Of a DNA stretch of 64,000 nt, positions 1 to 64,000 are shown in pieces. Origin of the DNA: Saccharopolyspora soli (GTDB lineage Bacteria > Actinomycetota > Actinomycetes > Mycobacteriales > Pseudonocardiaceae); contig NZ_JALBWV010000013.1 of assembly GCF_022678645.1 (NCBI RefSeq), positions 62,001 through 126,000 on the forward strand, written 5' to 3'. The notes under the pieces were generated by a model. It did not search any database. It saw only the letters and a program-made list of their open reading frames with translations, and was not told where the DNA came from. Numbering within the stretch: position 1 is the first letter of the stretch; every line of letters starts with the position of its first letter. The position numbers and the translations under genes are program-made.

Positions 1-303
1 CAGCTCGGCGACGAGGCCGAACTCGTGGCGCGTTCCTGGGACCTGTCCGAAGTGGAGCGCCGCTACGCGGAGTTCATCGACGAGTTCACCGGCCTGGACC
101 CGGGTCACGACGTGCTGCACGCGCAGATCCGGTTGGTGCACGAGTGGCGCCGGTTCCCGTTCCTGGACCCACGACTCCCGCTGCGGCTGCTCCCGCCGAA
201 TTGGCACGGCGTCAAGGCCGCCCAGCTGTTCCACGACAAGCACGACGCGTGGTGGCCAGCGTCCCAGCAGCACTGGGACGAACTCGTCGCGAAGGAACAG
301 TGA
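1..303 (+). CDS. PaaX family transcriptional regulator (C-terminal part; 5' end outside window)
   Basis: The open frame runs in from the left edge and ends at TGA 301-303, so only about 100 C-terminal residues are visible. They match the PaaX C-terminal region: a tryptophan-led start (SWDL), then LVHEWRRFPFLDPRLP and LLPPNWHG, ending in a helix after HLFHDK-like text (QLFHDKHDAWW). PaaX proteins are GntR-like winged-helix repressors that sense phenylacetyl-CoA in the classical system. This one faces the benzoyl-CoA operon tail to tail, and its stop directly abuts the stop of the ligase gene. A role in sensing an aryl-CoA and controlling the box operon is an inference from position. The DNA-binding half is not visible. 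Confidence 0.85.
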   Translation, partial: QLGDEAELVARSWDLSEVERRYAEFIDEFTGLDPGHDVLHAQIRLVHEWRRFPFLDPRLPLRLLPPNWHGVKAAQLFHDKHDAWWPASQQHWDELVAKEQ

Positions 304-1902
304 TCAACCGGCCTGCTGCACCGGTGCATCGGCCGCAAGCGTCTCGCGCAGCACGTTGCGGCGGATCTTGCCGGTGGCGGTGCGCGGCAGCGCGGCGAGC
401 TCCACGACCGCGCGGGGCCGCTTGAAGGAGGCCAATCCGTCGCGGCACCAACGGATCAGCTCATCCTCATCGACGTGGCGGCCGGGCACCGGCACGATGC
501 AGGCGACCGGTTTGTCCAGCCCGTCGGAGTCCGCCACGCCGACCACCGCGGCTTCAGCCACGTCAGGATGTTTGAGCAGCTGCGCCTCGACCTCGCTGGG
601 CGCGACCCAGATGCCACCCGCCTTGATCATGTCGCCGAAGCGGCCGAGGAACGTGTAGGTGCCGTCGGCATTGCGCTGGTAGGTATCGCCGGTGCGCATC
701 CACTCGCCCAGGAACACCTGCCTGCTGGTGTCGGCCCGGCACCAGTACCCGGTGGCCGCACTCGCCCCGCGCACGTACAGCTCCCCCGCCTGATCAGCCG
801 CTTCGATCGGCACGCCTCGCTCGTCGCGAATCTGCACGTCGTAGCCGGGTACCGGGGTGCCCGACGAGCCAGGTCGGACCGCTCCTGGCCGGTTCGAGAT
901 GTAGATGTGCAGCATCTCCGTGGACCCGATCCCGTCGAGCACCTCGACGCCGAACCGGTCGCGCATGCCCTGGAACAACCGGGCGGGAAGCATCTCACCA
1001 GCGGAAACCCCTTGGCGCACCGAGGAGAACGCGTCGTCGGACACCTCGCTGGTCAACAGCGGAGCCCAGAAGCTCGGCGTGCCGAACAGCAGTGTCGCTC
1101 GGTCGCGACGGGCGCGGTCGGCGAACAACGCCGGGGTGGGACGTCCCGACTCCAGCACCGCGGTCGCGCCGACCGACAGCGGGAAGAACATGGAATTGCC
1201 GATCCCGTAGGCGAAGAACAACTTCGCCACCGACAGGCAGCGGTCCTCGGCGGTGATACCGAGCACCCGTTTTCCGTAGTTCTCCGCGACCAACTCGATG
1301 TCGATGTGCCGGTGCATGGCGGCCTTGGGCGCACCGGTGGTTCCCGAGGTGTACAACCACAGCGCCGGTGAATCCGGCCAGCTCGCATAGGGTTCGGCGG
1401 CGCCGTGGGCGAACAGCTCGTCCCAGTGGTGCCCGGTCACCCCGGCCGGCAGGCCGTCGGGGTGACCGCCGACCTGGACCGCGTGCCGCACTTCCGGCGC
1501 GCCGGCGACGGCTTCGGCCACCGTGCCACCGAAATCCGCACAGCCCAGCACGATCCGGGCGCGGGAGTCGGTAACCAGCGTGCGCAGTTCTCGTGCGGTG
1601 AGCATGGTCGACACCGGCACCGCGATCGCCCCGAGGTGCATCACGGCGAGAATCCCGGCGAACAGCTCGACGTCGTCGGCCATGCACAACAACACCCGGT
1701 CCTCGGGACCGACGCCCAGTGCGCGCAACCCGGCCGCGACGCGCCGAACGTCGTCGGACAGCTGCCCGTAGCTGACGGTCCGGTCGGTGGTGACGACCGC
1801 CGGATGATCGCCGCGACCGGCCAGCACCTGCCGATCGAGAAGATATTGCGTGGCGTTGAACAATCTCGTGGAGCTTGTCTTCGTTGACGAAGCTTGCGAC
1901 AT
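304..1902 (-). CDS. bclA: benzoate-CoA ligase (AMP-forming)
   Basis: Predicted 532 aa. It activates benzoate with ATP and CoA to benzoyl-CoA, the entry step of the aerobic box pathway. It belongs to the ANL adenylate-forming superfamily: the P-loop YTSGTTGAPK is near residue 180, the C-terminal A10 lysine motif is RTATGKIRRN, and the length suits benzoate-CoA ligases (about 520-540). The frame is open upstream to 2067, but the ATG at 1902 begins MSQASSTKTSS just before the conserved domain, and upstream codons would run into boxB. Only 17 nt separate it from the boxB stop, so the two are surely cotranscribed as the last genes of boxC-boxB-bclA. The exact acid substrate (benzoate or a substituted benzoate) cannot be told from sequence alone. 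Confidence 0.9.
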   Translation of the reverse strand: MSQASSTKTSSTRLFNATQYLLDRQVLAGRGDHPAVVTTDRTVSYGQLSDDVRRVAAGLRALGVGPEDRVLLCMADDVELFAGILAVMHLGAIAVPVSTMLTARELRTLVTDSRARIVLGCADFGGTVAEAVAGAPEVRHAVQVGGHPDGLPAGVTGHHWDELFAHGAAEPYASWPDSPALWLYTSGTTGAPKAAMHRHIDIELVAENYGKRVLGITAEDRCLSVAKLFFAYGIGNSMFFPLSVGATAVLESGRPTPALFADRARRDRATLLFGTPSFWAPLLTSEVSDDAFSSVRQGVSAGEMLPARLFQGMRDRFGVEVLDGIGSTEMLHIYISNRPGAVRPGSSGTPVPGYDVQIRDERGVPIEAADQAGELYVRGASAATGYWCRADTSRQVFLGEWMRTGDTYQRNADGTYTFLGRFGDMIKAGGIWVAPSEVEAQLLKHPDVAEAAVVGVADSDGLDKPVACIVPVPGRHVDEDELIRWCRDGLASFKRPRAVVELAALPRTATGKIRRNVLRETLAADAPVQQAG

Positions 1903-1919
1903 CGTCGGCCGCCTCCGGG

Positions 1920-3341
1920 TCAGGAAAGGTAGACGTATTCGTAGTCGAACGGTTTTCCGTTGATGCCGTTGGTCGGCGGCGCGACCCAGCTCGCGATCTT
2001 GCCGCGCTCGTACACCGGGTGCATCAGGGAGCGGACGAACGTCAGATCCTCGTCGGTGGGCAACCACTTGCGCCGCCCGGCCGCCCAGGTCTGCTCGTCC
2101 ACGATCTCACCGCCGGGCGTGATGTGGTAGCCCGCGCACATCCCGACCTTGCGGTTGAAACCCGGATGCGGCAGCGCCAGCCGGTGCTCGATGCCGTGGT
2201 CGGCGAGGATCCTGTTCCACCGCTTCAGACCGGTCTGGCAGTCGGCGATGTACTCGCCACGCAGGTCGAAGTTCAGCGCCAGCAGCGTCTGCACCTCTTC
2301 CTGCGTCCAGGTGCCGTCCGGGCAGGGCTTGTCCAGGAACGTGCTGTCGTCGGTGAGCTGGTGGTCGTCCTTGCGGCGGGTCTCCTGCCAACGCCCCTTG
2401 AGCCCAGCGGTGAAGTAGTTGGCCGCGTTGGTGGAGGTCTCGCCGCCGAAGAGGTCCAGCGAGACGGTGTAGTGGAAGTTGATGTACTTTTGGATGATCT
2501 CCAGCGGCACTCCGCCGTGCGGACCGATGTCCAGGGTGTCGTGCTCCCGGATCAGTTCTGCGCTGCGGGCGACCACCCGATCCACCCCGGTGGTGCCGAC
2601 GAACATGTGGTGCGCCTCTTCCTTGAGCATGAACTCGCAGGTCCGCGACAGCGGATCGAAGGCGCTCTCCTTCAACGTGCCGAGCTGGTACTTGCCGTCC
2701 CGGTCGGTGAAGTAGGTGAACATGTAGAAGGCCAGCCAGTCGGCGGTTTCCTCGTTGAACGCACCGAGGATCCGCGGCGTGTCCGGGCTGCCCGAGTTGC
2801 GGTGCAGCAACCCCTCGGCCTCTTCCCGGCCTTCCCTGCCGAAGTAGGCGTGCAGCAGGTACACCATGGCCCACAGGTGGCGGCCCTCTTCGACGTTGAC
2901 CTGGAAGAGGTTGCGCAGGTCGTACAGGCTCGGCGCGGTCAGACCCAGCAGTTTCTGCTGCTCCACCGAGGCGGGTTCGGTGTCGCCCTGGATCACGATC
3001 AGTCGTTGCAGGTCCGCCCGGTACTCACCCGGCACCTGCTGCCAGGCCGGTTCGCCAGCGTGCTCGCCGAAGGCGATCCGGCGGTCGGGGTTGCGCTCGG
3101 CCAGGAAGATCCCCCACCGGTACTCCTCCGGCACCACGTGCCCGAAGTGCGCCCAGCCGTCCCGGCCGACGCTGACCGCGGTGCGCAGGTAAACGCCCTG
3201 GGTCTCCAGCACCGGGCCCATTTCCGCCCACCAGTTCATGAACTTCGGCTGCCAGCCCTCCAGGGCGCGCTGCAACCGCCGGTCCGAGGCGAGCCCGACG
3301 TTGTTCGGGATCTTCGTGCTGTAGTCGATCTGCTCGGGCAT
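1920..3341 (-). CDS. boxB: benzoyl-CoA 2,3-epoxidase, oxygenase subunit BoxB
   Basis: 473 aa, the usual BoxB length. BoxB is a soluble class I di-iron enzyme that makes 2,3-epoxybenzoyl-CoA from benzoyl-CoA and O2, with electrons normally supplied by the reductase BoxA. Two EExxH-type iron motifs are visible: EEGRH around residues 151-155 and EEAHH around 241-245. The start at 3341 (MPEQIDYST) is preferred over an upstream codon at 3386 because an AAGGA Shine-Dalgarno site lies about 9 nt before it and the family begins here. It sits between boxC and bclA. No boxA is visible in this window; it may lie to the left or be replaced by another reductase. Confidence 0.93.
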   Translation of the reverse strand: MPEQIDYSTKIPNNVGLASDRRLQRALEGWQPKFMNWWAEMGPVLETQGVYLRTAVSVGRDGWAHFGHVVPEEYRWGIFLAERNPDRRIAFGEHAGEPAWQQVPGEYRADLQRLIVIQGDTEPASVEQQKLLGLTAPSLYDLRNLFQVNVEEGRHLWAMVYLLHAYFGREGREEAEGLLHRNSGSPDTPRILGAFNEETADWLAFYMFTYFTDRDGKYQLGTLKESAFDPLSRTCEFMLKEEAHHMFVGTTGVDRVVARSAELIREHDTLDIGPHGGVPLEIIQKYINFHYTVSLDLFGGETSTNAANYFTAGLKGRWQETRRKDDHQLTDDSTFLDKPCPDGTWTQEEVQTLLALNFDLRGEYIADCQTGLKRWNRILADHGIEHRLALPHPGFNRKVGMCAGYHITPGGEIVDEQTWAAGRRKWLPTDEDLTFVRSLMHPVYERGKIASWVAPPTNGINGKPFDYEYVYLS

Positions 3342-3359
3342 TCCTTGAAGTCCTTTCCC

Positions 3360-3378
3360 AAAGCGGCGCAGCCGCTTT
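3360..3378. repeat. 8-bp inverted repeat in the boxC-boxB gap
   Basis: AAAGCGGC and GCCGCTTT flank a 3-nt loop in the roughly 200-nt gap between boxC and boxB. On the minus-strand transcript the hairpin ends directly before the boxB ribosome-binding site. It could be an intra-operon processing or attenuation hairpin that lowers boxB relative to boxC. It lacks a long U tract, so a strong terminator is unlikely. Seen in sequence; function inferred. Confidence 0.45.
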
Positions 3379-3545
3379 TCCACCACGCACGCAAGGTGAC
3401 CACCGGCGGGTTCTCAGACGTCGCCTCGCGAGGACAGCCCCGACGTGGTGTACGGCGGTACATGATGTCGGGGATCCCGCAGTCGAGGCGGCGTCTGAGG
3501 TTCCGCTGAGCGACCACCTACGCAGAACGAGTGTGGAAACACGTC

Positions 3546-5246
3546 TTAGACTCGCTTCCGGTCGAATGTTGCCTTCCTTCCGGTGCCGTAGCGGCGTAGC
3601 GCTCCTTCGGAGCCTGCCGCGTTGGGGCGGTTGAAGATCCAGTTCTGCCAGGCCGACAACCGGCCGAAGATCTTCGTCTCGACGGTTTCCGGGCCGACGA
3701 ACCGGTGATTGGCTTCCAGACCGGTCAGGGCGTCGGGGGACAGCGAGCGCCGGGCTTCCACCGCCAGTCTGATCTCGTCCTCCCAGTCGATGTCGTCGGG
3801 CGCGTCGGTGACCAGCCCGAGTTCGACGGTTTCGGCCGGGGTCAGATCCCGGTCCAGTTCGCGGTGCAGCCAGTCCAGATGGTCGTCCTCGCCGTAGAAC
3901 CGGGACTGCAACCGGGAAAGTCCGTTGCCCATCGGCAGGGCCCCGAAGTTGGCCCGGGTCAACCGGATCGAGGCGCGCTGCGCGCTGTCCTCGTCGTCGA
4001 TCGGCGGACCGTCCAAAATGTACTGCCGGTCGCTGGCCAAGGCGAGTTCCAGCAGCAGGCCCGCGAAGCAGGAGCCGGGTTCGATCAGCGCGACGAGGCT
4101 GCGGCTGGTGACGTCCAGCCGCTTCAGGGTTCGCTTGTAGTAGTGCAGGATCTCGTTGCACAACCAGTCGTCGCCAGCGTTGTCCAGGATGATCCGTTCG
4201 CAGTCGACCACGGCGTCGGCATCGCCTTCGGTTCGCAGCAACCAGGTGCCGAGCTCGGGTTCGTTGGTGCGCAGCCGGAGGATCAGATCGTCGAGTTCCC
4301 TCGTCATCGCCAGCGTCCAGCCCGCAGCCCCCGCGGCGTGCACGTCGCCGACGCTGCTGGGTACTTCTTCCGGCCCGCGCACGGTGATCTCCACGGTGCC
4401 CGCCACGCGGTCGAAACCCGCCGACACGTACCGGTACTCGATCCCGTCGGCATCGATTCGCCGTTGCAGGGGAGTGAGTTCCACACCTCGTGCCTCGGTG
4501 GGGCGTCCGCTGCGCTCGGCGATTTCGAGCGCCCGCTGACGCACCGCCTCGGCGAAACCCCGGCGCGGCGCCAGTTCGTCGACCAACCGCCACTGCACCG
4601 CGGTCTTCCCGCGCACTCCGTCGCTGCGGGTGGCGAACACGTCGGCTCGGTCCTTGCGGACCCGCCGCTTGTCCACGACGCGCGTCAGCCCACCGGTGCC
4701 CGGAAGCACGCCGAGCAGCGGTACTTCGGGCAGCGCCACGTTGGAGGAGTTGTCGTCCACCAGCATGATCCAGTCGCAGGCCAACGCCAGTTCGTAGCCG
4801 CCGCCCGCGCAGGAGCCGTTGACCGCCGCCAGGTAGAACTGCCCCGAGTTCGCCGTGGCGTCCTCCATCGCATTGCGGGTTTCGTTGGTGAACTTGCAGA
4901 AGTTCACCTTCCAGTGATGCGGCGAAGCGGCCAGCATCCGGATGTTCGCCCCAGCGCAGAAAACGTTGTCCTTCGCGCTGGTTACCACGACAGCGCGCAC
5001 GCCGGGGTGCTCGAACCGCAGGCGCTGCACGGCGTCGTGGAGCTCGATGTCCACGCCGAGGTCGTAGGAATTCAGCTTGAGCTCGTAACCCGGCACGAGT
5101 CCGCCGTGCTCGTCGACGTCCAGTTCCAACCAGGCGATGGCCCCGTCCACCCGGAGATTCCAGTGCCGGTAGGTGTTCGGCTGCCGGTCGAAGTCGACCT
5201 CCGGCGCGGCGGCGTCCGCCGCAACCGGTCCTACCGCGATCGTCAC
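3546..5246 (-). CDS. boxC: 2,3-epoxybenzoyl-CoA dihydrolase BoxC
   Basis: 566 aa, matching the long BoxC type. BoxC opens the epoxide ring of 2,3-epoxybenzoyl-CoA hydrolytically, giving 3,4-dehydroadipyl-CoA semialdehyde and formate. It contains two crotonase-like units. The first has AGANIRMLA and the oxyanion-hole stretch NGSCAGGGYELALACD; the second, after about residue 300, is more divergent (EPGSCFAGLLLELALASD). The GTG start at 5246 has GAGGAGG about 9 nt upstream. It is the first gene of the leftward operon boxC-boxB-bclA and diverges from the LLM oxidoreductase gene. The next enzyme of the pathway, the semialdehyde dehydrogenase, is not in the window. Confidence 0.92.
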   Translation of the reverse strand: MTIAVGPVAADAAAPEVDFDRQPNTYRHWNLRVDGAIAWLELDVDEHGGLVPGYELKLNSYDLGVDIELHDAVQRLRFEHPGVRAVVVTSAKDNVFCAGANIRMLAASPHHWKVNFCKFTNETRNAMEDATANSGQFYLAAVNGSCAGGGYELALACDWIMLVDDNSSNVALPEVPLLGVLPGTGGLTRVVDKRRVRKDRADVFATRSDGVRGKTAVQWRLVDELAPRRGFAEAVRQRALEIAERSGRPTEARGVELTPLQRRIDADGIEYRYVSAGFDRVAGTVEITVRGPEEVPSSVGDVHAAGAAGWTLAMTRELDDLILRLRTNEPELGTWLLRTEGDADAVVDCERIILDNAGDDWLCNEILHYYKRTLKRLDVTSRSLVALIEPGSCFAGLLLELALASDRQYILDGPPIDDEDSAQRASIRLTRANFGALPMGNGLSRLQSRFYGEDDHLDWLHRELDRDLTPAETVELGLVTDAPDDIDWEDEIRLAVEARRSLSPDALTGLEANHRFVGPETVETKIFGRLSAWQNWIFNRPNAAGSEGALRRYGTGRKATFDRKRV

Positions 5247-5287
5247 GCCAACCGCCTCCTCGCAGTCGCAGACCGCGTTGCCGACCT

Positions 5288-5317
5288 ATTTTCTTCACAT
5301 GTCTGCACCATCGTCAA
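5288..5317 (-). promoter_or_regulatory. putative promoter of the box operon
   Basis: On the minus strand TTGACG (5317-5312) is followed after 18 nt by GAAAAT (5293-5288), about 40 nt before the boxC start. The surrounding divergent region (about 5285-5340) is clearly AT-richer than the genes. The -35 is good and the -10 is weak. A PaaX-type operator would be expected here, but I cannot identify one confidently. Confidence 0.35.
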
Positions 5318-5392
5318 GATTATGTAGAATGAAGTCGAAATCACGCCGCTGGATTTCCCCGTGACCACCCGCGGCTGTGGTCCGATGGAACG

Positions 5393-6280
5393 GTGAAAAT
5401 TCGAATCGGAGTGGGGCTCGGCGCGCAGCACGGCACACCCGATGCGTTCGGCGACGCCGTCGACCAGCTCGAAGCGGCCGGGGTGGACTCGCTGTGGCTG
5501 TCGGAATTCGTGTACTCGGCGCAGGTCGACCCGCTCATCGGGATGACGCACGCACTCGCCCGCACCACCAACCTCAAGGTCGGCACCGGAGTGGCCGTGC
5601 TGCCGGGGCGGCATCCGGTGCTGGTCGCCAAACAGCTGGCGACGCTGGCCGGACTCGCACCGCGGCGGGTGCTGCCGGTGTTCGGGCTGCGCCCGGCCCG
5701 GCGACGCGAACGCGACCTGTTCCCGGTGCCGACCGGCCAGCGCGGTGCCGTTTTCGACGAGTCCCTGCACCTGGTGCGCCAACTGCTCACCGGCGACGAA
5801 GTCAGCTACACCGGCCAGTTCTTCGCGGTGGACGGCGTGTCCATCGGCCCGAAACCGGCCAAGCCGCTGGACATCTGGCTCGGCGGCAGCTCACCGGCCG
5901 CGCTGCGGCGCATCGGCCGCCTCGGTGACGGCTGGCTGGCGAGCTTCCTATCGCCCGAGGAGACCCGGCGCGGCAAGGCCGCGATCGAAGCGGCGGCGGC
6001 CGAAGCGGGCCGCGAAGTCGAGGACGACCACTACGGCATCACGCTCCTAGTCGCCGACGACGGCATCCCCACCGGAGTGCTGGCCACGGTGCGCGACCGC
6101 CGACCGGACGCCGATCCGTCCGACCTGGTCGCGGCCAACTGGTCGGATGCCCGGCGGCTGCTGGAGGGCCACCTCGAATCCGGCCTGACCAAGTTCGTCA
6201 TCCGCCCAGCGAACCAGGTCACCTCGTTCGAGGAATTCCTGCACCGCCTAGCCGAAGAACTCCTGCCCCTGCAGAACTGA
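5393..6280 (+). CDS. LLM class oxidoreductase, probably F420-dependent
   Basis: 295 aa luciferase-like monooxygenase fold (TIM barrel). Visible family features are the N-terminal strand IRIGVGLG, the WLSEF strand 2 region, TGVAVLPGRHPVLVAKQLATL, and the flavin/F420-binding stretch WLGGSSPAALRRIGRLGDGW near residues 160-180. Closest in type to mycobacterial LLM proteins that use F420 rather than FMN; this cofactor choice is a family inference. The substrate is unknown. It is divergent from boxC with about 145 nt between them and convergent with ilvA across a hairpin terminator. It may be a single-gene unit; a link to benzoate metabolism rests only on position and is weak. Confidence 0.85.
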   Translation: MKIRIGVGLGAQHGTPDAFGDAVDQLEAAGVDSLWLSEFVYSAQVDPLIGMTHALARTTNLKVGTGVAVLPGRHPVLVAKQLATLAGLAPRRVLPVFGLRPARRRERDLFPVPTGQRGAVFDESLHLVRQLLTGDEVSYTGQFFAVDGVSIGPKPAKPLDIWLGGSSPAALRRIGRLGDGWLASFLSPEETRRGKAAIEAAAAEAGREVEDDHYGITLLVADDGIPTGVLATVRDRRPDADPSDLVAANWSDARRLLEGHLESGLTKFVIRPANQVTSFEEFLHRLAEELLPLQN

Positions 6281-6323
6281 TCCCGCTGTTCAGAGCAGCA
6301 CAGCCGCCTCGCGCCCGTTCAGT

Positions 6324-6356
6324 CCCGTTTTGAAGCGCACCGCTACGCAAAACGGG
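6324..6356. terminator. bidirectional hairpin terminator between LLM gene and ilvA
   Basis: CCCGTTTT at 6324-6331 pairs with AAAACGGG at 6349-6356, and the 17-nt loop contains a further AGCG/CGCT pairing. The T/A runs in the arms give a short U stretch in both directions. It lies between two convergent genes, as expected for a shared terminator. Confidence 0.65.
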
Positions 6357-6371
6357 TCAATTCTCAAATGG

Positions 6372-7622
6372 TCAGAGCAGGAAGGAGAACAGCGGGGAGC
6401 CCGGCGAGACCTGCTCGATCTGCAGCGGGGACTCCTTCATCCGCTTCAGCAGGGCCTCCAGCTCGTCGGCCCGGTCGAGTTCGATGCCCACCAACGCCGG
6501 GCCGGTCTCCCGGTTGTTCTTCTTGACGTACTCGAAGGCGACCACGTCCTGGCCATCGACCAGCACGTCGTCGAGGAAGTGCCGCAGCGCTCCAGGCTCC
6601 TGCGGGAAGGTCACCAGGAAGTAGTGCCGCAGCCCTTCGTGCACCAGCGAGCGCTCGATGACCTCGCCGTAGCGGCTCAGGTCGTTGTTGCCGCCGGAGA
6701 CCACGCACACCACCGGTCCCCTGGCCGGGCGCTCCAACGGCAGCCGGGCCGCCGCACTGGCCAGCGCCCCGGCGGGCTCGGCGATGATCCCGTCGGTCTG
6801 GTACAGCTCGATCATCTCGGTGCAGACGGCACCTTCGGGCACCGCGACCAACTCGTCGACGAGCTCCCGGACCACCTGGTAGCCGAGGTCCCCGACGCGC
6901 CCGACGGCCGCGCCGTCGACGAAGGTGTCCACCGACGGCAGCGCGATCGGCCCGCCGTGGTCCACCGCCGCGCGCATGCTCGCCGCCCCGGCGGGTTCGG
7001 CCCCGATCACCCTGACCTCGGGGAAGTGCTCCTTTAGCCACACCACGATGCCAGCCAGCAGGCCGCCGCCACCGACCGGCACGATCACCGTGTCGATCGG
7101 GCCGTCGTGCTGTTCAGCGATCTCCAGACCCACCGTGCCCTGCCCGGCGATGGTCCGCGGGTCGTCGAACGGGTGCACGTAGATCGCGCCGGTGCGCTCG
7201 CTGTCCTCGCGCGATGCGACGCTGGCCTCGTCGAACGAGCTGCCGACGATCACCGGCTCGACCCACTCGCCGCCGATCTCGGCGATCCGCCGACGCTTCT
7301 GCCGGGGCGTGTTGGCCGGGAGGTACACCCGGCCGTTGATCTTCAGCTCCCGGCAGGCGAACGCCAATCCCTGCGCGTGGTTGCCCGCACTAGCGCACAC
7401 CACACCGCGCTCGCGCTCACCGGGATCCAGCGAGGAGATCAGGTTGTACGCGCCGCGCACCTTGTAGGAGCGGCAGACCTGCATGTCCTCCCGCTTGAGC
7501 CGCACCGGAATCCCGAGTTCGCTGGTCAGGCGGTTGCTGGTTTCCAGCGGGGTGCGCCGGACCACCTGCCGCAGTCGGGTACCGGCGCGGAAGATCGCTG
7601 CGGGATTCAGCTCATCGGACAC
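6372..7622 (-). CDS. ilvA: threonine ammonia-lyase, biosynthetic type
   Basis: 416 aa. It deaminates L-threonine to 2-oxobutanoate, the first step to isoleucine. The PLP lysine lies in SYKVRGAYN (about K54), SAGNHAQG follows at about 78-85, and the phosphate-binding loop GGGGLLAG at about 184-191. Residues from about 330 form a single ACT-like regulatory domain (LRHYFLVTFPQEPGALRHF), typical of the short actinobacterial IlvA form; the E. coli type has two such domains. Feedback control by isoleucine is expected from the family. It is a single gene, convergent with the LLM gene and divergent from the universal stress protein gene. Confidence 0.93.
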   Translation of the reverse strand: MSDELNPAAIFRAGTRLRQVVRRTPLETSNRLTSELGIPVRLKREDMQVCRSYKVRGAYNLISSLDPGERERGVVCASAGNHAQGLAFACRELKINGRVYLPANTPRQKRRRIAEIGGEWVEPVIVGSSFDEASVASREDSERTGAIYVHPFDDPRTIAGQGTVGLEIAEQHDGPIDTVIVPVGGGGLLAGIVVWLKEHFPEVRVIGAEPAGAASMRAAVDHGGPIALPSVDTFVDGAAVGRVGDLGYQVVRELVDELVAVPEGAVCTEMIELYQTDGIIAEPAGALASAAARLPLERPARGPVVCVVSGGNNDLSRYGEVIERSLVHEGLRHYFLVTFPQEPGALRHFLDDVLVDGQDVVAFEYVKKNNRETGPALVGIELDRADELEALLKRMKESPLQIEQVSPGSPLFSFLL

Positions 7623-7745
7623 CTGCCGATAGTAGTTCCGCGGGCGCGGCTACTCCGACCGGGTGGGACCAGGCGTCGATTTGTCGCATTCCGCCGGGCC
7701 CATCGACTCTTTCGGCAGGCGCTCACCGGTGCGCAGCCTGACCAC

Positions 7746-8570
7746 ATGGCCAGAACGCGGCAGTCGGTCGTGGTGGGCGTCGACGGTTCGCGGTCGTCCG
7801 AGCAGGCGGCTGCGTGGGCCGCCGCCGAGGCGGTGCGACTGGCGATCCCGATGCACTTGGTGCTGGTCAACGACGATCCCGCCCGCGAAGGATTCGCCAA
7901 GCAGGTGGTGCGCGACATCGCCGAGCGCTGCCACCGCGAGCAGCCGGAGTTGACGATCACCGACGAAGTCGCCGACGGACACCCGGCCGACGAACTCGTC
8001 CGCCGATCCGACACCGCGGAACTCGTCGTCGTCGGATCACGAGGGCACGGCATGTTCCACGATGCCCTGCTCGGCGCGATCAGCATCTCGGTGGCCACGC
8101 ACGCGCGCTGCCCGGTCGTCGTGGTGCGCGGTACCGCGGCGGCGTCCGGCCCGGTGGTCGTCGGCGTCGACAACTCGCCGGGCAGCCACGCCGCAGTGCA
8201 CTACGCCTTCGAAGCCGCGAACCGGCGGCACACCGATCTCGTCGCCGTCCAAGCGCTCCCGGACGCGTACTTCACGATGGACGTATACCCCCAACCCGAC
8301 CAGCAGGAGATCCGGAAGCGAGCCGACCTGCACCTCTGCGAGCAGCTCTCCGGCTGGTGCGCCGACTACCCGGACGTCGTGGTGCACCGCGAAGTGGCCA
8401 ACGATCACCCCGTCGCGGTCTTGTGCGACGCGGCTCGACAGGCCCAGCTGCTGGTGGTCGGACACCGCGGGCGCGGTGGGTTCGCCGGACTGCTGCTGGG
8501 CTCGGTGGCCAACGGCGTCCTGCACCACGCACCGTGCCCGGTCGCCGTGATCCGCACCCGAGCCGCGTGA
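7746..8570 (+). CDS. universal stress protein, tandem UspA domains
   Basis: 274 aa with two UspA domains, about residues 6-140 and 148-274, each opening with VVVGVD followed by S/N-S. The ATP-binding G-2x-G-9x-G-[S/A] pattern is seen in both halves (GSRGHGMFHDALLGA and GHRGRGGFAGLLLGS). Tandem Usps of this size are common in actinomycetes and are often induced by hypoxia or stationary phase. The frame is open far upstream, but translation from the ATG at 7746 (MARTRQSVVVGVDGS) gives the complete family N terminus, and the upstream part is antisense to ilvA. The precise target is unknown. It ends 4 nt before the stop of the convergent DUF5313 gene. Confidence 0.92.
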   Translation: MARTRQSVVVGVDGSRSSEQAAAWAAAEAVRLAIPMHLVLVNDDPAREGFAKQVVRDIAERCHREQPELTITDEVADGHPADELVRRSDTAELVVVGSRGHGMFHDALLGAISISVATHARCPVVVVRGTAAASGPVVVGVDNSPGSHAAVHYAFEAANRRHTDLVAVQALPDAYFTMDVYPQPDQQEIRKRADLHLCEQLSGWCADYPDVVVHREVANDHPVAVLCDAARQAQLLVVGHRGRGGFAGLLLGSVANGVLHHAPCPVAVIRTRAA

Positions 8571-8574
8571 CGAT

Positions 8575-8973
8575 CTACTCCGGTGGGGGCTGGCGCCAGA
8601 CCGCCCGATAGCGCTCGGCGGCCTCGGCGTCGCGCTGCCGACGGACCGCCGAGCCGTGACCAGGTGGGTAGCCGTAGCGCACCAGCCGCGCATCGACGCT
8701 GTCGACCGAGCTGGTCAGCACGATGCGGACCACGACGAGGACGCCCAGCAGCAGCGCCCCGGCGGCGATCGGCCACGACCCGCCCAGCACGCCGAGCCCG
8801 ACGAACAGCACCGCACCCAACGGCGCGACCTGGATCAAGCACCGGACCAGCACCCGCAGCACCCAGGTCTTGCAAGTGGCATCGCGCAGCACCCATTCCC
8901 GATACCGCGCCGGCAGCGTGCCGCCGTACTGGTAGTACAGCCAAAGCACGGGGTTGGGGCGCTTGACGGGCAC
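8575..8973 (-). CDS. DUF5313 family membrane protein
   Basis: 132 aa. It matches the actinobacterial DUF5313 pattern: KRPNPVLWLYYQYGG at the N terminus, then LPARYREWVLRDATCKTW, followed by two hydrophobic segments at about residues 42-62 and 66-86 and a charged C-terminal tail. The family is of unknown function and is predicted to sit in the cytoplasmic membrane. It converges on the universal stress protein gene with a 4-nt gap, so the two transcripts must overlap or terminate inside each other. Confidence 0.8.
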   Translation of the reverse strand: MPVKRPNPVLWLYYQYGGTLPARYREWVLRDATCKTWVLRVLVRCLIQVAPLGAVLFVGLGVLGGSWPIAAGALLLGVLVVVRIVLTSSVDSVDARLVRYGYPPGHGSAVRRQRDAEAAERYRAVWRQPPPE

Positions 8974-9155
8974 CCGGCCAGCTTACGGCCCGTCACCAAC
9001 GGGACACCTCGCGCCGAGGCGTCCACCGTGGACTTCCGGTGTTCGCTACCCGGCGTGCACAATCGCGACCCCTTCCAACCGACCGCATCGCGTGCGAGGA
9101 TCAGGTCAACTGTTCAGACCACTGCCGGGTCAACGCGCGAAGAAGGATCGGCCGC

Positions 9156-10451
9156 ATGTTCAACGTCGAAAAGGTCCGGTTGTCCGGGGCGGACATCGAA
9201 CTTCCCAGGATGATCCCGATCGAGCAGCGGTTCGCCGCGGACGCGGTCGGCGACCTCGAAGGCGCGATCCGCAGCCAGGTCGCCGAACACGACCGCACCA
9301 ACCCCGTCAGCGGCAAGCGGATCGCGATCACCGTGGGCAGCCGCGGGGTGGCGCGCATCGACCGCATCGTCATCACCCTGGTCGACGCCCTGATCGGCTG
9401 CGGCGCCAAGCCGTTCGTGGTGCCCGCGATGGGCAGCCACGGCGGCGCCACGGCCGAGGGCCAGCGGCAGGTGCTCGCCGAATACGGGGTCACCGAGGAG
9501 AGCGTGGGCGCCCCGGTGGTGTCGTCCATGGAGACGGTCGTGGTCGCCGAACTGCCCGACGGCACCCCCGTGCATTTCGATGCCGAAGCAGCCCAGGCCG
9601 ACAGCGTGATCGTGCTCGGCCGGGTCAAACCGCACACCGACTTCCGGGGCACCCACGAAAGCGGACTGGCGAAGATGATCGCCATCGGCCTCGGCAAGCA
9701 CCGCGGCGCGACGACCCTGCACACCCACGGTTTCGAGGCGTTCGACCGGCTGATCCCGGCGGTGGCCGAGGCCGTGCTGCGGGTGGTCCCGATCGAGTTC
9801 GGGATGGCCGTGGTGGAAAACGGCTACGAGCACATCGCGCGCATCGAACTGGTCTCGACCGAAAAGCTCCTGGAGCGCGAGGCGGAACTGCTGGAAGAGG
9901 CCAAGCACCTGATGCCGAAGCTGCTGATGTCGGACATCGACGTGCTGGTCGTCGACGAGATCGGCAAAGACATCAGCGGCGCCGGGATGGACCCCAACAT
10001 CACCGGCCGCGCCCCGGTCAACGCCGACAAGTTCCAGGCGGTGCCGATCAAGCGGATCGTGGTGCTCGGCCTCACCGAGCACACCAACGGCAACGCCTGC
10101 GGCCTGGGCATCGCGGATGTGACCACCCAGCGCTGCGTGGACCAGATCGAGTTCGGCTCGTTCTACACCAACTCGCTGACCTCGGGCGTGCCCGACGGAG
10201 CACGCATCCCGATGGCCCTGGCCAACGACCGGGACGCGATCATCGCGGCCCTGCACCTCTCCCGCGGCCCGCAGGACCGCCCGGCGAGGGTGGTGCGCAT
10301 CCGCAACACGCTGTCGATGCCGCGCATCGAGGTCTCCGAGGTCTACGCCGAGGAAGTCGCGGCGCACCCGGACATGACCGCGCTCGGCGAGCCGCACGAC
10401 TGGAACTTCGACGCGAACGGAACGCTCCCCCCGCTGCCCGCCGCCCACTGA
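9156..10451 (+). CDS. lactate racemase (LarA)-like DUF2088 protein
   Basis: 431 aa. The N-terminal half matches the LarA N-terminal (DUF2088) domain: KRIAITVGSRGVARID, the VVPAMGSHGGAT motif at about residues 88-99, and VKPHTDFRGTHESGLAKM with conserved His and Lys. LarA carries a nickel-pincer cofactor bound through a lysine; this subgroup keeps histidines and GLAKM...GKHRGA but not the classical HxxxGYSGGRK text. The substrate is unknown and it may not be a lactate racemase. The ATG at 9156 is chosen because AAGGA lies about 9 nt upstream; the frame extends to 9039 without family similarity. No larB, larC or larE genes for the cofactor are in the window. Confidence 0.82.
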   Translation: MFNVEKVRLSGADIELPRMIPIEQRFAADAVGDLEGAIRSQVAEHDRTNPVSGKRIAITVGSRGVARIDRIVITLVDALIGCGAKPFVVPAMGSHGGATAEGQRQVLAEYGVTEESVGAPVVSSMETVVVAELPDGTPVHFDAEAAQADSVIVLGRVKPHTDFRGTHESGLAKMIAIGLGKHRGATTLHTHGFEAFDRLIPAVAEAVLRVVPIEFGMAVVENGYEHIARIELVSTEKLLEREAELLEEAKHLMPKLLMSDIDVLVVDEIGKDISGAGMDPNITGRAPVNADKFQAVPIKRIVVLGLTEHTNGNACGLGIADVTTQRCVDQIEFGSFYTNSLTSGVPDGARIPMALANDRDAIIAALHLSRGPQDRPARVVRIRNTLSMPRIEVSEVYAEEVAAHPDMTALGEPHDWNFDANGTLPPLPAAH

Positions 10452-10471
10452 GTCCGCACCCGCGCCGGGTA

Positions 10472-10521
10472 CCGGAAAACGCCGAGTGCCCGGCGCGACG
10501 CTTCGTTCGGGGCGTTTCCGG
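10472..10521 (+). terminator. hairpin downstream of the LarA-like gene
   Basis: CCGGAAAACGCC (10472-10483) pairs with GGCGTTTCCGG (10511-10521), one bulged A, loop about 27 nt. It starts 20 nt after the stop codon and is followed by a short T run. A factor-independent or I-shaped actinobacterial terminator is the simplest reading. Confidence 0.5.
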
Positions 10522-10551
10522 TTTCCAGAGTCAAGTCCCGCGCTGCCCCCG

Positions 10552-10603
10552 CAGATTAATTTCATTCAACACTGAAACAATAGACCTCATAAACATCATG
10601 ACG
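10552..10603. other. AT-rich island upstream of the HAD gene
   Basis: About 50 nt with markedly low GC (ATTAATTTCATTC... to CATAAACATCATGACG) lie in otherwise GC-rich DNA. The stretch includes the small dyad TTTCA-N8-TGAAA. It may be an operator or UP-element-like region for the HAD phosphatase gene, or a scar of foreign DNA. No gene is visible in it. Confidence 0.4.
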
Positions 10604-10658
10604 AACGTCCACAGTGGAGTTCTGGTGGCCGCCGGATGGCGGATCTAGGATCGGCGGC

Positions 10659-11315
10659 GTGCGACCAACGGGCGTGATCTTCGACCTCGACGGGGTGCTC
10701 GTCGATTCCGAGCAGTTGTGGGACCAGATCCGGCGGGAGGTCGTCGCCGAGCGCGGCGGCACGTGGGCGCCGGGGGCGACCGAGGCGATGATGGGCATGA
10801 GCACGCCGGAATGGGCGCGCTACCTGGTCAACGAGCTCGGTGCCGACGCGAGCTGGGACGAGATCGCCACCGAGGTCATCGACCGCATGGCCCGGCGCTA
10901 CGCCGACGAACCTCCGCTGCTGCCGCACGCGACCGAAGCAGTGCGCGCTGTCGCGGCCGACCACCTCGTCGCGATCGCCAGCTCCGCGCCGCCCCGCATC
11001 ATCCAGGCATTCCTGGACGCGACCGACCTGGAGACGACAGTCCGCTACGCGGTCTCCAGCGAAGAGGTCGGCGCGGGCAAACCGGCTCCCGACGTGTACC
11101 TGCGAGCGGCACGCGGACTCGGCGTTGCCGCCACCGACTGCGCCGCCGTCGAGGATTCCAGCAATGGGTTGCGCGCCGCGGCCGCCGCGGGCACGACGGT
11201 CTTCGCCGTCCCCAATCCGCATTTCCCACCAGCCGCGGACGCCCTGGCACTCGCCCACCGAGTGCTCACCGGAGTCCAGGACTTGCCCGCAGCGCTGCGA
11301 GAGCTGACCCGCTGA
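10659..11315 (+). CDS. HAD superfamily phosphatase, beta-phosphoglucomutase-like
   Basis: 218 aa, HAD subfamily I with a helical cap. Motif I is FDLDGVLVDSE near the N terminus, motif II SSAPPR near residue 109, motif III lysine in GKPAPDVYL, and motif IV VEDSSNG near 165. Such proteins dephosphorylate small sugar phosphates or isomerise them; the substrate is unknown. I take the GTG at 10659 as start since the protein then begins directly before motif I. A TAGGAT -10-like hexamer at 10646-10651 sits 8 nt before this GTG, so the message may be nearly leaderless; alternatively AGGATC acts as ribosome-binding site. Confidence 0.87.
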   Translation: MRPTGVIFDLDGVLVDSEQLWDQIRREVVAERGGTWAPGATEAMMGMSTPEWARYLVNELGADASWDEIATEVIDRMARRYADEPPLLPHATEAVRAVAADHLVAIASSAPPRIIQAFLDATDLETTVRYAVSSEEVGAGKPAPDVYLRAARGLGVAATDCAAVEDSSNGLRAAAAAGTTVFAVPNPHFPPAADALALAHRVLTGVQDLPAALRELTR

Positions 11316-11346
11316 GCCATTGCCCTTGCGGTGCAGCGAGTTCCGC

Positions 11347-12366
11347 TCAGCGCTGTGGAACCAGCACGGCCGCGCCGCTGACCTGGCCGGATTCGAGGTC
11401 GGCCAGTGCTCGGTCGGCTGCGTCCAGGCTGTAGGGCGTAGTGGTGATCTCCAGGTGGTGCCGGGCCGCGAAGTCCAGGAAGGCCCGGCCGTCCGCGCGG
11501 GTGTTCGCGGTGACGCTGCGCAGGTTCCGCTCGTAGAACAGGTGCTGCTGGTAGTTCAGCGACGGCACGTCCGTGAGGTGGATCCCGGCCACCGCCAGAG
11601 TTCCGCCGCGGTCCAGCGCGGCCAACGCGATCGGCACCAGCTCCCCGGCCGGGGCGAACAGCACCGCTGAGTCCAACGGCTCCGGCGACGGATCGCTCGC
11701 GTCACCGGCCGACGCGGCGCCGAGCCGAAGCGCCAGTTCCCGCGCCCGCGCGGAGCGGGTGAACACGTGCGCGGTGACCCCGCTGGCGATGGCGACCTGC
11801 GCGGCCAGGTGGGCGCTCGCGCCGAATCCGTAGATGCCCAACCGGCCATGCGCGGGGACCTCCGCCCGCAACCACGCCCGGTAACCGATGATGCCCGCGC
11901 ACAGCAGCGGGGCCAGCTTCTCGTACGAATACCCCTCCGGCAGCCGGTACGCGTAGTCGGCGGGCACCACCGCGAACTCCGCATAGCCGCCGTCGGCGTC
12001 CCACCCGGTGTACCGCGACCGCGGGCACAGGTTCTCCTGATCGCGCAGGCAGTAGGTGCAGCTGCCACAGGTGTGCCGCAACCACGCGATACCGACCCGG
12101 TCACCCTCGGCGAAGCCGGTCGCGCCTGGGCCACGGGCGACGACCTCGCCCACCACCTCGTGCCCCGGCACCACGCGTGGCTTGTGCACCGGCAGGTCGC
12201 CCTCGGCGACGTGCAGATCGGTCCGGCAGACGCCGCAGGCGCGCACCCGAACCAGCAACTCACCGTCGCCCGCCTCCGGCACGGGCAGGGTTTGCGACAC
12301 CAGCGGCCGAGTGCGCACCGGGCCGGGCTCGGCCACCACCCACGCGTTCATCACCGACTGCGACAT
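11347..12366 (-). CDS. zinc-dependent alcohol dehydrogenase family protein
   Basis: 339 aa medium-chain dehydrogenase. The catalytic zinc region is [14 protein letters not shown], with GHEVVGEV after it; the structural zinc cysteines are in [15 protein letters not shown]. The nucleotide-binding loop [11 protein letters not shown] departs from the standard GxGxxG pattern. It resembles the actinobacterial zinc-binding alcohol dehydrogenase group often annotated as adh family 2; substrate unknown. The ATG at 12366 follows GGGGGCGG; a second in-frame ATG lies at 12351. It stands alone between the HAD gene (convergent) and the GNAT gene (divergent). Confidence 0.87.
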
Positions 12367-12513
12367 CGCACACCGCCCCCGTCGTTGCAGGTCATCGCGG
12401 TGATGGTAGCCGCGCACCAGCGCGGTGGCCGCAGCGGCGAACTAGAATCGAGGTTCCTCCCCCAGCATCGCCCGGCGGGCCGATCTGCCGGTGCGAGGAA
12501 GGCGAGGGGCGCC

Positions 12514-13080
12514 ATGCAGCCGCCCTTGACCACCGAACGCCTGATCGTGCGCGACTGGACGACCAGCGACTCCGACGTGCAAGCCGCCCTGGCGGTCTAC
12601 GGCCGACCCGAGGTCACCGAGTGGCTGACTCCGGTCATGACCAACGTCGCCGACCTCGCCGCGATGCGCGCGGTCGTGCACTCCTGGACCGAGTCGCAAC
12701 CCAACCTGGTGCCGCCCACCGGGCGCTGGGCGATGCAGCGCCGCTCCGACGATGCGGTGATCGGCGGCCTGGTGTTGCGGATGCTGCCGCCCTACGACCA
12801 CGACCTCGAACTGACCTGGCAGCTGCGCCCGGAGGCGTGGGGCCACGGCTACGCCACCGAGGCCGCCACCGCCCTGCTGCACTGGGCGTTCAGCTGCGAC
12901 ATCGACGAGGTCTTCGGCCTGGCCCGTCCGGACAACACCCGCGCGATCGCCACCGCCGAGCGCATCGGCATGGAGTGGGTCGGCGAGACGACCAAGTACT
13001 ACGACACCGCGCTGCAGGTCTACCGCATCCGCCAAGGCGACCTGCGCGACCGGCCGCCAGCCGTCGAAACCGAGGACTGA
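12514..13080 (+). CDS. GNAT family N-acetyltransferase (RimJ/RimL type)
   Basis: 188 aa. The N terminus LTTERLIVRDWTTSD is the usual opening of RimJ/RimL-like acetyltransferases, and the acetyl-CoA loop is WGHGYATEAATALL near residue 109-122, followed by RPDNTRAIATAERIGM. These enzymes acetylate N-terminal amines of proteins or small amines; the target here is unknown. The ATG at 12514 is preceded by GGCGAGGGGC; the frame is open further upstream but is antisense to the alcohol dehydrogenase there. A TAGAAT -10-like element is at 12443-12448. Confidence 0.86.
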   Translation: MQPPLTTERLIVRDWTTSDSDVQAALAVYGRPEVTEWLTPVMTNVADLAAMRAVVHSWTESQPNLVPPTGRWAMQRRSDDAVIGGLVLRMLPPYDHDLELTWQLRPEAWGHGYATEAATALLHWAFSCDIDEVFGLARPDNTRAIATAERIGMEWVGETTKYYDTALQVYRIRQGDLRDRPPAVETED

Positions 13081-13254
13081 TCACCATCCACTGTGGCCGG
13101 TACGGCACAACTGTCCACAGCGGACATCGATCGGGCGGTCACGGTGCGTCGTGCGAATTGGCCGCGATCGGATGAGCTGCTGGAATCGCCGGTGAGTGCG
13201 ATCCTGGAAAGGCTGGGGTTCGAGCAGAGTCTGGGACGCACTGCCGGAGGAACC

Positions 13255-14754
13255 GTGCCACCGCACCACAACACCACAACGGCCAGCCGCCGCTGGGCGC
13301 ACCCACGTCGGCGGCTGCCGCGCCGCGGCAGGGCAAATCGTGGCGGCCGCGCCGGGGTGCGGGTCGTGGTGACCGTGTTCTCCGTGCTGGTGCTGGTGGT
13401 GACCGGGTACGCGTGGGCCAACTACCGCCACCTGCTCAACGGCCTCGCGACCAGCAACGTCACCGAGGGTGCTGGCGCGGACGGGGCGACCGACGTCTTG
13501 CTGGTCGGCATGGACAGCCGAACCGACGCGCACGGCAACCCGCTGCCCGCCAGCGTGCTCCGGGAGTTGCACGCCGGTGCCAACGACGCGGCGCTGACCG
13601 ACACGGTCATCCTGCTGCACATCCCCAACGACGGCGCCAGCGCCGTCGGCTTCTCCTTCCCGCGCGACTCCTTCGTGCAGGTCCCCGGCCACGGCCACCA
13701 CAAGATCAACTCCGCGTACGGCCGCGGCAAGGAGGCCGCCATCGACGCGCAGACCAGGCGCGGTGTCACCGACCAGGCCGAACTGGAACGGCTGGGCGGC
13801 GACGCCGGGCGCAAGTTGCTGGTGCGCACCGTCGAGCAGCTCACCGGTGTGGCGATCGACCACTACGCCGAGGTCAACCTGCTGGGCTTCGCACGCATCA
13901 CCGAAGCCGTCGGCGGGGTTCCGGTGTGCCTGCTCGCTCCCACGCGGGACAGCTACTCCGGTGCCGACTTCCGCGCTGGGCCGCAGACCATTTCCGGTCC
14001 GGACGCACTGGCGTTCGTGCGCCAGCGGCACGGTCTGCCGCGCGGCGACCTGGACCGCATGGTGCGCCAGCAGGCGTTCCTGGCCGGTCTCACGCAATCA
14101 GCGGTTTCCGGTGGGGTGCTGACCAATCCCACCCGGATGCGTGAACTGATCGCCTCGGTGCAGGAATCCGTGCTGCTGGACAGCGACTGGGACGTGCTCG
14201 CCTTCGCCGACCGGCTGCGCGGACTGGCTGGCGGCGCGATCCGGTTCACCACCATTCCCATCGAGGACGCCGACTACGAAACCCCGGAAGACGGGCAGGC
14301 CATCCTGGTCGATCCGCGCGAGGTGCGGGCCGCGATCAACCGCACGATCGACCCCTCCACCGCGGAACCCGGTAGAACGGCGGCCACCGTGGACGTGCTG
14401 AACGCCACGAAGAGCACCGGACTGGCCCAGCGGGTGCGAACCGAACTCGCCAACCGCAGCGTGCCAGTCGGCGGAGTCGGCAACGCGCCGACCCGCAAGA
14501 CCTCGATCGTGCGTTACGCCCCGGACAGCGCCGCCACAGCCGACCGGGTCGCGGGACTGCTCGGCGGGCTGCCGACCGAACCCGACGAATCCGCGCCCAG
14601 CGGCCGAGTTCGGGTCGTCATCGGCAGCGACTACCACGGGCCGACCGGCTTCGCGCCGCCGCGCGCCGTGACCCTTGACGGCCCGCACCGGACGCAGGCC
14701 AGCGTCCCTGGGCCGGAAGCGATCAACGCGAACGGCATCCCCTGCGTGAACTGA
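13255..14754 (+). CDS. LytR-CpsA-Psr (LCP) family cell-wall ligase
   Basis: 499 aa. LCP enzymes attach polyprenyl-linked glycopolymers such as arabinogalactan or teichoic acids to peptidoglycan outside the membrane. A basic N terminus (RRRLPRRGR) precedes one membrane segment at about residues 34-53. The LCP core begins at DVLLVGMDSR and contains the conserved FSFPRDSFVQVPG arginine and FVRQRHGLPRGDLDRMVRQQ. The C-terminal part (TAATVDVLNATKSTGLA...) is a LytR_C domain. The start at GTG 13255 has GGAGG just upstream; an in-frame GTG at 13093 would add 54 residues without family character. It is monocistronic, ending in a hairpin at 14818-14854. Confidence 0.92.
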   Translation: MPPHHNTTTASRRWAHPRRRLPRRGRANRGGRAGVRVVVTVFSVLVLVVTGYAWANYRHLLNGLATSNVTEGAGADGATDVLLVGMDSRTDAHGNPLPASVLRELHAGANDAALTDTVILLHIPNDGASAVGFSFPRDSFVQVPGHGHHKINSAYGRGKEAAIDAQTRRGVTDQAELERLGGDAGRKLLVRTVEQLTGVAIDHYAEVNLLGFARITEAVGGVPVCLLAPTRDSYSGADFRAGPQTISGPDALAFVRQRHGLPRGDLDRMVRQQAFLAGLTQSAVSGGVLTNPTRMRELIASVQESVLLDSDWDVLAFADRLRGLAGGAIRFTTIPIEDADYETPEDGQAILVDPREVRAAINRTIDPSTAEPGRTAATVDVLNATKSTGLAQRVRTELANRSVPVGGVGNAPTRKTSIVRYAPDSAATADRVAGLLGGLPTEPDESAPSGRVRVVIGSDYHGPTGFAPPRAVTLDGPHRTQASVPGPEAINANGIPCVN

Positions 14755-14817
14755 CCCGAGACTTCATACGGTCGAGTTTCATGTCGACCGGGTTCCCTGC
14801 TGTGGAACCAAAAACGC

Positions 14818-14854
14818 CGGTGGTGAGGCGGCCCCCTCGCCCGTCTCACCACCG
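14818..14854 (+). terminator. hairpin terminator after the LCP gene
   Basis: GGTGGTGAGGCGG (14819-14831) pairs with CCGTCTCACCACC (14841-14853) with one G-T wobble, and one more C-G pair extends it outward. The loop is 9 nt. There is no U tract; strong hairpins alone often act as terminators in GC-rich actinomycetes. It lies 64 nt after the LCP stop. Confidence 0.6.
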
Positions 14855-15220
14855 ACCGGTTCGGCTGGTGGCTACCCCCAGTGACCAAACCGCCAGCCGG
14901 GCTGACGCCGACGCCTGCCACGACGCCGATGCCTTTCCGGTTGTCGGATGTCCGCGAGAGGTACGCCGTCCAGACACCTGGGTCGAGCACCCGCCGAGCG
15001 TCCGGTGGTCCCGCGGTCGAATGTTCAACAGCCCCGGCATACGTCACGTGCTTCTGCGGTGCGCCGAGGGCTGGAGCGATCCACCGCCAACGACAATACG
15101 CCGCTCAAAGCCGGGTCGCTAGCTGTGGAAACCACCGGGCCGTCTCGTTTCGGTGAGCCGTTCGAGGTGACTGCGCCGGGGCGCGGAGTTCAGTACCGCG
15201 ACTGTCGCGAAAGGACGCAG
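14855..15220. other. non-coding gap between LCP and MFS genes
   Basis: About 370 nt between the hairpin and the stop of the convergent MFS gene. Open frames here lack the strong G/C third-position bias of the neighbours and resemble no family I know. A small dyad CGCGAC-T-GTCGCG lies about 20 nt after the MFS stop and could help end that transcript. I see nothing else. Confidence 0.4.
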
Positions 15221-16396
15221 TCAGCGCTGCGCACCGGACCGCAGCGACCACATCGCCACGACCAGCGCGAGCAGCACCGCCGCGAGACCGGCCAGCCCCA
15301 CGCCCAGCGAGAACACCGCGGCGATCACGCCCACGAGCAGCGGACCGCCCGCATCACCCAACTCGCGCCCGACCTCCGCCGATCCCATCGTCTGGCCGAG
15401 CCGCTCCTGCGGCGTAGAGGCAGCCAGGTGGGCGAAGCCCAACGGAGTGACCACGCCGGTGCCCAAGCCGATGGCTACCGCGCCCACGATGATGCCCAGC
15501 AGACCCGGCACGACCGCGGCCACGAGCAGCCCCACCGCGGCCACCGCGAGCCCACCGGCCATCCCGGCGCCCTCCACCAGTCGCCCGGCGTCGCGCGCTC
15601 GACCTACCCACGGCTGCACCAGCGCAGCGGTCGCGGCCAGCACCGACACCGCCACCCCGGTGGCCAGCGGCCCCAGCCCATCGCCCGCGCCCACCACCGG
15701 CAGGAACCCGACACCCACGCCCAGCGCGGCGGTCGCGCCCGCCAGTGCGGCGGTGGGACCGAGGAAGCCTGGCGCGGTCAATCTGCGGCCCAGGTCGAAC
15801 AGGGTCTGGCGGGTTCTTGGCAGCGGCGGCACCCTCGGCACCACTAGGGCCGCCCAGGCCAGCACCACCAGCGCGAGCCCAGCGAGCGCGCCGAACAACA
15901 GGCCGAAACCGCCGAGGGTGATCAAGACGCCGCCCAGCACCGGTCCGAGGGCGTAGCCGAGCCCCTTCCAGGCGCCGTAGCCGCCGAAGGCACGGCCGTG
16001 CTGCGAGCCCGGTGCCAGCCGGGCGACCAGCGCACCGGCCGCCGGGGAGAACGCGGCAGCCGCGGCGCCCTGCCCGAGGCGGGCCAGCCCCACCGCCGCC
16101 GGGTCATCGGCGAGCACGAACCCCGCCGAGGCCGCTGCGAACGCGACCAGCCCGCCGAAGAGCACCGGTCGCGGCCCGATCCGGTCCGCGATCGCCCCGA
16201 AGACCGGCTTGAGGACCACCTCTGCCCCGTCGTAGACGGCCAGCAGCAGACCCAGTGCCAGCAACGAGGCGAAACCGGTGTAGGCGCCCAGCCCGGCGGC
16301 GATGCTGTGCGCGCCGAACGCGGTGACGAATCCCGCTGCGTACAACGGGAAAACCTGCCCGGCACGGTGCCCTGCCACCGGTTTGATGCCGGTCAT
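15221..16396 (-). CDS. MFS transporter
   Basis: 391 aa, about 12 hydrophobic segments. The loop after segment 2 (GAIADRIGPRPVLFGG) is the classical MFS motif A, and the repeat is seen weakly in the second half. Drug or metal efflux is the typical role of this short DHA1-like type; the substrate is unknown. The ATG at 16396 follows GGAGGGATGG. It begins 37 nt after the chrB stop on the same strand, so chrB and this gene probably form an operon and the transporter may export what ChrB senses. Confidence 0.88.
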   Translation of the reverse strand: MTGIKPVAGHRAGQVFPLYAAGFVTAFGAHSIAAGLGAYTGFASLLALGLLLAVYDGAEVVLKPVFGAIADRIGPRPVLFGGLVAFAAASAGFVLADDPAAVGLARLGQGAAAAAFSPAAGALVARLAPGSQHGRAFGGYGAWKGLGYALGPVLGGVLITLGGFGLLFGALAGLALVVLAWAALVVPRVPPLPRTRQTLFDLGRRLTAPGFLGPTAALAGATAALGVGVGFLPVVGAGDGLGPLATGVAVSVLAATAALVQPWVGRARDAGRLVEGAGMAGGLAVAAVGLLVAAVVPGLLGIIVGAVAIGLGTGVVTPLGFAHLAASTPQERLGQTMGSAEVGRELGDAGGPLLVGVIAAVFSLGVGLAGLAAVLLALVVAMWSLRSGAQR

Positions 16397-16433
16397 CCGA
16401 CCATCCCTCCACCGTCCACTGTGGCGTTTCCGG

Positions 16434-16964
16434 TCACATCTGGTGCAGCGCCTGGAAAACCTGCTCGGTGTACTCGGCCAGCCGGTCGGTGCAGTGCTGC
16501 AAGCGCTGCTGCGCTTCGGCCGCCGCAGGTGCGCCGAACACGTCGCGCGCCTTGAGATCGCGGTACCAGCGGCGCAGCCGTTCCAGGCTCTGCTCTTCCT
16601 CTTCCAGCTCGGCCATGGTCAGCTTGTTGTTGCGCAACTCCTTGTCGATCTCGGCGTCGAACTTGCCGCAGTCGGCCAGGAACTCCGCCCACTCCTCCTG
16701 CCGTTCGGCGGTGAACATCGCCGTCAGGCGAGCCGCGTCGGGTTCGTCACGTCCGGTGGCCGCCAGCACGACGACCTCGCCGGAGCCCCGTTCGGCCAGC
16801 TCGATCGCGCGCGCCACTCCGGCGGCGACGCCGGGCACGTCCGGCAGCGCCCAGGTGCCCTGGCCCAGCGAGAGCGCGCCGACCCGGCGCAACTCCCGCC
16901 ACACCGCCACGCGGTGTCGCGACGGCTGGGCGGGTAGCCGCACCACCAACACCAACCAGGGCAT
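16434..16964 (-). CDS. ChrB-like chromate-resistance-type protein
   Basis: 176 aa. It matches the ChrB N-terminal domain family: WLVLVVRLPAQPSRHRVAVWRELRRVGALSLGQGTWALPD at the start, then a C-terminal helical region rich in Glu and Arg (ELEEEEQSLERLRRWYRDLK). In proteobacteria ChrB regulates or supports chromate efflux; the shorter actinobacterial forms often stand next to transporters and their job is not settled. The ATG at 16962-16964 matches the family start; upstream codons are in the promoter region. A strong palindrome lies 23 nt upstream. It is cotranscribed with the MFS gene and divergent from carbonic anhydrase. Confidence 0.8.
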   Translation of the reverse strand: MPWLVLVVRLPAQPSRHRVAVWRELRRVGALSLGQGTWALPDVPGVAAGVARAIELAERGSGEVVVLAATGRDEPDAARLTAMFTAERQEEWAEFLADCGKFDAEIDKELRNNKLTMAELEEEEQSLERLRRWYRDLKARDVFGAPAAAEAQQRLQHCTDRLAEYTEQVFQALHQM

Positions 16965-16987
16965 TCGCTCCGCCGTCACGGAACCGA

Positions 16988-17005
16988 ATGTATCACGTGT
17001 TACAT
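16988..17005. promoter_or_regulatory. 18-bp palindromic operator candidate upstream of chrB
   Basis: ATGTATCACGTGTTACAT is a palindrome around a CACGTG core with a single mismatched pair. It sits 23 nt before the chrB start in the divergent chrB/carbonic anhydrase region, a normal place for a repressor site. Autorepression by ChrB or binding of another dimeric regulator is inferred. Confidence 0.6.
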
Positions 17006-17097
17006 CTTGGATTGCTGCCCGCTCGCCAGTGGTGACCTCGCCCATACGGCGGTGCTCGAACGGCGTCATTCGAACCAACGTGCGGTAGCTTTTCCGC

Positions 17098-17727
17098 ATG
17101 TCCAATCCGCCGTCTTCGCCTGCCCACGCCTTCGAAATGCTGTTGGAAGGCAACCGGCGGTTCGTGGAGAGCGCCCGGCTGCACCCGAACCAGGACGCGG
17201 ACTACCGCGCCTCGCTCGCGCCCGGACAGCGGCCGTTCGCGGTGCTCTTCGGCTGCTCCGACTCCCGGCTGGCCGCTGAGATCATCTTCGACCAGGGCCT
17301 CGGCGACCTGTTCGTGGTCCGCACCGCGGGGCACGTCGCCGGTCCAGAGGTGCTGGGCAGCATCGAATACGGCATCGGCGTGCTCGGCACCCCGCTGGTG
17401 GTGGTGCTCGGGCACGACTCGTGCGGAGCGGTCACGGCCGCGCGCCAGGCGTGCATCGAAGGCACCGCGCCGCCGGGCTACGTCCGGGACATCGTGGAGC
17501 GCGTGACGCCGAGTGTGCTGGCCGCCCGCGCCGCGGGCACCACCGAGGTCGACGAGATCGTGGACGTGCACATCCAGCGCACCATCGACCTGATGATGGA
17601 ACGCTCCACCCTGCTGGCCACCGAGGTGGCCGCGGGCCGCTGCGCGGTGGCCGGGCTCTCCTACCGCCTCGCCGGTGGAACCGTCCGGCTCGTCGGCAGC
17701 CACGGCCCGCTGCGCCCCGAGGGCTGA
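17098..17727 (+). CDS. beta-class carbonic anhydrase
   Basis: 209 aa. It interconverts CO2 and bicarbonate in the cytosol. The zinc and active-site motif CSDSR gives Cys53, Asp55 and Arg57; the other zinc ligands are His106 and Cys109 in GHDSCGA. Length and motifs fit beta-carbonic anhydrases. A TAGCTT -10-like hexamer at 17086-17091 ends 6 nt before the ATG and no clear ribosome-binding site is present, so the transcript may be leaderless. It diverges from chrB and converges on the FAD oxidoreductase gene. Confidence 0.94.
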   Translation: MSNPPSSPAHAFEMLLEGNRRFVESARLHPNQDADYRASLAPGQRPFAVLFGCSDSRLAAEIIFDQGLGDLFVVRTAGHVAGPEVLGSIEYGIGVLGTPLVVVLGHDSCGAVTAARQACIEGTAPPGYVRDIVERVTPSVLAARAAGTTEVDEIVDVHIQRTIDLMMERSTLLATEVAAGRCAVAGLSYRLAGGTVRLVGSHGPLRPEG

Positions 17728-17742
17728 CTGCGGCTACCGCAG
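17728..17742. terminator. short shared hairpin between convergent genes
   Basis: CTGCGG (17728-17733) and CCGCAG (17737-17742) flank a 3-nt loop right after the carbonic anhydrase stop and inside the last codons of the FAD oxidoreductase gene. It may be a compact bidirectional terminator; the stem is short, so confidence is limited. Confidence 0.35.
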
Positions 17743-18834
17743 CGGGTCGTAGGGACTGATGTCGAAGCCGGGGTCGAGGCCCAACGCGAGCTTCGCCGCG
17801 ACGGAGCCGACGTAGGGGCCCATCGTCAGACCGGTAGCGCCGAGGCCGTTGGCCACGACCAGGCCGGACACCTGCGGCACCGTACCGAGCAGCGGTCGGA
17901 CGTCCGGACCCATCGGGCGGAACCCGATTCGGGTCTCCACGTACGCCGCGTCGGCCAGGCCCGGCGCCACCGACAGCGCCTCGCGCAGCACCTCCGCCAG
18001 CCCGCCAGCGGTCACCCGGTGCTCGAAGCCGCTGCCGTCCTCGCGGGTCGCGCCGACAACCACCCGTGAATCGTCGAACGTCAGCAGGTAGTGCCGCGAC
18101 CGCGGGAGCACGACCGGCCAGTTCGCGGTGTCGGTTCCGGGCAGCCGCAGGTGCATGATCTGGCCGCGTTGCGGAACGATCGACACCTCGACGCCGAGCG
18201 GTTCCAGCAGCTGCGCTGACCACGCCCCGGCGGCTGCGACCACCGCATCCGCCGCGACGAACTCGTCCTCGATCCGCACGCCGCGCACCTCGCCATCGGT
18301 GCTGACGATCGACGCGGTGCCGTTGACGATCCGCGCACCGTGCCGTTCAGCCGCGCGCCGCAGCGCATCACGCACCCGGCGACCGTCCAACCGGGCCGCG
18401 CCGGGAACGTGGATCGCCGGGCCGTCGTGCCGCAACGGCGGGAACAGCTCGCGAGCACGCTGGCCGGCGATCAGCGCGACCTCACCGGCCAACGGGGAGT
18501 CCGCGGCGCGCCCAAGTACCCGCTGCAATTCCGCGTCGGCTTCGTCCTCGGTGACCAGCCGCAGCGAGCCGACGCGCCGATAGCCGAGGTCCGGCTCGCC
18601 GTCGGCGGCCAACGCCGCCACCAAGTCCTGGTAGTGCTCCGCCCCGGCGACCGCGACCCGGTACCAGTCGGGATCGTCCACTTGCGACGACCACGGGCAG
18701 ATGATGCCCGCCCCTGCCGAAGTCGCCCGCCCCTGGATCGCCGAGTCGACGAGCACGACATCCGTACCGGACCGCGCCAGCTCGTACCCGGCAGCCGCCC
18801 CGACGATGCCCGCTCCGACAACCACCACCCGCAT
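17734..18834 (-). CDS. FAD-dependent oxidoreductase, DAO/glycine oxidase family
   Basis: 366 aa. The FAD-binding Rossmann motif VVVVGAGIVGAAAGYELA is at the N terminus, and the C-terminal GATGLTMGPYVGSVAAKLA closes the FAD site. The family oxidises secondary or primary amines of amino acids (D-amino acid oxidase, glycine or sarcosine oxidase, D-amino acid dehydrogenase); the substrate is unclear. The ATG at 18834 has GGAGGAG upstream. It is divergent from the glycosyltransferase-acyltransferase fusion gene. Confidence 0.87.
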   Translation of the reverse strand: MRVVVVGAGIVGAAAGYELARSGTDVVLVDSAIQGRATSAGAGIICPWSSQVDDPDWYRVAVAGAEHYQDLVAALAADGEPDLGYRRVGSLRLVTEDEADAELQRVLGRAADSPLAGEVALIAGQRARELFPPLRHDGPAIHVPGAARLDGRRVRDALRRAAERHGARIVNGTASIVSTDGEVRGVRIEDEFVAADAVVAAAGAWSAQLLEPLGVEVSIVPQRGQIMHLRLPGTDTANWPVVLPRSRHYLLTFDDSRVVVGATREDGSGFEHRVTAGGLAEVLREALSVAPGLADAAYVETRIGFRPMGPDVRPLLGTVPQVSGLVVANGLGATGLTMGPYVGSVAAKLALGLDPGFDISPYDPLR

Positions 18835-18947
18835 CCCTGCTCCTCCTCCACTACCCGCCACTTCGGACTCGCGGTCGCCCGGCCAGCCGAAACCGCCCGG
18901 TCACGCTAGCCTGCTGGGGCACGAGTCTGGCGAAAGGATCCAGCCGC

Positions 18948-21329
18948 GTGACTGTCCAGCCGCGTCGAGTGCTACTGATCAGCGCTACCATCGGCGAAGG
19001 GCACAATGCGACCGCCCGCGCCGTCGAGGAGGCGGCCCGGCAGGTGTGGCCGGGATGCGAGGTGGCCTGGCTGGACGCCCTGCGCACGATGGGCCGGTGG
19101 GTGCCCGCGACGTTCACCTGGATCTACGCCACCAACGTCGAGTCCACACCGTGGCTCTACGACTTCTTCTACGAATCGCTGTGGCGCTACCGCTGGTTCG
19201 CCAGCGGCTCCCGCCGGTTCGTCGGCGCCTGGAGCGGGCCGTTGCTGCGCCGGGCCATCGCCGAGCACGACCCCGATCTGATCGTTTCGACCTATCCCCT
19301 GGGCACCGCCGGGCTGGACTGGCTGCGCCGCCGGGGCGAGCTGGACGTGCCGGTGGCCGCGGTGGTTTCGGACTTCTCGCCGCACCCGTTCTGGGTCTAC
19401 CCGGAGATCGACCTGCACTACGTGATGAGCGAGGCGAGCCTGCGGGCCATGCGGCGCGCCGAGCCGAACGCGGTGGGCGCCGCCTGCGCGCCGCCTGTCA
19501 TCTCGGCGTTCCAACCCGCTGATCGGGCACCGGCGCGGCGGACGTTCGGGCTGCCGGAGACCGGTTTCACGGTGTTGATCTCGTGCGGGTCGCTCGGGTT
19601 CGGCGCGGTCGATCGCGCGGTGGACGCGTCGCTGCGAGCGGACCGCGTCGACCGAGTTGTGGTGGTCTGCGGGCGAAATGCCGCGCTGCGGCAGCGGTTC
19701 GCGGACCGGTCGGACGACCGGCTGGTGCCGTTGGGCTGGGTCGACGACATGCCCGGCTTGGTGGCGTGCGCGGATGTCATGGTGACCAACGCGGGCGGGG
19801 CAACGGCATTGGAGGCGCTCGCGTGCGGGCGTGCGGTGGTGATGTTCGAACCGATCGCCGGGCACGGCCGCGCGAATGCCGAGCTGATGGCCGCCGCCGG
19901 GCTGGCCGAGCTCTGCCCGCGAGAACGCGATCTGACCGAGACGCTGCGGCGGTGGGCAGCCGATCCGCACGAGGTGACCCAGCGGGAGCACCAAGCGCTC
20001 AAGCACAGTCTCGCCGCTGACTTCACCGAGCAGGTGGCTGGGCTGGCACAGTTGCCCCGGCATCACGGCCCTCGGCGACTGCGCCCGCAGGACGCATTCT
20101 TCGTGTACGCCACGACTCCGGCCGTCTCGCAGCAGACCGGGGCGATCCTGCTGCTCGAAGGCCAACAGCGGTCCACATCGGACTGGTGCGAGCACATCAC
20201 CCGGAGAATCGAGCTGCACGCCGCCGGATTACCAATGCTGACACGACGTCTGGTGATCCGGCGCGGACGTCGACCACAGTGGACTCACTGTGGCGAGATC
20301 GACCCCACCGACCACCTGCGGTGTCGGGAACTGCGCGACGGGCAGAGCGTGGATGCGTTCGTCAACGAGTTCTTCAGCGCCCCGGTGCGCACCGATCGGC
20401 CCCCTTGGGAACTGCTGTTGTTGCACGACGTCGACACCGGTCGCGTCTCGCTGCTGGCGAAGATGCACCACGCGCTCGGCGACGGGGTGGCGGTGACCAG
20501 CACCCTGCTGCGGTTGCTCTGCGACCGCCCGCCGCCCGCGACAACACCGAGCCGGGGCGCCGGTCCAGCGTGGCATCGGCGTGCCGGGCCGATCCTGCGC
20601 GGCCTCGTGAGCCTTGCCGGTGCTGGACCGGCGCCGAAGACAAGCCTCGCGGGACGCAGCACGCCGAACCGCTCCTTCGGCCACTTGGAACTCCCAGCCG
20701 CCGAAGTCCGCGCGTGTGCGCGCAAGCACCAGGTGAGCAGCACCGCGCTACTGCTGGGCGTGGTCGCCGAAGCGCTGCACCGGATCCTCGCCGACACCAC
20801 ACCAGGCCAGCGGTTCCGAGTGATGGTGCCGCGAACCGCCCGGACCGCCCGAGGCGGCGCGGGCACCGGCACACCCGGCAACCACACCGTCTCGGTGTCG
20901 ATCGACCTGCCCGTTGGGCCGATGCCAGCCGGCCGACGGCTCAGCGAGGTCGCCGCCGGGCTCGCCCGGCCGGATCGCACCGGGCAACCGGCCGCGGCGG
21001 GGGCCGTGCTGGCGGCGCTGGGACTCCTACCAGCACCGCTGCATGCTTGGCTCGTGCGGCAGATCTACCAGCGCCGATTCTTCAACGCCGTGGTGTCGGT
21101 GCTGCCCGGACAACGCCGCCCCTCGCACATCGGCGGGGCACTCCTCGCGGGCGTGCTGCCGGTGCTGTCGCTGGCCGATGGCGTGGGCGTGGCCGTCGGC
21201 GCGATCGGCTGGGGAGAGCGGGTCGGGTTCGGGATCACCACGGACACCGGGCTGGCGCCGGAGGCTGCTGTGCTGGCCAGGCACGTCCGCGACGCTTTCG
21301 CCGACCTGCGAGGGGGCGACCAGCGGTGA
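18948..21329 (+). CDS. fusion of MGDG-synthase-like glycosyltransferase and WS/DGAT acyltransferase
   Basis: 793 aa, two enzymes in one chain. Residues 1 to about 370 are a GT28-like glycosyltransferase: the MGDG-synthase N-terminal motif SATIGEGHNATARAVEEA, then a nucleotide-sugar half with VMVTNAGGATALEALACG. Residues from about 385 are a wax ester synthase/diacylglycerol acyltransferase: LRPQDAFF, the RPPWELLLL motif, and the catalytic HHALGDG at residues 507-513, followed by the DUF1298-like C-terminal part. Separate members are about 370-400 and 450 aa, so both domains look complete. An enzyme that glycosylates and acylates one lipid, or couples the two steps, is inferred. The next gene starts in its stop codon (GTGA overlap). 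GTG start at 18948. Confidence 0.88.
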   Translation: MTVQPRRVLLISATIGEGHNATARAVEEAARQVWPGCEVAWLDALRTMGRWVPATFTWIYATNVESTPWLYDFFYESLWRYRWFASGSRRFVGAWSGPLLRRAIAEHDPDLIVSTYPLGTAGLDWLRRRGELDVPVAAVVSDFSPHPFWVYPEIDLHYVMSEASLRAMRRAEPNAVGAACAPPVISAFQPADRAPARRTFGLPETGFTVLISCGSLGFGAVDRAVDASLRADRVDRVVVVCGRNAALRQRFADRSDDRLVPLGWVDDMPGLVACADVMVTNAGGATALEALACGRAVVMFEPIAGHGRANAELMAAAGLAELCPRERDLTETLRRWAADPHEVTQREHQALKHSLAADFTEQVAGLAQLPRHHGPRRLRPQDAFFVYATTPAVSQQTGAILLLEGQQRSTSDWCEHITRRIELHAAGLPMLTRRLVIRRGRRPQWTHCGEIDPTDHLRCRELRDGQSVDAFVNEFFSAPVRTDRPPWELLLLHDVDTGRVSLLAKMHHALGDGVAVTSTLLRLLCDRPPPATTPSRGAGPAWHRRAGPILRGLVSLAGAGPAPKTSLAGRSTPNRSFGHLELPAAEVRACARKHQVSSTALLLGVVAEALHRILADTTPGQRFRVMVPRTARTARGGAGTGTPGNHTVSVSIDLPVGPMPAGRRLSEVAAGLARPDRTGQPAAAGAVLAALGLLPAPLHAWLVRQIYQRRFFNAVVSVLPGQRRPSHIGGALLAGVLPVLSLADGVGVAVGAIGWGERVGFGITTDTGLAPEAAVLARHVRDAFADLRGGDQR

Positions 21330-22252
21330 GCTCGCACGGCACGGTGTTCGTCATCGCCGTTCCGGCCGCGGTCGTCGGCGCCGCCAGCTTCGGCCTGGCC
21401 AGCGCGATCCAGCACCGGGTCACCAAGCAGGTGCCCAAGGTGCGCACGCTGAGCCCCCGCATGCTGTTCGACCTGATCCGCAAGCCGATCTGGGTGCTCA
21501 GCATCCTCACCGTGATCGTCGGGTTGTCGTTGCAGGTCGTGGCGCTGGCCTTCGGCCCGCTGGTGCTGGTGCAGCCGCTGCTGGTGACTTCGGTGCTCTT
21601 CGGCGCGGGATTCGCCGCGTGGCTGGCGCACCGCAAGATGGACCTGGTGCTGGCACTCGGAGGGCTGGCCTGCGTCGGCGGGTTGTCCGCGTTCCTGGTG
21701 CTGGCTCGGCCGTCCGGGCAGGGCACCGAGTTCACCGGCGCGTCGATCCTGCCGTTGGCGTTGGCGCTCGGACTGCTGGTCGTGGTGTCGCTGCTGGGTG
21801 CGCGACTGGTCCCCGGCGAGGCCGGGGTGATCGGGATGGCGGTGGCCACCGGCGTGCTGTACGGGGTGACCGCCGGGTTGATCAAGGTGGTGGCCGGGCA
21901 GTTCCGCAGCGGCGGGCTGGCCGAACCGTTCCTGCACTGGTCGCTGTACGCGGTGTGCGTGATCGGACCGATGGGATTCCTGCTGAGCCAGCAGACCTTC
22001 CAGCGGGGCCGGTTGATGTCCCCGGCGCTGGCGGTGATCACCACGGTGGACCCGCTGGTAGCGGCCGCGATCGGGGTGAACTGGCTCGGCGAGCGCATCG
22101 AGTCCTCCCCCGCGATCCTCTCCGGTGAGATGATCGCCGTCGTGGTGATCATCGGCGGCATCGTGGTGCTGACCCGCCGCGGCGAGCAGTTGCGCCGGGC
22201 GATGGAGCAGACCGACCGCGACGGGGACTCGGCGGACTCGACGTGGGGCTGA
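21326..22252 (+). CDS. DMT superfamily transporter
   Basis: 308 aa with about nine to ten hydrophobic segments and few charged residues between them, in the arrangement of the drug/metabolite transporter superfamily (EamA/NIPA-like). It starts at GTG 21326, overlapping the stop of the fusion gene by 4 nt (GTGA), which implies translational coupling. Possible cargo is a metabolite, lipid precursor or cation; nothing in the sequence decides. Given its coupling to a lipid-making enzyme, moving a lipid intermediate across the membrane is a speculative option. Confidence 0.85.
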   Translation: MSSHGTVFVIAVPAAVVGAASFGLASAIQHRVTKQVPKVRTLSPRMLFDLIRKPIWVLSILTVIVGLSLQVVALAFGPLVLVQPLLVTSVLFGAGFAAWLAHRKMDLVLALGGLACVGGLSAFLVLARPSGQGTEFTGASILPLALALGLLVVVSLLGARLVPGEAGVIGMAVATGVLYGVTAGLIKVVAGQFRSGGLAEPFLHWSLYAVCVIGPMGFLLSQQTFQRGRLMSPALAVITTVDPLVAAAIGVNWLGERIESSPAILSGEMIAVVVIIGGIVVLTRRGEQLRRAMEQTDRDGDSADSTWG

Positions 22253-22971
22253 CGGTGCGCGGGCGAACCGCGCTGGTCACGGGCGCGTCGTCGGGAATCG
22301 GTGCGGCCACCGCCGCTGAACTCGCGGCAGCGGGCTGCACGGTCCTGCTCACCGGTCGCGACGAACGACGCCTCACCGAGGTCGCCCAGCGCACCGGCGG
22401 CCAACCGGTGCTCGCCGATCTCACCGACCCGGCCGGACTCGACCGCGTCGCCGCTGCCGCGCGGGACGTCGATCTGCTGGTGCACAGCGCGGGCGTGGGG
22501 TGGGCGGGTGAGCTGGCGTCGATGCCAGCAGAGCGGATCGCGGCGCTCACCGAGGTGAACCTGACCGCGCCGATGCTGTTGACCCGCGCGGCGCTGCCGG
22601 AGATGCTGCGGCGCCGCTGCGGGCACATCGTGTTCATCTCGTCGATCGCCGTCGTGGGTGTGCCGGGCGAAGAGGTCTACTCGGCGACGAAAGCTGGGCT
22701 GCGCGCCTTCGCCGCGAGCATCCGCCACCAAACCGAGATCGGGGTGACCACGGTGCATCCAGGGGCGGTGCGCACGCCGTTCTTCGACAACCGCCGCTAC
22801 GAACGCCGGTTCCCGCGCATGGTCAGCCCGGAAGACGTGGCCGTTGCGCTGGTTCGTGCCGTGCAGCAGGGCAAGCCCGAGGTTTTCGTCCCGAAGTGGC
22901 TCACCGTGCCCGCTCGCTTGCAGGGCGCACTACCCGAGGTGTTCCACCGCCTGGCCCGCCGCTTCGGTTGA
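22243..22971 (+). CDS. short-chain dehydrogenase/reductase
   Basis: 242 aa classical SDR. The cofactor motif TGASSGIG is near residues 14-21, the HSAGVG stretch stands for NNAG, the catalytic serine is in VFISSIA and the YxxxK pair in YSATKAG. Substrate unknown. The GTG at 22243 overlaps the DMT gene by 10 nt; an alternative GTG is at 22255. As third gene of a coupled operon behind the glycosyltransferase-acyltransferase fusion it may reduce a keto or aldehyde group of the lipid product or precursor, which is an inference. Confidence 0.9.
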   Translation: MGLTVRGRTALVTGASSGIGAATAAELAAAGCTVLLTGRDERRLTEVAQRTGGQPVLADLTDPAGLDRVAAAARDVDLLVHSAGVGWAGELASMPAERIAALTEVNLTAPMLLTRAALPEMLRRRCGHIVFISSIAVVGVPGEEVYSATKAGLRAFAASIRHQTEIGVTTVHPGAVRTPFFDNRRYERRFPRMVSPEDVAVALVRAVQQGKPEVFVPKWLTVPARLQGALPEVFHRLARRFG

Positions 22972-22988
22972 GCACCCGCCCGCGAGCT

Positions 22989-23651
22989 TCAGGTCGTCGC
23001 GGGGCGCTTGCCGAAGCGCAGCCGGATTCCTTCGCCGCGCAGTTCTCGGCGGAACCACAGCAGGGATGCGACCGCCGCGACGGCGACCAGCGAGAACGAT
23101 CCGGCCGTGCTGACCACCAGGAAATTCCCGAGGGTGACCTGCGCCAGCGCCCACAACGTGGTCAGCCCGTTGATGGTGAACACCAGCGCCCACAGCAGCG
23201 ACACGCGGCGGAAGAACCGCTGCACCCGCGCGTTGCGGGTCAGTTCGGCTGGCAGCAGGCAGAAGTCGTTGGCCAGCTTCGCCAGGAACGTCCGCTCGAA
23301 CGGCAGGGTGACCAGCAGGACGATCGCGATCAGGAAGTTCTGCAGGCTCGGTTCCAGGAAGTACACGAACGTCGAACCGGTGACGAAACCGAGCACCGTG
23401 CGGGCCACCAGGATCCCCGTGGTCAACCACAGCACCACCGGGATCTTCGCCCCCACCACCAGCCGGAAGGTCATCGCGGCCGCCACCCAGCCCAGCGCCG
23501 CGAGCAGACCACCGGTGAAGCCGGTCAGCCGGTACAGCAGGTAGAACAGCAGCAACGGGGCCAGCACCGTCTCCACCAGGTGTTTGGTGGCGTGCCACAG
23601 GTGCGACGGCAGTCCGTGGAGGTCAACGGTGAGTTGGTGGTGGTTGTGCAT
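22989..23651 (-). CDS. VC0807-family membrane protein
   Basis: 220 aa with about six hydrophobic segments (for example VETVLAPLLLFYLLYRLTG and residues 100-120). It resembles the VC0807 group, distant relatives of intracellular septation protein A, with ERTFLAKLANDFCLLP in a central loop. Function unknown. It lies 80 nt downstream of hpnH on the same strand and may be a last member of the hopanoid operon, though many genomes keep it apart. Confidence 0.7.
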   Translation of the reverse strand: MHNHHQLTVDLHGLPSHLWHATKHLVETVLAPLLLFYLLYRLTGFTGGLLAALGWVAAAMTFRLVVGAKIPVVLWLTTGILVARTVLGFVTGSTFVYFLEPSLQNFLIAIVLLVTLPFERTFLAKLANDFCLLPAELTRNARVQRFFRRVSLLWALVFTINGLTTLWALAQVTLGNFLVVSTAGSFSLVAVAAVASLLWFRRELRGEGIRLRFGKRPATT

Positions 23652-23731
23652 CGGTTCCTCGCGGCCGGGCTGCTGCCACGCCGCAGGTCGGGGACATCGT
23701 GCGTCAATCTAGCCGCTCGCCGCGCAGTGGC

Positions 23732-24733
23732 CTACCCCCGCAACGCGCGGATCGACTCGCGCAACGAACTCATGGTGGCCAGCACCGCGGTCGGCTCGTA
23801 GCCGCAGTGTGCCATGCAGTTGGCGCAGCGCGGATCACGGCCCCGTCCGTAGGCGGACCAGTCGGTGTCCGCGAGCAATTCCTGGTAGCTGGACGCGTAA
23901 CCGTCGTTCATCAGATAGCAGGGCCGCTGCCAGCCGTACAGCGAGTACGACGGGATTGCCCACGCGGTGCACTGGAAGTCGACCCGTCCCTCCAGGAAGT
24001 CCAGGAACAGCGGCGAGTGGTTGAACCGCCACTTCCCGCGCCGCCCGTCGGCGAAGACCTTGCGGAACAGCTCGCGGGTCTCGGTCACGCCGAGGAAGTG
24101 GTCCTGATCCGGCGCCTTGTCGTAGGCGTAGGCCGGGGACAGCATCATCTGGTCGACCTTGAGGTCGTTGTTGAGGAACTCCAGCACCTCGACCACCGAC
24201 TGCGGGGTGTCGGAGGTGAAGAAGGTCGAGTTGGTGGTCACCCGGAACCCGCGGTGCTGGACCTCCTTGATGTTGTCCACCGCCTGCGCGAACACGCCCG
24301 ACTTGCACACCGAGGCGTCGTGCCGCTCCTCCAGCCCGTCGATGTGCACCGCCCACGCGAAGTACGGCGACGGCCGGAACTTGTCGATCTTGCGGGGCAG
24401 CAGCAGCGCGTTGGTGCACAGGTAGACGAACTTCTTGCGCTTGATCAGCTCGTCGACGATGACTTCGATCTCGGGGTGCATCAGCGGTTCGCCACCGGCG
24501 ATGGACACCACCGGCGCGCCGCACTCCTCGACCGCGGCGACGGCCTGCTCAACCGGCATCCGCTGCTTGAGCACGCTCGCCGGGTGCTGGATCTTGCCGC
24601 AGCCCGCGCAGGCCAGGTTGCAGGCGAACAGCGGCTCCAGTTCCAGGGTCAGGGCGAACTTGTCGCGGCGGGCGAGCTTCTGCTTGACCAGGTAGGCGCC
24701 GACTCGGATCGCCTGGCGCATCGGAATACCCAT
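23732..24733 (-). CDS. hpnH: adenosyl-hopene transferase HpnH (radical SAM)
   Basis: 333 aa. HpnH joins a 5'-deoxyadenosyl group to diploptene, the first step from C30 to C35 extended hopanoids. The radical SAM cluster is CNLACAGC (Cys38, Cys42, Cys45), SIAGGEPLMHP follows, and a SPASM-like Cys cluster occurs near the C terminus (CANCMAHCG). The ATG at 24733 has AAGGAGGTG upstream and overlaps the hpnG stop by one base. It is the last core gene of the hopanoid operon; its product is the substrate of HpnG. Confidence 0.93.
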   Translation of the reverse strand: MGIPMRQAIRVGAYLVKQKLARRDKFALTLELEPLFACNLACAGCGKIQHPASVLKQRMPVEQAVAAVEECGAPVVSIAGGEPLMHPEIEVIVDELIKRKKFVYLCTNALLLPRKIDKFRPSPYFAWAVHIDGLEERHDASVCKSGVFAQAVDNIKEVQHRGFRVTTNSTFFTSDTPQSVVEVLEFLNNDLKVDQMMLSPAYAYDKAPDQDHFLGVTETRELFRKVFADGRRGKWRFNHSPLFLDFLEGRVDFQCTAWAIPSYSLYGWQRPCYLMNDGYASSYQELLADTDWSAYGRGRDPRCANCMAHCGYEPTAVLATMSSLRESIRALRG

Positions 24734-25344
24734 CAGTGCACCTCCTTGGACGCGGCGGATCGGATCCCTGGTGAGACGGTGCGGCCCCAGCGCGACAGGC
24801 ACGGGCCGATGGCGTGCAGCCGGGCGAGTGCCGCCAGCGCCCGGCTCGGCGTGCCCGGCCGCAGCAGCGGCTGTCGACCGGTGTCGATCACGACGCGCAC
24901 GACGCCGAACGGGCGCGACCCGGCGGCTTCGGCGAGCGCAGCCGATTCCATGTCCACGGCGAGCGCGCCGGTGCGGGCCAGCTCGGCACGCCGCGTGCCG
25001 TGCACGACGTGGTCCGTGGTGACGATCGGCCCGCAGTGCACCGGAAACCCCGCGCGGCGCAGCTCGGCGGCCAACGAGAGCGCCGACGGACAGTGCACGA
25101 TGCCGCCCGGCCCGCGCAACTCGTCGGCCACGATCACGTCGCCGCTGCGGAGGTCAGCATCGAGGCCCCCGGCGAGTCCGGCGATGACCAGCACGTCGAA
25201 GTCCGCAGCGGCGAGTGCCGTCGCGCTGCGGACGCTGCGACGCGGGCCGTATCCGGTGCGGCGCACGGACTTCTCGCCCAATGCCGCCCGCAGGGCGCGG
25301 GCTTCGAGGCCCAGCGGTGCGCAGACCAGCAACCGTGGCGACAT
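24733..25344 (-). CDS. hpnG: adenosylhopane nucleoside phosphorylase HpnG
   Basis: 203 aa, nucleoside phosphorylase superfamily. HpnG removes adenine from adenosylhopane to give phosphoribosylhopane/ribosylhopane. Visible features are the phosphate-binding start LLVCAPLGLEARAL, the AGLAGGLD loop and the VDMESAALA motif, which binds the ribose hydroxyls in this superfamily. The ATG at 25344 has GGAGG upstream, one base after the shc stop. Its stop overlaps the hpnH start. Confidence 0.87.
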   Translation of the reverse strand: MSPRLLVCAPLGLEARALRAALGEKSVRRTGYGPRRSVRSATALAAADFDVLVIAGLAGGLDADLRSGDVIVADELRGPGGIVHCPSALSLAAELRRAGFPVHCGPIVTTDHVVHGTRRAELARTGALAVDMESAALAEAAGSRPFGVVRVVIDTGRQPLLRPGTPSRALAALARLHAIGPCLSRWGRTVSPGIRSAASKEVH

Positions 25345-25345
25345 C

Positions 25346-27253
25346 TCATCCTCCGGCGCGCTGGTACCGGCCCAGTGCGGTGAGCGGGAAGATCACCCGG
25401 TACAGGTGGTAGTTGATGTAGAAGTCACCGGGGAAGCCGGTGCCGGTGAACTGCGGCTCGTCCCAACCACCGTCCGCGCGCTGGGCGCCGACCAGGTACT
25501 GCACGCCGCGGCGCACCGCTTCGGTGTCGTGCCGGTCCAGTGCCAGCAGGGCCAGCAGCGCCCATCCGGTCTGCGACGGCGTGGAATCACCTCTGCCGAT
25601 CCAAGCCGGGTCGTCGTAGGAGCGCAGGTCCTCGCCCCAGCCGCCATCGTCGTTCTGGTGGCTTTCCAGCCACCGCACCGCTCGGCGCAACGCGCGGTGA
25701 TCGGGTTGCAGGCCCGCCCGCACCAGGGCCGGGACCACGGCACCGGTGCCGTAGACGTGGTTCGCGCCCCACCGTCCGAACCAGGAACCGTCCTTCTCCT
25801 GGTTGTTCAGCAACCACTGCACGCCACGCTGGACGACCTTGTCGTGGTACCCCAGCGCCGCCAAGGCTTCGACCACGTGCGCCGTCACATCGGCCGACGG
25901 CGGGTCGATCACCTCGCCGAAGTCGCAGAACGGCAGTTTGCGCACCAGCTCTCGGGTGTTGTCGGCGTCGAAGGCACCCCAGCCGCCGTCCGCCGACTGC
26001 ATGCCGCGCAGCCATCGGATGCCGCGCTCGATCGCGCCGTGCACGCCCGCCTTGTCCGGGTGCTCCATCCGGTTCAGCGCCAGCAGCACTTCCGCGGTGT
26101 CGTCGATGTCCGGGTAGCCGTCGTTGTCGAACTCGAACGCCCAGCCGCCACCGGCGGGCAAGTTCGGGCGGCGCACCGACCAGTCGCCCTTGACCCGGAT
26201 CTCCTCGGCCAGCAGGTAGTCGGTCGCCCGGCGCAGCGACGGGTGGTCGGCGGACACCCCGGCGTCGCACAACGCCTGCATGCCGAGCACCGTGTCCCAC
26301 ACCGGGGACTGGCACGCTTCCAGCCGCCGCACCGTACCGGCTGGGGTGTGCTCGCGGATCAGGAACCGCTCCATTCCGGCCAAGCCCTGCCGCAACACCG
26401 GGTGGTCCAACGGGTAGCCGAGCAGGTGCAGGGCGAGCAGCGAGTACACCCACGGCGGCTGGATGCCGCCCCAGGAGCCGTCCGCCTCCTGCCGAGCCAC
26501 GATCCACTCCGCGGCGCGCAACATCGCATGCCTGCGAATTGTCCTGAGTGGACGCCGCTGGTAGTGGTGCAGGATTCGGTCCAGTGACTGGAAACCGTAG
26601 CTCCACGACCACTGCGGACGAACTGGCGCACTGACACGGCCGGTCCGAAGTTCGCGCACGGTGATTCCGAGATCTCGTTGCGGGCGCAGCGTGCACACCA
26701 CGGTCAACGGGACCACCGTCTGCCGCGCCCAGCATCCCCAGTCGGACAGGTTGAGCGGGAACCACTTGGGCAGCAGCACGAGTTCCGGGGGCATCGCGGG
26801 CAGCTCGTCCCAGGACCATTCGCCGAACAGCGCCAACCAGATCCGGGTGAACACGCGGGTGGCTTCCAGCCCGCCCTGCGCCAGGATCCAGTCGCGCGCC
26901 GCCACCATGTGCGCGGCGTCGACGTCGTCGCCCGCGAGCTTGAGCGCGGCGTAGGCCTCCACTGTGGTCGACAGGTCGCCGGGACCCTCGTAGAAGTTCG
27001 CCCAAGTGCCGTCGGAGCGCTGCTGCGAGCGGATCCAGCGGGCCGCCTGCTCGGTCTCGGTGGCGGTGCGGATGCCGAGGAACTGCCGCAGCAGCAGGTC
27101 CTCGACATCCATCGTCACGTTGGTTTCCAGCTCGCCCTTCCACCAACCCTCGGGGTGCTGCAGGGAAAGCAGGTAGTCACGGCCAGCGGCCAGCGCGCTC
27201 CTGGTGTCGGGGACCGCGATCGTGCTGGCGGACTGCTGCAACTGATCGGTCAA
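25346..27253 (-). CDS. shc: squalene-hopene cyclase
   Basis: 635 aa, membrane-associated monotopic cyclase that turns squalene into hopene and hopanol. The catalytic acid motif DIDDTAE (DXDD) is near residue 385, and several QW repeats are visible (for example QEADGSWGG, QSADGGWGA, QEKDGSWFG, QNDDGGWGE, QRADGGWDE). Length is normal. The start is TTG at 27253, preceded by GGAGGAAAC and sharing two bases with the stop of the polyprenyl synthase gene (TTGA); the frame is open to 27934 but is antisense-like there. Confidence 0.95.
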   Translation of the reverse strand: MTDQLQQSASTIAVPDTRSALAAGRDYLLSLQHPEGWWKGELETNVTMDVEDLLLRQFLGIRTATETEQAARWIRSQQRSDGTWANFYEGPGDLSTTVEAYAALKLAGDDVDAAHMVAARDWILAQGGLEATRVFTRIWLALFGEWSWDELPAMPPELVLLPKWFPLNLSDWGCWARQTVVPLTVVCTLRPQRDLGITVRELRTGRVSAPVRPQWSWSYGFQSLDRILHHYQRRPLRTIRRHAMLRAAEWIVARQEADGSWGGIQPPWVYSLLALHLLGYPLDHPVLRQGLAGMERFLIREHTPAGTVRRLEACQSPVWDTVLGMQALCDAGVSADHPSLRRATDYLLAEEIRVKGDWSVRRPNLPAGGGWAFEFDNDGYPDIDDTAEVLLALNRMEHPDKAGVHGAIERGIRWLRGMQSADGGWGAFDADNTRELVRKLPFCDFGEVIDPPSADVTAHVVEALAALGYHDKVVQRGVQWLLNNQEKDGSWFGRWGANHVYGTGAVVPALVRAGLQPDHRALRRAVRWLESHQNDDGGWGEDLRSYDDPAWIGRGDSTPSQTGWALLALLALDRHDTEAVRRGVQYLVGAQRADGGWDEPQFTGTGFPGDFYINYHLYRVIFPLTALGRYQRAGG

Positions 27254-28266
27254 AGTTTCCTCCGTACGATGAACTCGGCGAGTTCGGTCAACGCCTCGGT
27301 AGCGCCGTGCGGACCGTCGGGCAGGTGCTGGTGGGCGGCGGTCAGGCGCCGCCTGCACTCCTGGTGGGTCCAGTCCGCCGAACCAGCCCGCCGCACCATT
27401 TCGGCGGCCTCGTGCAACTGGTCCTCGGTCAGCGGTTCGGGCTGGGCGTACAGCTGGCGCAGCCGATCTCCGGGCGCGGACCCGGAGCTCAACGCGTGCA
27501 CGACGGGCACTGACTTCTTGCGGGCGCGCAGGTCCGACAACACCGGCTTGCCGGTGACCTCGGGATCGCCCCACAGCCCGAGCAGGTCGTCGACGAGTTG
27601 GAAGGCCATCCCCAACTCGGTGCCGAAGGCGTGCAGCCGCAGCACGGTTTCGCGCGGTGCGCCGACGCAGCACGCGCCGATGGACGTCGCGCAGGCCAGC
27701 AGCGCGGCGGTCTTGTCGTGCGCCATCCGAAGGCATTCGTCCAGCCCCACCTCCTGGCGGCGCTCGAAGTCCAGGTCGGCGGCCTGACCGGCGATCAGGG
27801 TGCGGGTCGCGGCGCACAACGACCGGGCCGCGGCCACCGCGTGGCTGGACGACGACTCCAGCAGCACGTCGGTGCTCAACGCCAGCAACGCGTCCCCGGC
27901 CAGCAGCGCCGCCGGTCGGCCGAAGACCGTCCACGCCGTCGGCCGGTGGCGGCGGGAGGTGTCGCCGTCCATCACGTCGTCGTGCAGCAGGGAGAAGTTG
28001 TGCACCAACTCCACTGCGGCCGCCGCAGCGATCGGCCCATCACCTGGTGCGACAGCCGCATCGACGCTGCGTGCGGACAACAACACCATCGCCGGTCGCA
28101 GGGCCTTGCCACCACCGCCATCCGGGGAGCCGTCGGCGTCGCTCCAGCCGAAGTGGTACTCGCACACCCGGCGGGTGTCCGGGTCGAGTCGGCCGACTGC
28201 CTTGCGCAGTGCCGGATCCACCGACTCCCGGGCCGTGCGCAGTACTGGTGGCAGAGCAGTCGTCAT
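27250..28266 (-). CDS. polyprenyl (farnesyl/geranylgeranyl) diphosphate synthase
   Basis: 338 aa trans-isoprenyl diphosphate synthase. The first Asp-rich motif appears as DDVMDGD and the second as DDLLGLWGD; the upstream KALRPAMVLLSA and HNFSLLHDD are typical. The DDxxD spacing of the first motif is preserved. In this operon it most likely supplies farnesyl diphosphate for HpnD/HpnC, though a longer chain is possible. ATG at 28266 with GGAGGTGACC, overlapping the hpnE stop by 4 nt (ATGA). Confidence 0.9.
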   Translation of the reverse strand: MTTALPPVLRTARESVDPALRKAVGRLDPDTRRVCEYHFGWSDADGSPDGGGGKALRPAMVLLSARSVDAAVAPGDGPIAAAAAVELVHNFSLLHDDVMDGDTSRRHRPTAWTVFGRPAALLAGDALLALSTDVLLESSSSHAVAAARSLCAATRTLIAGQAADLDFERRQEVGLDECLRMAHDKTAALLACATSIGACCVGAPRETVLRLHAFGTELGMAFQLVDDLLGLWGDPEVTGKPVLSDLRARKKSVPVVHALSSGSAPGDRLRQLYAQPEPLTEDQLHEAAEMVRRAGSADWTHQECRRRLTAAHQHLPDGPHGATEALTELAEFIVRRKL

Positions 28267-29624
28267 GCGGTCACCTCCACGCCTCGTTGCGATCGCTGGT
28301 CCAGATCCACTACCTCGGCGGCGCGAGTGCCACTCAGCACCGCTCCTTCCGTCGTGTCCGGCCATCCGGTGCTGGTCCACGCCCCGGCCAGCACCAGACC
28401 GGGCACCGCGGTGCGGGCCGGTGGGCGGATCGCGGCGGTGCCGGGAGCCTGCCGGAAGGTGGCGTTGGGTTCGCGGGTGACGAAGAAGTCCAGCACCCCC
28501 GCGTCGCGGGCGCGCGGGAAGACCTCTTGCAGCGCGGGCAGAAACACCTCGCGCAGGTACTCGGTGCGCGCCTGGACCTGCTGTTGTGCGGCAGAAAGCG
28601 AAATGGCCAGGTACTGGCCGCGCGACGCACCCGAGATGGTCGTCCGGTCGAAAACCCACTGCACCGGCGAATCCAGCACCGCGGCCATCGCCAGGTCGGT
28701 GACCTGCCGGTCGTAGCGGACGTGCACGTTGACGATCGGTGCCGCCGAAAGCTTCGCCCAGGCCGCCACGCCCGGCACCGGCAGGTCGGCGACGAGTGCC
28801 GCGGCCGCGCGGTGCGGTACCGCGATGACCACGGAGTCCGCCGTCAAGACAACATCGCCGGTGTTCTCGCGCACCGGCACTTGAAAACCCGTGCCGGAGC
28901 GGCGGACCACCCGCGCCTTGCAGCGCAACCGGACATCAACGCCAACGCCCAGCAGGGCCCGGTAAGCCGCCTCGCCGTGCAGTTGTCCCAGCGGAACCTG
29001 TGGAATCGCGATGTCGGCGCTGTCGGCGGTATCCAGCACTCCGGTGCGAAACACCTTGGTCGCCAACGCCATTGACGCCTCGTCCGGTTCGGCGTTGAGC
29101 GCCGCGACCGCCAACAGCCCCCACAACGCGTCGGCAGCGCGCCGGGATTCGCCGTGCTGCCGCAGCCAGTCCCCGAGGCTGATCTGGTCCAGCTCGGGAT
29201 CATCGGGGTCGAGCCGCCGAAGCGCCAGGGCGGTTCGCGCCACCCGCATCCGTTCCGGCAGCGTCAGCAGCCGATAACCCAGCAGTGCCGGGGTCAGGTG
29301 CGCCGGTGCCGGGAGGTTCCAGCGGCGCAGCAGCGAAGCCCGCCCGTCGGGGGTCAACACCGGAACCTGGAAGCGCCGTTGCATGCTGATCGAGTCCGCG
29401 ACCCCGAGCCGCCGCAGCAGTCCGAGGTAGGCCGTGTAGCAGCGCAGGAACACGTGCTGGCCGGTGTCCACCACGAGTTCCCCGCGCGGGAACGAATACG
29501 TCGCGCCACCCAGTCGCGACCGCGCCTCGAGCAAGGTGACCTCGAAGCCCAGCTCAGCGCAGCGCAGCGCGGCCGTCACCCCGGCCAGCCCGCCGCCGAC
29601 CACCGCCACCCGCCCGCGGCTCAC
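28263..29624 (-). CDS. hpnE: hydroxysqualene dehydroxylase HpnE
   Basis: 453 aa FAD protein of the amine oxidase/phytoene desaturase type. HpnE reduces hydroxysqualene to squalene. The N-terminal Rossmann motif is VAVVGGGLAGVTAAL, followed by LLEARSRLGGAT, and the C-terminal FAD motif is LVLAGAWTSTGWPDTTEGA. It starts at GTG 29624, overlapping the hpnD stop by 4 nt (GTGA). Position between hpnD and the polyprenyl synthase gene fits the HpnCDE squalene route. Confidence 0.93.
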   Translation of the reverse strand: MSRGRVAVVGGGLAGVTAALRCAELGFEVTLLEARSRLGGATYSFPRGELVVDTGQHVFLRCYTAYLGLLRRLGVADSISMQRRFQVPVLTPDGRASLLRRWNLPAPAHLTPALLGYRLLTLPERMRVARTALALRRLDPDDPELDQISLGDWLRQHGESRRAADALWGLLAVAALNAEPDEASMALATKVFRTGVLDTADSADIAIPQVPLGQLHGEAAYRALLGVGVDVRLRCKARVVRRSGTGFQVPVRENTGDVVLTADSVVIAVPHRAAAALVADLPVPGVAAWAKLSAAPIVNVHVRYDRQVTDLAMAAVLDSPVQWVFDRTTISGASRGQYLAISLSAAQQQVQARTEYLREVFLPALQEVFPRARDAGVLDFFVTREPNATFRQAPGTAAIRPPARTAVPGLVLAGAWTSTGWPDTTEGAVLSGTRAAEVVDLDQRSQRGVEVTA

Positions 29625-30484
29625 GGCGCCATCCCGGCCAGTGAGCGCGCCGCCACGCCCGCCTTCTGCCAGCCGGACAACGAGGTCCGCTGGTTCAGCG
29701 CGGCTCGCGGGTCGGCGGCGATGCGCGCCAGCAGTTCGTGGTAGATGCCAGCCATCGACGCGCAGCACGCCCGGCTGCGCCGATCCAGCATGGGCAGCAG
29801 CCGAAGTCCCTCCGCGTACCACTGCTCGGCGCGGGCGGCCTGGAAGCGGATCAACTGGTCCCACCGGGCCGGTGCCTCGACGGGACCGTCGCCCGGTTCC
29901 AGCCGGACGCCGAACCGCGCCAAGTCCTCGGCGGGCAGGTAGACCCGGCCGCCCAACTGGTCCTCCCGGACATCGCGCAGGATGTTGGTCAGTTGCAGGG
30001 CGACACCGAGCGCGTCCGCCCGTCGCTCGGCGGTGGGCGGGTCGATGGTGCCGAACACGCCCAGCGACAACCGTCCGATCGAACCGGCCACGCACCGGCA
30101 GTAGTGCAGCAGCTCGTCGAAGGTCTGGTACCGCGCGCCGCGGACGTCGGCCTCGCAGCCGTCGATGAGTTCGTCGAAGGCGGCCAGCGGCACCGGCAGG
30201 CGGGCGGCGGAATCGGCCAGCGCCACCACCACCGGGTCGGGGGCGTCGATGTGCGCCGCGTGGACTGCTTCGCGGGCCTGCTTGAGCCGCCGCAGCTTCT
30301 CCTCCCGCGGCAGGTCACCGTCGCCGATGTCGTCGACGCGCCGGGCGAAGGCGTACACCGCCGACAGCGCCCGCCGCTTCGGGCCGGGCAGCAGCCGTAT
30401 CCCGTAGGAGAAGTTTCGCGCCTGTTGCCTTGTGATTCGCTCGCACTCCAGGTAGGCGTCCCGAATACGCGCCGCCTCGGTCAC
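29621..30484 (-). CDS. hpnD: presqualene diphosphate synthase HpnD
   Basis: 287 aa, squalene/phytoene synthase family. HpnD condenses two farnesyl diphosphates to presqualene diphosphate. The Asp-rich motifs are ARRVDDIGDGD and NILRDVREDQLGGRVYLP. The GTG at 30484 is chosen because it overlaps the hpnC stop by 4 nt and has GGGAGG about 9 nt before it; an upstream ATG at 30517 lies inside hpnC. Confidence 0.93.
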   Translation of the reverse strand: MTEAARIRDAYLECERITRQQARNFSYGIRLLPGPKRRALSAVYAFARRVDDIGDGDLPREEKLRRLKQAREAVHAAHIDAPDPVVVALADSAARLPVPLAAFDELIDGCEADVRGARYQTFDELLHYCRCVAGSIGRLSLGVFGTIDPPTAERRADALGVALQLTNILRDVREDQLGGRVYLPAEDLARFGVRLEPGDGPVEAPARWDQLIRFQAARAEQWYAEGLRLLPMLDRRSRACCASMAGIYHELLARIAADPRAALNQRTSLSGWQKAGVAARSLAGMAP

Positions 30485-31389
30485 CAAGTGCCTCCCAACG
30501 AGTACAACCGTCCCCATTCGACGAAGGTGCGCCGCCGACCCGGCCGCACGTCCACCCGCAGCGGATCGTGGTTCGCCGCGGCGAAAGCGGCCGCAGTGGC
30601 GCGCCCGCCCGCGACGTAACCGGCGACCGCGATGCGGGCCGTGCCGGACAGCTCACCCACCAGTGGTGCGCCCGCGTCGAGCATCCGCCGCGCACGGTCC
30701 ACTTCGTACTTCACCAGCCCGCGCAGCCGCGTCGAGGCACCCGCTGCGACCAGTTCTGACTCCGCGCAACCGAAGCGCTGCATGTCCTCGATCGGCAGGT
30801 ACACCCGGTCCTGCTGGAAGTCCTCCGCGATGTCCTGGCAGTGTTCGAGGATCTGCAGTGCGGTGCAGATCCGGTCCGACAGGGCGATCAGCGGCGGCTC
30901 GGCTCGGCCGAAGACGTGCAACACCGCCTCCCCCACCGGATTCGCCGACAGAGCGCAGTAGTCGAGCAGGTCGGTGAAAGCCGGGTACCGCCGCACCTGC
31001 TGGTCCTGCCGATTGGCCTCGATCAACTTGACCAGCACTTCGTGGGGGATGGCACACTCGGCAACCGTGGGTGTGAGCGCACGCAGCATCGGGATTCGGG
31101 CACTACCGTGGTACGCGCGCTTGAGGTCGACCGCCAGGAAATCCAGCAGCGCGCCGCGGTTGCCGGGCGCCTCGTCCCCGGCGTAGTCGACGAGCCGGAA
31201 GAAGCCGTACAGGGCCTGCAGGTGCTGTCGCTTCCCACTCGGCAGGATCCGAGCCGCGACCGGAAAGTTCTCCGACCGCATCCTCGCGAGCACTGCCGCA
31301 CTGCGCGGAAAATCACCCGAACGTGGTTCCTCGTTCGAGTGTTCGGAATCCCCGCCGGACAATGCGTTATCAGGCAGCGACAAGACCAT
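30481..31389 (-). CDS. hpnC: hydroxysqualene synthase HpnC
   Basis: 302 aa, squalene/phytoene synthase family. HpnC hydrolyses presqualene diphosphate to hydroxysqualene. The first Asp-rich motif is reduced to RLVDYAGDE and the second is CQDIAEDFQQDRVYLP, as seen in HpnC rather than HpnD. ATG at 31389 with GGAGGAGGG upstream; it is the first gene of the hopanoid operon. A possible -10 hexamer TACGAT is at 31435-31430, giving a leader of about 35 nt, but no good -35 box is seen. Confidence 0.92.
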   Translation of the reverse strand: MVLSLPDNALSGGDSEHSNEEPRSGDFPRSAAVLARMRSENFPVAARILPSGKRQHLQALYGFFRLVDYAGDEAPGNRGALLDFLAVDLKRAYHGSARIPMLRALTPTVAECAIPHEVLVKLIEANRQDQQVRRYPAFTDLLDYCALSANPVGEAVLHVFGRAEPPLIALSDRICTALQILEHCQDIAEDFQQDRVYLPIEDMQRFGCAESELVAAGASTRLRGLVKYEVDRARRMLDAGAPLVGELSGTARIAVAGYVAGGRATAAAFAAANHDPLRVDVRPGRRRTFVEWGRLYSLGGTW

Positions 31390-31520
31390 CGGCCCTCCTC
31401 CTATCCGCCGACCAGGAGGCGCAACCGGCATCGTATGAGCACCACTGCCGCACCGCAGGGTGAGCAATGGATCATCACGATTTCGGGCGGTTCGAGCCGA
31501 TGTTCGACCACCAGGCGAAC

Positions 31521-31541
31521 GACTCCATTTTGGACGGAGTC
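31521..31541. repeat. inverted repeat upstream of the hopanoid operon
   Basis: GACTCC and GGAGTC flank a 9-nt centre, about 130 nt upstream of hpnC in the 237-nt gap between hpnC and the dipeptidase gene. It may be a regulator site for the hopanoid operon. The rest of the gap shows no credible gene. Confidence 0.35.
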
Positions 31542-31626
31542 GATCAGCGCGCACGCGGGGCCACAGTGGACGCGTTCGACGACGCGACTGGGCGCCTCGA
31601 TGCGGTACTACTGCGGCGCGGCGCGG

Positions 31627-32820
31627 TCAGCCGTCCAGCTGTTCGATGGTGGCCACCGACGGGCGCTCGGTGAGTTGCAGATCGCGGGCGACGGATTCCG
31701 CGTCGCGGAGCACGCGTACCGCGTTGTGCCAAGTCAGCTTGGCGAGATCGGCTTGCGACCAGCCTCGGACGAGAAGTTCCGCGATCAGGTTCGGGTAGCC
31801 CGCGACGTCTTCCAGCCCGGCCGGGGTCAACGCGGTTCCGTCGAAGTCGCCGCCGATGCCGAGGTGGTCGATGCCCGCCACCTCGCGCATGTGGTCGAGG
31901 TGGTCGGCCACCGTCGCGACGGTGGCCACCGGACGGGGGTTGGCCGACTCGTAGATCCGCAGCGCCTCCAGGGCCTCCGGTGTCGTGTCCAGCGGGTGGA
32001 AGCCCCGCTCCGCCAGGCTGGCCTCCGCTGCCTTGCTCCATTCGATCGCCGCGGGCAGCACGAACTTGGGCACGAACGTCGCCATCGCCACGCCACCGTT
32101 GGCCGGTAGGGCCGCCAGCACGTCATCTGGGATGTTGCGCGGGTGGTCGCAGACGGCCCGCGACGAGGAGTGCGAGAAGATCACCGGCGCCCGGCTGGCC
32201 CGCAGCGCGTCCCGCATCGTGTCGGCCGAGACGTGCGAGAGGTCCACCAGCATGCCCAGCCGGTTCATCTCGCGCACCGCCTCGACGCCGAAGCGGGTCA
32301 GTCCGTTCGCGGCCGGTTCGTCGGTCGCGGAATCCGCCCACGGCACGTTGTCGTTGTGGGTCAGCGTGAGGTAGCGGACGCCCAACTCGTGCAGGGCGCG
32401 CAGGGTGGCCAACGAGCAGGCGATGGAGTGCCCGCCTTCGGCGCCTATCAGCGAGGCGATCCGACCGTCCGCGCGGGCCGCCACCAGTTCGTCGGCGGTG
32501 CGCGCCAGCCGCAGGTGTTCCGGATACCGCTCGGCCAGGGCGCGCACGCAGTCGATCTGTTCGAGCGTGGCGCTGACCGCCTTGTCGCCCTGGTACTCGA
32601 CCGTCACGTACACCGACCAGAACTGGCCGCCGACGCCACCGGAGCGAAGCCGGGCCAGGTCGGTGTGCAGCCGGGCCGACTGGTCCTGGGCGATGTCGCA
32701 GCGGTCCAGGACGTAGCCGACCTGCTTGCGCAATGCCCACGGCAGGTCGTTGTGCCCGTCGATCACCGGGTGCTCGGCGAGCAGTTCTCGGGCTCGCGCC
32801 AGCGCGGCTGTGTCGGTCAT
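31627..32820 (-). CDS. membrane (renal-type) dipeptidase, peptidase M19
   Basis: 397 aa from the ATG at 32820. Zinc-dependent M19 peptidases split dipeptides, including D-residue ones. Visible metal motifs are HxD in [10 protein letters not shown] near the N terminus, the bridging Glu in GAEGGHS, His in VDLSHVS and [14 protein letters not shown], and Asp in IGGDFDG. No signal peptide is seen, so it should act in the cytosol. An upstream in-frame ATG pair at 32850/32847 is possible; neither start has a well-spaced ribosome-binding site. It diverges from the small gene at 32955. Confidence 0.92.
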
Positions 32821-32954
32821 CTCCACATCCCAATCTCCCGAGATCATCACACCGGGTGAACCCGGCTCGGTGAGCTTATCCGGGGATGATCGACCCGCGC
32901 CGCGTCGCGACTGATCGAATCGACGAATCCCGCTGCTGGCCGCACCATCAATGA

Positions 32955-33188
32955 ATGGACCACATCCCCAGGCAGCAGGAGAACAACGACCTGCCCACAG
33001 TGCTCGCCGAGTACGGTCACCTGGCGGCGCAGCTCCCCAGCGCTTCCCGCCGCCACGCCGAAGCCCTGCGCGCCCGCCTGGCCGAGCTGGACGAACTGAT
33101 CGACCAGCACATCGCCCGCCTGAGCGACTGCGAACTGCCCGTCACGGCGGACGACTCGGATTTCGGTCCCCAGCAGGTCCGGGGCTAA
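32955..33188 (+). CDS. small hypothetical protein, coiled-coil-like
   Basis: 77 aa. The codons show the strong G/C third-position bias of genuine genes here. The middle ([33 protein letters not shown]) is a charged amphipathic helix likely to form a coiled coil; the ends are polar. No family recognised. Its stop codon overlaps the stop of the convergent Lrp-family gene by 3 nt. It is divergent from the dipeptidase. Confidence 0.6.
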
Positions 33189-34192
33189 GCCTGGTCGGTG
33201 CGGGCGTTCGCCAGCGCCTCCCCCGCCCACGGGACCACGACGAAGCCCCGCTTCACCGTCAACGCCTCCACGTTCGCCTGCCAACTGCGGACCCCGTCGA
33301 TGCTGCCCAGGGTGCCGGTGACGAACCGGTAGAGGTCTTCGGTGGTCGGCATGATCACTTCGCACACCAATGAGTACTGCCCCAGCACCGCGGCCACGAA
33401 CCGCACACCGCGGTGCTCTGCCAGCAGCGCGGCAACCGATTCCAACCGCGCTGGCTCGACCGACACGAACAGCATGACCTCGGCCTCGTATCCGAGTACG
33501 GCGGCTGGCACCAGGGTCACCGTCTCCACGCAGCCCCTGCGGTACAGCGCCTCGCAGCGCCGTCGAACGGTGCTCTCGTTGACCCCCAGGCGCTTGGCCA
33601 GGGTCTGGAATCCGGCCCGGCCGTCCTCGTGCAGCAGCGCGACGATCCGGGTGTCCAGCTCGTCGAGGTGCGAGTCGTCGCACAGGTGCGGCGCGTGGGG
33701 GTGGGAGAGCTGGTCGGCGCCACCGATCAACTGGCGGCTCCAGTCCTGCCCGATCTTGTAGGTGTGCAGCACCAGCTCCGCGACGCTCTGCCGCACCCAC
33801 GGAATGCCCTGTAACTGCTCGACCAGCACCGCGTGCAACCCGGCCCCGCGCGGCACCAGGATTTCCACGATCAGGTCGTGCTCACCGGTGAGCACCGCCA
33901 GGAACCGGACGTCCGGGCGGTCCACCAGAGCCGCGGCTGTCGCCAGCTGCCGTCCCGCCGTGCAGCACAGCCGCACCAGGAACAGGTCGCCGTCGCCGCC
34001 CTGCTGCAGCTTGGTCAGCGCGATGATCCGCACGACCCCGTCGGAGAGCAGCTGTTGCGCCCGACGGGCCACGGTGGTCACCGAGGTGTCCACCGCGGCC
34101 GCGATGTCGGTCCAGCTGGCACGGCCGTTGACCTGCAGGGCGGCCACGATCCGGCGGTCGAGGTCGTCGAGCTGTTGCATGCCGGACATCAT
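33185..34192 (-). CDS. Lrp/AsnC family regulator with two tandem modules
   Basis: 335 aa from the ATG at 34192 (other in-frame starts: GTG 34219, ATG 34180). Typical Lrp proteins are about 150 aa; this one carries two HTH plus RAM-like units. The first HTH is LDDLDRRIVAALQVNGRASW with TSVTTVARRAQQL, the second LDELDTRIVALLHEDGRAGF with VNESTVRRRCEAL near residue 190. Such double-length forms occur in actinomycetes and usually control amino acid or amine metabolism genes nearby. The ligand is unknown. The gene is convergent with the small gene at 32955 and tandem with the alcohol dehydrogenase downstream of tetR. Confidence 0.87.
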   Translation of the reverse strand: MMSGMQQLDDLDRRIVAALQVNGRASWTDIAAAVDTSVTTVARRAQQLLSDGVVRIIALTKLQQGGDGDLFLVRLCCTAGRQLATAAALVDRPDVRFLAVLTGEHDLIVEILVPRGAGLHAVLVEQLQGIPWVRQSVAELVLHTYKIGQDWSRQLIGGADQLSHPHAPHLCDDSHLDELDTRIVALLHEDGRAGFQTLAKRLGVNESTVRRRCEALYRRGCVETVTLVPAAVLGYEAEVMLFVSVEPARLESVAALLAEHRGVRFVAAVLGQYSLVCEVIMPTTEDLYRFVTGTLGSIDGVRSWQANVEALTVKRGFVVVPWAGEALANARTDQA

Positions 34193-34256
34193 CGCCTGCA
34201 CGACGCGCGGTCCGGACACCGGCTCAGCACTCCCAAGCGCCCGGCCGCGTGCCTTT

Positions 34257-35273
34257 TCAGGCGGTCATGTCGAGGACGACTCGGAACCGCGCGTCCCCGG
34301 AGAGCATGTGCTCGTAAGCCTTCGGTGCATCGCTGAGCGGCATGACCTCGTTCATGGACTGGATGCCGCGGGCCGCGCTGAAGGCGAGGTTGTCCTCGTT
34401 CTCGATCGCCGAGCCGGTCAAGCTCCCGGTGAGCGTGCGCTGCCCGAAGATCAGGTCGGGCGTGTTGACCGAAATGGGATCGGCGGCGACTCCGACTACC
34501 ACCAGGTGTCCGTGCAGTGCCAGGCCCGTCGCCAGCGGCGACATCGAGGCTCCGCTGGTGGCGGTGGCGATGATCGCGGCGGCGCCACCGAGCGCCTGCA
34601 GGGCGGCGCCGGGGTCCTCCGCGAGGCTGTCGATGTAGTGGTCCGCACCCAGCTGCTTGGCCAACGCGGCCTTGCCCGATCCCCGTGCGATGGCGGCGAC
34701 GCGGTAGCCGAGCTTGCTGGCGTACTGCACGCCGAGGTGTCCCAGTCCGCCGATCCCCTGCACAGCCACCAACGACCCCGGGCTGATGTCCAGCGACTGC
34801 AACGCGTTGAACGTGGTGAAGCCCGCGCACAGCAACGGGGCCGCCGCCACCGAGGTCAAGTCCTCCGGGATGCGCACCAGCCCGCTGGCCCTGGCGTAGG
34901 CCGCCTCCGCGTAGCCACCGTCCACTGTGGTCCCCATCTGCGGCTGGTCGGTGCAGTTGACGAAATCACCTCGCCGACAGGGGTCGCACTGCCCGCACTG
35001 GCCACCGAGGAAGCCGACGCCCACCCGGTCACCGAGCTGCCACGTCGTCACGCCCTCCCCAACCGCGTCGATCACCCCGACGATCTCGTGGCCGGGGACG
35101 AGGGGCTGCGACGGATCAGCGCGGAGTCCTTCCGCGGCCAGCACATCGGTGTGGCAGATCCCGCAGCTCTCGACCTTCAGCCGCACCTGACCTGGCAGCG
35201 GTGTGCGCAATTCCCGTTCCACCAGTTTGAACTGGCGTGATCCGGTGACTTCGAACGCACGAAACGTAGACAT
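34257..35273 (-). CDS. zinc-dependent alcohol dehydrogenase (AdhP-like)
   Basis: 338 aa medium-chain dehydrogenase. Catalytic zinc motif ESCGICHTDV and GHEIVGVIDAVGEG, structural zinc cysteines CGQCDPCRRGDFVNC, cofactor loop GIGGLGHLGVQYASKLG. It oxidises alcohols or reduces aldehydes with NAD(P); the exact substrate is unknown. It begins 19 nt after the tetR stop with GAGGAG just before the ATG, so tetR and adh are one transcript under the TetR-controlled promoter. Induction by an aldehyde or other electrophile is inferred from the regulator type. Confidence 0.92.
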   Translation of the reverse strand: MSTFRAFEVTGSRQFKLVERELRTPLPGQVRLKVESCGICHTDVLAAEGLRADPSQPLVPGHEIVGVIDAVGEGVTTWQLGDRVGVGFLGGQCGQCDPCRRGDFVNCTDQPQMGTTVDGGYAEAAYARASGLVRIPEDLTSVAAAPLLCAGFTTFNALQSLDISPGSLVAVQGIGGLGHLGVQYASKLGYRVAAIARGSGKAALAKQLGADHYIDSLAEDPGAALQALGGAAAIIATATSGASMSPLATGLALHGHLVVVGVAADPISVNTPDLIFGQRTLTGSLTGSAIENEDNLAFSAARGIQSMNEVMPLSDAPKAYEHMLSGDARFRVVLDMTA

Positions 35274-35292
35274 AGCTCCTCATCGGGATTGT

Positions 35293-35865
35293 TCAGCGCA
35301 GGATTTCGTCGAAGACGGTCGCGAAGAAGTCGTCCAGCGGCTCGGGGTTCTTGACGACCTTGGCGCGCAGCAGTGCGCCCTGCCACGCGTTGAGGATGAA
35401 CCGCGCGATCCGGGCCACGTCCAGGTCGCGCGAGACCTCGCCGGCGTCCTGGGCGGCCCGCAGCGATTCGGCAATGCTGTCCGACCACTCCGCCAAGCGG
35501 GTCTGGACCTCGCTGCGGATCGCCGAGCTGTGGTCCGCCAACTCCTCGCCGAGATTGCCGATCAGGCAGCCGCGCGTGTACCCGTTGTCCACCAGGACGT
35601 CGGTCATCAGTTGGAAACGCTTGCGCAGCAACCCCAACGGCGACAGCTCGGGGTCGCCTTCGTCCTGCCAGCCGACCCCGGCGACGTAGCGGGCCAGCAC
35701 CTCGACCCCAAGAGCTTCCTTGCTCTTGAAGTGGTTGTAGAAGGAGCCCTTGGGAACTCCGGCCGCCTTGGTGATCGTGTCGACCGACGTGGCGGCGAAA
35801 CCACGCCGGTGCAACTCCACCAAAGCGGCCTCGACGATCTCTTCACGAACACTCGGCCTCGGCAC
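35293..35865 (-). CDS. TetR/AcrR family repressor
   Basis: 190 aa from GTG 35865. The HTH is in FAATSVDTITKAAGVPKGSF followed by YNHFKSKEALG, typical of the AcuR/NemR-like branch (CLIGNLGEELADHS). Those relatives sense electrophiles such as aldehydes, quinones or acrylate. A TTGACA/CATATT promoter lies directly upstream and its -10 box ends 6 nt before the GTG, so the message should be leaderless. A GACCGGTC palindrome between the promoter boxes points to autorepression. The upstream frame to 35907 has no translation signal. Confidence 0.9.
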   Translation of the reverse strand: MPRPSVREEIVEAALVELHRRGFAATSVDTITKAAGVPKGSFYNHFKSKEALGVEVLARYVAGVGWQDEGDPELSPLGLLRKRFQLMTDVLVDNGYTRGCLIGNLGEELADHSSAIRSEVQTRLAEWSDSIAESLRAAQDAGEVSRDLDVARIARFILNAWQGALLRAKVVKNPEPLDDFFATVFDEILR

Positions 35866-35871
35866 ACCTTC

Positions 35872-35901
35872 AATATGACCGGTCGTCTTAAATCTTGTCA
35901 A
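35872..35901 (-). promoter_or_regulatory. promoter with internal operator for tetR-adh
   Basis: Minus strand: -35 TTGACA (35901-35896), 18-nt spacer, -10 CATATT (35877-35872). The palindrome GACCGGTC (35877-35884) fills the end of the spacer and touches the -10 box. A bound TetR dimer would block polymerase. The predicted transcription start coincides with the GTG start codon of tetR. Confidence 0.7.
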
Positions 35902-35937
35902 GGCCACCGCCCGGAGTGCCGCAGGGATGCGCGTGAA

Positions 35938-36618
35938 CTACCGCTGCTTGTCGACGAAACGCCGAGAACGTCGCTCTATGTCGGAGAAGTGCCTGGACAT
36001 CTCCTGGGCCGCCGCGTCGGCATCTCCGGCGCGGATCGCGTCGATGATGCGCTGGTGTTCGTCGCCGATCTCGTCGCGCACCACCTCGGGCGGATCGATC
36101 TCCGCCTCCACCCGGTGGTAGACGGTCCAGAACAGGTCGATTAGCTGGACCGCGATCTCGTTGCCGACCGGCCGGTACAGCGCCTGGTGGAACCGCCGAT
36201 CGGCCTCGACGACGTCGCCGCTGCGCATCTCGGCGACGCACGACTCCAGTTCGGCGATCAGCGCGTCGTCGGCGTTCCCGGGTACCTCGGCGATCAGCGA
36301 GGTCTCCAGGATCCGCCGCAACTGGATGAAGTCGGCCAGCGTCGAAGCGTCCTGGCGGGCGGATTGCCGCGCGCGGAACAGCAGACCGGGCAGCAGCGCG
36401 GTCACCGGCGCCTCACCGACGAAGGTTCCGTAGCCGTGCCGGATGTCCACGATGCCCAGCGTGTGCAGGGCGCGCAGCGTCTCCCGGATCGAGTTGCGGC
36501 TCGCCCCGAACTGCGCCATCAGCTGCGGCTCGCTCGGCAGCGGCGCGCCGGGTTGCAGTCCGGACTCCAGGATCAGGTCCACGACCTTGTCCTGCAGCAA
36601 CCTGCCGCCACCCGCCAT
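35938..36618 (-). CDS. GntR family regulator, FadR/FCD subfamily
   Basis: 226 aa. N-terminal winged HTH: LLQDKVVDLILESGLQPGAPLPSE with GASRNSIRETLRALHTLGIV. C-terminal FCD ligand domain with metal-type residues in EADRRFHQALYRPVGN, VYHRVEAE and DEHQRIIDAIRAGD. Such regulators usually sense a small carboxylate. The ATG at 36618 has GTGGAGGGC upstream; the longer frame to 36765 lacks family sequence. It diverges from the XRE-cupin gene and likely controls one of the neighbouring metabolic genes. Confidence 0.88.
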   Translation of the reverse strand: MAGGGRLLQDKVVDLILESGLQPGAPLPSEPQLMAQFGASRNSIRETLRALHTLGIVDIRHGYGTFVGEAPVTALLPGLLFRARQSARQDASTLADFIQLRRILETSLIAEVPGNADDALIAELESCVAEMRSGDVVEADRRFHQALYRPVGNEIAVQLIDLFWTVYHRVEAEIDPPEVVRDEIGDEHQRIIDAIRAGDADAAAQEMSRHFSDIERRSRRFVDKQR

Positions 36619-36751
36619 CAAGCCCTCCACCGATCCACACCGTCCAGCCTGCCCAAACATCCTACGTCCGACGTCCGGCCCCGACCAGCACCGGCAGACG
36701 TGCCGAACCGCACGTCCACTCGCCATGTCATCGTTGCGGATCTCGCGGCTA

Positions 36752-36779
36752 TTGACTTCGCCCACCCCGAAGATTCATT
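36752..36779 (+). promoter_or_regulatory. putative promoter of the XRE-cupin/aminotransferase operon
   Basis: TTGACT (36752-36757) and TTCATT (36774-36779) are 16 nt apart, 36 nt before the XRE gene start. The -35 is good, the -10 mediocre, and the surroundings are AT-richer than the coding DNA. Confidence 0.3.
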
Positions 36780-36815
36780 CTCGCTGAAACCCTTCACCCA
36801 CCCCGAAAGCCCGCC

Positions 36816-37352
36816 ATGATCGGCCCGCACCTGCGAGAGCTCCGCCGTGAACGCAACCTCACCCTCAAGCAACTGGCCGAGCGCACCGGACTGTCCACCG
36901 GACTCCTCAGCCAGGTCGAGCGCGACATCCACGACCCCAGCCTGGAAACGCTGCGCCGACTGGCCAGAACCCTGGAAGTGCCGCTGTTCAGCTTCTTCGC
37001 CGAAGAGGACCTCCGGCAGGTGGCGGTGGTCCGCCGCGACCGCCGGATGACGGTCAGTTCCCCGCACGGCGGGATCAGCTACACCCGCATCTCCCCCGGA
37101 TCCGGCCGCCTGGAACTGCTGGAAGGTTCCCTGGAACCGGGTGCGGCGTCCGCCGATCGTCCCTGGAGCCACCCGTCCGAAGAATGCGTGCTGGCCCAGG
37201 CCGGTGAAGTGCTCGTCGAGGTCGGCGAAACGCTGATCCGGCTGGCGCCGGGCGACAGCTGCTACTTCGATTCGCGAACGCCGCACCGCTTCGTCAATCC
37301 GGGCACCGAAACCGCCACCTTCCTGGTCTCGGTGACGCCGCCGAGCTACTGA
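36816..37352 (+). CDS. XRE family regulator with C-terminal cupin domain
   Basis: 178 aa. Residues 1-60 are an HTH_3 domain (LKQLAERTGLSTGLLSQVERDIHDPSLETL); residues about 105-175 form a small cupin barrel (HPSEECVLAQAGEVLVEVGE, then GDSCYFDSRTPHRFVNPG). This HTH-plus-cupin design is common for regulators of amino acid or polyamine use such as PuuR, the cupin binding the effector. It is followed by an aminotransferase and a permease on the same strand, its probable targets. Confidence 0.92.
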   Translation: MIGPHLRELRRERNLTLKQLAERTGLSTGLLSQVERDIHDPSLETLRRLARTLEVPLFSFFAEEDLRQVAVVRRDRRMTVSSPHGGISYTRISPGSGRLELLEGSLEPGAASADRPWSHPSEECVLAQAGEVLVEVGETLIRLAPGDSCYFDSRTPHRFVNPGTETATFLVSVTPPSY

Positions 37353-37380
37353 ATCCGCCCACTAGCCGAGGAATCGCACC

Positions 37381-38538
37381 GTGAACGCCGTCCCAACCGC
37401 CATCACCGATCCGAACCTGTTCCGCGGGTACTTCCCGTCGCTGGCCGAGCACGTGCACCTGGCCAGTTGCAGCCAGGGCGCACCGTCCCGGCAGCTCGGC
37501 GACGCGCTCGCCGAGTACCAGCGCACGCTGCGGGAGCAGGGAACGGCGTGGGAAGTTTGGATGCAGCAGGTCGAACAGGCGCGACACGGCTTCGCCCGGC
37601 TGGTCGGCGCCGAACCCGACGAGGTCGCGGTGCTGGCCAACGCTTCCGAAGCCGCCTTCCAGGCGGCGTCGACGAGGAGTTACGCCGCCCGGTCGCGGAT
37701 CATCACCACCGACATGGAGTTCCCCTCCGTCGCGCACGTGTGGCTCGCCCAGCGCCCGCGCGGCGCCGAGGTCGTCCACATCGGAGAGACCGACGGCCGG
37801 GTGCGCACCGAGGACTACCTCGACGCGATCGACGAGCGCGCCGAGCTCGTGTCGGTGCCGCTGGTGTCCTACCGCAACGGCCTCGTGCTACCGGCTCGCG
37901 AGGTGATCGCCCGTGCGAAGGAGCAGGGTGCGACGACGTTCGTCGACGCCTACCAGGCCGCGGGCGTGCGCCGCATCGACGTCAAGGAGTTGGGCTGCGA
38001 TTTCCTCGTCGCGGGTGCGCTCAAGTACGTGCTCGGCATCCCCGGTATCGCCTTCCTCTACGCGCGCCGGGGCGTGCGCGATGCAGTGGCGCCGCAGCTG
38101 ACCGGTTGGTTCGGTCGCGTCAACCCGTACGAGTTCGATCCGCGCTCGATCGACCACCCGGCCCGCGCCAGCCGCTACGAGAGCGGCACTCCGAGCATCT
38201 CCTCCGCCTACGGCGCGAACGCGGGTCTGGAGCTGGTCAACCGGCTGGACGCAGCGGCCGTGCACGAGCACATCCAGAGGTTGACCCAGGCATTGCAGGA
38301 CCGGCTGCTGGCCGCTGGTGAGCGGCTGTGGTCGCCGACCGATCCGGCAGCACGCGGGCCGCAGGTCGCGCTGCGCGAGGACGACCCGAACAAGTTGGCC
38401 GCCTGGCTGGCCGAACGGCGGATCGCCGCCAGCCCGCGCGGCACCGCGCTGCGGATGTCCTTCCACTTCTACAACGACGAATCCGATGTGGACGCTGTCG
38501 CAGCGGCCGTCGCCGACTACCGCCGCTCCGGGAGCTGA
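37381..38538 (+). CDS. aminotransferase class V-fold PLP enzyme
   Basis: 385 aa. Fold type I PLP enzyme of the class V group (isopenicillin N epimerase, cysteine desulfurase, kynureninase relatives). The PLP lysine lies in LVAGALKYVLG near residue 218, with the Asp-containing FVDAYQAAG near 200 that holds the pyridine nitrogen. No cysteine-desulfurase active loop is obvious, so transamination, epimerisation or beta-elimination are all possible. GTG start at 37381, 28 nt after the XRE-cupin gene; the permease follows directly, suggesting uptake and breakdown of one amino acid-like compound. Confidence 0.87.
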   Translation: MNAVPTAITDPNLFRGYFPSLAEHVHLASCSQGAPSRQLGDALAEYQRTLREQGTAWEVWMQQVEQARHGFARLVGAEPDEVAVLANASEAAFQAASTRSYAARSRIITTDMEFPSVAHVWLAQRPRGAEVVHIGETDGRVRTEDYLDAIDERAELVSVPLVSYRNGLVLPAREVIARAKEQGATTFVDAYQAAGVRRIDVKELGCDFLVAGALKYVLGIPGIAFLYARRGVRDAVAPQLTGWFGRVNPYEFDPRSIDHPARASRYESGTPSISSAYGANAGLELVNRLDAAAVHEHIQRLTQALQDRLLAAGERLWSPTDPAARGPQVALREDDPNKLAAWLAERRIAASPRGTALRMSFHFYNDESDVDAVAAAVADYRRSGS

Positions 38539-38539
38539 C

Positions 38540-39943
38540 ATGGACTCCACCACCGGAAGATCCACCGAGGTCGACACCAGGTCCGGCAGCCAGCTGCGCC
38601 GAACGCTGACGCACCGCCAGGTGACGATGATCGGCCTCGGCGGCGCGATCGGCACCGGGCTGTTCCTGGGCTCCAGCCTGGCCATCTCGCAGGCCGGACC
38701 AGCCACCGTGCTGGCCTACCTCGGCTGCGCGCTCGTCGCGCTGGTGATCGCTTGGGCACTGGCCGAGATGGTCGTGCAGCACCCGGACGCGGGCGCCTTC
38801 GGCGCCATCGCGCACCGGTACCTGGGCTCGTGGGCGGGTTTCGTGGTGCGCTGGACGTACTGGACGATCCAGGCCATCGCGATCGGCGGGGAGCTCATCG
38901 CGGCCGGGATCTACACCCAGTTCTGGTGGCCGCAGCTGCCGCTGTGGCTGCCCGTGGTGGTGTTCTCGGTTCTCATCCTCGTGGTGAACGCGGGCGCGGT
39001 CGGACTGTTCGGCACCTTCGAGTACTGGTTCGCGATGATCAAGGTCATCGCGATCGTGGTGTTCATCCTGCTGGCGCTCGCGCTGGTGACCGTGGGCCTG
39101 CCCAACGCCGAGCCCACCGGGTTCGGGAATCTGACCGCGCACGGCGGATTCCTGCCCAACGGCTTGAGCGGCCTGTACCTGGCGATGGTGTTCGCGCTGT
39201 TCAGCTTCATCGGCACCGAGGTCGTCTCGGTGACCGCCGCCGAGTCGGAGGACCCCGAACGCGACATCCCCCGCGCGGCCCGGCAGATGGTGCTGCGGCT
39301 GTCGCTGTTCTACCTGCTGGCCATCGCGCTGGTGCTGACCGTGGTGCCCTGGACCGTGGTCGCGCAGACCAGCGGTGTCAGCGAGAGCCCGTTCGTGACC
39401 GTCTTCAGCGCCGCCGGAATCCCGTTCGCCGCGCTGGTGATGAACTTCGTGGTGCTCACCGCGGCGCTGTCCAGCGCGAACACGAACCTGTACCTGTGCA
39501 CCCGGATGCTGCATTCCCTTGCCGGGCACGGATATGCGCCGCGCTGGACCGCTCGGCTGAGCCGACGTGGCGTACCCCATCGCGCGCTGTTGCTCAGCGC
39601 CGCCGGACTGCTCATCGCCACGGTGCTCTCAGCGGCGCAGGGAAACGCCGCCTACTTGGCGTTGTTCGGGTTGTCCATCTTCGGTGCGCTGGTGGTGTGG
39701 ATCCTGATCCTGGTCACGCACCTCGCGTTCCGACGTTCCCGCGCCGCCGACGGCTTGCCGCTGCCGAAGGTCCGGCTGCGCGGCGCGCCGGTGACGGGGA
39801 TCGTGGCCATCCTGTTCCTCGCGGCGATCCTGGTGTCCACCGCGTTCATCGAGGATCTGGCGGTCGCCTGGTGGGCGGGCGTGCCGTTCTTCGCGCTGCT
39901 GAGCGCGATCTACTACGCAATCAGCCGGAAGACCCGCGCCTGA
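38540..39943 (+). CDS. amino acid permease, APC superfamily
   Basis: 467 aa with about 12 membrane segments. The first segment carries the APC hallmark MIGLGGAIGTGLFLGSS, and FSFIGTEVVSVTAAE near residue 220 is typical of the AAT group. It imports an amino acid or amine by proton symport; the substrate is unknown. The ATG at 38540 comes one base after the aminotransferase stop and uses GGGAG within that gene, so the two are coupled. Its 3' end overlaps the convergent dioxygenase gene by 23 nt. Confidence 0.92.
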   Translation: MDSTTGRSTEVDTRSGSQLRRTLTHRQVTMIGLGGAIGTGLFLGSSLAISQAGPATVLAYLGCALVALVIAWALAEMVVQHPDAGAFGAIAHRYLGSWAGFVVRWTYWTIQAIAIGGELIAAGIYTQFWWPQLPLWLPVVVFSVLILVVNAGAVGLFGTFEYWFAMIKVIAIVVFILLALALVTVGLPNAEPTGFGNLTAHGGFLPNGLSGLYLAMVFALFSFIGTEVVSVTAAESEDPERDIPRAARQMVLRLSLFYLLAIALVLTVVPWTVVAQTSGVSESPFVTVFSAAGIPFAALVMNFVVLTAALSSANTNLYLCTRMLHSLAGHGYAPRWTARLSRRGVPHRALLLSAAGLLIATVLSAAQGNAAYLALFGLSIFGALVVWILILVTHLAFRRSRAADGLPLPKVRLRGAPVTGIVAILFLAAILVSTAFIEDLAVAWWAGVPFFALLSAIYYAISRKTRA

Positions 39944-40793
39944 CCTGCTGGAAGGCGCGTTGTTTCACGGCGCTCTGCGTTTCGTAGATCGAGCCGCCGC
40001 GGTCGTGCGTCGGTTCCGGCAGTCGGACCGGTACCGGCTCCAGGCGCGGGCTCACGACGGGTTCACCGCGCAGCAGCTTGTCGTTGAGTTCGCGCCAGCC
40101 GGGATTGCCGACCAACGGCCACGCGTCCGCAGCGGCGTATTCGAAGAGCAGGAAGCGGCGCGGCCGGTCCGAGGTGTTCGGCGCGGATCCGTGCAGCAGC
40201 CGGGCGTGGTGCACCGAGATGCCACCGGCGCGGAGTTCGATGGGCACCGCCCGGTCGGCCAAGCCGTCCGGCGGCACCGCACCCACGAAGTAGCCGTCCT
40301 GGTGGTGGCTCAGCACCGGGCCGCGATGCGAGCCCGGCACCACCATCAGGCAGCCGTTGCACAGCGCCATTTCGTCGATGGCGATGCCGACGGCCAGCAC
40401 GTCGTCGTTGGTGTGCGGGTAGAAGGCCCAGTCCTGGTGCCATTCGACCGGGCTGCCGAACTCCGGTGACTTGAGGTTCAACTTGGTGTTCTGAAAGCGG
40501 ATGCCAGGGCCGATCAGCTGGCCGACGATGTCCAGTATCCGGTCGTTGCGCAGCGCGCGGTCGAAGGCGCCGTGCCGCAGGTGCGGCTGCTTCAACCGGC
40601 GCAGCCTGGGGCTTTCGGCGCTGTGCCCCGGTTCGAGGTCGAACACATCGGTGTGCGTGGTGACCGCGCGGGAGCGTTCGACGAACTCGTCGGTGGCCGC
40701 CCGGATCTCGGCCACCTCGGCCGGGGTCAGCACGTCGTCGACGGCGATGAACCCGCGCTCCCGGTAGTCGCTGATCTGCTGTTCGTGCAACAT
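39921..40793 (-). CDS. phytanoyl-CoA dioxygenase (PhyH) family protein
   Basis: 290 aa Fe(II)/2-oxoglutarate-dependent dioxygenase of the PhyH type. The iron triad is HQD in VEWHQDWAFYPHT near residues 118-120 plus the distal His in GGISVHHARLLHGS near 200; the 2-oxoglutarate-binding Arg may be in DRPRRFLLFEY. Such enzymes hydroxylate lipids, amino acids (ectoine, proline) or secondary metabolites. It is transcribed after the GntR gene at 40824 (30-nt gap) and converges on the permease. Confidence 0.88.
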   Translation of the reverse strand: MLHEQQISDYRERGFIAVDDVLTPAEVAEIRAATDEFVERSRAVTTHTDVFDLEPGHSAESPRLRRLKQPHLRHGAFDRALRNDRILDIVGQLIGPGIRFQNTKLNLKSPEFGSPVEWHQDWAFYPHTNDDVLAVGIAIDEMALCNGCLMVVPGSHRGPVLSHHQDGYFVGAVPPDGLADRAVPIELRAGGISVHHARLLHGSAPNTSDRPRRFLLFEYAAADAWPLVGNPGWRELNDKLLRGEPVVSPRLEPVPVRLPEPTHDRGGSIYETQSAVKQRAFQQVRRGSSG

Positions 40794-40823
40794 GATCGTC
40801 GGAATCCTTCCTGCCTCGAACGG

Positions 40824-41513
40824 TCAGACGCCACGAACCCGCCGCCCGACGTGCTGTTCCATCCGCCGGACGGCCTGTTCCGCGTCGCCCTGCTGCAACG
40901 CGGCGAGAATCTCGACGTGCTCGGTGTGCAGCGACCGGCGGTCGCCCGGCGCGACTCCGGCCTCGCTCCAGGACGCGATCCACGCCCGGTGCACCCACTT
41001 CTGCATGCGCAGCAGCAGCGGGTTCCCGGCGAACTGGGCGAGCGCGGCCTCGAACCGGAGGTCGAGGCTGCCCTGCTGGGTTTCCTCCGCGAGCAGTTCG
41101 TCGGCGATGCGGGCCAGCAGATCCCGCACCGGGGTCAGGTCCGCGTCCGCCTGCTGCCCGACGAGCTGGACCACTCGGGTCTCGATGGCCGCCCGCAGGT
41201 CCGTCAACCACTGCAGGCCCGTGTCGCCGCTCGGTGGTAGCAGCAGTTCGATCGGCGGCGCGCCGTCGGGATCGATGACGAACGCCCCGGCGTTGCGCCG
41301 GATCTCGATCTTGCCCATGCTCTCCAGGCTGCGCAGCGCCTCCCGCACCGACACCCGGCTGACCTGCAACTGCTCGGCGAGTTCCCGCTCAGCGGGCAGC
41401 CGATCGCCGGATGCGCACTCGGCGACCAGTTTCTCCAGTTGCCGCAGCACTTCCCGGTAGACGTCGAGCTGCTTGATCGGCATCAGCCGGAACGACGGCC
41501 GGTCGGCGCTCAT
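40824..41513 (-). CDS. GntR family regulator, FadR-type
   Basis: 229 aa. Winged HTH at the N terminus: YREVLRQLEKLVAECASGDRLPAERELAEQLQVSRVSVREALRSL in outline; the C-terminal FCD-like domain has LDLRFEAALAQFAGNPLLL and HTEHVEILAALQQGD. Upstream of the ATG (41513) GGAGGCGG serves as ribosome-binding site within a repeated sequence. It heads an operon with the PhyH dioxygenase, which it may control together with the adjacent transporter genes. Confidence 0.88.
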   Translation of the reverse strand: MSADRPSFRLMPIKQLDVYREVLRQLEKLVAECASGDRLPAERELAEQLQVSRVSVREALRSLESMGKIEIRRNAGAFVIDPDGAPPIELLLPPSGDTGLQWLTDLRAAIETRVVQLVGQQADADLTPVRDLLARIADELLAEETQQGSLDLRFEAALAQFAGNPLLLRMQKWVHRAWIASWSEAGVAPGDRRSLHTEHVEILAALQQGDAEQAVRRMEQHVGRRVRGV

Positions 41514-41532
41514 GACTGGTCCGCCTCCAGTT

Positions 41533-41574
41533 CCGCCTCTCCGCGATTCACTGGTCCGCCTCTCCGCGATTCAC
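41533..41574. repeat. 23-bp tandem direct repeat upstream of gntR
   Basis: CCGCCTCTCCGCGATTCAC occurs at 41533-41551 and again at 41556-41574, period 23 nt, with a partial third copy (CTGGTCCGCCTC) at the gntR side. On the gntR strand each unit contains GGAGAGG. It may be a slipped-strand duplication or a tandem binding site within the gntR leader. Confidence 0.7.
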
Positions 41575-41680
41575 AGTGGTGGTGGCGTCCAGCGCAATCT
41601 CCCGTTGCGTGGTTTCTGGTGGCTGGCTTGCGTCACGGTCCCCTGGGGTGCAGTTGAGGAGGACTGACGTTGACACCGGG

Positions 41681-41836
41681 CTACTCATGCCGGATCCCCT
41701 GCGCCACCCGGCGCGCCGCCACCGGCTCGGCGAGGATGTCGGACCGGTACGTCTCCGGACCCCACCACACGGCTGCGACGCTGATCAACGACAGCACGAT
41801 CCCAGCGCCGTGGTCGTCGCTTCGGGAATCGGGCAT
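41681..41836 (-). pseudogene. remnant of an MFS (metabolite:H+ symporter) gene, C-terminal end
   Basis: The minus-strand frame contains GAGIVLSLISVAAVWWGPETYRSDILAEP, one hydrophobic helix ending in the ETYRSDI text typical of the C terminus of MHS-type MFS transporters. The other about 400 residues are missing, and no start with ribosome-binding site is seen. I read it as the tail of a deleted transporter gene. It lies between gntR and the MaoC gene; the rest of the 41514-42010 gap shows no intact gene. Confidence 0.5.
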
Positions 41837-41941
41837 TTTGCTGACTCTCTCTGCGCCATTGCTGGAGGATTGCGTCATTGCCGGATTGGACTGGCCACAG
41901 ACCAGTGGACGCGCCGCGCCGATGCGAGGTCAACAGCGGGT

Positions 41942-41972
41942 CGCGGAATCCGGCTACTGTTCCGATTCCGCG
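41942..41972. promoter_or_regulatory. inverted repeat overlapping the MaoC-gene promoter
   Basis: CGCGGAATCCGG (41942-41953) and CCGATTCCGCG (41962-41972) are complementary with one bulged C. A TAGCCT -10-like hexamer follows at 41975-41980, about 30 nt before the ATG at 42011, so the dyad covers the expected -35 region. It could be a repressor or activator site. Confidence 0.45.
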
Positions 41973-42010
41973 AGTAGCCTGGATGGACCAGTCGGCCTTC
42001 GGAGGAGTGC

Positions 42011-42469
42011 ATGGCGATCGATCCCGCCTTGATCGGCACGGCGCTGCCGCCGATCATCGTTGACGTCGAGGCCGGTCGGTTGCGGTTCTTCGCGAGCGCC
42101 ATCGGCGAGACCGATCCGGTTTACACCGATCTCGGCGCGGCGCGGGCCGCCGGGCATCCGAATCTGCCGGTGCCACCGACGTTCCTGTTCGGGCTGACCC
42201 TCGACGGCCCGGATTCCTTCGGGTTCCTCGGCGACCTCGGCGTCGACCTGCGCGAGGTGCTGCACGGCGAGCAGGAGTTCACCTACCACTCCGTGGCGCA
42301 CGCTGGCGAAACCCTGGTGCTGCGCCCGGTGATCACCGACGTCTACACCAAGAAGGGCGGCGCGTTGGAGTTCGTCGTCCGCAACACCGCCGTGACCCGC
42401 GCCGACGGCAGCGCCGTGGCCGACCTGACGGAAACCCTCATCGTCCGCCACTGGTCCACATCGGACTGA
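42011..42469 (+). CDS. MaoC-like dehydratase N-terminal (FAS1-like) domain protein
   Basis: 152 aa, a single hot-dog fold of the MaoC_dehydrat_N type. It resembles HadA/HadC-like subunits of hydroxyacyl dehydratases: VEAGRLRFFASAIGETDPVYTD, AARAAGHPNLPVPPTFLFGL and LHGEQEFTYHSVAHAGETL. These usually pair with a partner carrying the catalytic hydratase motif; no such partner gene is adjacent. TCGGAGGAG precedes the ATG. Its TGA stop abuts the stop of the next convergent gene in the hexamer TGATCA. Confidence 0.85.
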   Translation: MAIDPALIGTALPPIIVDVEAGRLRFFASAIGETDPVYTDLGAARAAGHPNLPVPPTFLFGLTLDGPDSFGFLGDLGVDLREVLHGEQEFTYHSVAHAGETLVLRPVITDVYTKKGGALEFVVRNTAVTRADGSAVADLTETLIVRHWSTSD

Positions 42470-43810
42470 TCAGCGGGCCCGCGCCGCGCTCCGGTGGTGT
42501 CCCGGTTCCGGTTCCAGCACGAAGTCGTGGCCCGCGACGCGTCCCGGCCGCACCGCCACCCGGTCCACCGCCGGGCGCATGCCCGGCGCCGAGACGACCA
42601 CCGTGACGTGCGTGCCCGGCAGGTCGTGCACCTCGTACTCGCCGGAGTTCGAGGTCACCAGGTGCGCCAGCTGCGTCCCGGTCGAATCGGTGACGGTCAC
42701 GATCGCGCCGGGCACCGGTGCGCCACCGGTGGCCAGCACCGTGCCAGCCAGCGTGTGGTGGTGCGCGGGTTTGGGGGCCTCGATCGCCGGATCCACCACG
42801 ACACCGCTGTCGTCCTCGTGCTCGTAGGTGCCCGCATCGGTCACCGCCTCCGGGTCCGCCGCCTGCTTGCGCCGCATCCGCAGCTGGTTGAACACCACCA
42901 GCAGCACACCCAGCAACCACCAGGCGGCCAAGCCGAGGACGGCTGGTGGTGCGCCCACGCCGTTGAAGTACAGGATGCCGCGCATCGAGTCGACGGCCTG
43001 GCCGAGCGGCAAGAACCGGTGCAACGACTGGAAGAACGCGGGCACCAGCTCCTTGGGGATGGCGCCGCTGCTGGAGGGCATGCTCAGCAGCACGAACGTG
43101 CCCATCGCCACGCCGGGGATGAACTGCTTGACGAACGGCACCAGACCGAACGTCGTCCACCCGACCGCCTGGGTGAGCAGGAACCCGATCAGCAGCAGGA
43201 TCGGCTGGTTGTAGATCACGTCCATCGACAGCGCGACGGAGTAGCAGACCACGGTGGCGAAAGCACCGACCCCGACCAGCGCCAGCAGTTTCTGCCGGGT
43301 GCCCAGCGCCGCGCGCAGCAGCATCATCACCGTGACGTAGGGCGGGATGTTCATCGCCAGCAGGCAGTAGAACAGTCCGGTGCCCATCACGTCGCCGGGC
43401 GCGGTCGGCGCGAGGTCGGTGAGCACGAGTTGGTGGCCAGCGGTCGAGGCGATCGGGGTGAACACCTGCTGCAGCACCATCAGCAGCGCCGACCCGTTGG
43501 CCTTGGCGTAGAACAGCTCCCCGTCGGCGGGGTTGTAGGCGGCTACCGCCTCGCGCTGCGTGATCGCCTCGCGCGCGCCCTGCTCGTCGGGTACCGCGGT
43601 GACGTCGATGCCGCCGGGCATCGCCTTGCCGAAGGCGGCATCGAGCTGGCTGGCGGCCTGCTCGCCGATCACGGCCACCGGCATGTGGTGCGGTGCCGGT
43701 GCGTGGAACGGCAGCAGGTAGCACACCATGAATCCGACGATGAAGAACATCGGGAACCACAGTGTCGACGCCAACGTGCGCACCAACGAACTCGGCTGTG
43801 CCTCGGTCAA
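42470..43810 (-). CDS. YhgE/ABC-2-like membrane protein with C-terminal carboxypeptidase-regulatory-like domain
   Basis: 446 aa from TTG 43810, which has GAGGAGG upstream. One N-terminal membrane segment, an external region of about 140 residues, then five segments ending near residue 320 form a YhgE/Pip or DUF3533-like transporter. The last segment is followed by RMRRKQ, then an acidic linker and a beta-sandwich of the carboxypeptidase-regulatory-like type (LAGTVLATGGAPVPGAIVTV, then GEYEVHDLPGTHVTVVVSAPG). Relatives export lipids or wall components, but the cargo is unknown. It is divergent from a tetR gene that probably represses it. Confidence 0.8.
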   Translation of the reverse strand: MTEAQPSSLVRTLASTLWFPMFFIVGFMVCYLLPFHAPAPHHMPVAVIGEQAASQLDAAFGKAMPGGIDVTAVPDEQGAREAITQREAVAAYNPADGELFYAKANGSALLMVLQQVFTPIASTAGHQLVLTDLAPTAPGDVMGTGLFYCLLAMNIPPYVTVMMLLRAALGTRQKLLALVGVGAFATVVCYSVALSMDVIYNQPILLLIGFLLTQAVGWTTFGLVPFVKQFIPGVAMGTFVLLSMPSSSGAIPKELVPAFFQSLHRFLPLGQAVDSMRGILYFNGVGAPPAVLGLAAWWLLGVLLVVFNQLRMRRKQAADPEAVTDAGTYEHEDDSGVVVDPAIEAPKPAHHHTLAGTVLATGGAPVPGAIVTVTDSTGTQLAHLVTSNSGEYEVHDLPGTHVTVVVSAPGMRPAVDRVAVRPGRVAGHDFVLEPEPGHHRSAARAR

Positions 43811-43912
43811 GAAACCTCCTCGCGACGAGACGGGCGTGCGGCACTGCACTGGTTCGAATCGCCCAGCGCGAGCGGCGCCGTCGGCGAGAACTGCCCCGAT
43901 TGACGATTAGCA

Positions 43913-43941
43913 ACACTAACTTGTTTCTGCAGTCTGTGCAA
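43913..43941 (-). promoter_or_regulatory. putative promoter of the YhgE-like gene
   Basis: Minus strand: TTGCAC (43941-43936), 17-nt spacer, TAGTGT (43918-43913). It is in an AT-richer part of the divergent region between the TTG start at 43810 and the tetR start at 44032, leaving a leader of about 95 nt. A TetR operator is expected nearby but not clearly seen. Confidence 0.4.
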
Positions 43942-44031
43942 AAATGCAGGTGTGCAACATCGGTTTGCCGGAGATGCCCGGAACCGCCCGTTGCGCGCCA
44001 TGCTCGCCCCCTAGCGGAACGGACGCTCCGG

Positions 44032-44658
44032 ATGGCCAAGACGACGACCGCCCACGACGGCGGTGCGGGCTCGGCCCTTGGGCTGCGCGAGCGCAAGAAG
44101 CGGGCGACCCGGCAGGCCCTGCAACAGGCGGCCGTCCGGTTGTTCCGGGAGCACGGCATCGAGGCGGTCACCGTCGAGGACATCTGCGCCCAGGCCGGGG
44201 TGTCCCCGCGGACCTTCTTCAACTACTTCACCGCCAAGGAAGAAGTGCTGGTGCCGTGGGACCCCGACATCGTCGAGAGCACCGCGCGGCGGGTTCTGGC
44301 GCAGCCCGCCGAGCATCCGCCGCTGCGCGTGGCGCACACCGTGCTCGGCGCGGCCATCGACACCGCGATGGCCGCACCAACCTGGCGGGACCAAGCGCTG
44401 CTGCTGCGCGACAAGCCCGAACTGATCCGCCGGATCGCCAGCGCCTCGCGGACGTTGGAGACAGCCCTGGCCGACGGGCTCGCGCAGCGGCTCGGCCGGG
44501 ACCGCGAAGACCACTACGTCCGGCTGCTGTCGGCCACTGCGATCACCGCGATGCGCAGTTGCATCCAGTCCTGGCACCGGGCCCATCCGGACACCGACCT
44601 GCACGACTTCCTCGACGAAGCGTTCGACCTGCTCAGCCGAGGACTGCCGCCCGACTGA
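44032..44658 (+). CDS. TetR family regulator
   Basis: 208 aa. HTH region: RQALQQAAVRLFREHGIEAVTVEDI then CAQAGVSPRTFFNYFTAKEE, the usual TetR text. The C-terminal part (residues about 90-200) is of the mycofactocin/MftR-like type often found beside YhgE-like exporters. The ATG at 44032 is chosen at the start of the alignable protein; upstream codons read through the promoter region. Divergent from the YhgE-like gene and therefore its likely local repressor. Confidence 0.88.
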   Translation: MAKTTTAHDGGAGSALGLRERKKRATRQALQQAAVRLFREHGIEAVTVEDICAQAGVSPRTFFNYFTAKEEVLVPWDPDIVESTARRVLAQPAEHPPLRVAHTVLGAAIDTAMAAPTWRDQALLLRDKPELIRRIASASRTLETALADGLAQRLGRDREDHYVRLLSATAITAMRSCIQSWHRAHPDTDLHDFLDEAFDLLSRGLPPD

Positions 44659-44685
44659 CCCAGCGCCACCACCGAGAGGACCGCG

Positions 44686-45321
44686 ATGGCCGACCACGAC
44701 CAGCCGCCGCTGCCGGACGATCCCGCCGAGACCCGACGGCAGATCGTCGCTCGGCTCTACCGGTTCCGCACCCGGCGCATCGCGTTGCAGGGCCGCCGAG
44801 CCGCGGCGGTCGCGATCACGCTGGCCAGCGATGGCAGCGGGCTGGGAGTCTGGCTGACCCGCCGAGCCGCGACGCTGCGCACCCACGCCGGTCAGTTCGC
44901 GCTGCCCGGCGGTCGGTTGGATCCCGGCGAGGACGCCCGGCAGGCCGCACTGCGCGAACTGCGCGAGGAGCTCGGCGTGACCGCGCGGGCGCGGGACGTG
45001 CTCGGGCAGCTGGACGACTACGCGACGAGGTCCGGTTATGTCATCACGCCGATCGTGGTGTGGGTAGGCGCGGCACCTCCGCTGACGCCGAGTCCGGACG
45101 AGGTCGCCCGCGTCGACCTGGTGCCGCTGACCGAACTGGACGTCAAGCCCAGGTTCGTGCGGATCGCCGAATCCAACCGCCCGGTCATCCAGCTGCCGCT
45201 GCTCGGCACCTTCGTCCACGCCCCAACCGCAGCGGTCCTGCACCAGTTCACCGAGGTGGTGCTGCACGGCCGGGAGACCCGCGTGGCCGACCTGGAACAA
45301 CCGGTTTTCGCCTGGCGCTGA
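44686..45321 (+). CDS. Nudix hydrolase, CoA-pyrophosphatase-like
   Basis: 211 aa. The Nudix box [24 protein letters not shown] has the full GX5EX7REUXEEXGU pattern near residues 81-104. The N-terminal half with [12 protein letters not shown] and [11 protein letters not shown] suits the NudL/CoA diphosphatase group, which hydrolyses CoA and derivatives, but substrate prediction for Nudix proteins is uncertain. GAGAGGACCGCG precedes the ATG, 27 nt after the tetR stop, so it may share its transcript. Confidence 0.88.
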
Positions 45322-45402
45322 CCCGCGGCGGCGCCCGGCAGTCACCGCGAGGCATCCTGGAGCGGACACCACCTGGTGCCGACCACTTCGGAGGAGGTAG
45401 CC

Positions 45403-45573
45403 GTGTTCAGTGGGACGTTCGGAGTGACCCATTGGCTGATCGTGATCGGGGTGCTGGTCGTGCTCTTCGGCGCGAAGCGGCTGCCCGCGGCCGCCCGTGG
45501 TCTGGGCCAGTCGATGCGCATCCTGAAAGCCGAGCTGCGCGACGACGCCGACAAGGACGACGAGCAGAAGTGA
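45403..45573 (+). CDS. TatA-like twin-arginine translocase component
   Basis: 56 aa. One N-terminal membrane helix ([14 protein letters not shown]), the FGAKRLP hinge, and the amphipathic helix [18 protein letters not shown], then an acidic tail. This is the TatA layout, though shorter than the main actinobacterial TatA (about 80-95 aa). The GTG at 45403 has GGAGG with good spacing; an upstream ATG at 45376 lacks one. No tatB or tatC gene is close, so it is probably a second, orphan TatA. Confidence 0.88.
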
Positions 45574-45656
45574 CCCCATCGCGGGCGTAGCCTGGATGCC
45601 GGGAGAAACGCTCCGCCGCGCGCGCGTGGATCGTGCTGACGCATCGGAGGAGCGGG

Positions 45657-46757
45657 ATGGACCTGATCCGGCTGTCCCTGTGCGGCGACGTGATGCCGGG
45701 TCGCGGCGTCGACCAGATCCTGCCGCACCCCGGCAATCCCAGCCTGCACGAGCACTTCCTGCGGGACGCGCGCAGCTATGTCGTGGCGGCCGAGGCGCGC
45801 AACGGCCCGATCACCTGCCCAGTCGGCTTCGCCTGGCCTTGGGGCGATGCGTTGCGCGCATTGGCGGCAGCCGCACCCGATGTGCGGGTGATCAACCTGG
45901 AGTCCAGCATCACCCGCTGCGACGACTTCGCGCCGCACAAGGGCGTGCACTACCGGATGAGCCCGGACAACGTGCGCTGTCTGAGCGCCGGTCGGCCGGA
46001 CGTGTGCAACCTGGCCAACAACCACGTCCTGGATTTCGGCCGCCAAGGGCTCGCCGACACGTTGCACGCGCTGTCGCTGGCCGGACTGCGCTGGGTGGGC
46101 GCCGGGCACGACGACGCCGAAGCGCGCCGACCGGTGGTGCTCGGCACCTCGCACGGCCGGGTGGTGGTGTTCGGTTACGGCGCGGCGTCCAGCGGCATCC
46201 CGGCGGGCTGGGCGGCGACGTCCCGGCGGTCCGGGGTCAACTTCCTGCCCGACCTCTCCGATCGACGGGCCGCCGAGATCACCGGCGAGATCCGCGAGCG
46301 GACCCGGCCCGGCGACGTGGTGATCGTCTCGCTGCACTGGGGCACGAACTGGCAGTACCACGTCGGAGCCGACCAGGTCCGCTTCGCGCACCAGCTGATC
46401 GACGGCGGGGTGCACGTGGTGCACGGGCACTCCTCGCACCACCCGAGACCGATCGAGATCTACCACGACCGGCTGGTGCTCTACGGCTGCGGCGATTTCA
46501 TCGACGACTACGAGGGCATTCCGGGTTACGAGCAGTACCGGGACGATCTGCGCCTGCTGTTCTTCGCCTCGCTGGCCACCTCCGGCGAACTCGTCGACCT
46601 GCGGATGCTGCCGATGCAGGCCAGGCAGATGCGCCTGCACCCCGCGTCGCCATCCGACGCCGAATGGCTTCGCGCCACGTTGGCGCGGGTGAGCGCCTGC
46701 TTCGGCACGGCGGTCTCGCTGTCGGACGGGGCGCTGCTGGCTCGGCCCCGCGCGTGA
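45657..46757 (+). CDS. CapA family protein (metallophosphatase-like)
   Basis: 366 aa of the poly-gamma-glutamate capsule (PGA_cap) family, whose fold is that of a calcineurin-like metallophosphatase. Visible metal-type motifs: LSLCGDVMPGRG, INLESSIT, CNLANNHVLDFG, SLHWGTNW and GHSSHHP. No signal peptide is seen, unlike membrane-anchored CapA proteins. The role in actinomycetes is not settled; a gamma-glutamyl or phosphate ester substrate is possible. GGAGGAGCGGG precedes the ATG. A TAGCCT -10-like hexamer is at 45588-45593. Confidence 0.88.
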   Translation: MDLIRLSLCGDVMPGRGVDQILPHPGNPSLHEHFLRDARSYVVAAEARNGPITCPVGFAWPWGDALRALAAAAPDVRVINLESSITRCDDFAPHKGVHYRMSPDNVRCLSAGRPDVCNLANNHVLDFGRQGLADTLHALSLAGLRWVGAGHDDAEARRPVVLGTSHGRVVVFGYGAASSGIPAGWAATSRRSGVNFLPDLSDRRAAEITGEIRERTRPGDVVIVSLHWGTNWQYHVGADQVRFAHQLIDGGVHVVHGHSSHHPRPIEIYHDRLVLYGCGDFIDDYEGIPGYEQYRDDLRLLFFASLATSGELVDLRMLPMQARQMRLHPASPSDAEWLRATLARVSACFGTAVSLSDGALLARPRA

Positions 46758-46830
46758 CGTGCCGCGCCGCTGCGGTACCGTCGGCGCATTGTCCATAAAG
46801 GACGCCCGATCCGAAGGAGCGCCTTTCGAC

Positions 46831-47268
46831 ATGGCCCACAACGACGTCGCCCAGCAACGCCGCCGGGTCATCCGGATGGAACAGCACGCGACGCGCGAAC
46901 AGCCGCCGCGTCGCCGCCGCGGCTACACCGTCCGGTTCGACGTCGGCGGCGTCACGGGCCACCTGACCACCAACGCCTACCCGGACGGCAAGCTCGGCGA
47001 GGTCTGGGTGCGCGTCGACCAGCAGGGCAGCCCGATCAGCGGCTTCCTGGACAGCCTGTCGGCAGCCGTGTCGCTGGGCCTGCAGCACGGTGTTCCGTTG
47101 GAGCGGTACGTGGCGAAGTACGTCGGCATGCGGTTCGAACCGTGCGGCCCGGTCTCCGACCCGGAGATCGAGTACGCGCACTCCCTCCCGGACTACGTCT
47201 TCCGCCGCTTGGCCCTGGACTACCTGGACACCCGCACCTCCGCGGAACTCGGCATCCGCGGCGGCTGA
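46831..47268 (+). CDS. stand-alone TSCPD-type domain, homologous to the NrdJ C terminus
   Basis: 145 aa. The sequence from RRRRGYTVRFDVGG through LTTNAYPDGKLGEVWVRV, SLSAAVSLGLQHGVPLERYV, MRFEPCGPVSDPEI and DYVFRRLALDYLDTRTSAELGI follows the C-terminal domain of B12-dependent ribonucleotide reductase NrdJ almost motif for motif, but the catalytic barrel is absent and the protein starts at its own ATG with GAAGGAGC upstream. The G/C third-position bias shows it is under selection. It might bind to reductase or act independently; no function is known to me. Confidence 0.82.
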   Translation: MAHNDVAQQRRRVIRMEQHATREQPPRRRRGYTVRFDVGGVTGHLTTNAYPDGKLGEVWVRVDQQGSPISGFLDSLSAAVSLGLQHGVPLERYVAKYVGMRFEPCGPVSDPEIEYAHSLPDYVFRRLALDYLDTRTSAELGIRGG

Positions 47269-47278
47269 GTCCCGGAGA

Positions 47279-48640
47279 TCACTTCCTCGGTTCCGACATG
47301 CGGTCCCCGGCTCGGGTTGGTGCCCGCCAACCGAACACGAGGGGCAGGACCAGCGCGAGTGCCGCGAGTGCACCCCAGATCCCCGCGATGGCCCAGCTCG
47401 CCCCGGCGAGCGCGAGCACCGGGGTGAAGGTCACCGCGGTCACCTCGACCGGCAGGATCGGCAGGTAGGCGACGGCGAAATCCTCCAGGGTCTTGGAGCG
47501 CAGCCGCGGATCGATGATGCGCAGCAGCGCGATTCCGGTCGAGACCGAGCCGGTCGCCCAACCCCAGGTGAAGATCTGCTTCTCGAACCACGCGTCGCCG
47601 AGCATCCGCGGCGCCAGGCCGAGCCCGAGCAGCAGGCACAGCGCCAACCCGACGACGAACAGGACTAGCAGCGGCAGCCAGTAGTCGGCCACGAAGCTCG
47701 GCACGATGGAAGCGATTCCGCAGACCACGAGGACGTCGGTGGCGCTGCCGGAGATCGACTTGAGCGACTCGGGATCGACGAGGCGGCGCGTCCGGGTGGC
47801 GGACAGCAGCGCGCGCACGACCAGCCCGACCAGGAACGCGATCGAGAACAGTGGGAACGACACCGCCGGGAAGACCTCGCCGAGCAGCGTGTTGACCCCG
47901 TACGCCGCCGCGGAGATCACCAGGACGATCCCCGCCTGGAAGCTCAACGATTCGATCGTGCCGCCCGAGAACGTGTGCGTGCCGATCGCGGGCCGATCCC
48001 CTTCCGGGCGCAGGACTCCGGTTCGGACGTGCTCGGGCAACGCGCCGAGCCCTTCGAATTCCTTGGCGTGCCCGCGCTTCGCGCCGATCTTGGCCTGGAC
48101 GATGCCGCCGACGATGCCGACCAGCAATCCGACCGTCGCGGAGGTGAAGGCCAACGACTGCGCTTCGGCCCAGCCGCCGTCGCCGAAGACCGTTCCCATC
48201 GCCGCGGCTGAGCCGAATCCGCCAGCCCATCCGGCGAACAGCAGCAGACCGAATCCGTCGGGCGTGCCGAACAGCGGGCCCAGCACCAGCAGTCCCAACA
48301 CAACGCCGAGGGCGACCTGCGCCGCGTACATCAGCACGCCGTAGCTGGCGAACCCGGCCACCGAGCGACCGAGTCGCCGGAGGTCGAGGTCGTCGGTCAG
48401 CGCGAGGCAGGCGAACACGACCACGATGAGCACCGATGAATACGTGCCGAGTTGTTCGGAGAACGGCAGGAGGCCGAGTCCCTCGGGCCCGAGCACGAGC
48501 CCGAGCACACCGGCGATCACGCTGGCCGGGACCATCAGCGTCTGCAACGGTCGGACGGTCGCTCGGAGCGCGGTTCCGACCACGAGGAGCAGGCCGATGA
48601 GTCCGGCGTCCACGAGCAGGGACCAGGCTGAGTAATCCAT
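47279..48640 (-). CDS. sodium/glutamate symporter GltS family
   Basis: 453 aa with about 12 membrane segments. The repeat pattern fits GltS: the N-terminal half holds PASVIAGVLGLVLGP and AGWAGGFGSAAAMGTVFGD, the second half GWATGSVSTGIALLRIIDP, both glycine-rich re-entrant-like stretches. It should take up glutamate or a similar dicarboxylate with sodium. The ATG at 48640 has AGGAG upstream and follows the lysR stop by 8 nt, making it the last gene of solA-like-lysR-gltS. Confidence 0.87.
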   Translation of the reverse strand: MDYSAWSLLVDAGLIGLLLVVGTALRATVRPLQTLMVPASVIAGVLGLVLGPEGLGLLPFSEQLGTYSSVLIVVVFACLALTDDLDLRRLGRSVAGFASYGVLMYAAQVALGVVLGLLVLGPLFGTPDGFGLLLFAGWAGGFGSAAAMGTVFGDGGWAEAQSLAFTSATVGLLVGIVGGIVQAKIGAKRGHAKEFEGLGALPEHVRTGVLRPEGDRPAIGTHTFSGGTIESLSFQAGIVLVISAAAYGVNTLLGEVFPAVSFPLFSIAFLVGLVVRALLSATRTRRLVDPESLKSISGSATDVLVVCGIASIVPSFVADYWLPLLVLFVVGLALCLLLGLGLAPRMLGDAWFEKQIFTWGWATGSVSTGIALLRIIDPRLRSKTLEDFAVAYLPILPVEVTAVTFTPVLALAGASWAIAGIWGALAALALVLPLVFGWRAPTRAGDRMSEPRK

Positions 48641-48648
48641 GGGCACTC

Positions 48649-49608
48649 CTACGGTGCTGGTGCGGTGCCCTCCGCGGCCTGCTCGGCGTCGGAGGCGGTG
48701 GGACGGTGCGCATTGCCTTGAGCGGGGTCGTCCCCGCCGAAGCCGAGCGCGCGCTGGGCCGACCGGAAGGCGCGCGCGACAACCGGGAGCAACCCGAGCG
48801 GATCCCCGCTGGCGACCCTGGCGCGCAGCGGCGAGCGCGCGGTCGTGCCGGGAAGGCGGAGGAAGCGCACGCCGGGCCAGGGCGTGAGTCCGAGGATCTC
48901 GGAGACGATGGCCACCCCGAGACCAGCCGAAACCAGGCCCAGCATCGCCTGTTCGCTTTGCACGTGGGCCACCGGTTCAGCGGAGAAACCGGCCTCCGCG
49001 CAGGCCGCGGCGATCGCGTCGAAGGCCACCGGAGCGCGGTCGCGGGCGAACAGCACGATGCGCTCGGTGGCGACGCCGCGCAGGGACGCGGTGTCGGCCT
49101 CGGCCAGCGGGTGCCCGACCGGAACGGCCAACAGCAGTCGTTCGTCGGCGAGCACGATTTGGTCCGGGGAAGGGTCCTCCCACTCCCGGAGGATGGCGAG
49201 GTCGACGCGCCCGGCTGCGAGCGCGTGCCGTTGCTCGGAGCTGCCGAGGTCGACCACTACGGGGTCCCACTGCGGCAGTTCCGGCAGCAGCGCCGGGAGC
49301 AGGGCCGGGAACGCGGAGGTCACCGCAGCGATCCGGACCGGAGTGCGGCCCACGTCGCCGCGCACCAGGGTCCGCGCCTCCGCTGCCCTCCGGAGCAGGA
49401 AGAGGGCCTCCGGATAGAGCACGTCGGCGGCGGAGGTCGGCAACACCGAGCGGCTGGTCCGCTCGAACAACCGCAGCCCGAGTTCGTGCTCAAGGTTGGC
49501 GATCGCCTGGCTCACCGGTGGCTGCGCGGTGTGCAGGCGGCGTGCCGCAGCGGTGAAGCTGCGCTCCTCGTACACGGCCACGAAGTGGCGCAACAGCCGC
49601 AGTTCCAC
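48649..49608 (-). CDS. LysR family transcriptional regulator
   Basis: 319 aa. N-terminal HTH: LRHFVAVYEERSFTAAARRLHTAQPPVSQAIANLE, followed by LGLRLFERTSR; residues from about 90 form the periplasmic-binding-like effector domain (PVRIAAVTSAFPALLP). It starts at GTG 49608, one base after the solA-like stop. LysR genes are usually divergent from their targets; this one lies inside a transcript with an amine oxidase and a symporter, both plausible targets. Confidence 0.9.
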   Translation of the reverse strand: MELRLLRHFVAVYEERSFTAAARRLHTAQPPVSQAIANLEHELGLRLFERTSRSVLPTSAADVLYPEALFLLRRAAEARTLVRGDVGRTPVRIAAVTSAFPALLPALLPELPQWDPVVVDLGSSEQRHALAAGRVDLAILREWEDPSPDQIVLADERLLLAVPVGHPLAEADTASLRGVATERIVLFARDRAPVAFDAIAAACAEAGFSAEPVAHVQSEQAMLGLVSAGLGVAIVSEILGLTPWPGVRFLRLPGTTARSPLRARVASGDPLGLLPVVARAFRSAQRALGFGGDDPAQGNAHRPTASDAEQAAEGTAPAP

Positions 49609-49609
49609 A

Positions 49610-50734
49610 TCATCCCCCGAACCGGTCCGGGGAGAACCGCGAGATGTCGTGCTGCTGCGGCAGTCCGAGGACGAGACGGGCCGCGATCTCGCCGAACGCG
49701 GGCGCGAGCTTGAAACCGTGCCCGGACAGCCCGGCGACGACCGCCACGCCGGGCTGGATCGCACCGATGACAGCCCGCCGGTCCGGCGTGTAGGCGTCCA
49801 TGTGGACCGAGTGCCGACTCGGCTGCGCTGGCAGTTCTGGCAGCAGTCCGTGGACGTCGCGGCCCACCCCGGCCATGGCGTGCGGCTCCAGGAAGCGGGT
49901 CAGCCCAGCGGGGTCGTCGATCGAACCCCAGGCATCGGCCCAGCCCGCTTTGACCAGAGCACCGTCAAGGCTCGGGATGCCGAACAGGTGCACGTCCCCG
50001 AGATCGCGGATGAAACCGGGGAAGACCTCCGGCGCGTACCTTGCCGGGTCTTCGGGAGCGAACCAGGTCAGCACGAGCGGACGGATGTCGAGCAGCGCCC
50101 GCAGTTCCGGCAGGAGTTGCGCCGCCCAGGCTCCGGCGGTGACGACGACGTGCTTCGCAGTGCGGACGCCCTGCTCGGTCGTCACACGCACGCCACCAGG
50201 AATCGGCTCGACCGCGGTCACCGGAGCGCTGTCGAGCAGCTCCGCACCCGCTCGCCGCGCCCGACGCAGCGCTTCGTGCACCGCGGACTCGGGCCGCAGC
50301 ACCCCGCCGAGCTTGTCGAGCACCCCGATCTCGTCGGTGATCGACCCGTGCTGGGGGAACCGGTGCGCCAGCTCAGCCGCGTCGAGCACCTCGTGGGCAA
50401 TCCCGTGCTGCTGCACCGAGACAAGCACGTTGCGCATCGGCGTGATCGTCGGAGCACCGATCGACAGCACGCCCGCGGGGTGGAACAGCGTCCGCCGCCC
50501 ACCCCGCTCCAACTCCTGCCAGAGCTCCCGCGCCTGCAGCAGCATCGGGACGTACTCCGGACTTTCGTGGTAGCCGGTGCGGAACAACCGCGACTCGCCC
50601 GCGTAGCCCCCGAAGTCGTGCCCGAGCGCATGCCGCTCCACGCCGATGACCCGCGCGCCGTGGATCTCGGCGAGGCGCCAGCTGGCCATCGCCCCCACGG
50701 TACCGAGCCCCACCACGACGACATCCGCATCCAT
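49610..50734 (-). CDS. N-methyl-amino acid oxidase (SolA/sarcosine oxidase-like)
   Basis: 374 aa monomeric sarcosine oxidase family flavoprotein. FAD motif VVVVGLGTVGAMASWRLA, then FGGYAGESRLFRTGYHE and, near the C terminus, VVAGLSGHGFKLAPAFGEIAA. Relatives oxidise N-methyl-L-tryptophan or sarcosine to the amine acid, formaldehyde and H2O2. The covalent-FAD cysteine of the family, expected near GCSxHGFK, is replaced here by GLSGHGFK, so covalent attachment is doubtful. First gene of an operon with lysR and gltS. Confidence 0.87.
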   Translation of the reverse strand: MDADVVVVGLGTVGAMASWRLAEIHGARVIGVERHALGHDFGGYAGESRLFRTGYHESPEYVPMLLQARELWQELERGGRRTLFHPAGVLSIGAPTITPMRNVLVSVQQHGIAHEVLDAAELAHRFPQHGSITDEIGVLDKLGGVLRPESAVHEALRRARRAGAELLDSAPVTAVEPIPGGVRVTTEQGVRTAKHVVVTAGAWAAQLLPELRALLDIRPLVLTWFAPEDPARYAPEVFPGFIRDLGDVHLFGIPSLDGALVKAGWADAWGSIDDPAGLTRFLEPHAMAGVGRDVHGLLPELPAQPSRHSVHMDAYTPDRRAVIGAIQPGVAVVAGLSGHGFKLAPAFGEIAARLVLGLPQQHDISRFSPDRFGG

Positions 50735-50742
50735 GGACGGAG

Positions 50743-50772
50743 ATTCTCAACATCTCCACCGCATCATCGCAA
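50743..50772 (-). promoter_or_regulatory. putative promoter of the solA-like operon
   Basis: Minus strand: TTGCGA (50772-50767), 18-nt spacer, GAGAAT (50748-50743), which ends 8 nt before the ATG at 50734. No proper ribosome-binding site is present, so a leader of only 1-3 nt is likely. Confidence 0.4.
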
Positions 50773-50821
50773 TACCTCATCGATATCAGGACGCTGGCGA
50801 GCTATAGGAACGCGGTATGAA

Positions 50822-51349
50822 TCACGGCCGGACCGGCTGGTTGGGGCGCGGAACGTTGTTCGCGCTCCTCGCTCGGGCCGCTTCGAGTGATTCGCCCAGC
50901 GTCCACAAAGCCACACCGATCAGCACCAAGTCCTTGAGGAGGAACTGTCCTGGCTGCGCCGACAACACCGGAAACCCGCCAGCGAAACTGCCGATGACCC
51001 CAGGGGTGGTGAACAGGAAGCTCAGGGTCCCCAGGAACAGCACGACCGCAAGGGCGCTTCCGCCGACGGACAACCGTGGCCAGAGCGGGTAAACCGCAAT
51101 GAGTACCGCAGCGACGATTTCCATGGTACCGAGCAGAACCGCGACTTCCTCGAAGCTGAGGAAGTCGTAGAGCCAACTCATCAGCGGACTGTGCTGAATC
51201 AGCACTCGGCTCTCCATCTTGACGTACTTCCCCGCGCCGATCCAGATCAATACGACGACCAACCCATATCGACTCACCAGTCGACCCGCGGCCATGAACC
51301 ACTCGTCAGCGCTGCTCGCGGGAGCTGTCATGCTCAGACCACCCGACAT
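50822..51349 (-). CDS. DUF417 (RclC/YkgB-like) membrane protein
   Basis: 175 aa from ATG 51349 (alternative ATG 51331). Four hydrophobic segments and the family text LVVVLIWIGAGKYVKMES, SPLMSWLYDFLS, EIVAAVLIAVYP and LSFLFTTPGV identify DUF417. The E. coli member RclC belongs to the reactive chlorine resistance system; function otherwise unknown. It stands alone; its upstream region (51350-51420) is AT-rich and probably holds its promoter. Confidence 0.85.
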   Translation of the reverse strand: MSGGLSMTAPASSADEWFMAAGRLVSRYGLVVVLIWIGAGKYVKMESRVLIQHSPLMSWLYDFLSFEEVAVLLGTMEIVAAVLIAVYPLWPRLSVGGSALAVVLFLGTLSFLFTTPGVIGSFAGGFPVLSAQPGQFLLKDLVLIGVALWTLGESLEAARARSANNVPRPNQPVRP

Positions 51350-51615
51350 GCGAAATACCCCTAAACTCAAGGTTCCTTCATTTGCAAGCAAAGACCGGAC
51401 ACGTCGCGGCGCGCTCGTCACCGATGCCACGCCCAGTTCGCGGCCAAAAGAGGAGCCTTCTCACCATTCCCGAATTGTGATATGCACCACTCGCCCGAAA
51501 CTCCTGCGGGCGGTAGGTGAGCACTCCGAAATACAAGGGCGGTAAGAACCGGGACGTCCGCGCCACCAACCAACACAATGGCGCGACGAACGGCTCATAG
51601 ATCGAGGAGTACAGG

Positions 51616-52083
51616 ATGGACGAGGTCGGCCACTACCAGATTCGACGCAGTGGCGACCGGTGGTGGCTGGTGTCGCCGCAGCACCGCCGCTTCTTCAACA
51701 TCGGCATCGCGCACGCCGAGCCGACAAACCTGCAGTACCCGCACAACATCGCGATCTGGCGCGAGAGGTACGGATCCCGGGAACGCTGGATCCGCAACGG
51801 TTTGGTGCGCGACCTCACCGAGTGGGGCTTCACCGCGATCGGCAGCACCGAGGAATACATCAGCGGCACCGGACTCGGCGTAACCGGCACCCCGATCGAC
51901 ATCGGGCACTCGCACGGCTGGCATCCGTCGGACTACGCTGCTGCGGACCTGCCGTACTGCGTGCCGCTGCGACCTCTGGAGATCGAGGCGTGGAACGGCC
52001 ACCCGGCATACCGCGACCCCACCTCGACCGCGTTCGGCGAGTACTGCGACTACCTCGCTCGGGGACACGATGAGCCAGCCTGA
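51616..52083 (+). pseudogene. truncated N-terminal part of an agarase/glycosidase-like protein
   Basis: 155 aa with a good ribosome-binding site (GAGGAGTACAGG). The text HRRFFNIGIAHAEPTNLQYP, IWRERYGSRERWIRNGLVRD, LTEWGFTAIGSTEEYISG and DLPYCVPLRPLEIEAWNGHP resembles the start of the much longer proteins often annotated as agarase-like glycoside hydrolases, where about 250 more residues follow. Here the frame stops after EYCDYLARGHDEPA and the next DNA belongs to fragments in another orientation. I read it as a 5' gene fragment; whether it is still expressed is unknown. Family assignment is from memory of motif style. Confidence 0.5.
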
Positions 52084-52115
52084 CCCGACGCAGTGGTCTG
52101 CGATTCCTCGCGCTG

Positions 52116-52430
52116 TCAGGCGGTCCTGCCGATCAGATCGGTGATGGCCGCCACTACCGGACCCGTCTGCTCATGGGGAAGACCATGCCCGCCGTCGAGT
52201 TCCAGCAGCACCGCACCGGGTATGGCTTCGGCGGCGTGCTCGGAGTGCGCCGGGTCGACGAAGTTGTCGGCGAGACCGCTGATGACGAGTGTTGGGGCGC
52301 TGATGGTGAGCAGATCTGCCTCGACGTCTATCGTCCGCGCGAGAACGATCTGCGCACGCGCACCAGGAGCCAGGTGGGATCCGGTCCGGCGAACCACGTC
52401 GTCCAACAGGTCCTCGGGCAAGCTGGTCGC
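52116..52430 (-). pseudogene. C-terminal fragment of an alpha/beta hydrolase
   Basis: The minus-strand frame reads SHLAPGARAQIVLARTIDVEADL, APTLVISGLADNFVDPAHSEH, PGAVLLELDGGHGLPHEQ: the last third of an alpha/beta hydrolase with the acid (LADNFVDP) and the catalytic His (GGHGLP). The nucleophile half is missing, and similarity ends near 52430, where a fragment on the other strand begins. A broken gene in a rearranged stretch. Confidence 0.55.
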
Positions 52431-52659
52431 CGCCCACGTCGACCTGCCCGAGCCAGCGGCCGCGCAGTTCACCGAAGCAGTGGTCGTCACGACATCCGGA
52501 CTGTGGCCCTACACGCACCCGAGCGACGTCTCCGCACAAGTCACGGCCGAGTGGGGCCACCGACCGCCCGCCGAGACGTTCGCCGACCAACTCACCGAAC
52601 TGCTCGCCAACCACCTCGTGGGAATCCTCGCCCGCGGACGGCAAACCCGGCAGCCGTAA
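52418..52659 (+). pseudogene. 3' gene fragment, possibly the ligand-binding end of a TetR regulator
   Basis: Plus-strand codons from about 52418 to TAA 52657-52659 show good G/C third-position bias and read VDLPEPAAAQFTEAVVVTTSGLWPYTHP, then WGHRPPAETFADQLTELLANHL. This is reminiscent of C-terminal domains of some TetR repressors, but I am not sure. No HTH half is present upstream; that DNA belongs to the opposite-strand hydrolase fragment. The gap 52660-52717 shows only one copy of the CCACAGTGG palindrome. Confidence 0.35.
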
Positions 52660-52717
52660 ACAGCTGTGTGTTCCACAGTGGACTTCACGTGCTGGCGACG
52701 ACGCTTGGTTCTGGGAT

Positions 52718-54283
52718 TCAGCTTCGAGGCCGGGGTGGGATGTCGCGCCGATCGGTCGGCCTCGGTCGCGGGAGATCAGCGCCCGGCTCCGGGCGCTTGG
52801 CCCGCACCGGCCTGGCCGGTGCGGAGCCGCGCGAACCATCACGAACTCGGGGCACCGGGCGGGTTTCGGCAATCGGGTCGGGTTCGGGGCTCGGCAGCTG
52901 GGCGGGCCTGGGCCGCTGGCCGGGGTGTGTTCTGGGGCGCCCAGGTGCCAACCGCCCAGGCACCGGACTGGGCGCGGGGCGCTCGGGTTTCACCGGCGAT
53001 CCCGCTGCTTTCGACTCGCCGCGCCAGCGAACCGGTGCCTCGCCCATCGTCAGGGCGAGCACGAGCCAGAACATCATCGCGATGCGTTCCAGGTTGGCTG
53101 GATGATCGAGAACGCTCATCAGCAGGAACGCGGTCAGGGCTGAGAGGCAGGCAGCTCCGGTGGGCGAGGAATCCCGGGCCAGGCGGGCAGCCGTGACGAC
53201 CCCGACAACGGTGATCGCGGTGATCCCGACCAAGCCGAGGAAGCCAGCCTCGACCAGCCAATTCAGCCACAGGTTGTGCACGTGGGAGAACTCGACGTCG
53301 CCCGGTGCGCGTGCGTCGATGACCTCGCCCGCGCGTTGCAGGCCGACTCCGAGGGGATTCGAGAGCGCGACGTCGATGGCCGCTTCCCAGGCTTGCCCGC
53401 GGACCCCGAGCGCGTTGCCAGCGCGCGAGCCGATCGCGATCAGCAGGCCGACACTCGCCAGGCCGCTCACACCGACACCGGTGGCCAGGTGAACCTGGGA
53501 ACGGCTGAGACGCGGAATCAGCAAACGCGCCATGACCAGCACCAGAATTCCCGCGGCGGCCGCGATGTAGCCAGCCCGCGAGAACGTGGTCAGGACCGCG
53601 CCGTAACCCATGCCGCCCGCCAAGATCATGACGCTGGTGCGGGTGCTCCGCTCCGCGAACAGCGTCACCGCCACGGTGGCGATCGGGGCGAGCAGCACCA
53701 AGAACGCGGCGAGCGTGTTCGGATTGGCGAAGGTGCCGATGGAACGGATCAGCAGGCCGGGCGCGCAGTCCGCATCACCGAGCAGACCACGGCGGCAGAA
53801 ACCGGTGGGAGTTCCGTTGGTCGCCTGGCTGAACGCCACCGCACCAGCCATCGACACCGATGCCAGCGCGAGCACCGCGGCAGCCCGCCAAGACCCAGGT
53901 TGACGCCGTCGTAGCCCAACGATCAAGTAGTAGACCGCGACTTGGGTCAGCAACCCGCGCAGCGGCGGACTGGTCCCTCCACCGAAGACCGTGGCGATCA
54001 CAGCGGCGAGCACCAGCACGGCAATCGGAATGTCCAACCGGGTTCGGAAGGTTCCGCCCCTCGCCCCGTCGAAGAGCAGGCCGACCAGACCGAACAGGAT
54101 GATCAGGCGCAGCGGTGTGAGGATGCTGATCAGCGGGTCGCCGGGCAAGAAGCCGCTTGCCGACTCCAGAACCACGAGGGACACCGCCGCACCCGGTGCG
54201 ATCTGACCGAAGGCGCGGGAGAACCCTCGTGGGGACGCGGTCGACTCCTGTCCCGACGGACGGCTTGACGTGCCGACGAACAC
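52718..54283 (-). CDS. O-antigen ligase/polymerase-like membrane protein
   Basis: 521 aa. Residues about 25-410 contain ten to twelve hydrophobic segments and a large loop; the Wzy_C/WaaL-type signature is seen in HVHNLWLNWLVEAGFLGLVG. Proteins of this family join or polymerise surface glycans on the outer face of the membrane. The last about 110 residues are a proline/arginine-rich, probably disordered tail, unusual for the family. No other glycan genes are adjacent, so its substrate is unknown. Confidence 0.83.
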   Translation of the reverse strand: MFVGTSSRPSGQESTASPRGFSRAFGQIAPGAAVSLVVLESASGFLPGDPLISILTPLRLIILFGLVGLLFDGARGGTFRTRLDIPIAVLVLAAVIATVFGGGTSPPLRGLLTQVAVYYLIVGLRRRQPGSWRAAAVLALASVSMAGAVAFSQATNGTPTGFCRRGLLGDADCAPGLLIRSIGTFANPNTLAAFLVLLAPIATVAVTLFAERSTRTSVMILAGGMGYGAVLTTFSRAGYIAAAAGILVLVMARLLIPRLSRSQVHLATGVGVSGLASVGLLIAIGSRAGNALGVRGQAWEAAIDVALSNPLGVGLQRAGEVIDARAPGDVEFSHVHNLWLNWLVEAGFLGLVGITAITVVGVVTAARLARDSSPTGAACLSALTAFLLMSVLDHPANLERIAMMFWLVLALTMGEAPVRWRGESKAAGSPVKPERPAPSPVPGRLAPGRPRTHPGQRPRPAQLPSPEPDPIAETRPVPRVRDGSRGSAPARPVRAKRPEPGADLPRPRPTDRRDIPPRPRS

Positions 54284-54688
54284 GTTCCAACCTCACATGC
54301 CTGTGCAACCCGCAGGTGACGTTGAAACATGTACGAGGGGACGAGCGCGTGAAGGGGACGGGCGATCCTGATCGCAGCGCCGGTGCCTTGCTCAGCCGCC
54401 TGGCAATCCGGATGTCGAGCAAGTTGGTCGCCGACGCGGAAATCACCCCCGGTCGGTATCTCCTTCGCGGTCCGCCGATATCCGCATTTCCGCAAGTGTT
54501 TCCTGGAGATCCAGGCCAGCGGGCCCGGTGGTTCAGGTGGGCGAAACCGCGGCGGCGAACAATGTTCGGCCGCGCGGCCGCAGTGGGCTCGGGAACGTGA
54601 TCGGTGTTGGCAGGCGGGCGCGTTCGACGAGTGGTCGTGGAGCGCGCATCGCAATCGCGGAAGGAGCGCAGGAATCGCGACTCTAGAA
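54284..54688. other. gap upstream of the O-antigen-ligase-like gene, no certain gene
   Basis: About 400 nt in which only a weak candidate frame is found: GTG 54349 to TGA 54598-54600 (83 codons, after GAGGGGACGAGC), whose codon bias fades in the second half. The promoter of the divergent O-antigen-ligase-like gene should lie near 54290-54350. Nothing else recognised. Confidence 0.3.
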
Positions 54689-54844
54689 GTGCTGTGCGTG
54701 GCGCTGATCCCGCTGGCGGTGGCGGTGGCCACCGCGGCGACCATGGCCAGGAGCCAGATCTTGGCGCAACGGCTTGCGATGGTTGCTGGCTCGATAATGG
54801 TAATGGGGCTGCTTCTCCTGATGGTCGTGTCGCTGTTCGGTTGA
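54689..54844 (+). CDS. small two-helix membrane protein, hypothetical
   Basis: About 51 aa from GTG 54689. Two hydrophobic helices (VALIPLAVAVATAATMA and MVAGSIMVMGLLLLMVVSLFG) are joined by RSQILAQRLA. Codon third positions are G/C-rich. The start is uncertain: AAGGAGC lies 21 nt upstream, so translation may begin a few codons earlier at a non-standard codon. No family recognised. The remaining gap to 54951 shows no gene. Confidence 0.4.
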   Translation: MLCVALIPLAVAVATAATMARSQILAQRLAMVAGSIMVMGLLLLMVVSLFG

Positions 54845-54951
54845 CATGTCCTGTCCCAGACGCCGCACGGCCTCGGTCGGCGTGGTGGCGTCAATCCAAG
54901 GCGGCACCACGCCGACCCTCGTTCGTCCATTGTGGTCAGTTCACTGTCGGT

Positions 54952-56412
54952 TCAGAACAGTTTTCCGAACTGGTCCAGCAGCAGGGAGATGGAGAAGTAG
55001 CCGTAGAAGAGCACCGCGACGAACATCATCACCAGGCGCCAGCTGGTCAGGCGGATCGCGCGGGGCAGGAACCTCCGGTTGATGTAGATCAGCAGCATCG
55101 AGTACAGGAACATCACGACGCCGCCCATCGAGGACGAGATCAGGATGAGCACCAGCGGCTGGTCGGTGCCGGAGAGCAGGATCGCCGATCCGGCGACGAT
55201 CAGCAGCCACACCACCACGAAGTAGATGCGGCTCTCGGTGATCCTGGTGCTGTTGCGGAAGAACGTCACCTTCAGGCTGTCGGCGGTCAACCGGCTGACC
55301 CAGTCCATGATGCCCAGCTGGGTGGAGAACAGCGCGATGGTCCCAGCGACCCAGAAGGACGTGCGGAACCAGCCACCGAACTGCTCGGCGAAGATGTTGC
55401 CCTGCTCCCGGATGAAGTCGAAGTCGTCCTCCGGCAACGGCAAGCCGTACACCGTGCCGAACGCCAGCACCGACATGATCACCAGCGTCCCGCAGCCCAG
55501 CACGAAGAACGTGCCGAACTGCTCGACGTTGGCCACCCGCCACCACGCCTTCCAGCGGCGGCGGTTGTCCACGCTGTCCAGGAACATGTACCCGGTGCCC
55601 GCCGCGGCCTCCTCGTGCCCGGTGAACGGTGAGGTGACCCGCGGCAGGAACTGGCCCATGCCCATCCGCTTGTCGCGCACCCAGTTGCTCTGCACCAGGT
55701 TGTTACCACCACCGGCACCGGCGAACGCGATGGCACCCAGCAGCGCGGCGATACCGCCGACCTCCTCCATCGGCGGCAGTTGCCCGACGTAGGCGAAACT
55801 GGCGCCGAACGCGGCCCAGTCCGACAGGCCGGTGCCCACCACCACGGCGACCACCAGGAACACCGTGATGCCGCCGACGAGGACCAGCTCGATGCGCTCC
55901 ACCGTCTGGTAGACCACTTTGGACAGCGTCAGCGCCGCGCCGATGGCCACCATCGCCACGATCGCGATGGGCACCGGAGCGCCAGCCCCGGCCACGTAGG
56001 TCACGATGGTCGCCGCGCCGGTGGCCCAACCCGGCCACAGGTTCGGGATGATCGCCATCAGCATCACGATCACGCCCAGCGGCGCCCAGATCCGGGTGAA
56101 ACCGGTGACCGCGGTCTCCCCGGTGGCAAGCGTGTAGCGCTCGATCTCCATGTTGAGGATGTACTGCATGAAGAAGCCCAGCACCGCCGTCCACATCAGC
56201 ACCAGGCCGACCTGCGAGGTGATGTAGGGCCACAGCACGAACTCGCCGGAGCCGATCGCGGTGGCGGTGAGGATGATGCTGGCGCCGAAGATCGATTTGA
56301 AGGACCGGGGTTCGGGCATGTTCCGATAGGTTGCGGCGGGCAGGAATCTGCTGGGCAGTTCCGGGGCGACGGCCCCTTCCTCTGGTAACTCGTGTTCCCG
56401 CTGGGTGGCCAC
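54952..56412 (-). CDS. Nramp-related transporter lacking the DPGN motif
   Basis: 486 aa, about 11-12 membrane segments arranged as in Nramp metal transporters. The first segment reads TATAIGSGEFVLWP where canonical Nramp has DPGN, and the sixth reads FAGAGGGNNLVQ where MPH would stand, so the usual Mn/Fe ligands are missing. Transport of another ion or an organic substrate is therefore likely. GTG 56412 has AGGAGG upstream; the N-terminal extension of about 50 residues is soluble. A perfect CRP-type palindrome lies about 60 nt upstream. Confidence 0.82.
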   Translation of the reverse strand: MATQREHELPEEGAVAPELPSRFLPAATYRNMPEPRSFKSIFGASIILTATAIGSGEFVLWPYITSQVGLVLMWTAVLGFFMQYILNMEIERYTLATGETAVTGFTRIWAPLGVIVMLMAIIPNLWPGWATGAATIVTYVAGAGAPVPIAIVAMVAIGAALTLSKVVYQTVERIELVLVGGITVFLVVAVVVGTGLSDWAAFGASFAYVGQLPPMEEVGGIAALLGAIAFAGAGGGNNLVQSNWVRDKRMGMGQFLPRVTSPFTGHEEAAAGTGYMFLDSVDNRRRWKAWWRVANVEQFGTFFVLGCGTLVIMSVLAFGTVYGLPLPEDDFDFIREQGNIFAEQFGGWFRTSFWVAGTIALFSTQLGIMDWVSRLTADSLKVTFFRNSTRITESRIYFVVVWLLIVAGSAILLSGTDQPLVLILISSSMGGVVMFLYSMLLIYINRRFLPRAIRLTSWRLVMMFVAVLFYGYFSISLLLDQFGKLF

Positions 56413-56470
56413 GTTGCCTCCTGGAGGGGAGCGGTTACGGCTGGTCCGGTCTACCAACCCGAACACCGAA

Positions 56471-56486
56471 TGTGAACCGAGTCACA
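56471..56486. promoter_or_regulatory. CRP/FNR-family binding site candidate
   Basis: TGTGAACCGAGTCACA matches TGTGA-N6-TCACA exactly, the consensus of E. coli CRP and of actinobacterial cAMP receptor proteins such as GlxR. It lies in the divergent region, 59 nt before the Nramp-like start and 74 nt before the quinone oxidoreductase start. Carbon- or cAMP-dependent control of either gene is inferred. Confidence 0.65.
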
Positions 56487-56559
56487 TCTCTATTTCGTCA
56501 CAAACGCACCATTCGAACCCGAACCGGTCGCCGCCGGGGGAAGGCGGTAGAACGAGCAG

Positions 56560-57549
56560 ATGCGCGCGATCGTCCTGGACACCGCTGGTGGCACTCCGGT
56601 CTGGCGAGAACGCCACGACCTCGCGGTACCGGAGCCGGAATCGGCGGAGGTCGTTGTCGAAGTCCGGGCCGCCGCGCTGAACCGAGCCGATCTCGACGAG
56701 TTGGCGGGCACCTACTCCGCCGCGCGGCGGAGAACTGATCGACCGCGCGCCGTCGGCTCGGATCTCGCCGGAGTCGTCACGGCGGTCGGCAGCGCGGTTT
56801 CCGGAGTCAACCCTGGAGATCGTGTGCTGGCGATGGTCGACGGCGCCTTCGCCGACTTCGTCGCGTTCGACCACCGGATCGCGCTGCCCGTTCCGGACCG
56901 CCTCGACTGGGCCGCGGCCGCCGCCCTGCCATCGGCGCTGATGACCGAATACGACGCGCTGATCAACCAGGGCCAGCTCACCTCCGGCCAACGTGTGCTC
57001 ATTACCGCCGCCACCTCCGGTGTCGGGTTGGTGGCGGTGGACATCGCCCAGTGGGCCGGTGCGGCGCAGGTGCTCGCGACCACCACGAGCGCCCAGAAGG
57101 AACTCCTGCTCACCACGCGAGGCGCGCAGGCCGTGAACACGCGAACAGCTGATCTCGCCGAAACGGTGCTCGCCGCGACCCACGGCGAGGGCGTGGACCT
57201 GGTCATCGATCACGTCGGCGGCGCGTTGCTCGACCGATGCATCGCGGCAACCCGCCTCGGCGGCACCGTCGTGCAGGTCGGCCGGGCAGGCGGACATGCC
57301 TCGACCATCGACGTGGACCGGCTCGCCTACCGCCGTGTTCGCCTCGTCGGCACCACCTTCCGCACCCGCGGCGACCCGGAGCGAGCCCGAATCGCCGAGG
57401 CCATCCGCGCCCACCTGATGCCCGCGGTCGCCGACCAACGGATCCGAGCCCACGTGCACCAGTTACTGCCGGTCGGCCAGGCGAGGCAGGCGCTCGAAGA
57501 GCTCGCCAAAACCGCTTCGGCGGGCAAGGTGGTGCTCGACTTCGGCTGA
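56560..57549 (+). CDS. quinone oxidoreductase-like zinc-free MDR protein
   Basis: 329 aa medium-chain dehydrogenase of the quinone oxidoreductase/zeta-crystallin group. No zinc-binding cysteines; AALNRADLDELAG at the N terminus, GSDLAGVVTAVGSAV, the cofactor loop TAATSGVGLVAVDIAQWAG and a C-terminal VLDFG. These enzymes reduce quinones or enones with NADPH. Substrate unknown. It is divergent from the Nramp-like gene, sharing the CRP-type site region, and is followed by a Nudix gene. Confidence 0.9.
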   Translation: MRAIVLDTAGGTPVWRERHDLAVPEPESAEVVVEVRAAALNRADLDELAGTYSAARRRTDRPRAVGSDLAGVVTAVGSAVSGVNPGDRVLAMVDGAFADFVAFDHRIALPVPDRLDWAAAAALPSALMTEYDALINQGQLTSGQRVLITAATSGVGLVAVDIAQWAGAAQVLATTTSAQKELLLTTRGAQAVNTRTADLAETVLAATHGEGVDLVIDHVGGALLDRCIAATRLGGTVVQVGRAGGHASTIDVDRLAYRRVRLVGTTFRTRGDPERARIAEAIRAHLMPAVADQRIRAHVHQLLPVGQARQALEELAKTASAGKVVLDFG

Positions 57550-57631
57550 GGGGCAGCGCGGCGAAGGCGGATTTCGGACTCTTCCTCGGTTAGGGTGATC
57601 GTTCCCAGCGACGTGGAAGGGACCCGCACCG

Positions 57632-58117
57632 ATGCCCAAGTTCAGTTGGCACACCAGCGCCGTGCCCGAGGGTCTGCCGGTGCGGCAGGTGTACGGATTC
57701 CTGTTCGTCTCCGACGGTCGACTGCTCATCCGCCTCGACGGCAACAAGCACTCGCTACCGGGCGGTCGCCCCGAGCCCGGTGAGGTCGAGTACGCCGACA
57801 TCCTGCGCCGGGAGACCTGGGAAGAGGTCACCGTCGGTATCGGTGAACCGCACTACCTCGGCTACCAGTGCGTCGACGACGGGATTTCGCCGTACGCGCA
57901 GGTCCGGATGGCCGCGGTGATCGCCGCCGTGCACCCGCCCGAGCCGGACCCGGATAGCGGCCGGATCTACCGGCGACTGCTGGTGCACCCCGGCAAGGCC
58001 GGTGACCTGCTCGCCTGGGGCGAGACCGGATATCTGCAGGCGACCGCAGCCGCCGAAGCGGCGATCAACGTCTTCGGCCTGCCCAGCGACGGGCTGCCCG
58101 AAACCGGTTATCTCTGA
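57632..58117 (+). CDS. Nudix hydrolase
   Basis: 161 aa. The Nudix box reads GGRPEPGEVEYADILRRETWEEVTV; the usual REUXEE is RETWEE, still functional-looking. The N-terminal VRQVYGFLFVSDGRLLIRLD is a typical Nudix strand pair. Substrate unknown. GGAAGGG precedes the ATG. Its last 10 nt overlap the convergent nucleotidyltransferase gene. Confidence 0.87.
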   Translation: MPKFSWHTSAVPEGLPVRQVYGFLFVSDGRLLIRLDGNKHSLPGGRPEPGEVEYADILRRETWEEVTVGIGEPHYLGYQCVDDGISPYAQVRMAAVIAAVHPPEPDPDSGRIYRRLLVHPGKAGDLLAWGETGYLQATAAAEAAINVFGLPSDGLPETGYL

Positions 58118-58551
58118 CGGTCTTCCAGCAGTTGCGCCCGGCCGGGTCGGCCGATCGCCCGGTAGGCCCGTGCCCAGACGTCCGGGGCGGCCAGCGGTAG
58201 GCCGCGCCAGTGCCCGGTGACGCGGGTTGGGAAGGTCACCACGCGGCCGTCTTCGACGACGGCGAAGCCGACGAGCACGTCCACTTCGTGGTCATCAGCG
58301 GCTACCACGAACCGCTCGCGGGTCCGGTAGATCCCGTCGCGCACCGCCGCTTCGCGAAACGGCCATCCGGCGTCGCGCAGGACCTCGGCGACGACAGCCG
58401 GGTCGGCGTCGGTGGTCAGGTCCCAGTCCCGCACCCGGTCGACGAGCCCCAGTGCGGCGAGCAATCCCGAGCCGCCCAGCGCGACGACCACTCCCCTGTC
58501 CTGCAGCGCTGCGCAGAGCTCGCGGACCACGTCAACCGGCGGTGTTCGCAT
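58108..58551 (-). CDS. nucleotidyltransferase-fold protein
   Basis: 147 aa. The pattern VVALGGSGLLAALGLVDRVRDWDLTTDAD matches the minimal nucleotidyltransferase fold (GGS followed by DxD-like DWDL), with a further EVDVLVGF strand that may supply the third carboxylate. Such proteins transfer nucleotides to proteins, drugs or small molecules; this family is often annotated only as hypothetical. Starts at ATG 58551 or GTG 58560. It overlaps the Nudix gene and is divergent from the pca operon. Confidence 0.72.
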   Translation of the reverse strand: MRTPPVDVVRELCAALQDRGVVVALGGSGLLAALGLVDRVRDWDLTTDADPAVVAEVLRDAGWPFREAAVRDGIYRTRERFVVAADDHEVDVLVGFAVVEDGRVVTFPTRVTGHWRGLPLAAPDVWARAYRAIGRPGRAQLLEDRQR

Positions 58552-58616
58552 CGGATCCACGATATGCCGCCGAGATCGTGCTCGACCGCGGAGCTGGCAA
58601 TACTGCCGCAACGTCC

Positions 58617-58646
58617 TTGACCCTCCGCGCAACATTGTCCTATCGT
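58617..58646 (+). promoter_or_regulatory. putative promoter of the pca operon
   Basis: TTGACC (58617-58622), 18-nt spacer, TATCGT (58641-58646). The predicted start near 58653 gives a short leader. The -10 region overlaps the first repeat of the operator candidate described next. Confidence 0.5.
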
Positions 58647-58672
58647 TCGCGTAGAGCACGAACGTTCACTAT
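58644..58672. promoter_or_regulatory. three-half-site operator candidate for pca genes
   Basis: Three CGTTC half-sites: direct at 58644-58648, inverted at 58660-58664 (read CGAACG on the plus strand) and direct at 58663-58667. Arms continue partly (CGTTCGCGTA, CGTTCGTGCT, CGTTCACTAT). A palindrome plus a direct repeat is the layout known for IclR-type PcaU/PcaR sites. It covers the -10 box and transcription start. The regulator gene is not in the window. Confidence 0.45.
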
Positions 58673-59534
58673 GCGCACACAGGGAGTGGTCGGGTTGGCA
58701 CGCATCCTGCGGCTCGACGAGGCCGTCGCGGAACTGGTCCACGACGGCGACACCGTGGCCCTGGAGGGCTTCACCCACCTGATCCCGGTCGCCGCCGGGC
58801 AGGAGATCATCCGGCAGCGGCGCAGGGACCTGACCCTGATCCGGATGACCCCGGACATCGTCTACGACCAGCTGATCGGCGCGGGCTGTGCGCGGAAGCT
58901 GATCTTCTCCTGGGGCGGCAACCCCGGCGTCGGTTCGCTGCACCGCTTCCGCGACGCGATCCAGAACTCCTGGCCGGTACCGCTGGAGATAGAGGAGCAC
59001 AGCCACGCGGGCATGGCCAACCGCTACGCCGCAGGTGCCGCCGGACTGCCCTTCGCCGTGCTGCGCGGCTACGCGGGCACCGACCTGGTGGCGCAGACCG
59101 ACACGATCAAGACGATCGAGTGCCCCTTCACCGGAGAGCGGTTGGCCGCGGTCCCGGCGGTCAACCCGGACGTCGGCATCATCCACGCCCAGCAGGCCGA
59201 CCGGGCGGGCAACGTGCAGATGTGGGGTATCACCGGGGTGCAGAAGGAGACCGTGCTGGCCTCGGCCCGTTCCCTGGTCACCGTCGAGGAGATCGTCGAC
59301 GAGCTCACCCCGCGCCCCGGCGCGGTGGTGCTGCCCAACTGGGTGGTCACCGCGGTCGCGGAGGTCCCCGGCGGCGCTCACCCGTCCTACGCGCAGGGCT
59401 ACTACGAGCGCGACAACGCCTACTACCAGCAGTGGGACCCGATCGGCCGGGACCGCGAGAAGTTCGAGAACTGGTTGCAGACCGAGGTCTTCGGCGCTGG
59501 TGCCCAGCAGGACGTGGAGAGGAGCGCTCGATGA
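58671..59534 (+). CDS. pcaI: 3-oxoadipate CoA-transferase, alpha subunit
   Basis: 287 aa from ATG 58671. With PcaJ it moves CoA from succinyl-CoA to beta-ketoadipate. It is a class I CoA-transferase A subunit of the actinobacterial type: DTVALEGFTHLIPVAAG, FSWGGNPGVGSLHRFRD and the C-terminal YERDNAYYQQWDPIGRDRE. The start is uncertain: TTG 58695 has AGGGAG 8 nt upstream and gives 279 aa, and GTG 58686 is also possible. First gene of pcaIJHGBDC. Confidence 0.88.
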   Translation: MRTQGVVGLARILRLDEAVAELVHDGDTVALEGFTHLIPVAAGQEIIRQRRRDLTLIRMTPDIVYDQLIGAGCARKLIFSWGGNPGVGSLHRFRDAIQNSWPVPLEIEEHSHAGMANRYAAGAAGLPFAVLRGYAGTDLVAQTDTIKTIECPFTGERLAAVPAVNPDVGIIHAQQADRAGNVQMWGITGVQKETVLASARSLVTVEEIVDELTPRPGAVVLPNWVVTAVAEVPGGAHPSYAQGYYERDNAYYQQWDPIGRDREKFENWLQTEVFGAGAQQDVERSAR

Positions 59535-60298
59535 CGGAGTTCACCTCCGACGAGATGATGACCGTCGGTGCCGCCCGGTCGCTGCGCGACGGCGCGGCTT
59601 GCTTCGTCGGCATCGGACTGCCCAGCACGGCCGCGAACCTCGCGCGGCGCACGCACGCCCCGAACCTGGTGCTGATCTACGAGTCGGGCACGCTCGGCGC
59701 CAAGCCCGACCGGCTGCCGCTGTCCATCGGCGACGGCGTGCTCGCCGACACCGCGGACTCGGTGATCACCGTTCCGGAGATCTTCAACTACTGGTTGCAG
59801 CCGGGCCGCATCGACATCGGCTTCCTCGGTGGCGCCCAGGTGGACCGCTTCGGCAACATCAACACCACCGTGATCGGTGGGGACTACGTCAACCCGAAGG
59901 TCCGGCTGCCCGGTGCCGGTGGCGCTCCGGAGATCGCCGCGTCCTGCCGCGAGGTGCTCATCGTGATGCGGATGAGCCCGCGCAGCTTCGTGCCGAAGCT
60001 CGACTTCATCACCTCCGTCGGCTACGGCACCGGCAAGGGCGATCGGGAGAAGCTGGGGTTGCGCGGCCGGGGGCCGGTCAAGCTGATCACCGACCTGGGC
60101 GTGCTGGAACCCGACCCGGAGACCTGCGAACTCACCCTCACCCAGCTCAGCCCCGGCGCCACGGTCGAGCAGGCAAAAGCAGCGGTCGGCTGGCCGTTGC
60201 GCGTGGTCGCCGAGCCCACCGTGCAGCAGGCCCCCACCGAGGAAGAGCTGACCGTGCTGCGGGAGTTGCAGGCGACCATCTCGGCGGGTGCGAAGTAA
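59531..60298 (+). CDS. pcaJ: 3-oxoadipate CoA-transferase, beta subunit
   Basis: 255 aa. Class I CoA-transferase B subunit: the catalytic Glu is E51 in LIYESGTLG, where family members usually have ENG; FVGIGLPSTAANLA and FGNINTTVIGG are the other typical stretches. It overlaps pcaI by 4 nt (ATGA) with GAGAGGAGCG upstream. With PcaI it completes the activation of beta-ketoadipate. A gap of 61 nt follows before pcaH. Confidence 0.9.
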   Translation: MTEFTSDEMMTVGAARSLRDGAACFVGIGLPSTAANLARRTHAPNLVLIYESGTLGAKPDRLPLSIGDGVLADTADSVITVPEIFNYWLQPGRIDIGFLGGAQVDRFGNINTTVIGGDYVNPKVRLPGAGGAPEIAASCREVLIVMRMSPRSFVPKLDFITSVGYGTGKGDREKLGLRGRGPVKLITDLGVLEPDPETCELTLTQLSPGATVEQAKAAVGWPLRVVAEPTVQQAPTEEELTVLRELQATISAGAK

Positions 60299-60359
60299 AC
60301 CCGGCCGAGTACTGGCAGTCGTCACACACGCCTGACAGCGTTGAGTACGAGGAGCCGCG

Positions 60360-61106
60360 ATGACCACTGAACAAACCCGATCGCCCGCCGGGCTGGTGCT
60401 GCCCACCTACCCGCGCGACGACCAGTCCCACCCCGCGCTGGACACGCCCGCGTACGGCTCGTCCACGCTGCGCCATCCGAATCAGCCGCTGCAGTACCTG
60501 CCCCAGTACCTCACCGAGATCACCGGGCCACTGCTGGGCCAGGACCGCTGCGGTGAGCACGACCACGACCTGACCGTGCAGCATGACGGCGAGCCGCAGG
60601 GCGAGCGCATCATCGTCAGCGGCCGGGTGCTGGACTCCGGCGGCAAGCCGGTGCCCAACACCCTGGTCGAGGTCTGGCAGGCCAACGCCGCGGGCCGCTA
60701 CCTGCACCAGGGCGACCGCCACCCCGCGCCGCTGGACCCGAACTTCTCCGGGACGGGCCGTTGCATGACCGACGCCGACGGCAACTACAAGTTCATCACC
60801 ATCAAGCCCGGTGCCTACCCGTGGCGCAACCACGACAACGCCTGGCGCCCGGCGCACATCCACTTCTCGCTGTGCGGGCAGGCGTTCACCCAGCGCTTGA
60901 TCACCCAGATGTACTTCCCCGGCGATCAGCTGTTCTACCAGGACCCGATCTTCAACTCGGTGCGCGACGAGAAGGCGCGGGAGCGGATGATCTCCCGCTT
61001 CGACCTGGACACGACCGTGCCGGAGTGGGCGCTGAGCTACAAGTTCGACATCGTGCTGCGCGGCCCGGAAGCTTCGGTGTTCGAAGACGAGGAGGACGAC
61101 GACTGA
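60360..61106 (+). CDS. pcaH: protocatechuate 3,4-dioxygenase, beta subunit
   Basis: 248 aa. It carries the catalytic Fe(III) of the intradiol dioxygenase that opens protocatechuate to 3-carboxy-cis,cis-muconate. The four iron ligands are in place: Tyr114 (GRYLH), Tyr153 (GAYPWRN), His166 and His168 (PAHIHF). The C terminus has a run of acidic residues (FEDEEDDD). GAGGAGCC precedes the ATG. It is coupled to pcaG by a TGATG overlap. Confidence 0.95.
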   Translation: MTTEQTRSPAGLVLPTYPRDDQSHPALDTPAYGSSTLRHPNQPLQYLPQYLTEITGPLLGQDRCGEHDHDLTVQHDGEPQGERIIVSGRVLDSGGKPVPNTLVEVWQANAAGRYLHQGDRHPAPLDPNFSGTGRCMTDADGNYKFITIKPGAYPWRNHDNAWRPAHIHFSLCGQAFTQRLITQMYFPGDQLFYQDPIFNSVRDEKARERMISRFDLDTTVPEWALSYKFDIVLRGPEASVFEDEEDDD

Positions 61107-61678
61107 TGGCTGCCACCACTCCCCCGGCGACCACGCCGTCCCAGACGATCGGCCCGTTCTTCGCGCTGCCCGACGGCATGCTGTGGGAAGACGGCCCGGA
61201 GGTCGTCGCCACCGACCGCGCGGGCGCGTTCGTGCTGCACGGGACGCTCACCGACGGCAACGGGGACCCGGTCCCGGACGGGCTGGTCGAGATCTGGCAG
61301 GCCGACGAGCAGGGCCGCTTCGACCACCCGGACGACCCGCGCCCGGAATCCTCGTCGTGGCAGGGTTTCGGCCGGTGCCCGACCGACGCCGAGGGCCGGT
61401 TCTGGTTCCGCACCATCAAGCCGGGCCCGCTGCCCACTCCGAACGGGGCCACGGAGGCGCCGCACATCGACGTGACCGTGCTGGCCCGCGGCATGCTCAA
61501 CCGGGTGGTCACGCGCATCTACTTCCCGGACGAGGAGAAGGCCAACGCCGCCGACCCGGTGCTGTCCGAAGTGGACTCGGCGCGGCGCGGCACGCTGCTG
61601 GCCACCGCGGACGAGCGCGGCTATCGCTTCGACATCCGATTGCAGGGCGATGGCGAAACCATCTTCTTCGCGGTTTAA
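61106..61678 (+). CDS. pcaG: protocatechuate 3,4-dioxygenase, alpha subunit
   Basis: 190 aa. Structural partner of PcaH in the (alpha-beta-Fe) protomer. It shows the family text SQTIGPFFALPD, then GLVEIWQADEQGRFDHPDD and TIKPGPLPTPNGATEAPHID, and lacks the iron-ligand Tyr/His set of the beta subunit, as expected. It starts one base inside the pcaH stop and its last 29 nt are shared with pcaB. Confidence 0.94.
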   Translation: MAATTPPATTPSQTIGPFFALPDGMLWEDGPEVVATDRAGAFVLHGTLTDGNGDPVPDGLVEIWQADEQGRFDHPDDPRPESSSWQGFGRCPTDAEGRFWFRTIKPGPLPTPNGATEAPHIDVTVLARGMLNRVVTRIYFPDEEKANAADPVLSEVDSARRGTLLATADERGYRFDIRLQGDGETIFFAV

Positions 61679-63008
61679 CGGCCTGTTCGGCCCGATGTTC
61701 AGCACGCCTGCGGCCACCGAGCGGACCAGCGCCGCAGCCTGGTTGCAGGCGATGCTGGACTTCGAGGCCGCATTGGCCGCCGCACAGGCCAAGGCCGGGG
61801 TCATCCCGGCCGAGGTCGCCGAGGAGATCGCCCGGCGCTGCCGGGCGGAGTTGTTCGACGCCGACTCGATCGCCGAGCGCGCGGTGTCGTCGGCGACTCC
61901 GGTGATCGCGCTGGTGCGCGACCTGACCGCGTTGGTGGACGCCGACGCGAAACCGCACGTGCACCGGGGCGCGACCACCCAGGACGTGGTCGACACCGCT
62001 GCGATGCTGGTGGTGCGTGATGTCCTGGCCCTGGTCATCGCGGACTTGCGGGCCGCGGCTGATGACTGCGCGCGACTGGCCGAGCAGCATCGGGGAACCG
62101 TGATGATCGCCCGCACGCTGCTGCAACAGGCGCTGCCCACGACGTTCGGATGTCGTTGCGCGGGCTGGCTGACCTCGCTCGACGAGGCCACCACCGCGCT
62201 CGGTCGGGTGCGCGACGAGCGGCTGGCCGTGCAGCTCGGCGGCCCTGCGGGCACGCTCGCCTCGCTCGGCGCCGAGGGCATCCGGGTGACCGAGTTGCTC
62301 GCCGCCGAACTGGGTTTGGCCGAACCCGTGGTGCCCTGGCACACCGACCGCACCCGCATCGCCGAGTTGGCTGGCGCGCTGGGCACCGCTGCTGGGGTGC
62401 TCGGCAAGATCGCGTTGGACGTCGAGCTGCACGCGCAGACCGAGGTCGGCGAGCTCTCCGAAGGCAAGGCGGGTGGCTCATCGGCCCTGCCGCACAAGCG
62501 GAATCCAGCGGGCGCGGTGCTGATCAGCGCCGCCGCCAACCGGGTGCCGGGTCTGGTGGCCACCCTGCTGTCGGCGATGCCGCAGGAGTACGAACGCGCC
62601 GCAGGTGCCTGGCAGTCCGAGTGGGAACCGCTGACCGAACTGCTGCGCCTGGTCGCCGCAGCAGCCGCGGGAACCCGCCAACTGCTGGCCGGACTGCACG
62701 TGCACACCGAGCAGATGGCCGCCAACCTCGACCTCACCCGAGGACTGGTGATGGCCGAAAGCGCCGCGGGCCCGCTGATGAACACCCTCGGTCGAACCGA
62801 CGCGCAGGACCTGGTCTCCCGGCTGTGCCGCAGCGCGGTGCAGGAGGGCACGACGCTGCGCGCGGAACTGCTGGCTGATCCGCGGGTGCGGGAGGTGCTT
62901 TCGGAGGCCGAGGTCGTCGCGGCCACCGAACCCGCCGACTACCTGGGCTCCGCGCCCGCCTTCATCGACCGCGCCCTGGCCGCACACGCCGAATTGGAGA
63001 ACCGTTGA
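61650..63008 (+). CDS. pcaB: 3-carboxy-cis,cis-muconate cycloisomerase
   Basis: 452 aa, fumarase/aspartase superfamily. It closes 3-carboxymuconate to 4-carboxymuconolactone. The superfamily signature is GGSSALPHKRNPAGAV near residues 281-296, with HRGATTQDVVDTA near 105-117. ATG 61650 overlaps pcaG by 29 nt; a start further in would cut the conserved FNGLFGPMFST. It shares its stop with the TTG start of pcaD. Confidence 0.93.
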   Translation: MAKPSSSRFNGLFGPMFSTPAATERTSAAAWLQAMLDFEAALAAAQAKAGVIPAEVAEEIARRCRAELFDADSIAERAVSSATPVIALVRDLTALVDADAKPHVHRGATTQDVVDTAAMLVVRDVLALVIADLRAAADDCARLAEQHRGTVMIARTLLQQALPTTFGCRCAGWLTSLDEATTALGRVRDERLAVQLGGPAGTLASLGAEGIRVTELLAAELGLAEPVVPWHTDRTRIAELAGALGTAAGVLGKIALDVELHAQTEVGELSEGKAGGSSALPHKRNPAGAVLISAAANRVPGLVATLLSAMPQEYERAAGAWQSEWEPLTELLRLVAAAAAGTRQLLAGLHVHTEQMAANLDLTRGLVMAESAAGPLMNTLGRTDAQDLVSRLCRSAVQEGTTLRAELLADPRVREVLSEAEVVAATEPADYLGSAPAFIDRALAAHAELENR

Positions 63009-63766
63009 ACGTCAACTACGAGCTGAGTGGGCCGGACGGTGCCCCGGTCGTGGTGCTGTCCAACTCGATCGGCACCGACCTGACGTTGTGGGACGAGCAG
63101 GTGCCCGCCCTGGCGCAGGAGTTCCAGGTGCTGCGCTACGACCAGCGCGGGCACGGCAGCACGGCTGCCGGACCCGGCCCCTACACGCTCAAGCAGCTCA
63201 GCGGCGACGTGCTCGCACTGCTGGACAACCTCGGCATCCGCAAGGCGCACTTCGCCGGGGTGTCGCTGGGCGGCATGACCGGCATGTGGCTGGCCGAGCA
63301 TGCGCCGGAGCGCATCGACCGGCTCGCGCTGATCTGCACCTCCGCCGAGCTGGGCCCGCCGTCGAACTGGCGGGAGCGCGCCGCCTTGGTTCGCGAGAAG
63401 GGCACCCGGGCGATGGTCGAGCCGTCACTACCGAGGTGGTTCACCGCCGAGCTGGCCGGACGCGCGGACATCGTCGAGAAGTTCGGCGGCATGCTCGCAG
63501 CGGCCGACGACGAAGGCTACGCGGGTTGCTGCGAGGCGATCGCCAGCATGGACCTGCTGCCCAAGCTCGCCGAGATCACCGCGCCGACGCTGGTCATCGC
63601 CGGTGCCGAGGACCCGGCCACGCCCCCGGAGCACGCCGAGCGGATCGCCGCGTCCGTCGCGGGCGCGCGCGTGGAGGTGCTGTCCCCGGCCGCGCACCTG
63701 GCCAACGCCGAGCAACCCGAGGCGGTCAACCGGCTGCTGCTGGACCACTTCACGAGGAGCCTTTGA
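63005..63766 (+). CDS. pcaD: 3-oxoadipate enol-lactonase
   Basis: 253 aa alpha/beta hydrolase. It hydrolyses beta-ketoadipate enol-lactone to beta-ketoadipate. The nucleophile is Ser87 in GVSLGGM, the acid is in IAGAEDPATPP and the base His in PAAHLAN. It begins with TTG in a TTGA overlap with the pcaB stop, the only start that gives the family N terminus. Followed directly by pcaC as a separate gene; some actinomycetes have a fused PcaL instead. Confidence 0.92.
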   Translation: MNVNYELSGPDGAPVVVLSNSIGTDLTLWDEQVPALAQEFQVLRYDQRGHGSTAAGPGPYTLKQLSGDVLALLDNLGIRKAHFAGVSLGGMTGMWLAEHAPERIDRLALICTSAELGPPSNWRERAALVREKGTRAMVEPSLPRWFTAELAGRADIVEKFGGMLAAADDEGYAGCCEAIASMDLLPKLAEITAPTLVIAGAEDPATPPEHAERIAASVAGARVEVLSPAAHLANAEQPEAVNRLLLDHFTRSL

Positions 63767-64000
63767 TGTCCGACCGCCTCGATGACGCCACCCGGCACGC
63801 CCAGGGCATGCGGGTGCGCCGACAGGTCCTCAGCGATGAGCACGTGGACCGCGCCAACGCCAAGATCACCCCGTTCACCGAGGGATTCCAGGACTTCATC
63901 ACCCGCTACGCGTGGGGCGAGGTGTGGACCGGCGACGGGGTCGACCGGCAGACCCGCAGCATGCTCACGCTGGCGATACTGGCGGCGGTGGGCTGCGAGG
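63766..64000 (+). CDS. pcaC: 4-carboxymuconolactone decarboxylase (3' end outside window)
   Basis: 78 codons are visible before the window ends. The text RRQVLSDEHVDRANAKITPFTEGFQDFITRYAWGEVW and SMLTLAILAAVGCE matches the AhpD-like PcaC family, which decarboxylates 4-carboxymuconolactone to the enol-lactone. ATG overlaps the pcaD stop by one base (TGATG). Family length is about 120-135 aa, so roughly 45-55 residues are missing. Confidence 0.93.
   Translation, partial: MSDRLDDATRHAQGMRVRRQVLSDEHVDRANAKITPFTEGFQDFITRYAWGEVWTGDGVDRQTRSMLTLAILAAVGCE

Follow-up and report, generated by a model that had tools for sequence, protein, structure and literature searches.

A conserved glycosyltransferase-WS/DGAT fusion beside hopanoid genes in Saccharopolyspora and its relatives, a probable hopanoid-decorating enzyme

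Hopanoids are bacterial sterol-like membrane lipids and are used as biomarkers. Glycosylated and acylated hopanoids are already known as lipids, and both the MGDG-synthase-type glycosyltransferases (GT) and the WS/DGAT acyltransferases are known domain families; we know of no member of either family that acts on hopanoids. Among the described systems, HpnI is the N-acetylglucosaminyltransferase of bacteriohopanetetrol (BHT) according to the available sections of a 2025 paper, which also give the enzyme for the conversion of ribosylhopane into BHT as not yet established (PMC12583986). N-acylglucosaminyl-BHT in Alicyclobacillus and N-acylaminotriols in Nitrosomonas are described in the available sections of PMC8537080, which in their treatment of acylated hopanoids name no single enzyme with both a GT and an acyltransferase, and no description of a GT-WS/DGAT fusion or of a hopanoid acyltransferase was found in the openly licensed PMC literature. 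What is new in the locus described here is that one chain carries both domains and recurs in the hopanoid clusters of one family. By computation, the fusion is conserved and under selection, has intact motifs, stands in an operon with a transporter and a short-chain dehydrogenase/reductase (SDR), and is co-inherited beside hopanoid genes; it probably decorates hopanoids in a manner not yet described.

The window, that is, the whole 64,000-nucleotide stretch of Saccharopolyspora soli DNA that was analysed, contains at 18948..21329 (+) an open frame of 793 aa, running from a GTG start to TGA, in which an N-terminal MGDG-synthase/UgtP-like GT half (18948..20057, +; residues 1-370; Pfam, PDB and Foldseek) is followed by a C-terminal WS/DGAT acyltransferase half (20067..21326, +; residues 374-793; Pfam, 6chj and 7nxg). 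Four Pfam domains score above their curated cut-offs, namely MGDG_synth (residues 19-169, 64.3 bits), Glyco_tran_28_C (208-350, 35.3 bits), WS_DGAT_cat (378-537, 71.2 bits) and WS_DGAT_C (644-787, 48.0 bits), in agreement with the preliminary description of the locus as one chain with a full GT and a full WS/DGAT. The motifs named in that description are present: GEGHN (18993..19007, +) at residues 16-20, NAGG at 281-284 within NAGGATALE (19788..19814, +; residues 281-289), and the acyltransferase active-site motif HHALGDG (20466..20486, +) at 507-513, the position given there. In an alignment of 20 fusions, G16, G18, H19 and N20 of the first, N281-A285 and A287-E289 of the second, and H507, H508, G511, D512 and G513 of the third are invariant. 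His19 is aligned with the GGGH histidine of MGD1 (alignment to 4wyi), and NAGGATALE is the expected sugar-nucleotide site, a role that we assume from what is familiar of the GT28/MurG family. The AlphaFold model built from an alignment of 20 fusions (mean pLDDT 84.2, pTM 0.69) is matched by Foldseek to the Marinobacter WS/DGAT (6chj, E 2.4e-25), to AbWSD1 (7nxg, E 2.8e-23) and to MGD1 (4x1t, E 7.1e-17); it informs on folds, not on acceptors.

With UgtP, a processive diacylglycerol beta-glucosyltransferase (PRK13609; PDB 9wde), and the plant MGD1 (4wyi, 4x1t), of which 9wde and 4wyi are PDB relatives of the GT half, the fusion shares the MGDG_synth and GT28 C-terminal fold, the GxGH motif and the sugar-nucleotide domain, but it reaches 121.4 bits with the UgtP equivalog PRK13609 (NCBIfam; cut-off 500), carries an acyltransferase and is hopanoid-linked. 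With the WS/DGATs (TIGR02946; Marinobacter 6chj, Acinetobacter AbWSD1 7nxg) it shares the fold, the HHxxxDG motif and both Pfam domains, but it reaches 189.1 bits with the TIGR02946 subfamily (NCBIfam; cut-off 309.95), and its acyltransferase is fused C-terminally to a GT. Since both scores lie well below the cut-offs, the fusion is a member of both superfamilies and of neither named subfamily. In a quick tree (the GT and acyltransferase trees were all of this kind, with no bootstrap and only a few outgroup WS/DGATs), the acyltransferase also separates from its own genome's two other WS/DGATs.

The fusion is the first gene of an overlapping operon, in which it is followed by a DMT-superfamily/NIPA-like membrane transporter and candidate flippase (21326..22252, +; NCBIfam DMT_1 86.1 bits, cut-off 50; synteny), whose GTG overlaps the TGA of the fusion (GTGA), and by an SDR oxidoreductase (22243..22971, +; Pfam/NCBIfam searches), a candidate ribosylhopane reductase whose start overlaps the end of the transporter. 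The SDR is present also in loci where the transporter is lost. Convergent to this operon, and absent from the preliminary description, is a hopanoid cluster some 2.5 kb from the fusion ORF, all on the minus strand: a VC0807-family membrane protein (22989..23651; NCBIfam VC0807_fam, above cut-off), the adenosylhopane transferase HpnH (23732..24802; TIGR03470 520 bits, cut-off 225), an HpnG-like phosphorylase (24733..25344; TIGR03468 90 bits, below the cut-off of 187), squalene-hopene cyclase (SHC; 25346..27253, 5' end approximate; TIGR01507 762.7 bits), a polyprenyl diphosphate synthase (27250..28280, up to 28659, 5' end approximate; profile search), HpnE (28263..29650, 5' end approximate; TIGR03467 409 bits), HpnD (29621..30517; TIGR03465 296.5 bits) and HpnC (30481..31400, 5' end approximate; TIGR03464 260.5 bits), the last three above their cut-offs. 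The best model for the prenyl synthase is that of a family-2 encapsulin cargo polyprenyl transferase, at 420.7 bits just below the cut-off of 450. Upstream of the fusion, at 16437-18861, lie genes for a carbonic anhydrase, a ChrB N-terminal protein and a glycine-oxidase-like FAD enzyme, which are present in only part of the genus among the loci compared.

In the family, 180 genomes were searched with the fusion protein and with HpnH. The fusion protein was matched, partly or wholly, in 85 of them, which by the part covered are sorted into 59 with the fusion, in 17 genera, 16 with the acyltransferase without a fused GT, and 10 with the GT only (the genome G911, where two pieces lie within a single 923-aa open frame, is counted as fusion). 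HpnH is found in 75 genomes, and 58 have both genes (Fisher p 1.7e-30, with related genomes treated as independent); the sole fusion genome without HpnH is 93% complete (G863). By genus, the fusion occurs in 17 of the 19 genera with HpnH and in none of the 27 others, the remaining two being g385 and g386. The HpnH genomes with neither a fusion nor an acyltransferase match are G939 (87% complete) and G944 (91%); in the latter (L148, genus g385), neither a further hpn gene nor an SDR or acyltransferase was matched in the 19.9 kb around HpnH. Both genes stand on one contig in 55 of the 58 genomes, at no more than 5 kb from each other in 44, 15 kb in 52 and 30 kb in 54, the widest gap being 124 kb, in one genome. 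The acyltransferase without a fused GT behaves alike: 15 of the 16 genomes, all 15 from two genera, have HpnH, each within 9 kb, and the sixteenth (G895) is 90% complete and in 450 contigs.

Linkage to SHC/HpnH and co-occurrence with them, as looked for in a hopanoid-tailoring enzyme, are thus both observed. The same genes are found in several different arrangements, five Pseudonocardiales MAGs having the cluster on the opposite side and L141 and L143 showing other orders, so that the linkage is not merely one frozen gene order. Across 47 loci with the acyltransferase half, the SDR is present in 47, the GT in 44, the transporter in 44, SHC in 43, HpnH in 42, HpnG in 42 and VC0807 in 24, and stretches that end early account for several of the SHC and HpnH misses; 27 loci had been set aside before this count (L067, L068, L100-L118, L139, L140 and L147-L150), and at least one contig, judged by its equal length in L057 and L153, is present twice among the loci. 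In L061, no hpn gene is found in the surrounding 22 kb.

On balance, we favour the reading that the fusion is a bifunctional hopanoid-tailoring enzyme, which would both glycosylate and acylate a C35 hopanoid. In the route that we infer, SHC, HpnH and HpnG would lead to ribosylhopane, which the SDR would reduce to BHT; a nucleotide-sugar would then serve the GT half as donor for the glycosylation of a side-chain hydroxyl, acyl-CoA would serve the WS/DGAT half as donor for the esterification of either the sugar or the polyol, and the DMT transporter would move the product, an acylated glycosyl-BHT-type lipid, across the membrane. A hopanoid acceptor is favoured because the presence and the place of the fusion follow those of HpnH; because the window's own genome has no HpnI above cut-off (TIGR03472, best 63.5 bits, cut-off 310) and no match to HpnK, and the fused GT is the sole glycosyltransferase among the genes scanned between 16437 and 31554; and because lipids of the acylated glycosyl-BHT type are already known products elsewhere, as described in the available sections of PMC8537080. 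The fusion would work like HpnI with HpnK and HpnJ in glycosylating a C35 hopanoid, but it has no match to the HpnI model (NCBIfam), and its product would, like the lipids of Alicyclobacillus and Nitrosomonas, be an acylated and/or glycosylated C35 hopanoid, those being, however, N-acyl compounds (amides) in the same sections of PMC8537080. The SDR is put forward as the candidate ribosylhopane reductase because none of the 47 counted loci lacks it, including those that have lost the GT, and because this reductase is not established in the available sections of PMC12583986. It is conceivable, and is offered here as a tentative extension, that a large part of one actinobacterial family makes a so far undescribed class of lipids, acylated and glycosylated C35 hopanoids, via one bifunctional enzyme and a dedicated flippase, with the SDR as the ribosylhopane-to-BHT reductase. 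The operon is in any case a concrete and widespread candidate set of a GT-acyltransferase, an SDR and a transporter, and, if the hopanoid reading is true, the reach of two families otherwise associated mainly with glycerolipids and waxes would extend to a triterpenoid acceptor.

The main rival is diacylglycerol as the acceptor, with the GT forming a glycosyl-diacylglycerol, the DGAT either acylating that glycolipid or drawing on the same pool to form triacylglycerol, and the proximity to hpn genes arising from shared membrane remodelling. The names of the solved relatives point this way, since those of the GT half (UgtP, MGD1) and the family name DGAT belong to glycerolipids or waxes, and so does a WS/DGAT of the hpn cluster of genus g386, which in the one locus read (L138:6322-8382) shares its chain with a PAP2_3 phosphatase domain that could supply diacylglycerol. 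This PAP2_3-WS/DGAT is another hopanoid-linked fusion of an acyltransferase, of a different kind. The GT on its own does not follow hopanoids, since HpnH is present in only one of the 10 GT-only genomes of the family (G939), and in three genomes of family f21, groups of GT, SDR and transporter have no hpn genes within about 10 kb, HpnH being elsewhere in the genome; in one of them (L112), a polysaccharide deacetylase gene follows the SDR and the transporter beside the GT. A related GT in another family (L070:628-2547, G596) is itself joined to a polysaccharide deacetylase domain (25.6 bits, cut-off 23.1).

Wider sampling counts in part against the hopanoid reading. In a class sample of 394 genomes, the same draw for both genes, the fusion (E 1e-60 or better) is found in two, including the window's own, both with HpnH, against 92 genomes with HpnH, so that hopanoid synthesis does not need the fusion, which hopanoid makers outside this lineage mostly lack. 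In a phylum sample of 396 genomes, the GT half was matched in 35 (48 matches at E 1e-20 or better); among the loci of 30 of these 48 matches plus L067 and L068, the acyltransferase half is found only in L068 and in the window's own locus (L069), and there is no other match to it at E 1e-28 or better among the 396 genomes. The second fusion genome of the class sample, from another family (G233, the only one among the 17 genomes of that family at E 1e-40 or better), carries a fusion of 42% identity in the same operon, adjoining a full hpn cluster, which speaks for the hopanoid reading. Against diacylglycerol, an enzyme of general glycerolipid metabolism would have no need to follow HpnH, and yet 58 of the 59 fusion genomes have it, with the close spacing given above (44 of 55 same-contig cases within 5 kb); even within one genus, g401, presence and absence go together, three genomes having HpnH and the fusion and four others neither, among the matches listed. 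The diacylglycerol-like acceptor suggested in the preliminary description is therefore not the one best indicated, because the gene follows hopanoid biosynthesis in presence and position, and we consider it unlikely; the acylated glycolipid that the same description proposed as product remains a sensible one for a GT joined to an acyltransferase.

Less probable still is a reading in which each half has its own substrate within a single hopanoid-rich membrane, for example the GT a hopanoid and the acyltransferase something else, and the two are joined only for co-expression or membrane targeting. The halves are indeed separable, and either one can be found next to hopanoid genes in the absence of its partner, a distribution that speaks for the hopanoid reading as well. 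In a Nocardiopsis MAG (L067), a GT without acyltransferase stands in the order HpnR, GT, transporter (HpnR 679 bits, cut-off 650). In genus g385, in which seven genomes were matched and two loci were read (L136, L137), an acyltransferase with HHALGDG and the SDR directly adjoin HpnH, and upstream lies a GT remnant of roughly 100 residues with neither GEGHN nor the sugar-nucleotide domain; as the g385 acyltransferase nests among the fusions in the quick tree (SH-aLRT 98), the GT was most likely lost from a fusion, and acylation may here take place directly on the hopanoid polyol. In genus g386 (eight genomes), the acyltransferase lies just under 9 kb from HpnH and is not fused to a GT, the GT being at another locus in five of the eight, where in the two loci read (L139 and L140) it adjoins a transporter. 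These two GTs group with a fused GT (quick tree, support 99); the L138 acyltransferase, on a long branch, is of unsure placement, its nearest tree rows by path being ordinary WS/DGATs and the rooted tree putting it with the fusions. What stands against separate substrates is that the fused form has been kept in 17 genera with a mostly constant linker: in 48 of 57 distinct fusions (the set left after near-copies were removed by script), 71 residues separate the GT motif from the acyltransferase start, with 56-95 in the others.

The fusion is conserved, non-decayed and not an assembly artefact. All 22 genomes of the genus carry it at full length within a single open frame (60-83% identity in the 21 besides the window's own), as do 33 of the 34 named loci coding for a relative, obtained in a scan of close relatives only; the hosts are Saccharopolyspora, Halosaccharopolyspora, Halopolyspora, Actinopolyspora, and Pseudonocardiales and other MAGs, and the exception is the Nocardiopsis MAG (L067), with the GT alone. 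Both halves are under purifying selection, with Ka/Ks against five relatives of about 0.14-0.20 for the GT half and about 0.25-0.32 for the acyltransferase half. The motifs are kept throughout the 57 distinct fusions, GxGH in all 57, HHxxxDG in 56 (DHALGDG in L146) and the NAGG-E pattern in 55 (absent from L142 and L154), which together with the selection on both halves upholds the view of the preliminary description that the fusion has not decayed. The alternative that the joined frame arose by faulty assembly or annotation, or is an accidental fusion in decay, finds some echo in L142, whose fused GT is on a long branch and lacks the NAGG-E pattern, and in the real decay of the GT half in g385, but it is refuted for the window's genus and has a negligible probability, as the single stop-free frame recurs across the 22 genus genomes and the 33 named loci in many separate assemblies with Ka/Ks well under 1 in both halves, which rules out a sequencing or frame error and with it the hidden stop at residues 370-385 that had been considered. 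The other doubt raised earlier, that close relatives might carry the domains separately, does not apply within the genus, where all 22 are fused, and holds only more distantly, in g385 and g386.

Further GTs were seen in some of these regions. The hopanoid region of L141, L142 and L154 contains, besides the fusion, an unfused GT oriented divergently to it, and for such second-GT matches in G851 and G873 the search reported one in-frame TAG. In Halopolyspora, another unfused GT adjoins hpnC (L066:21204-22424).
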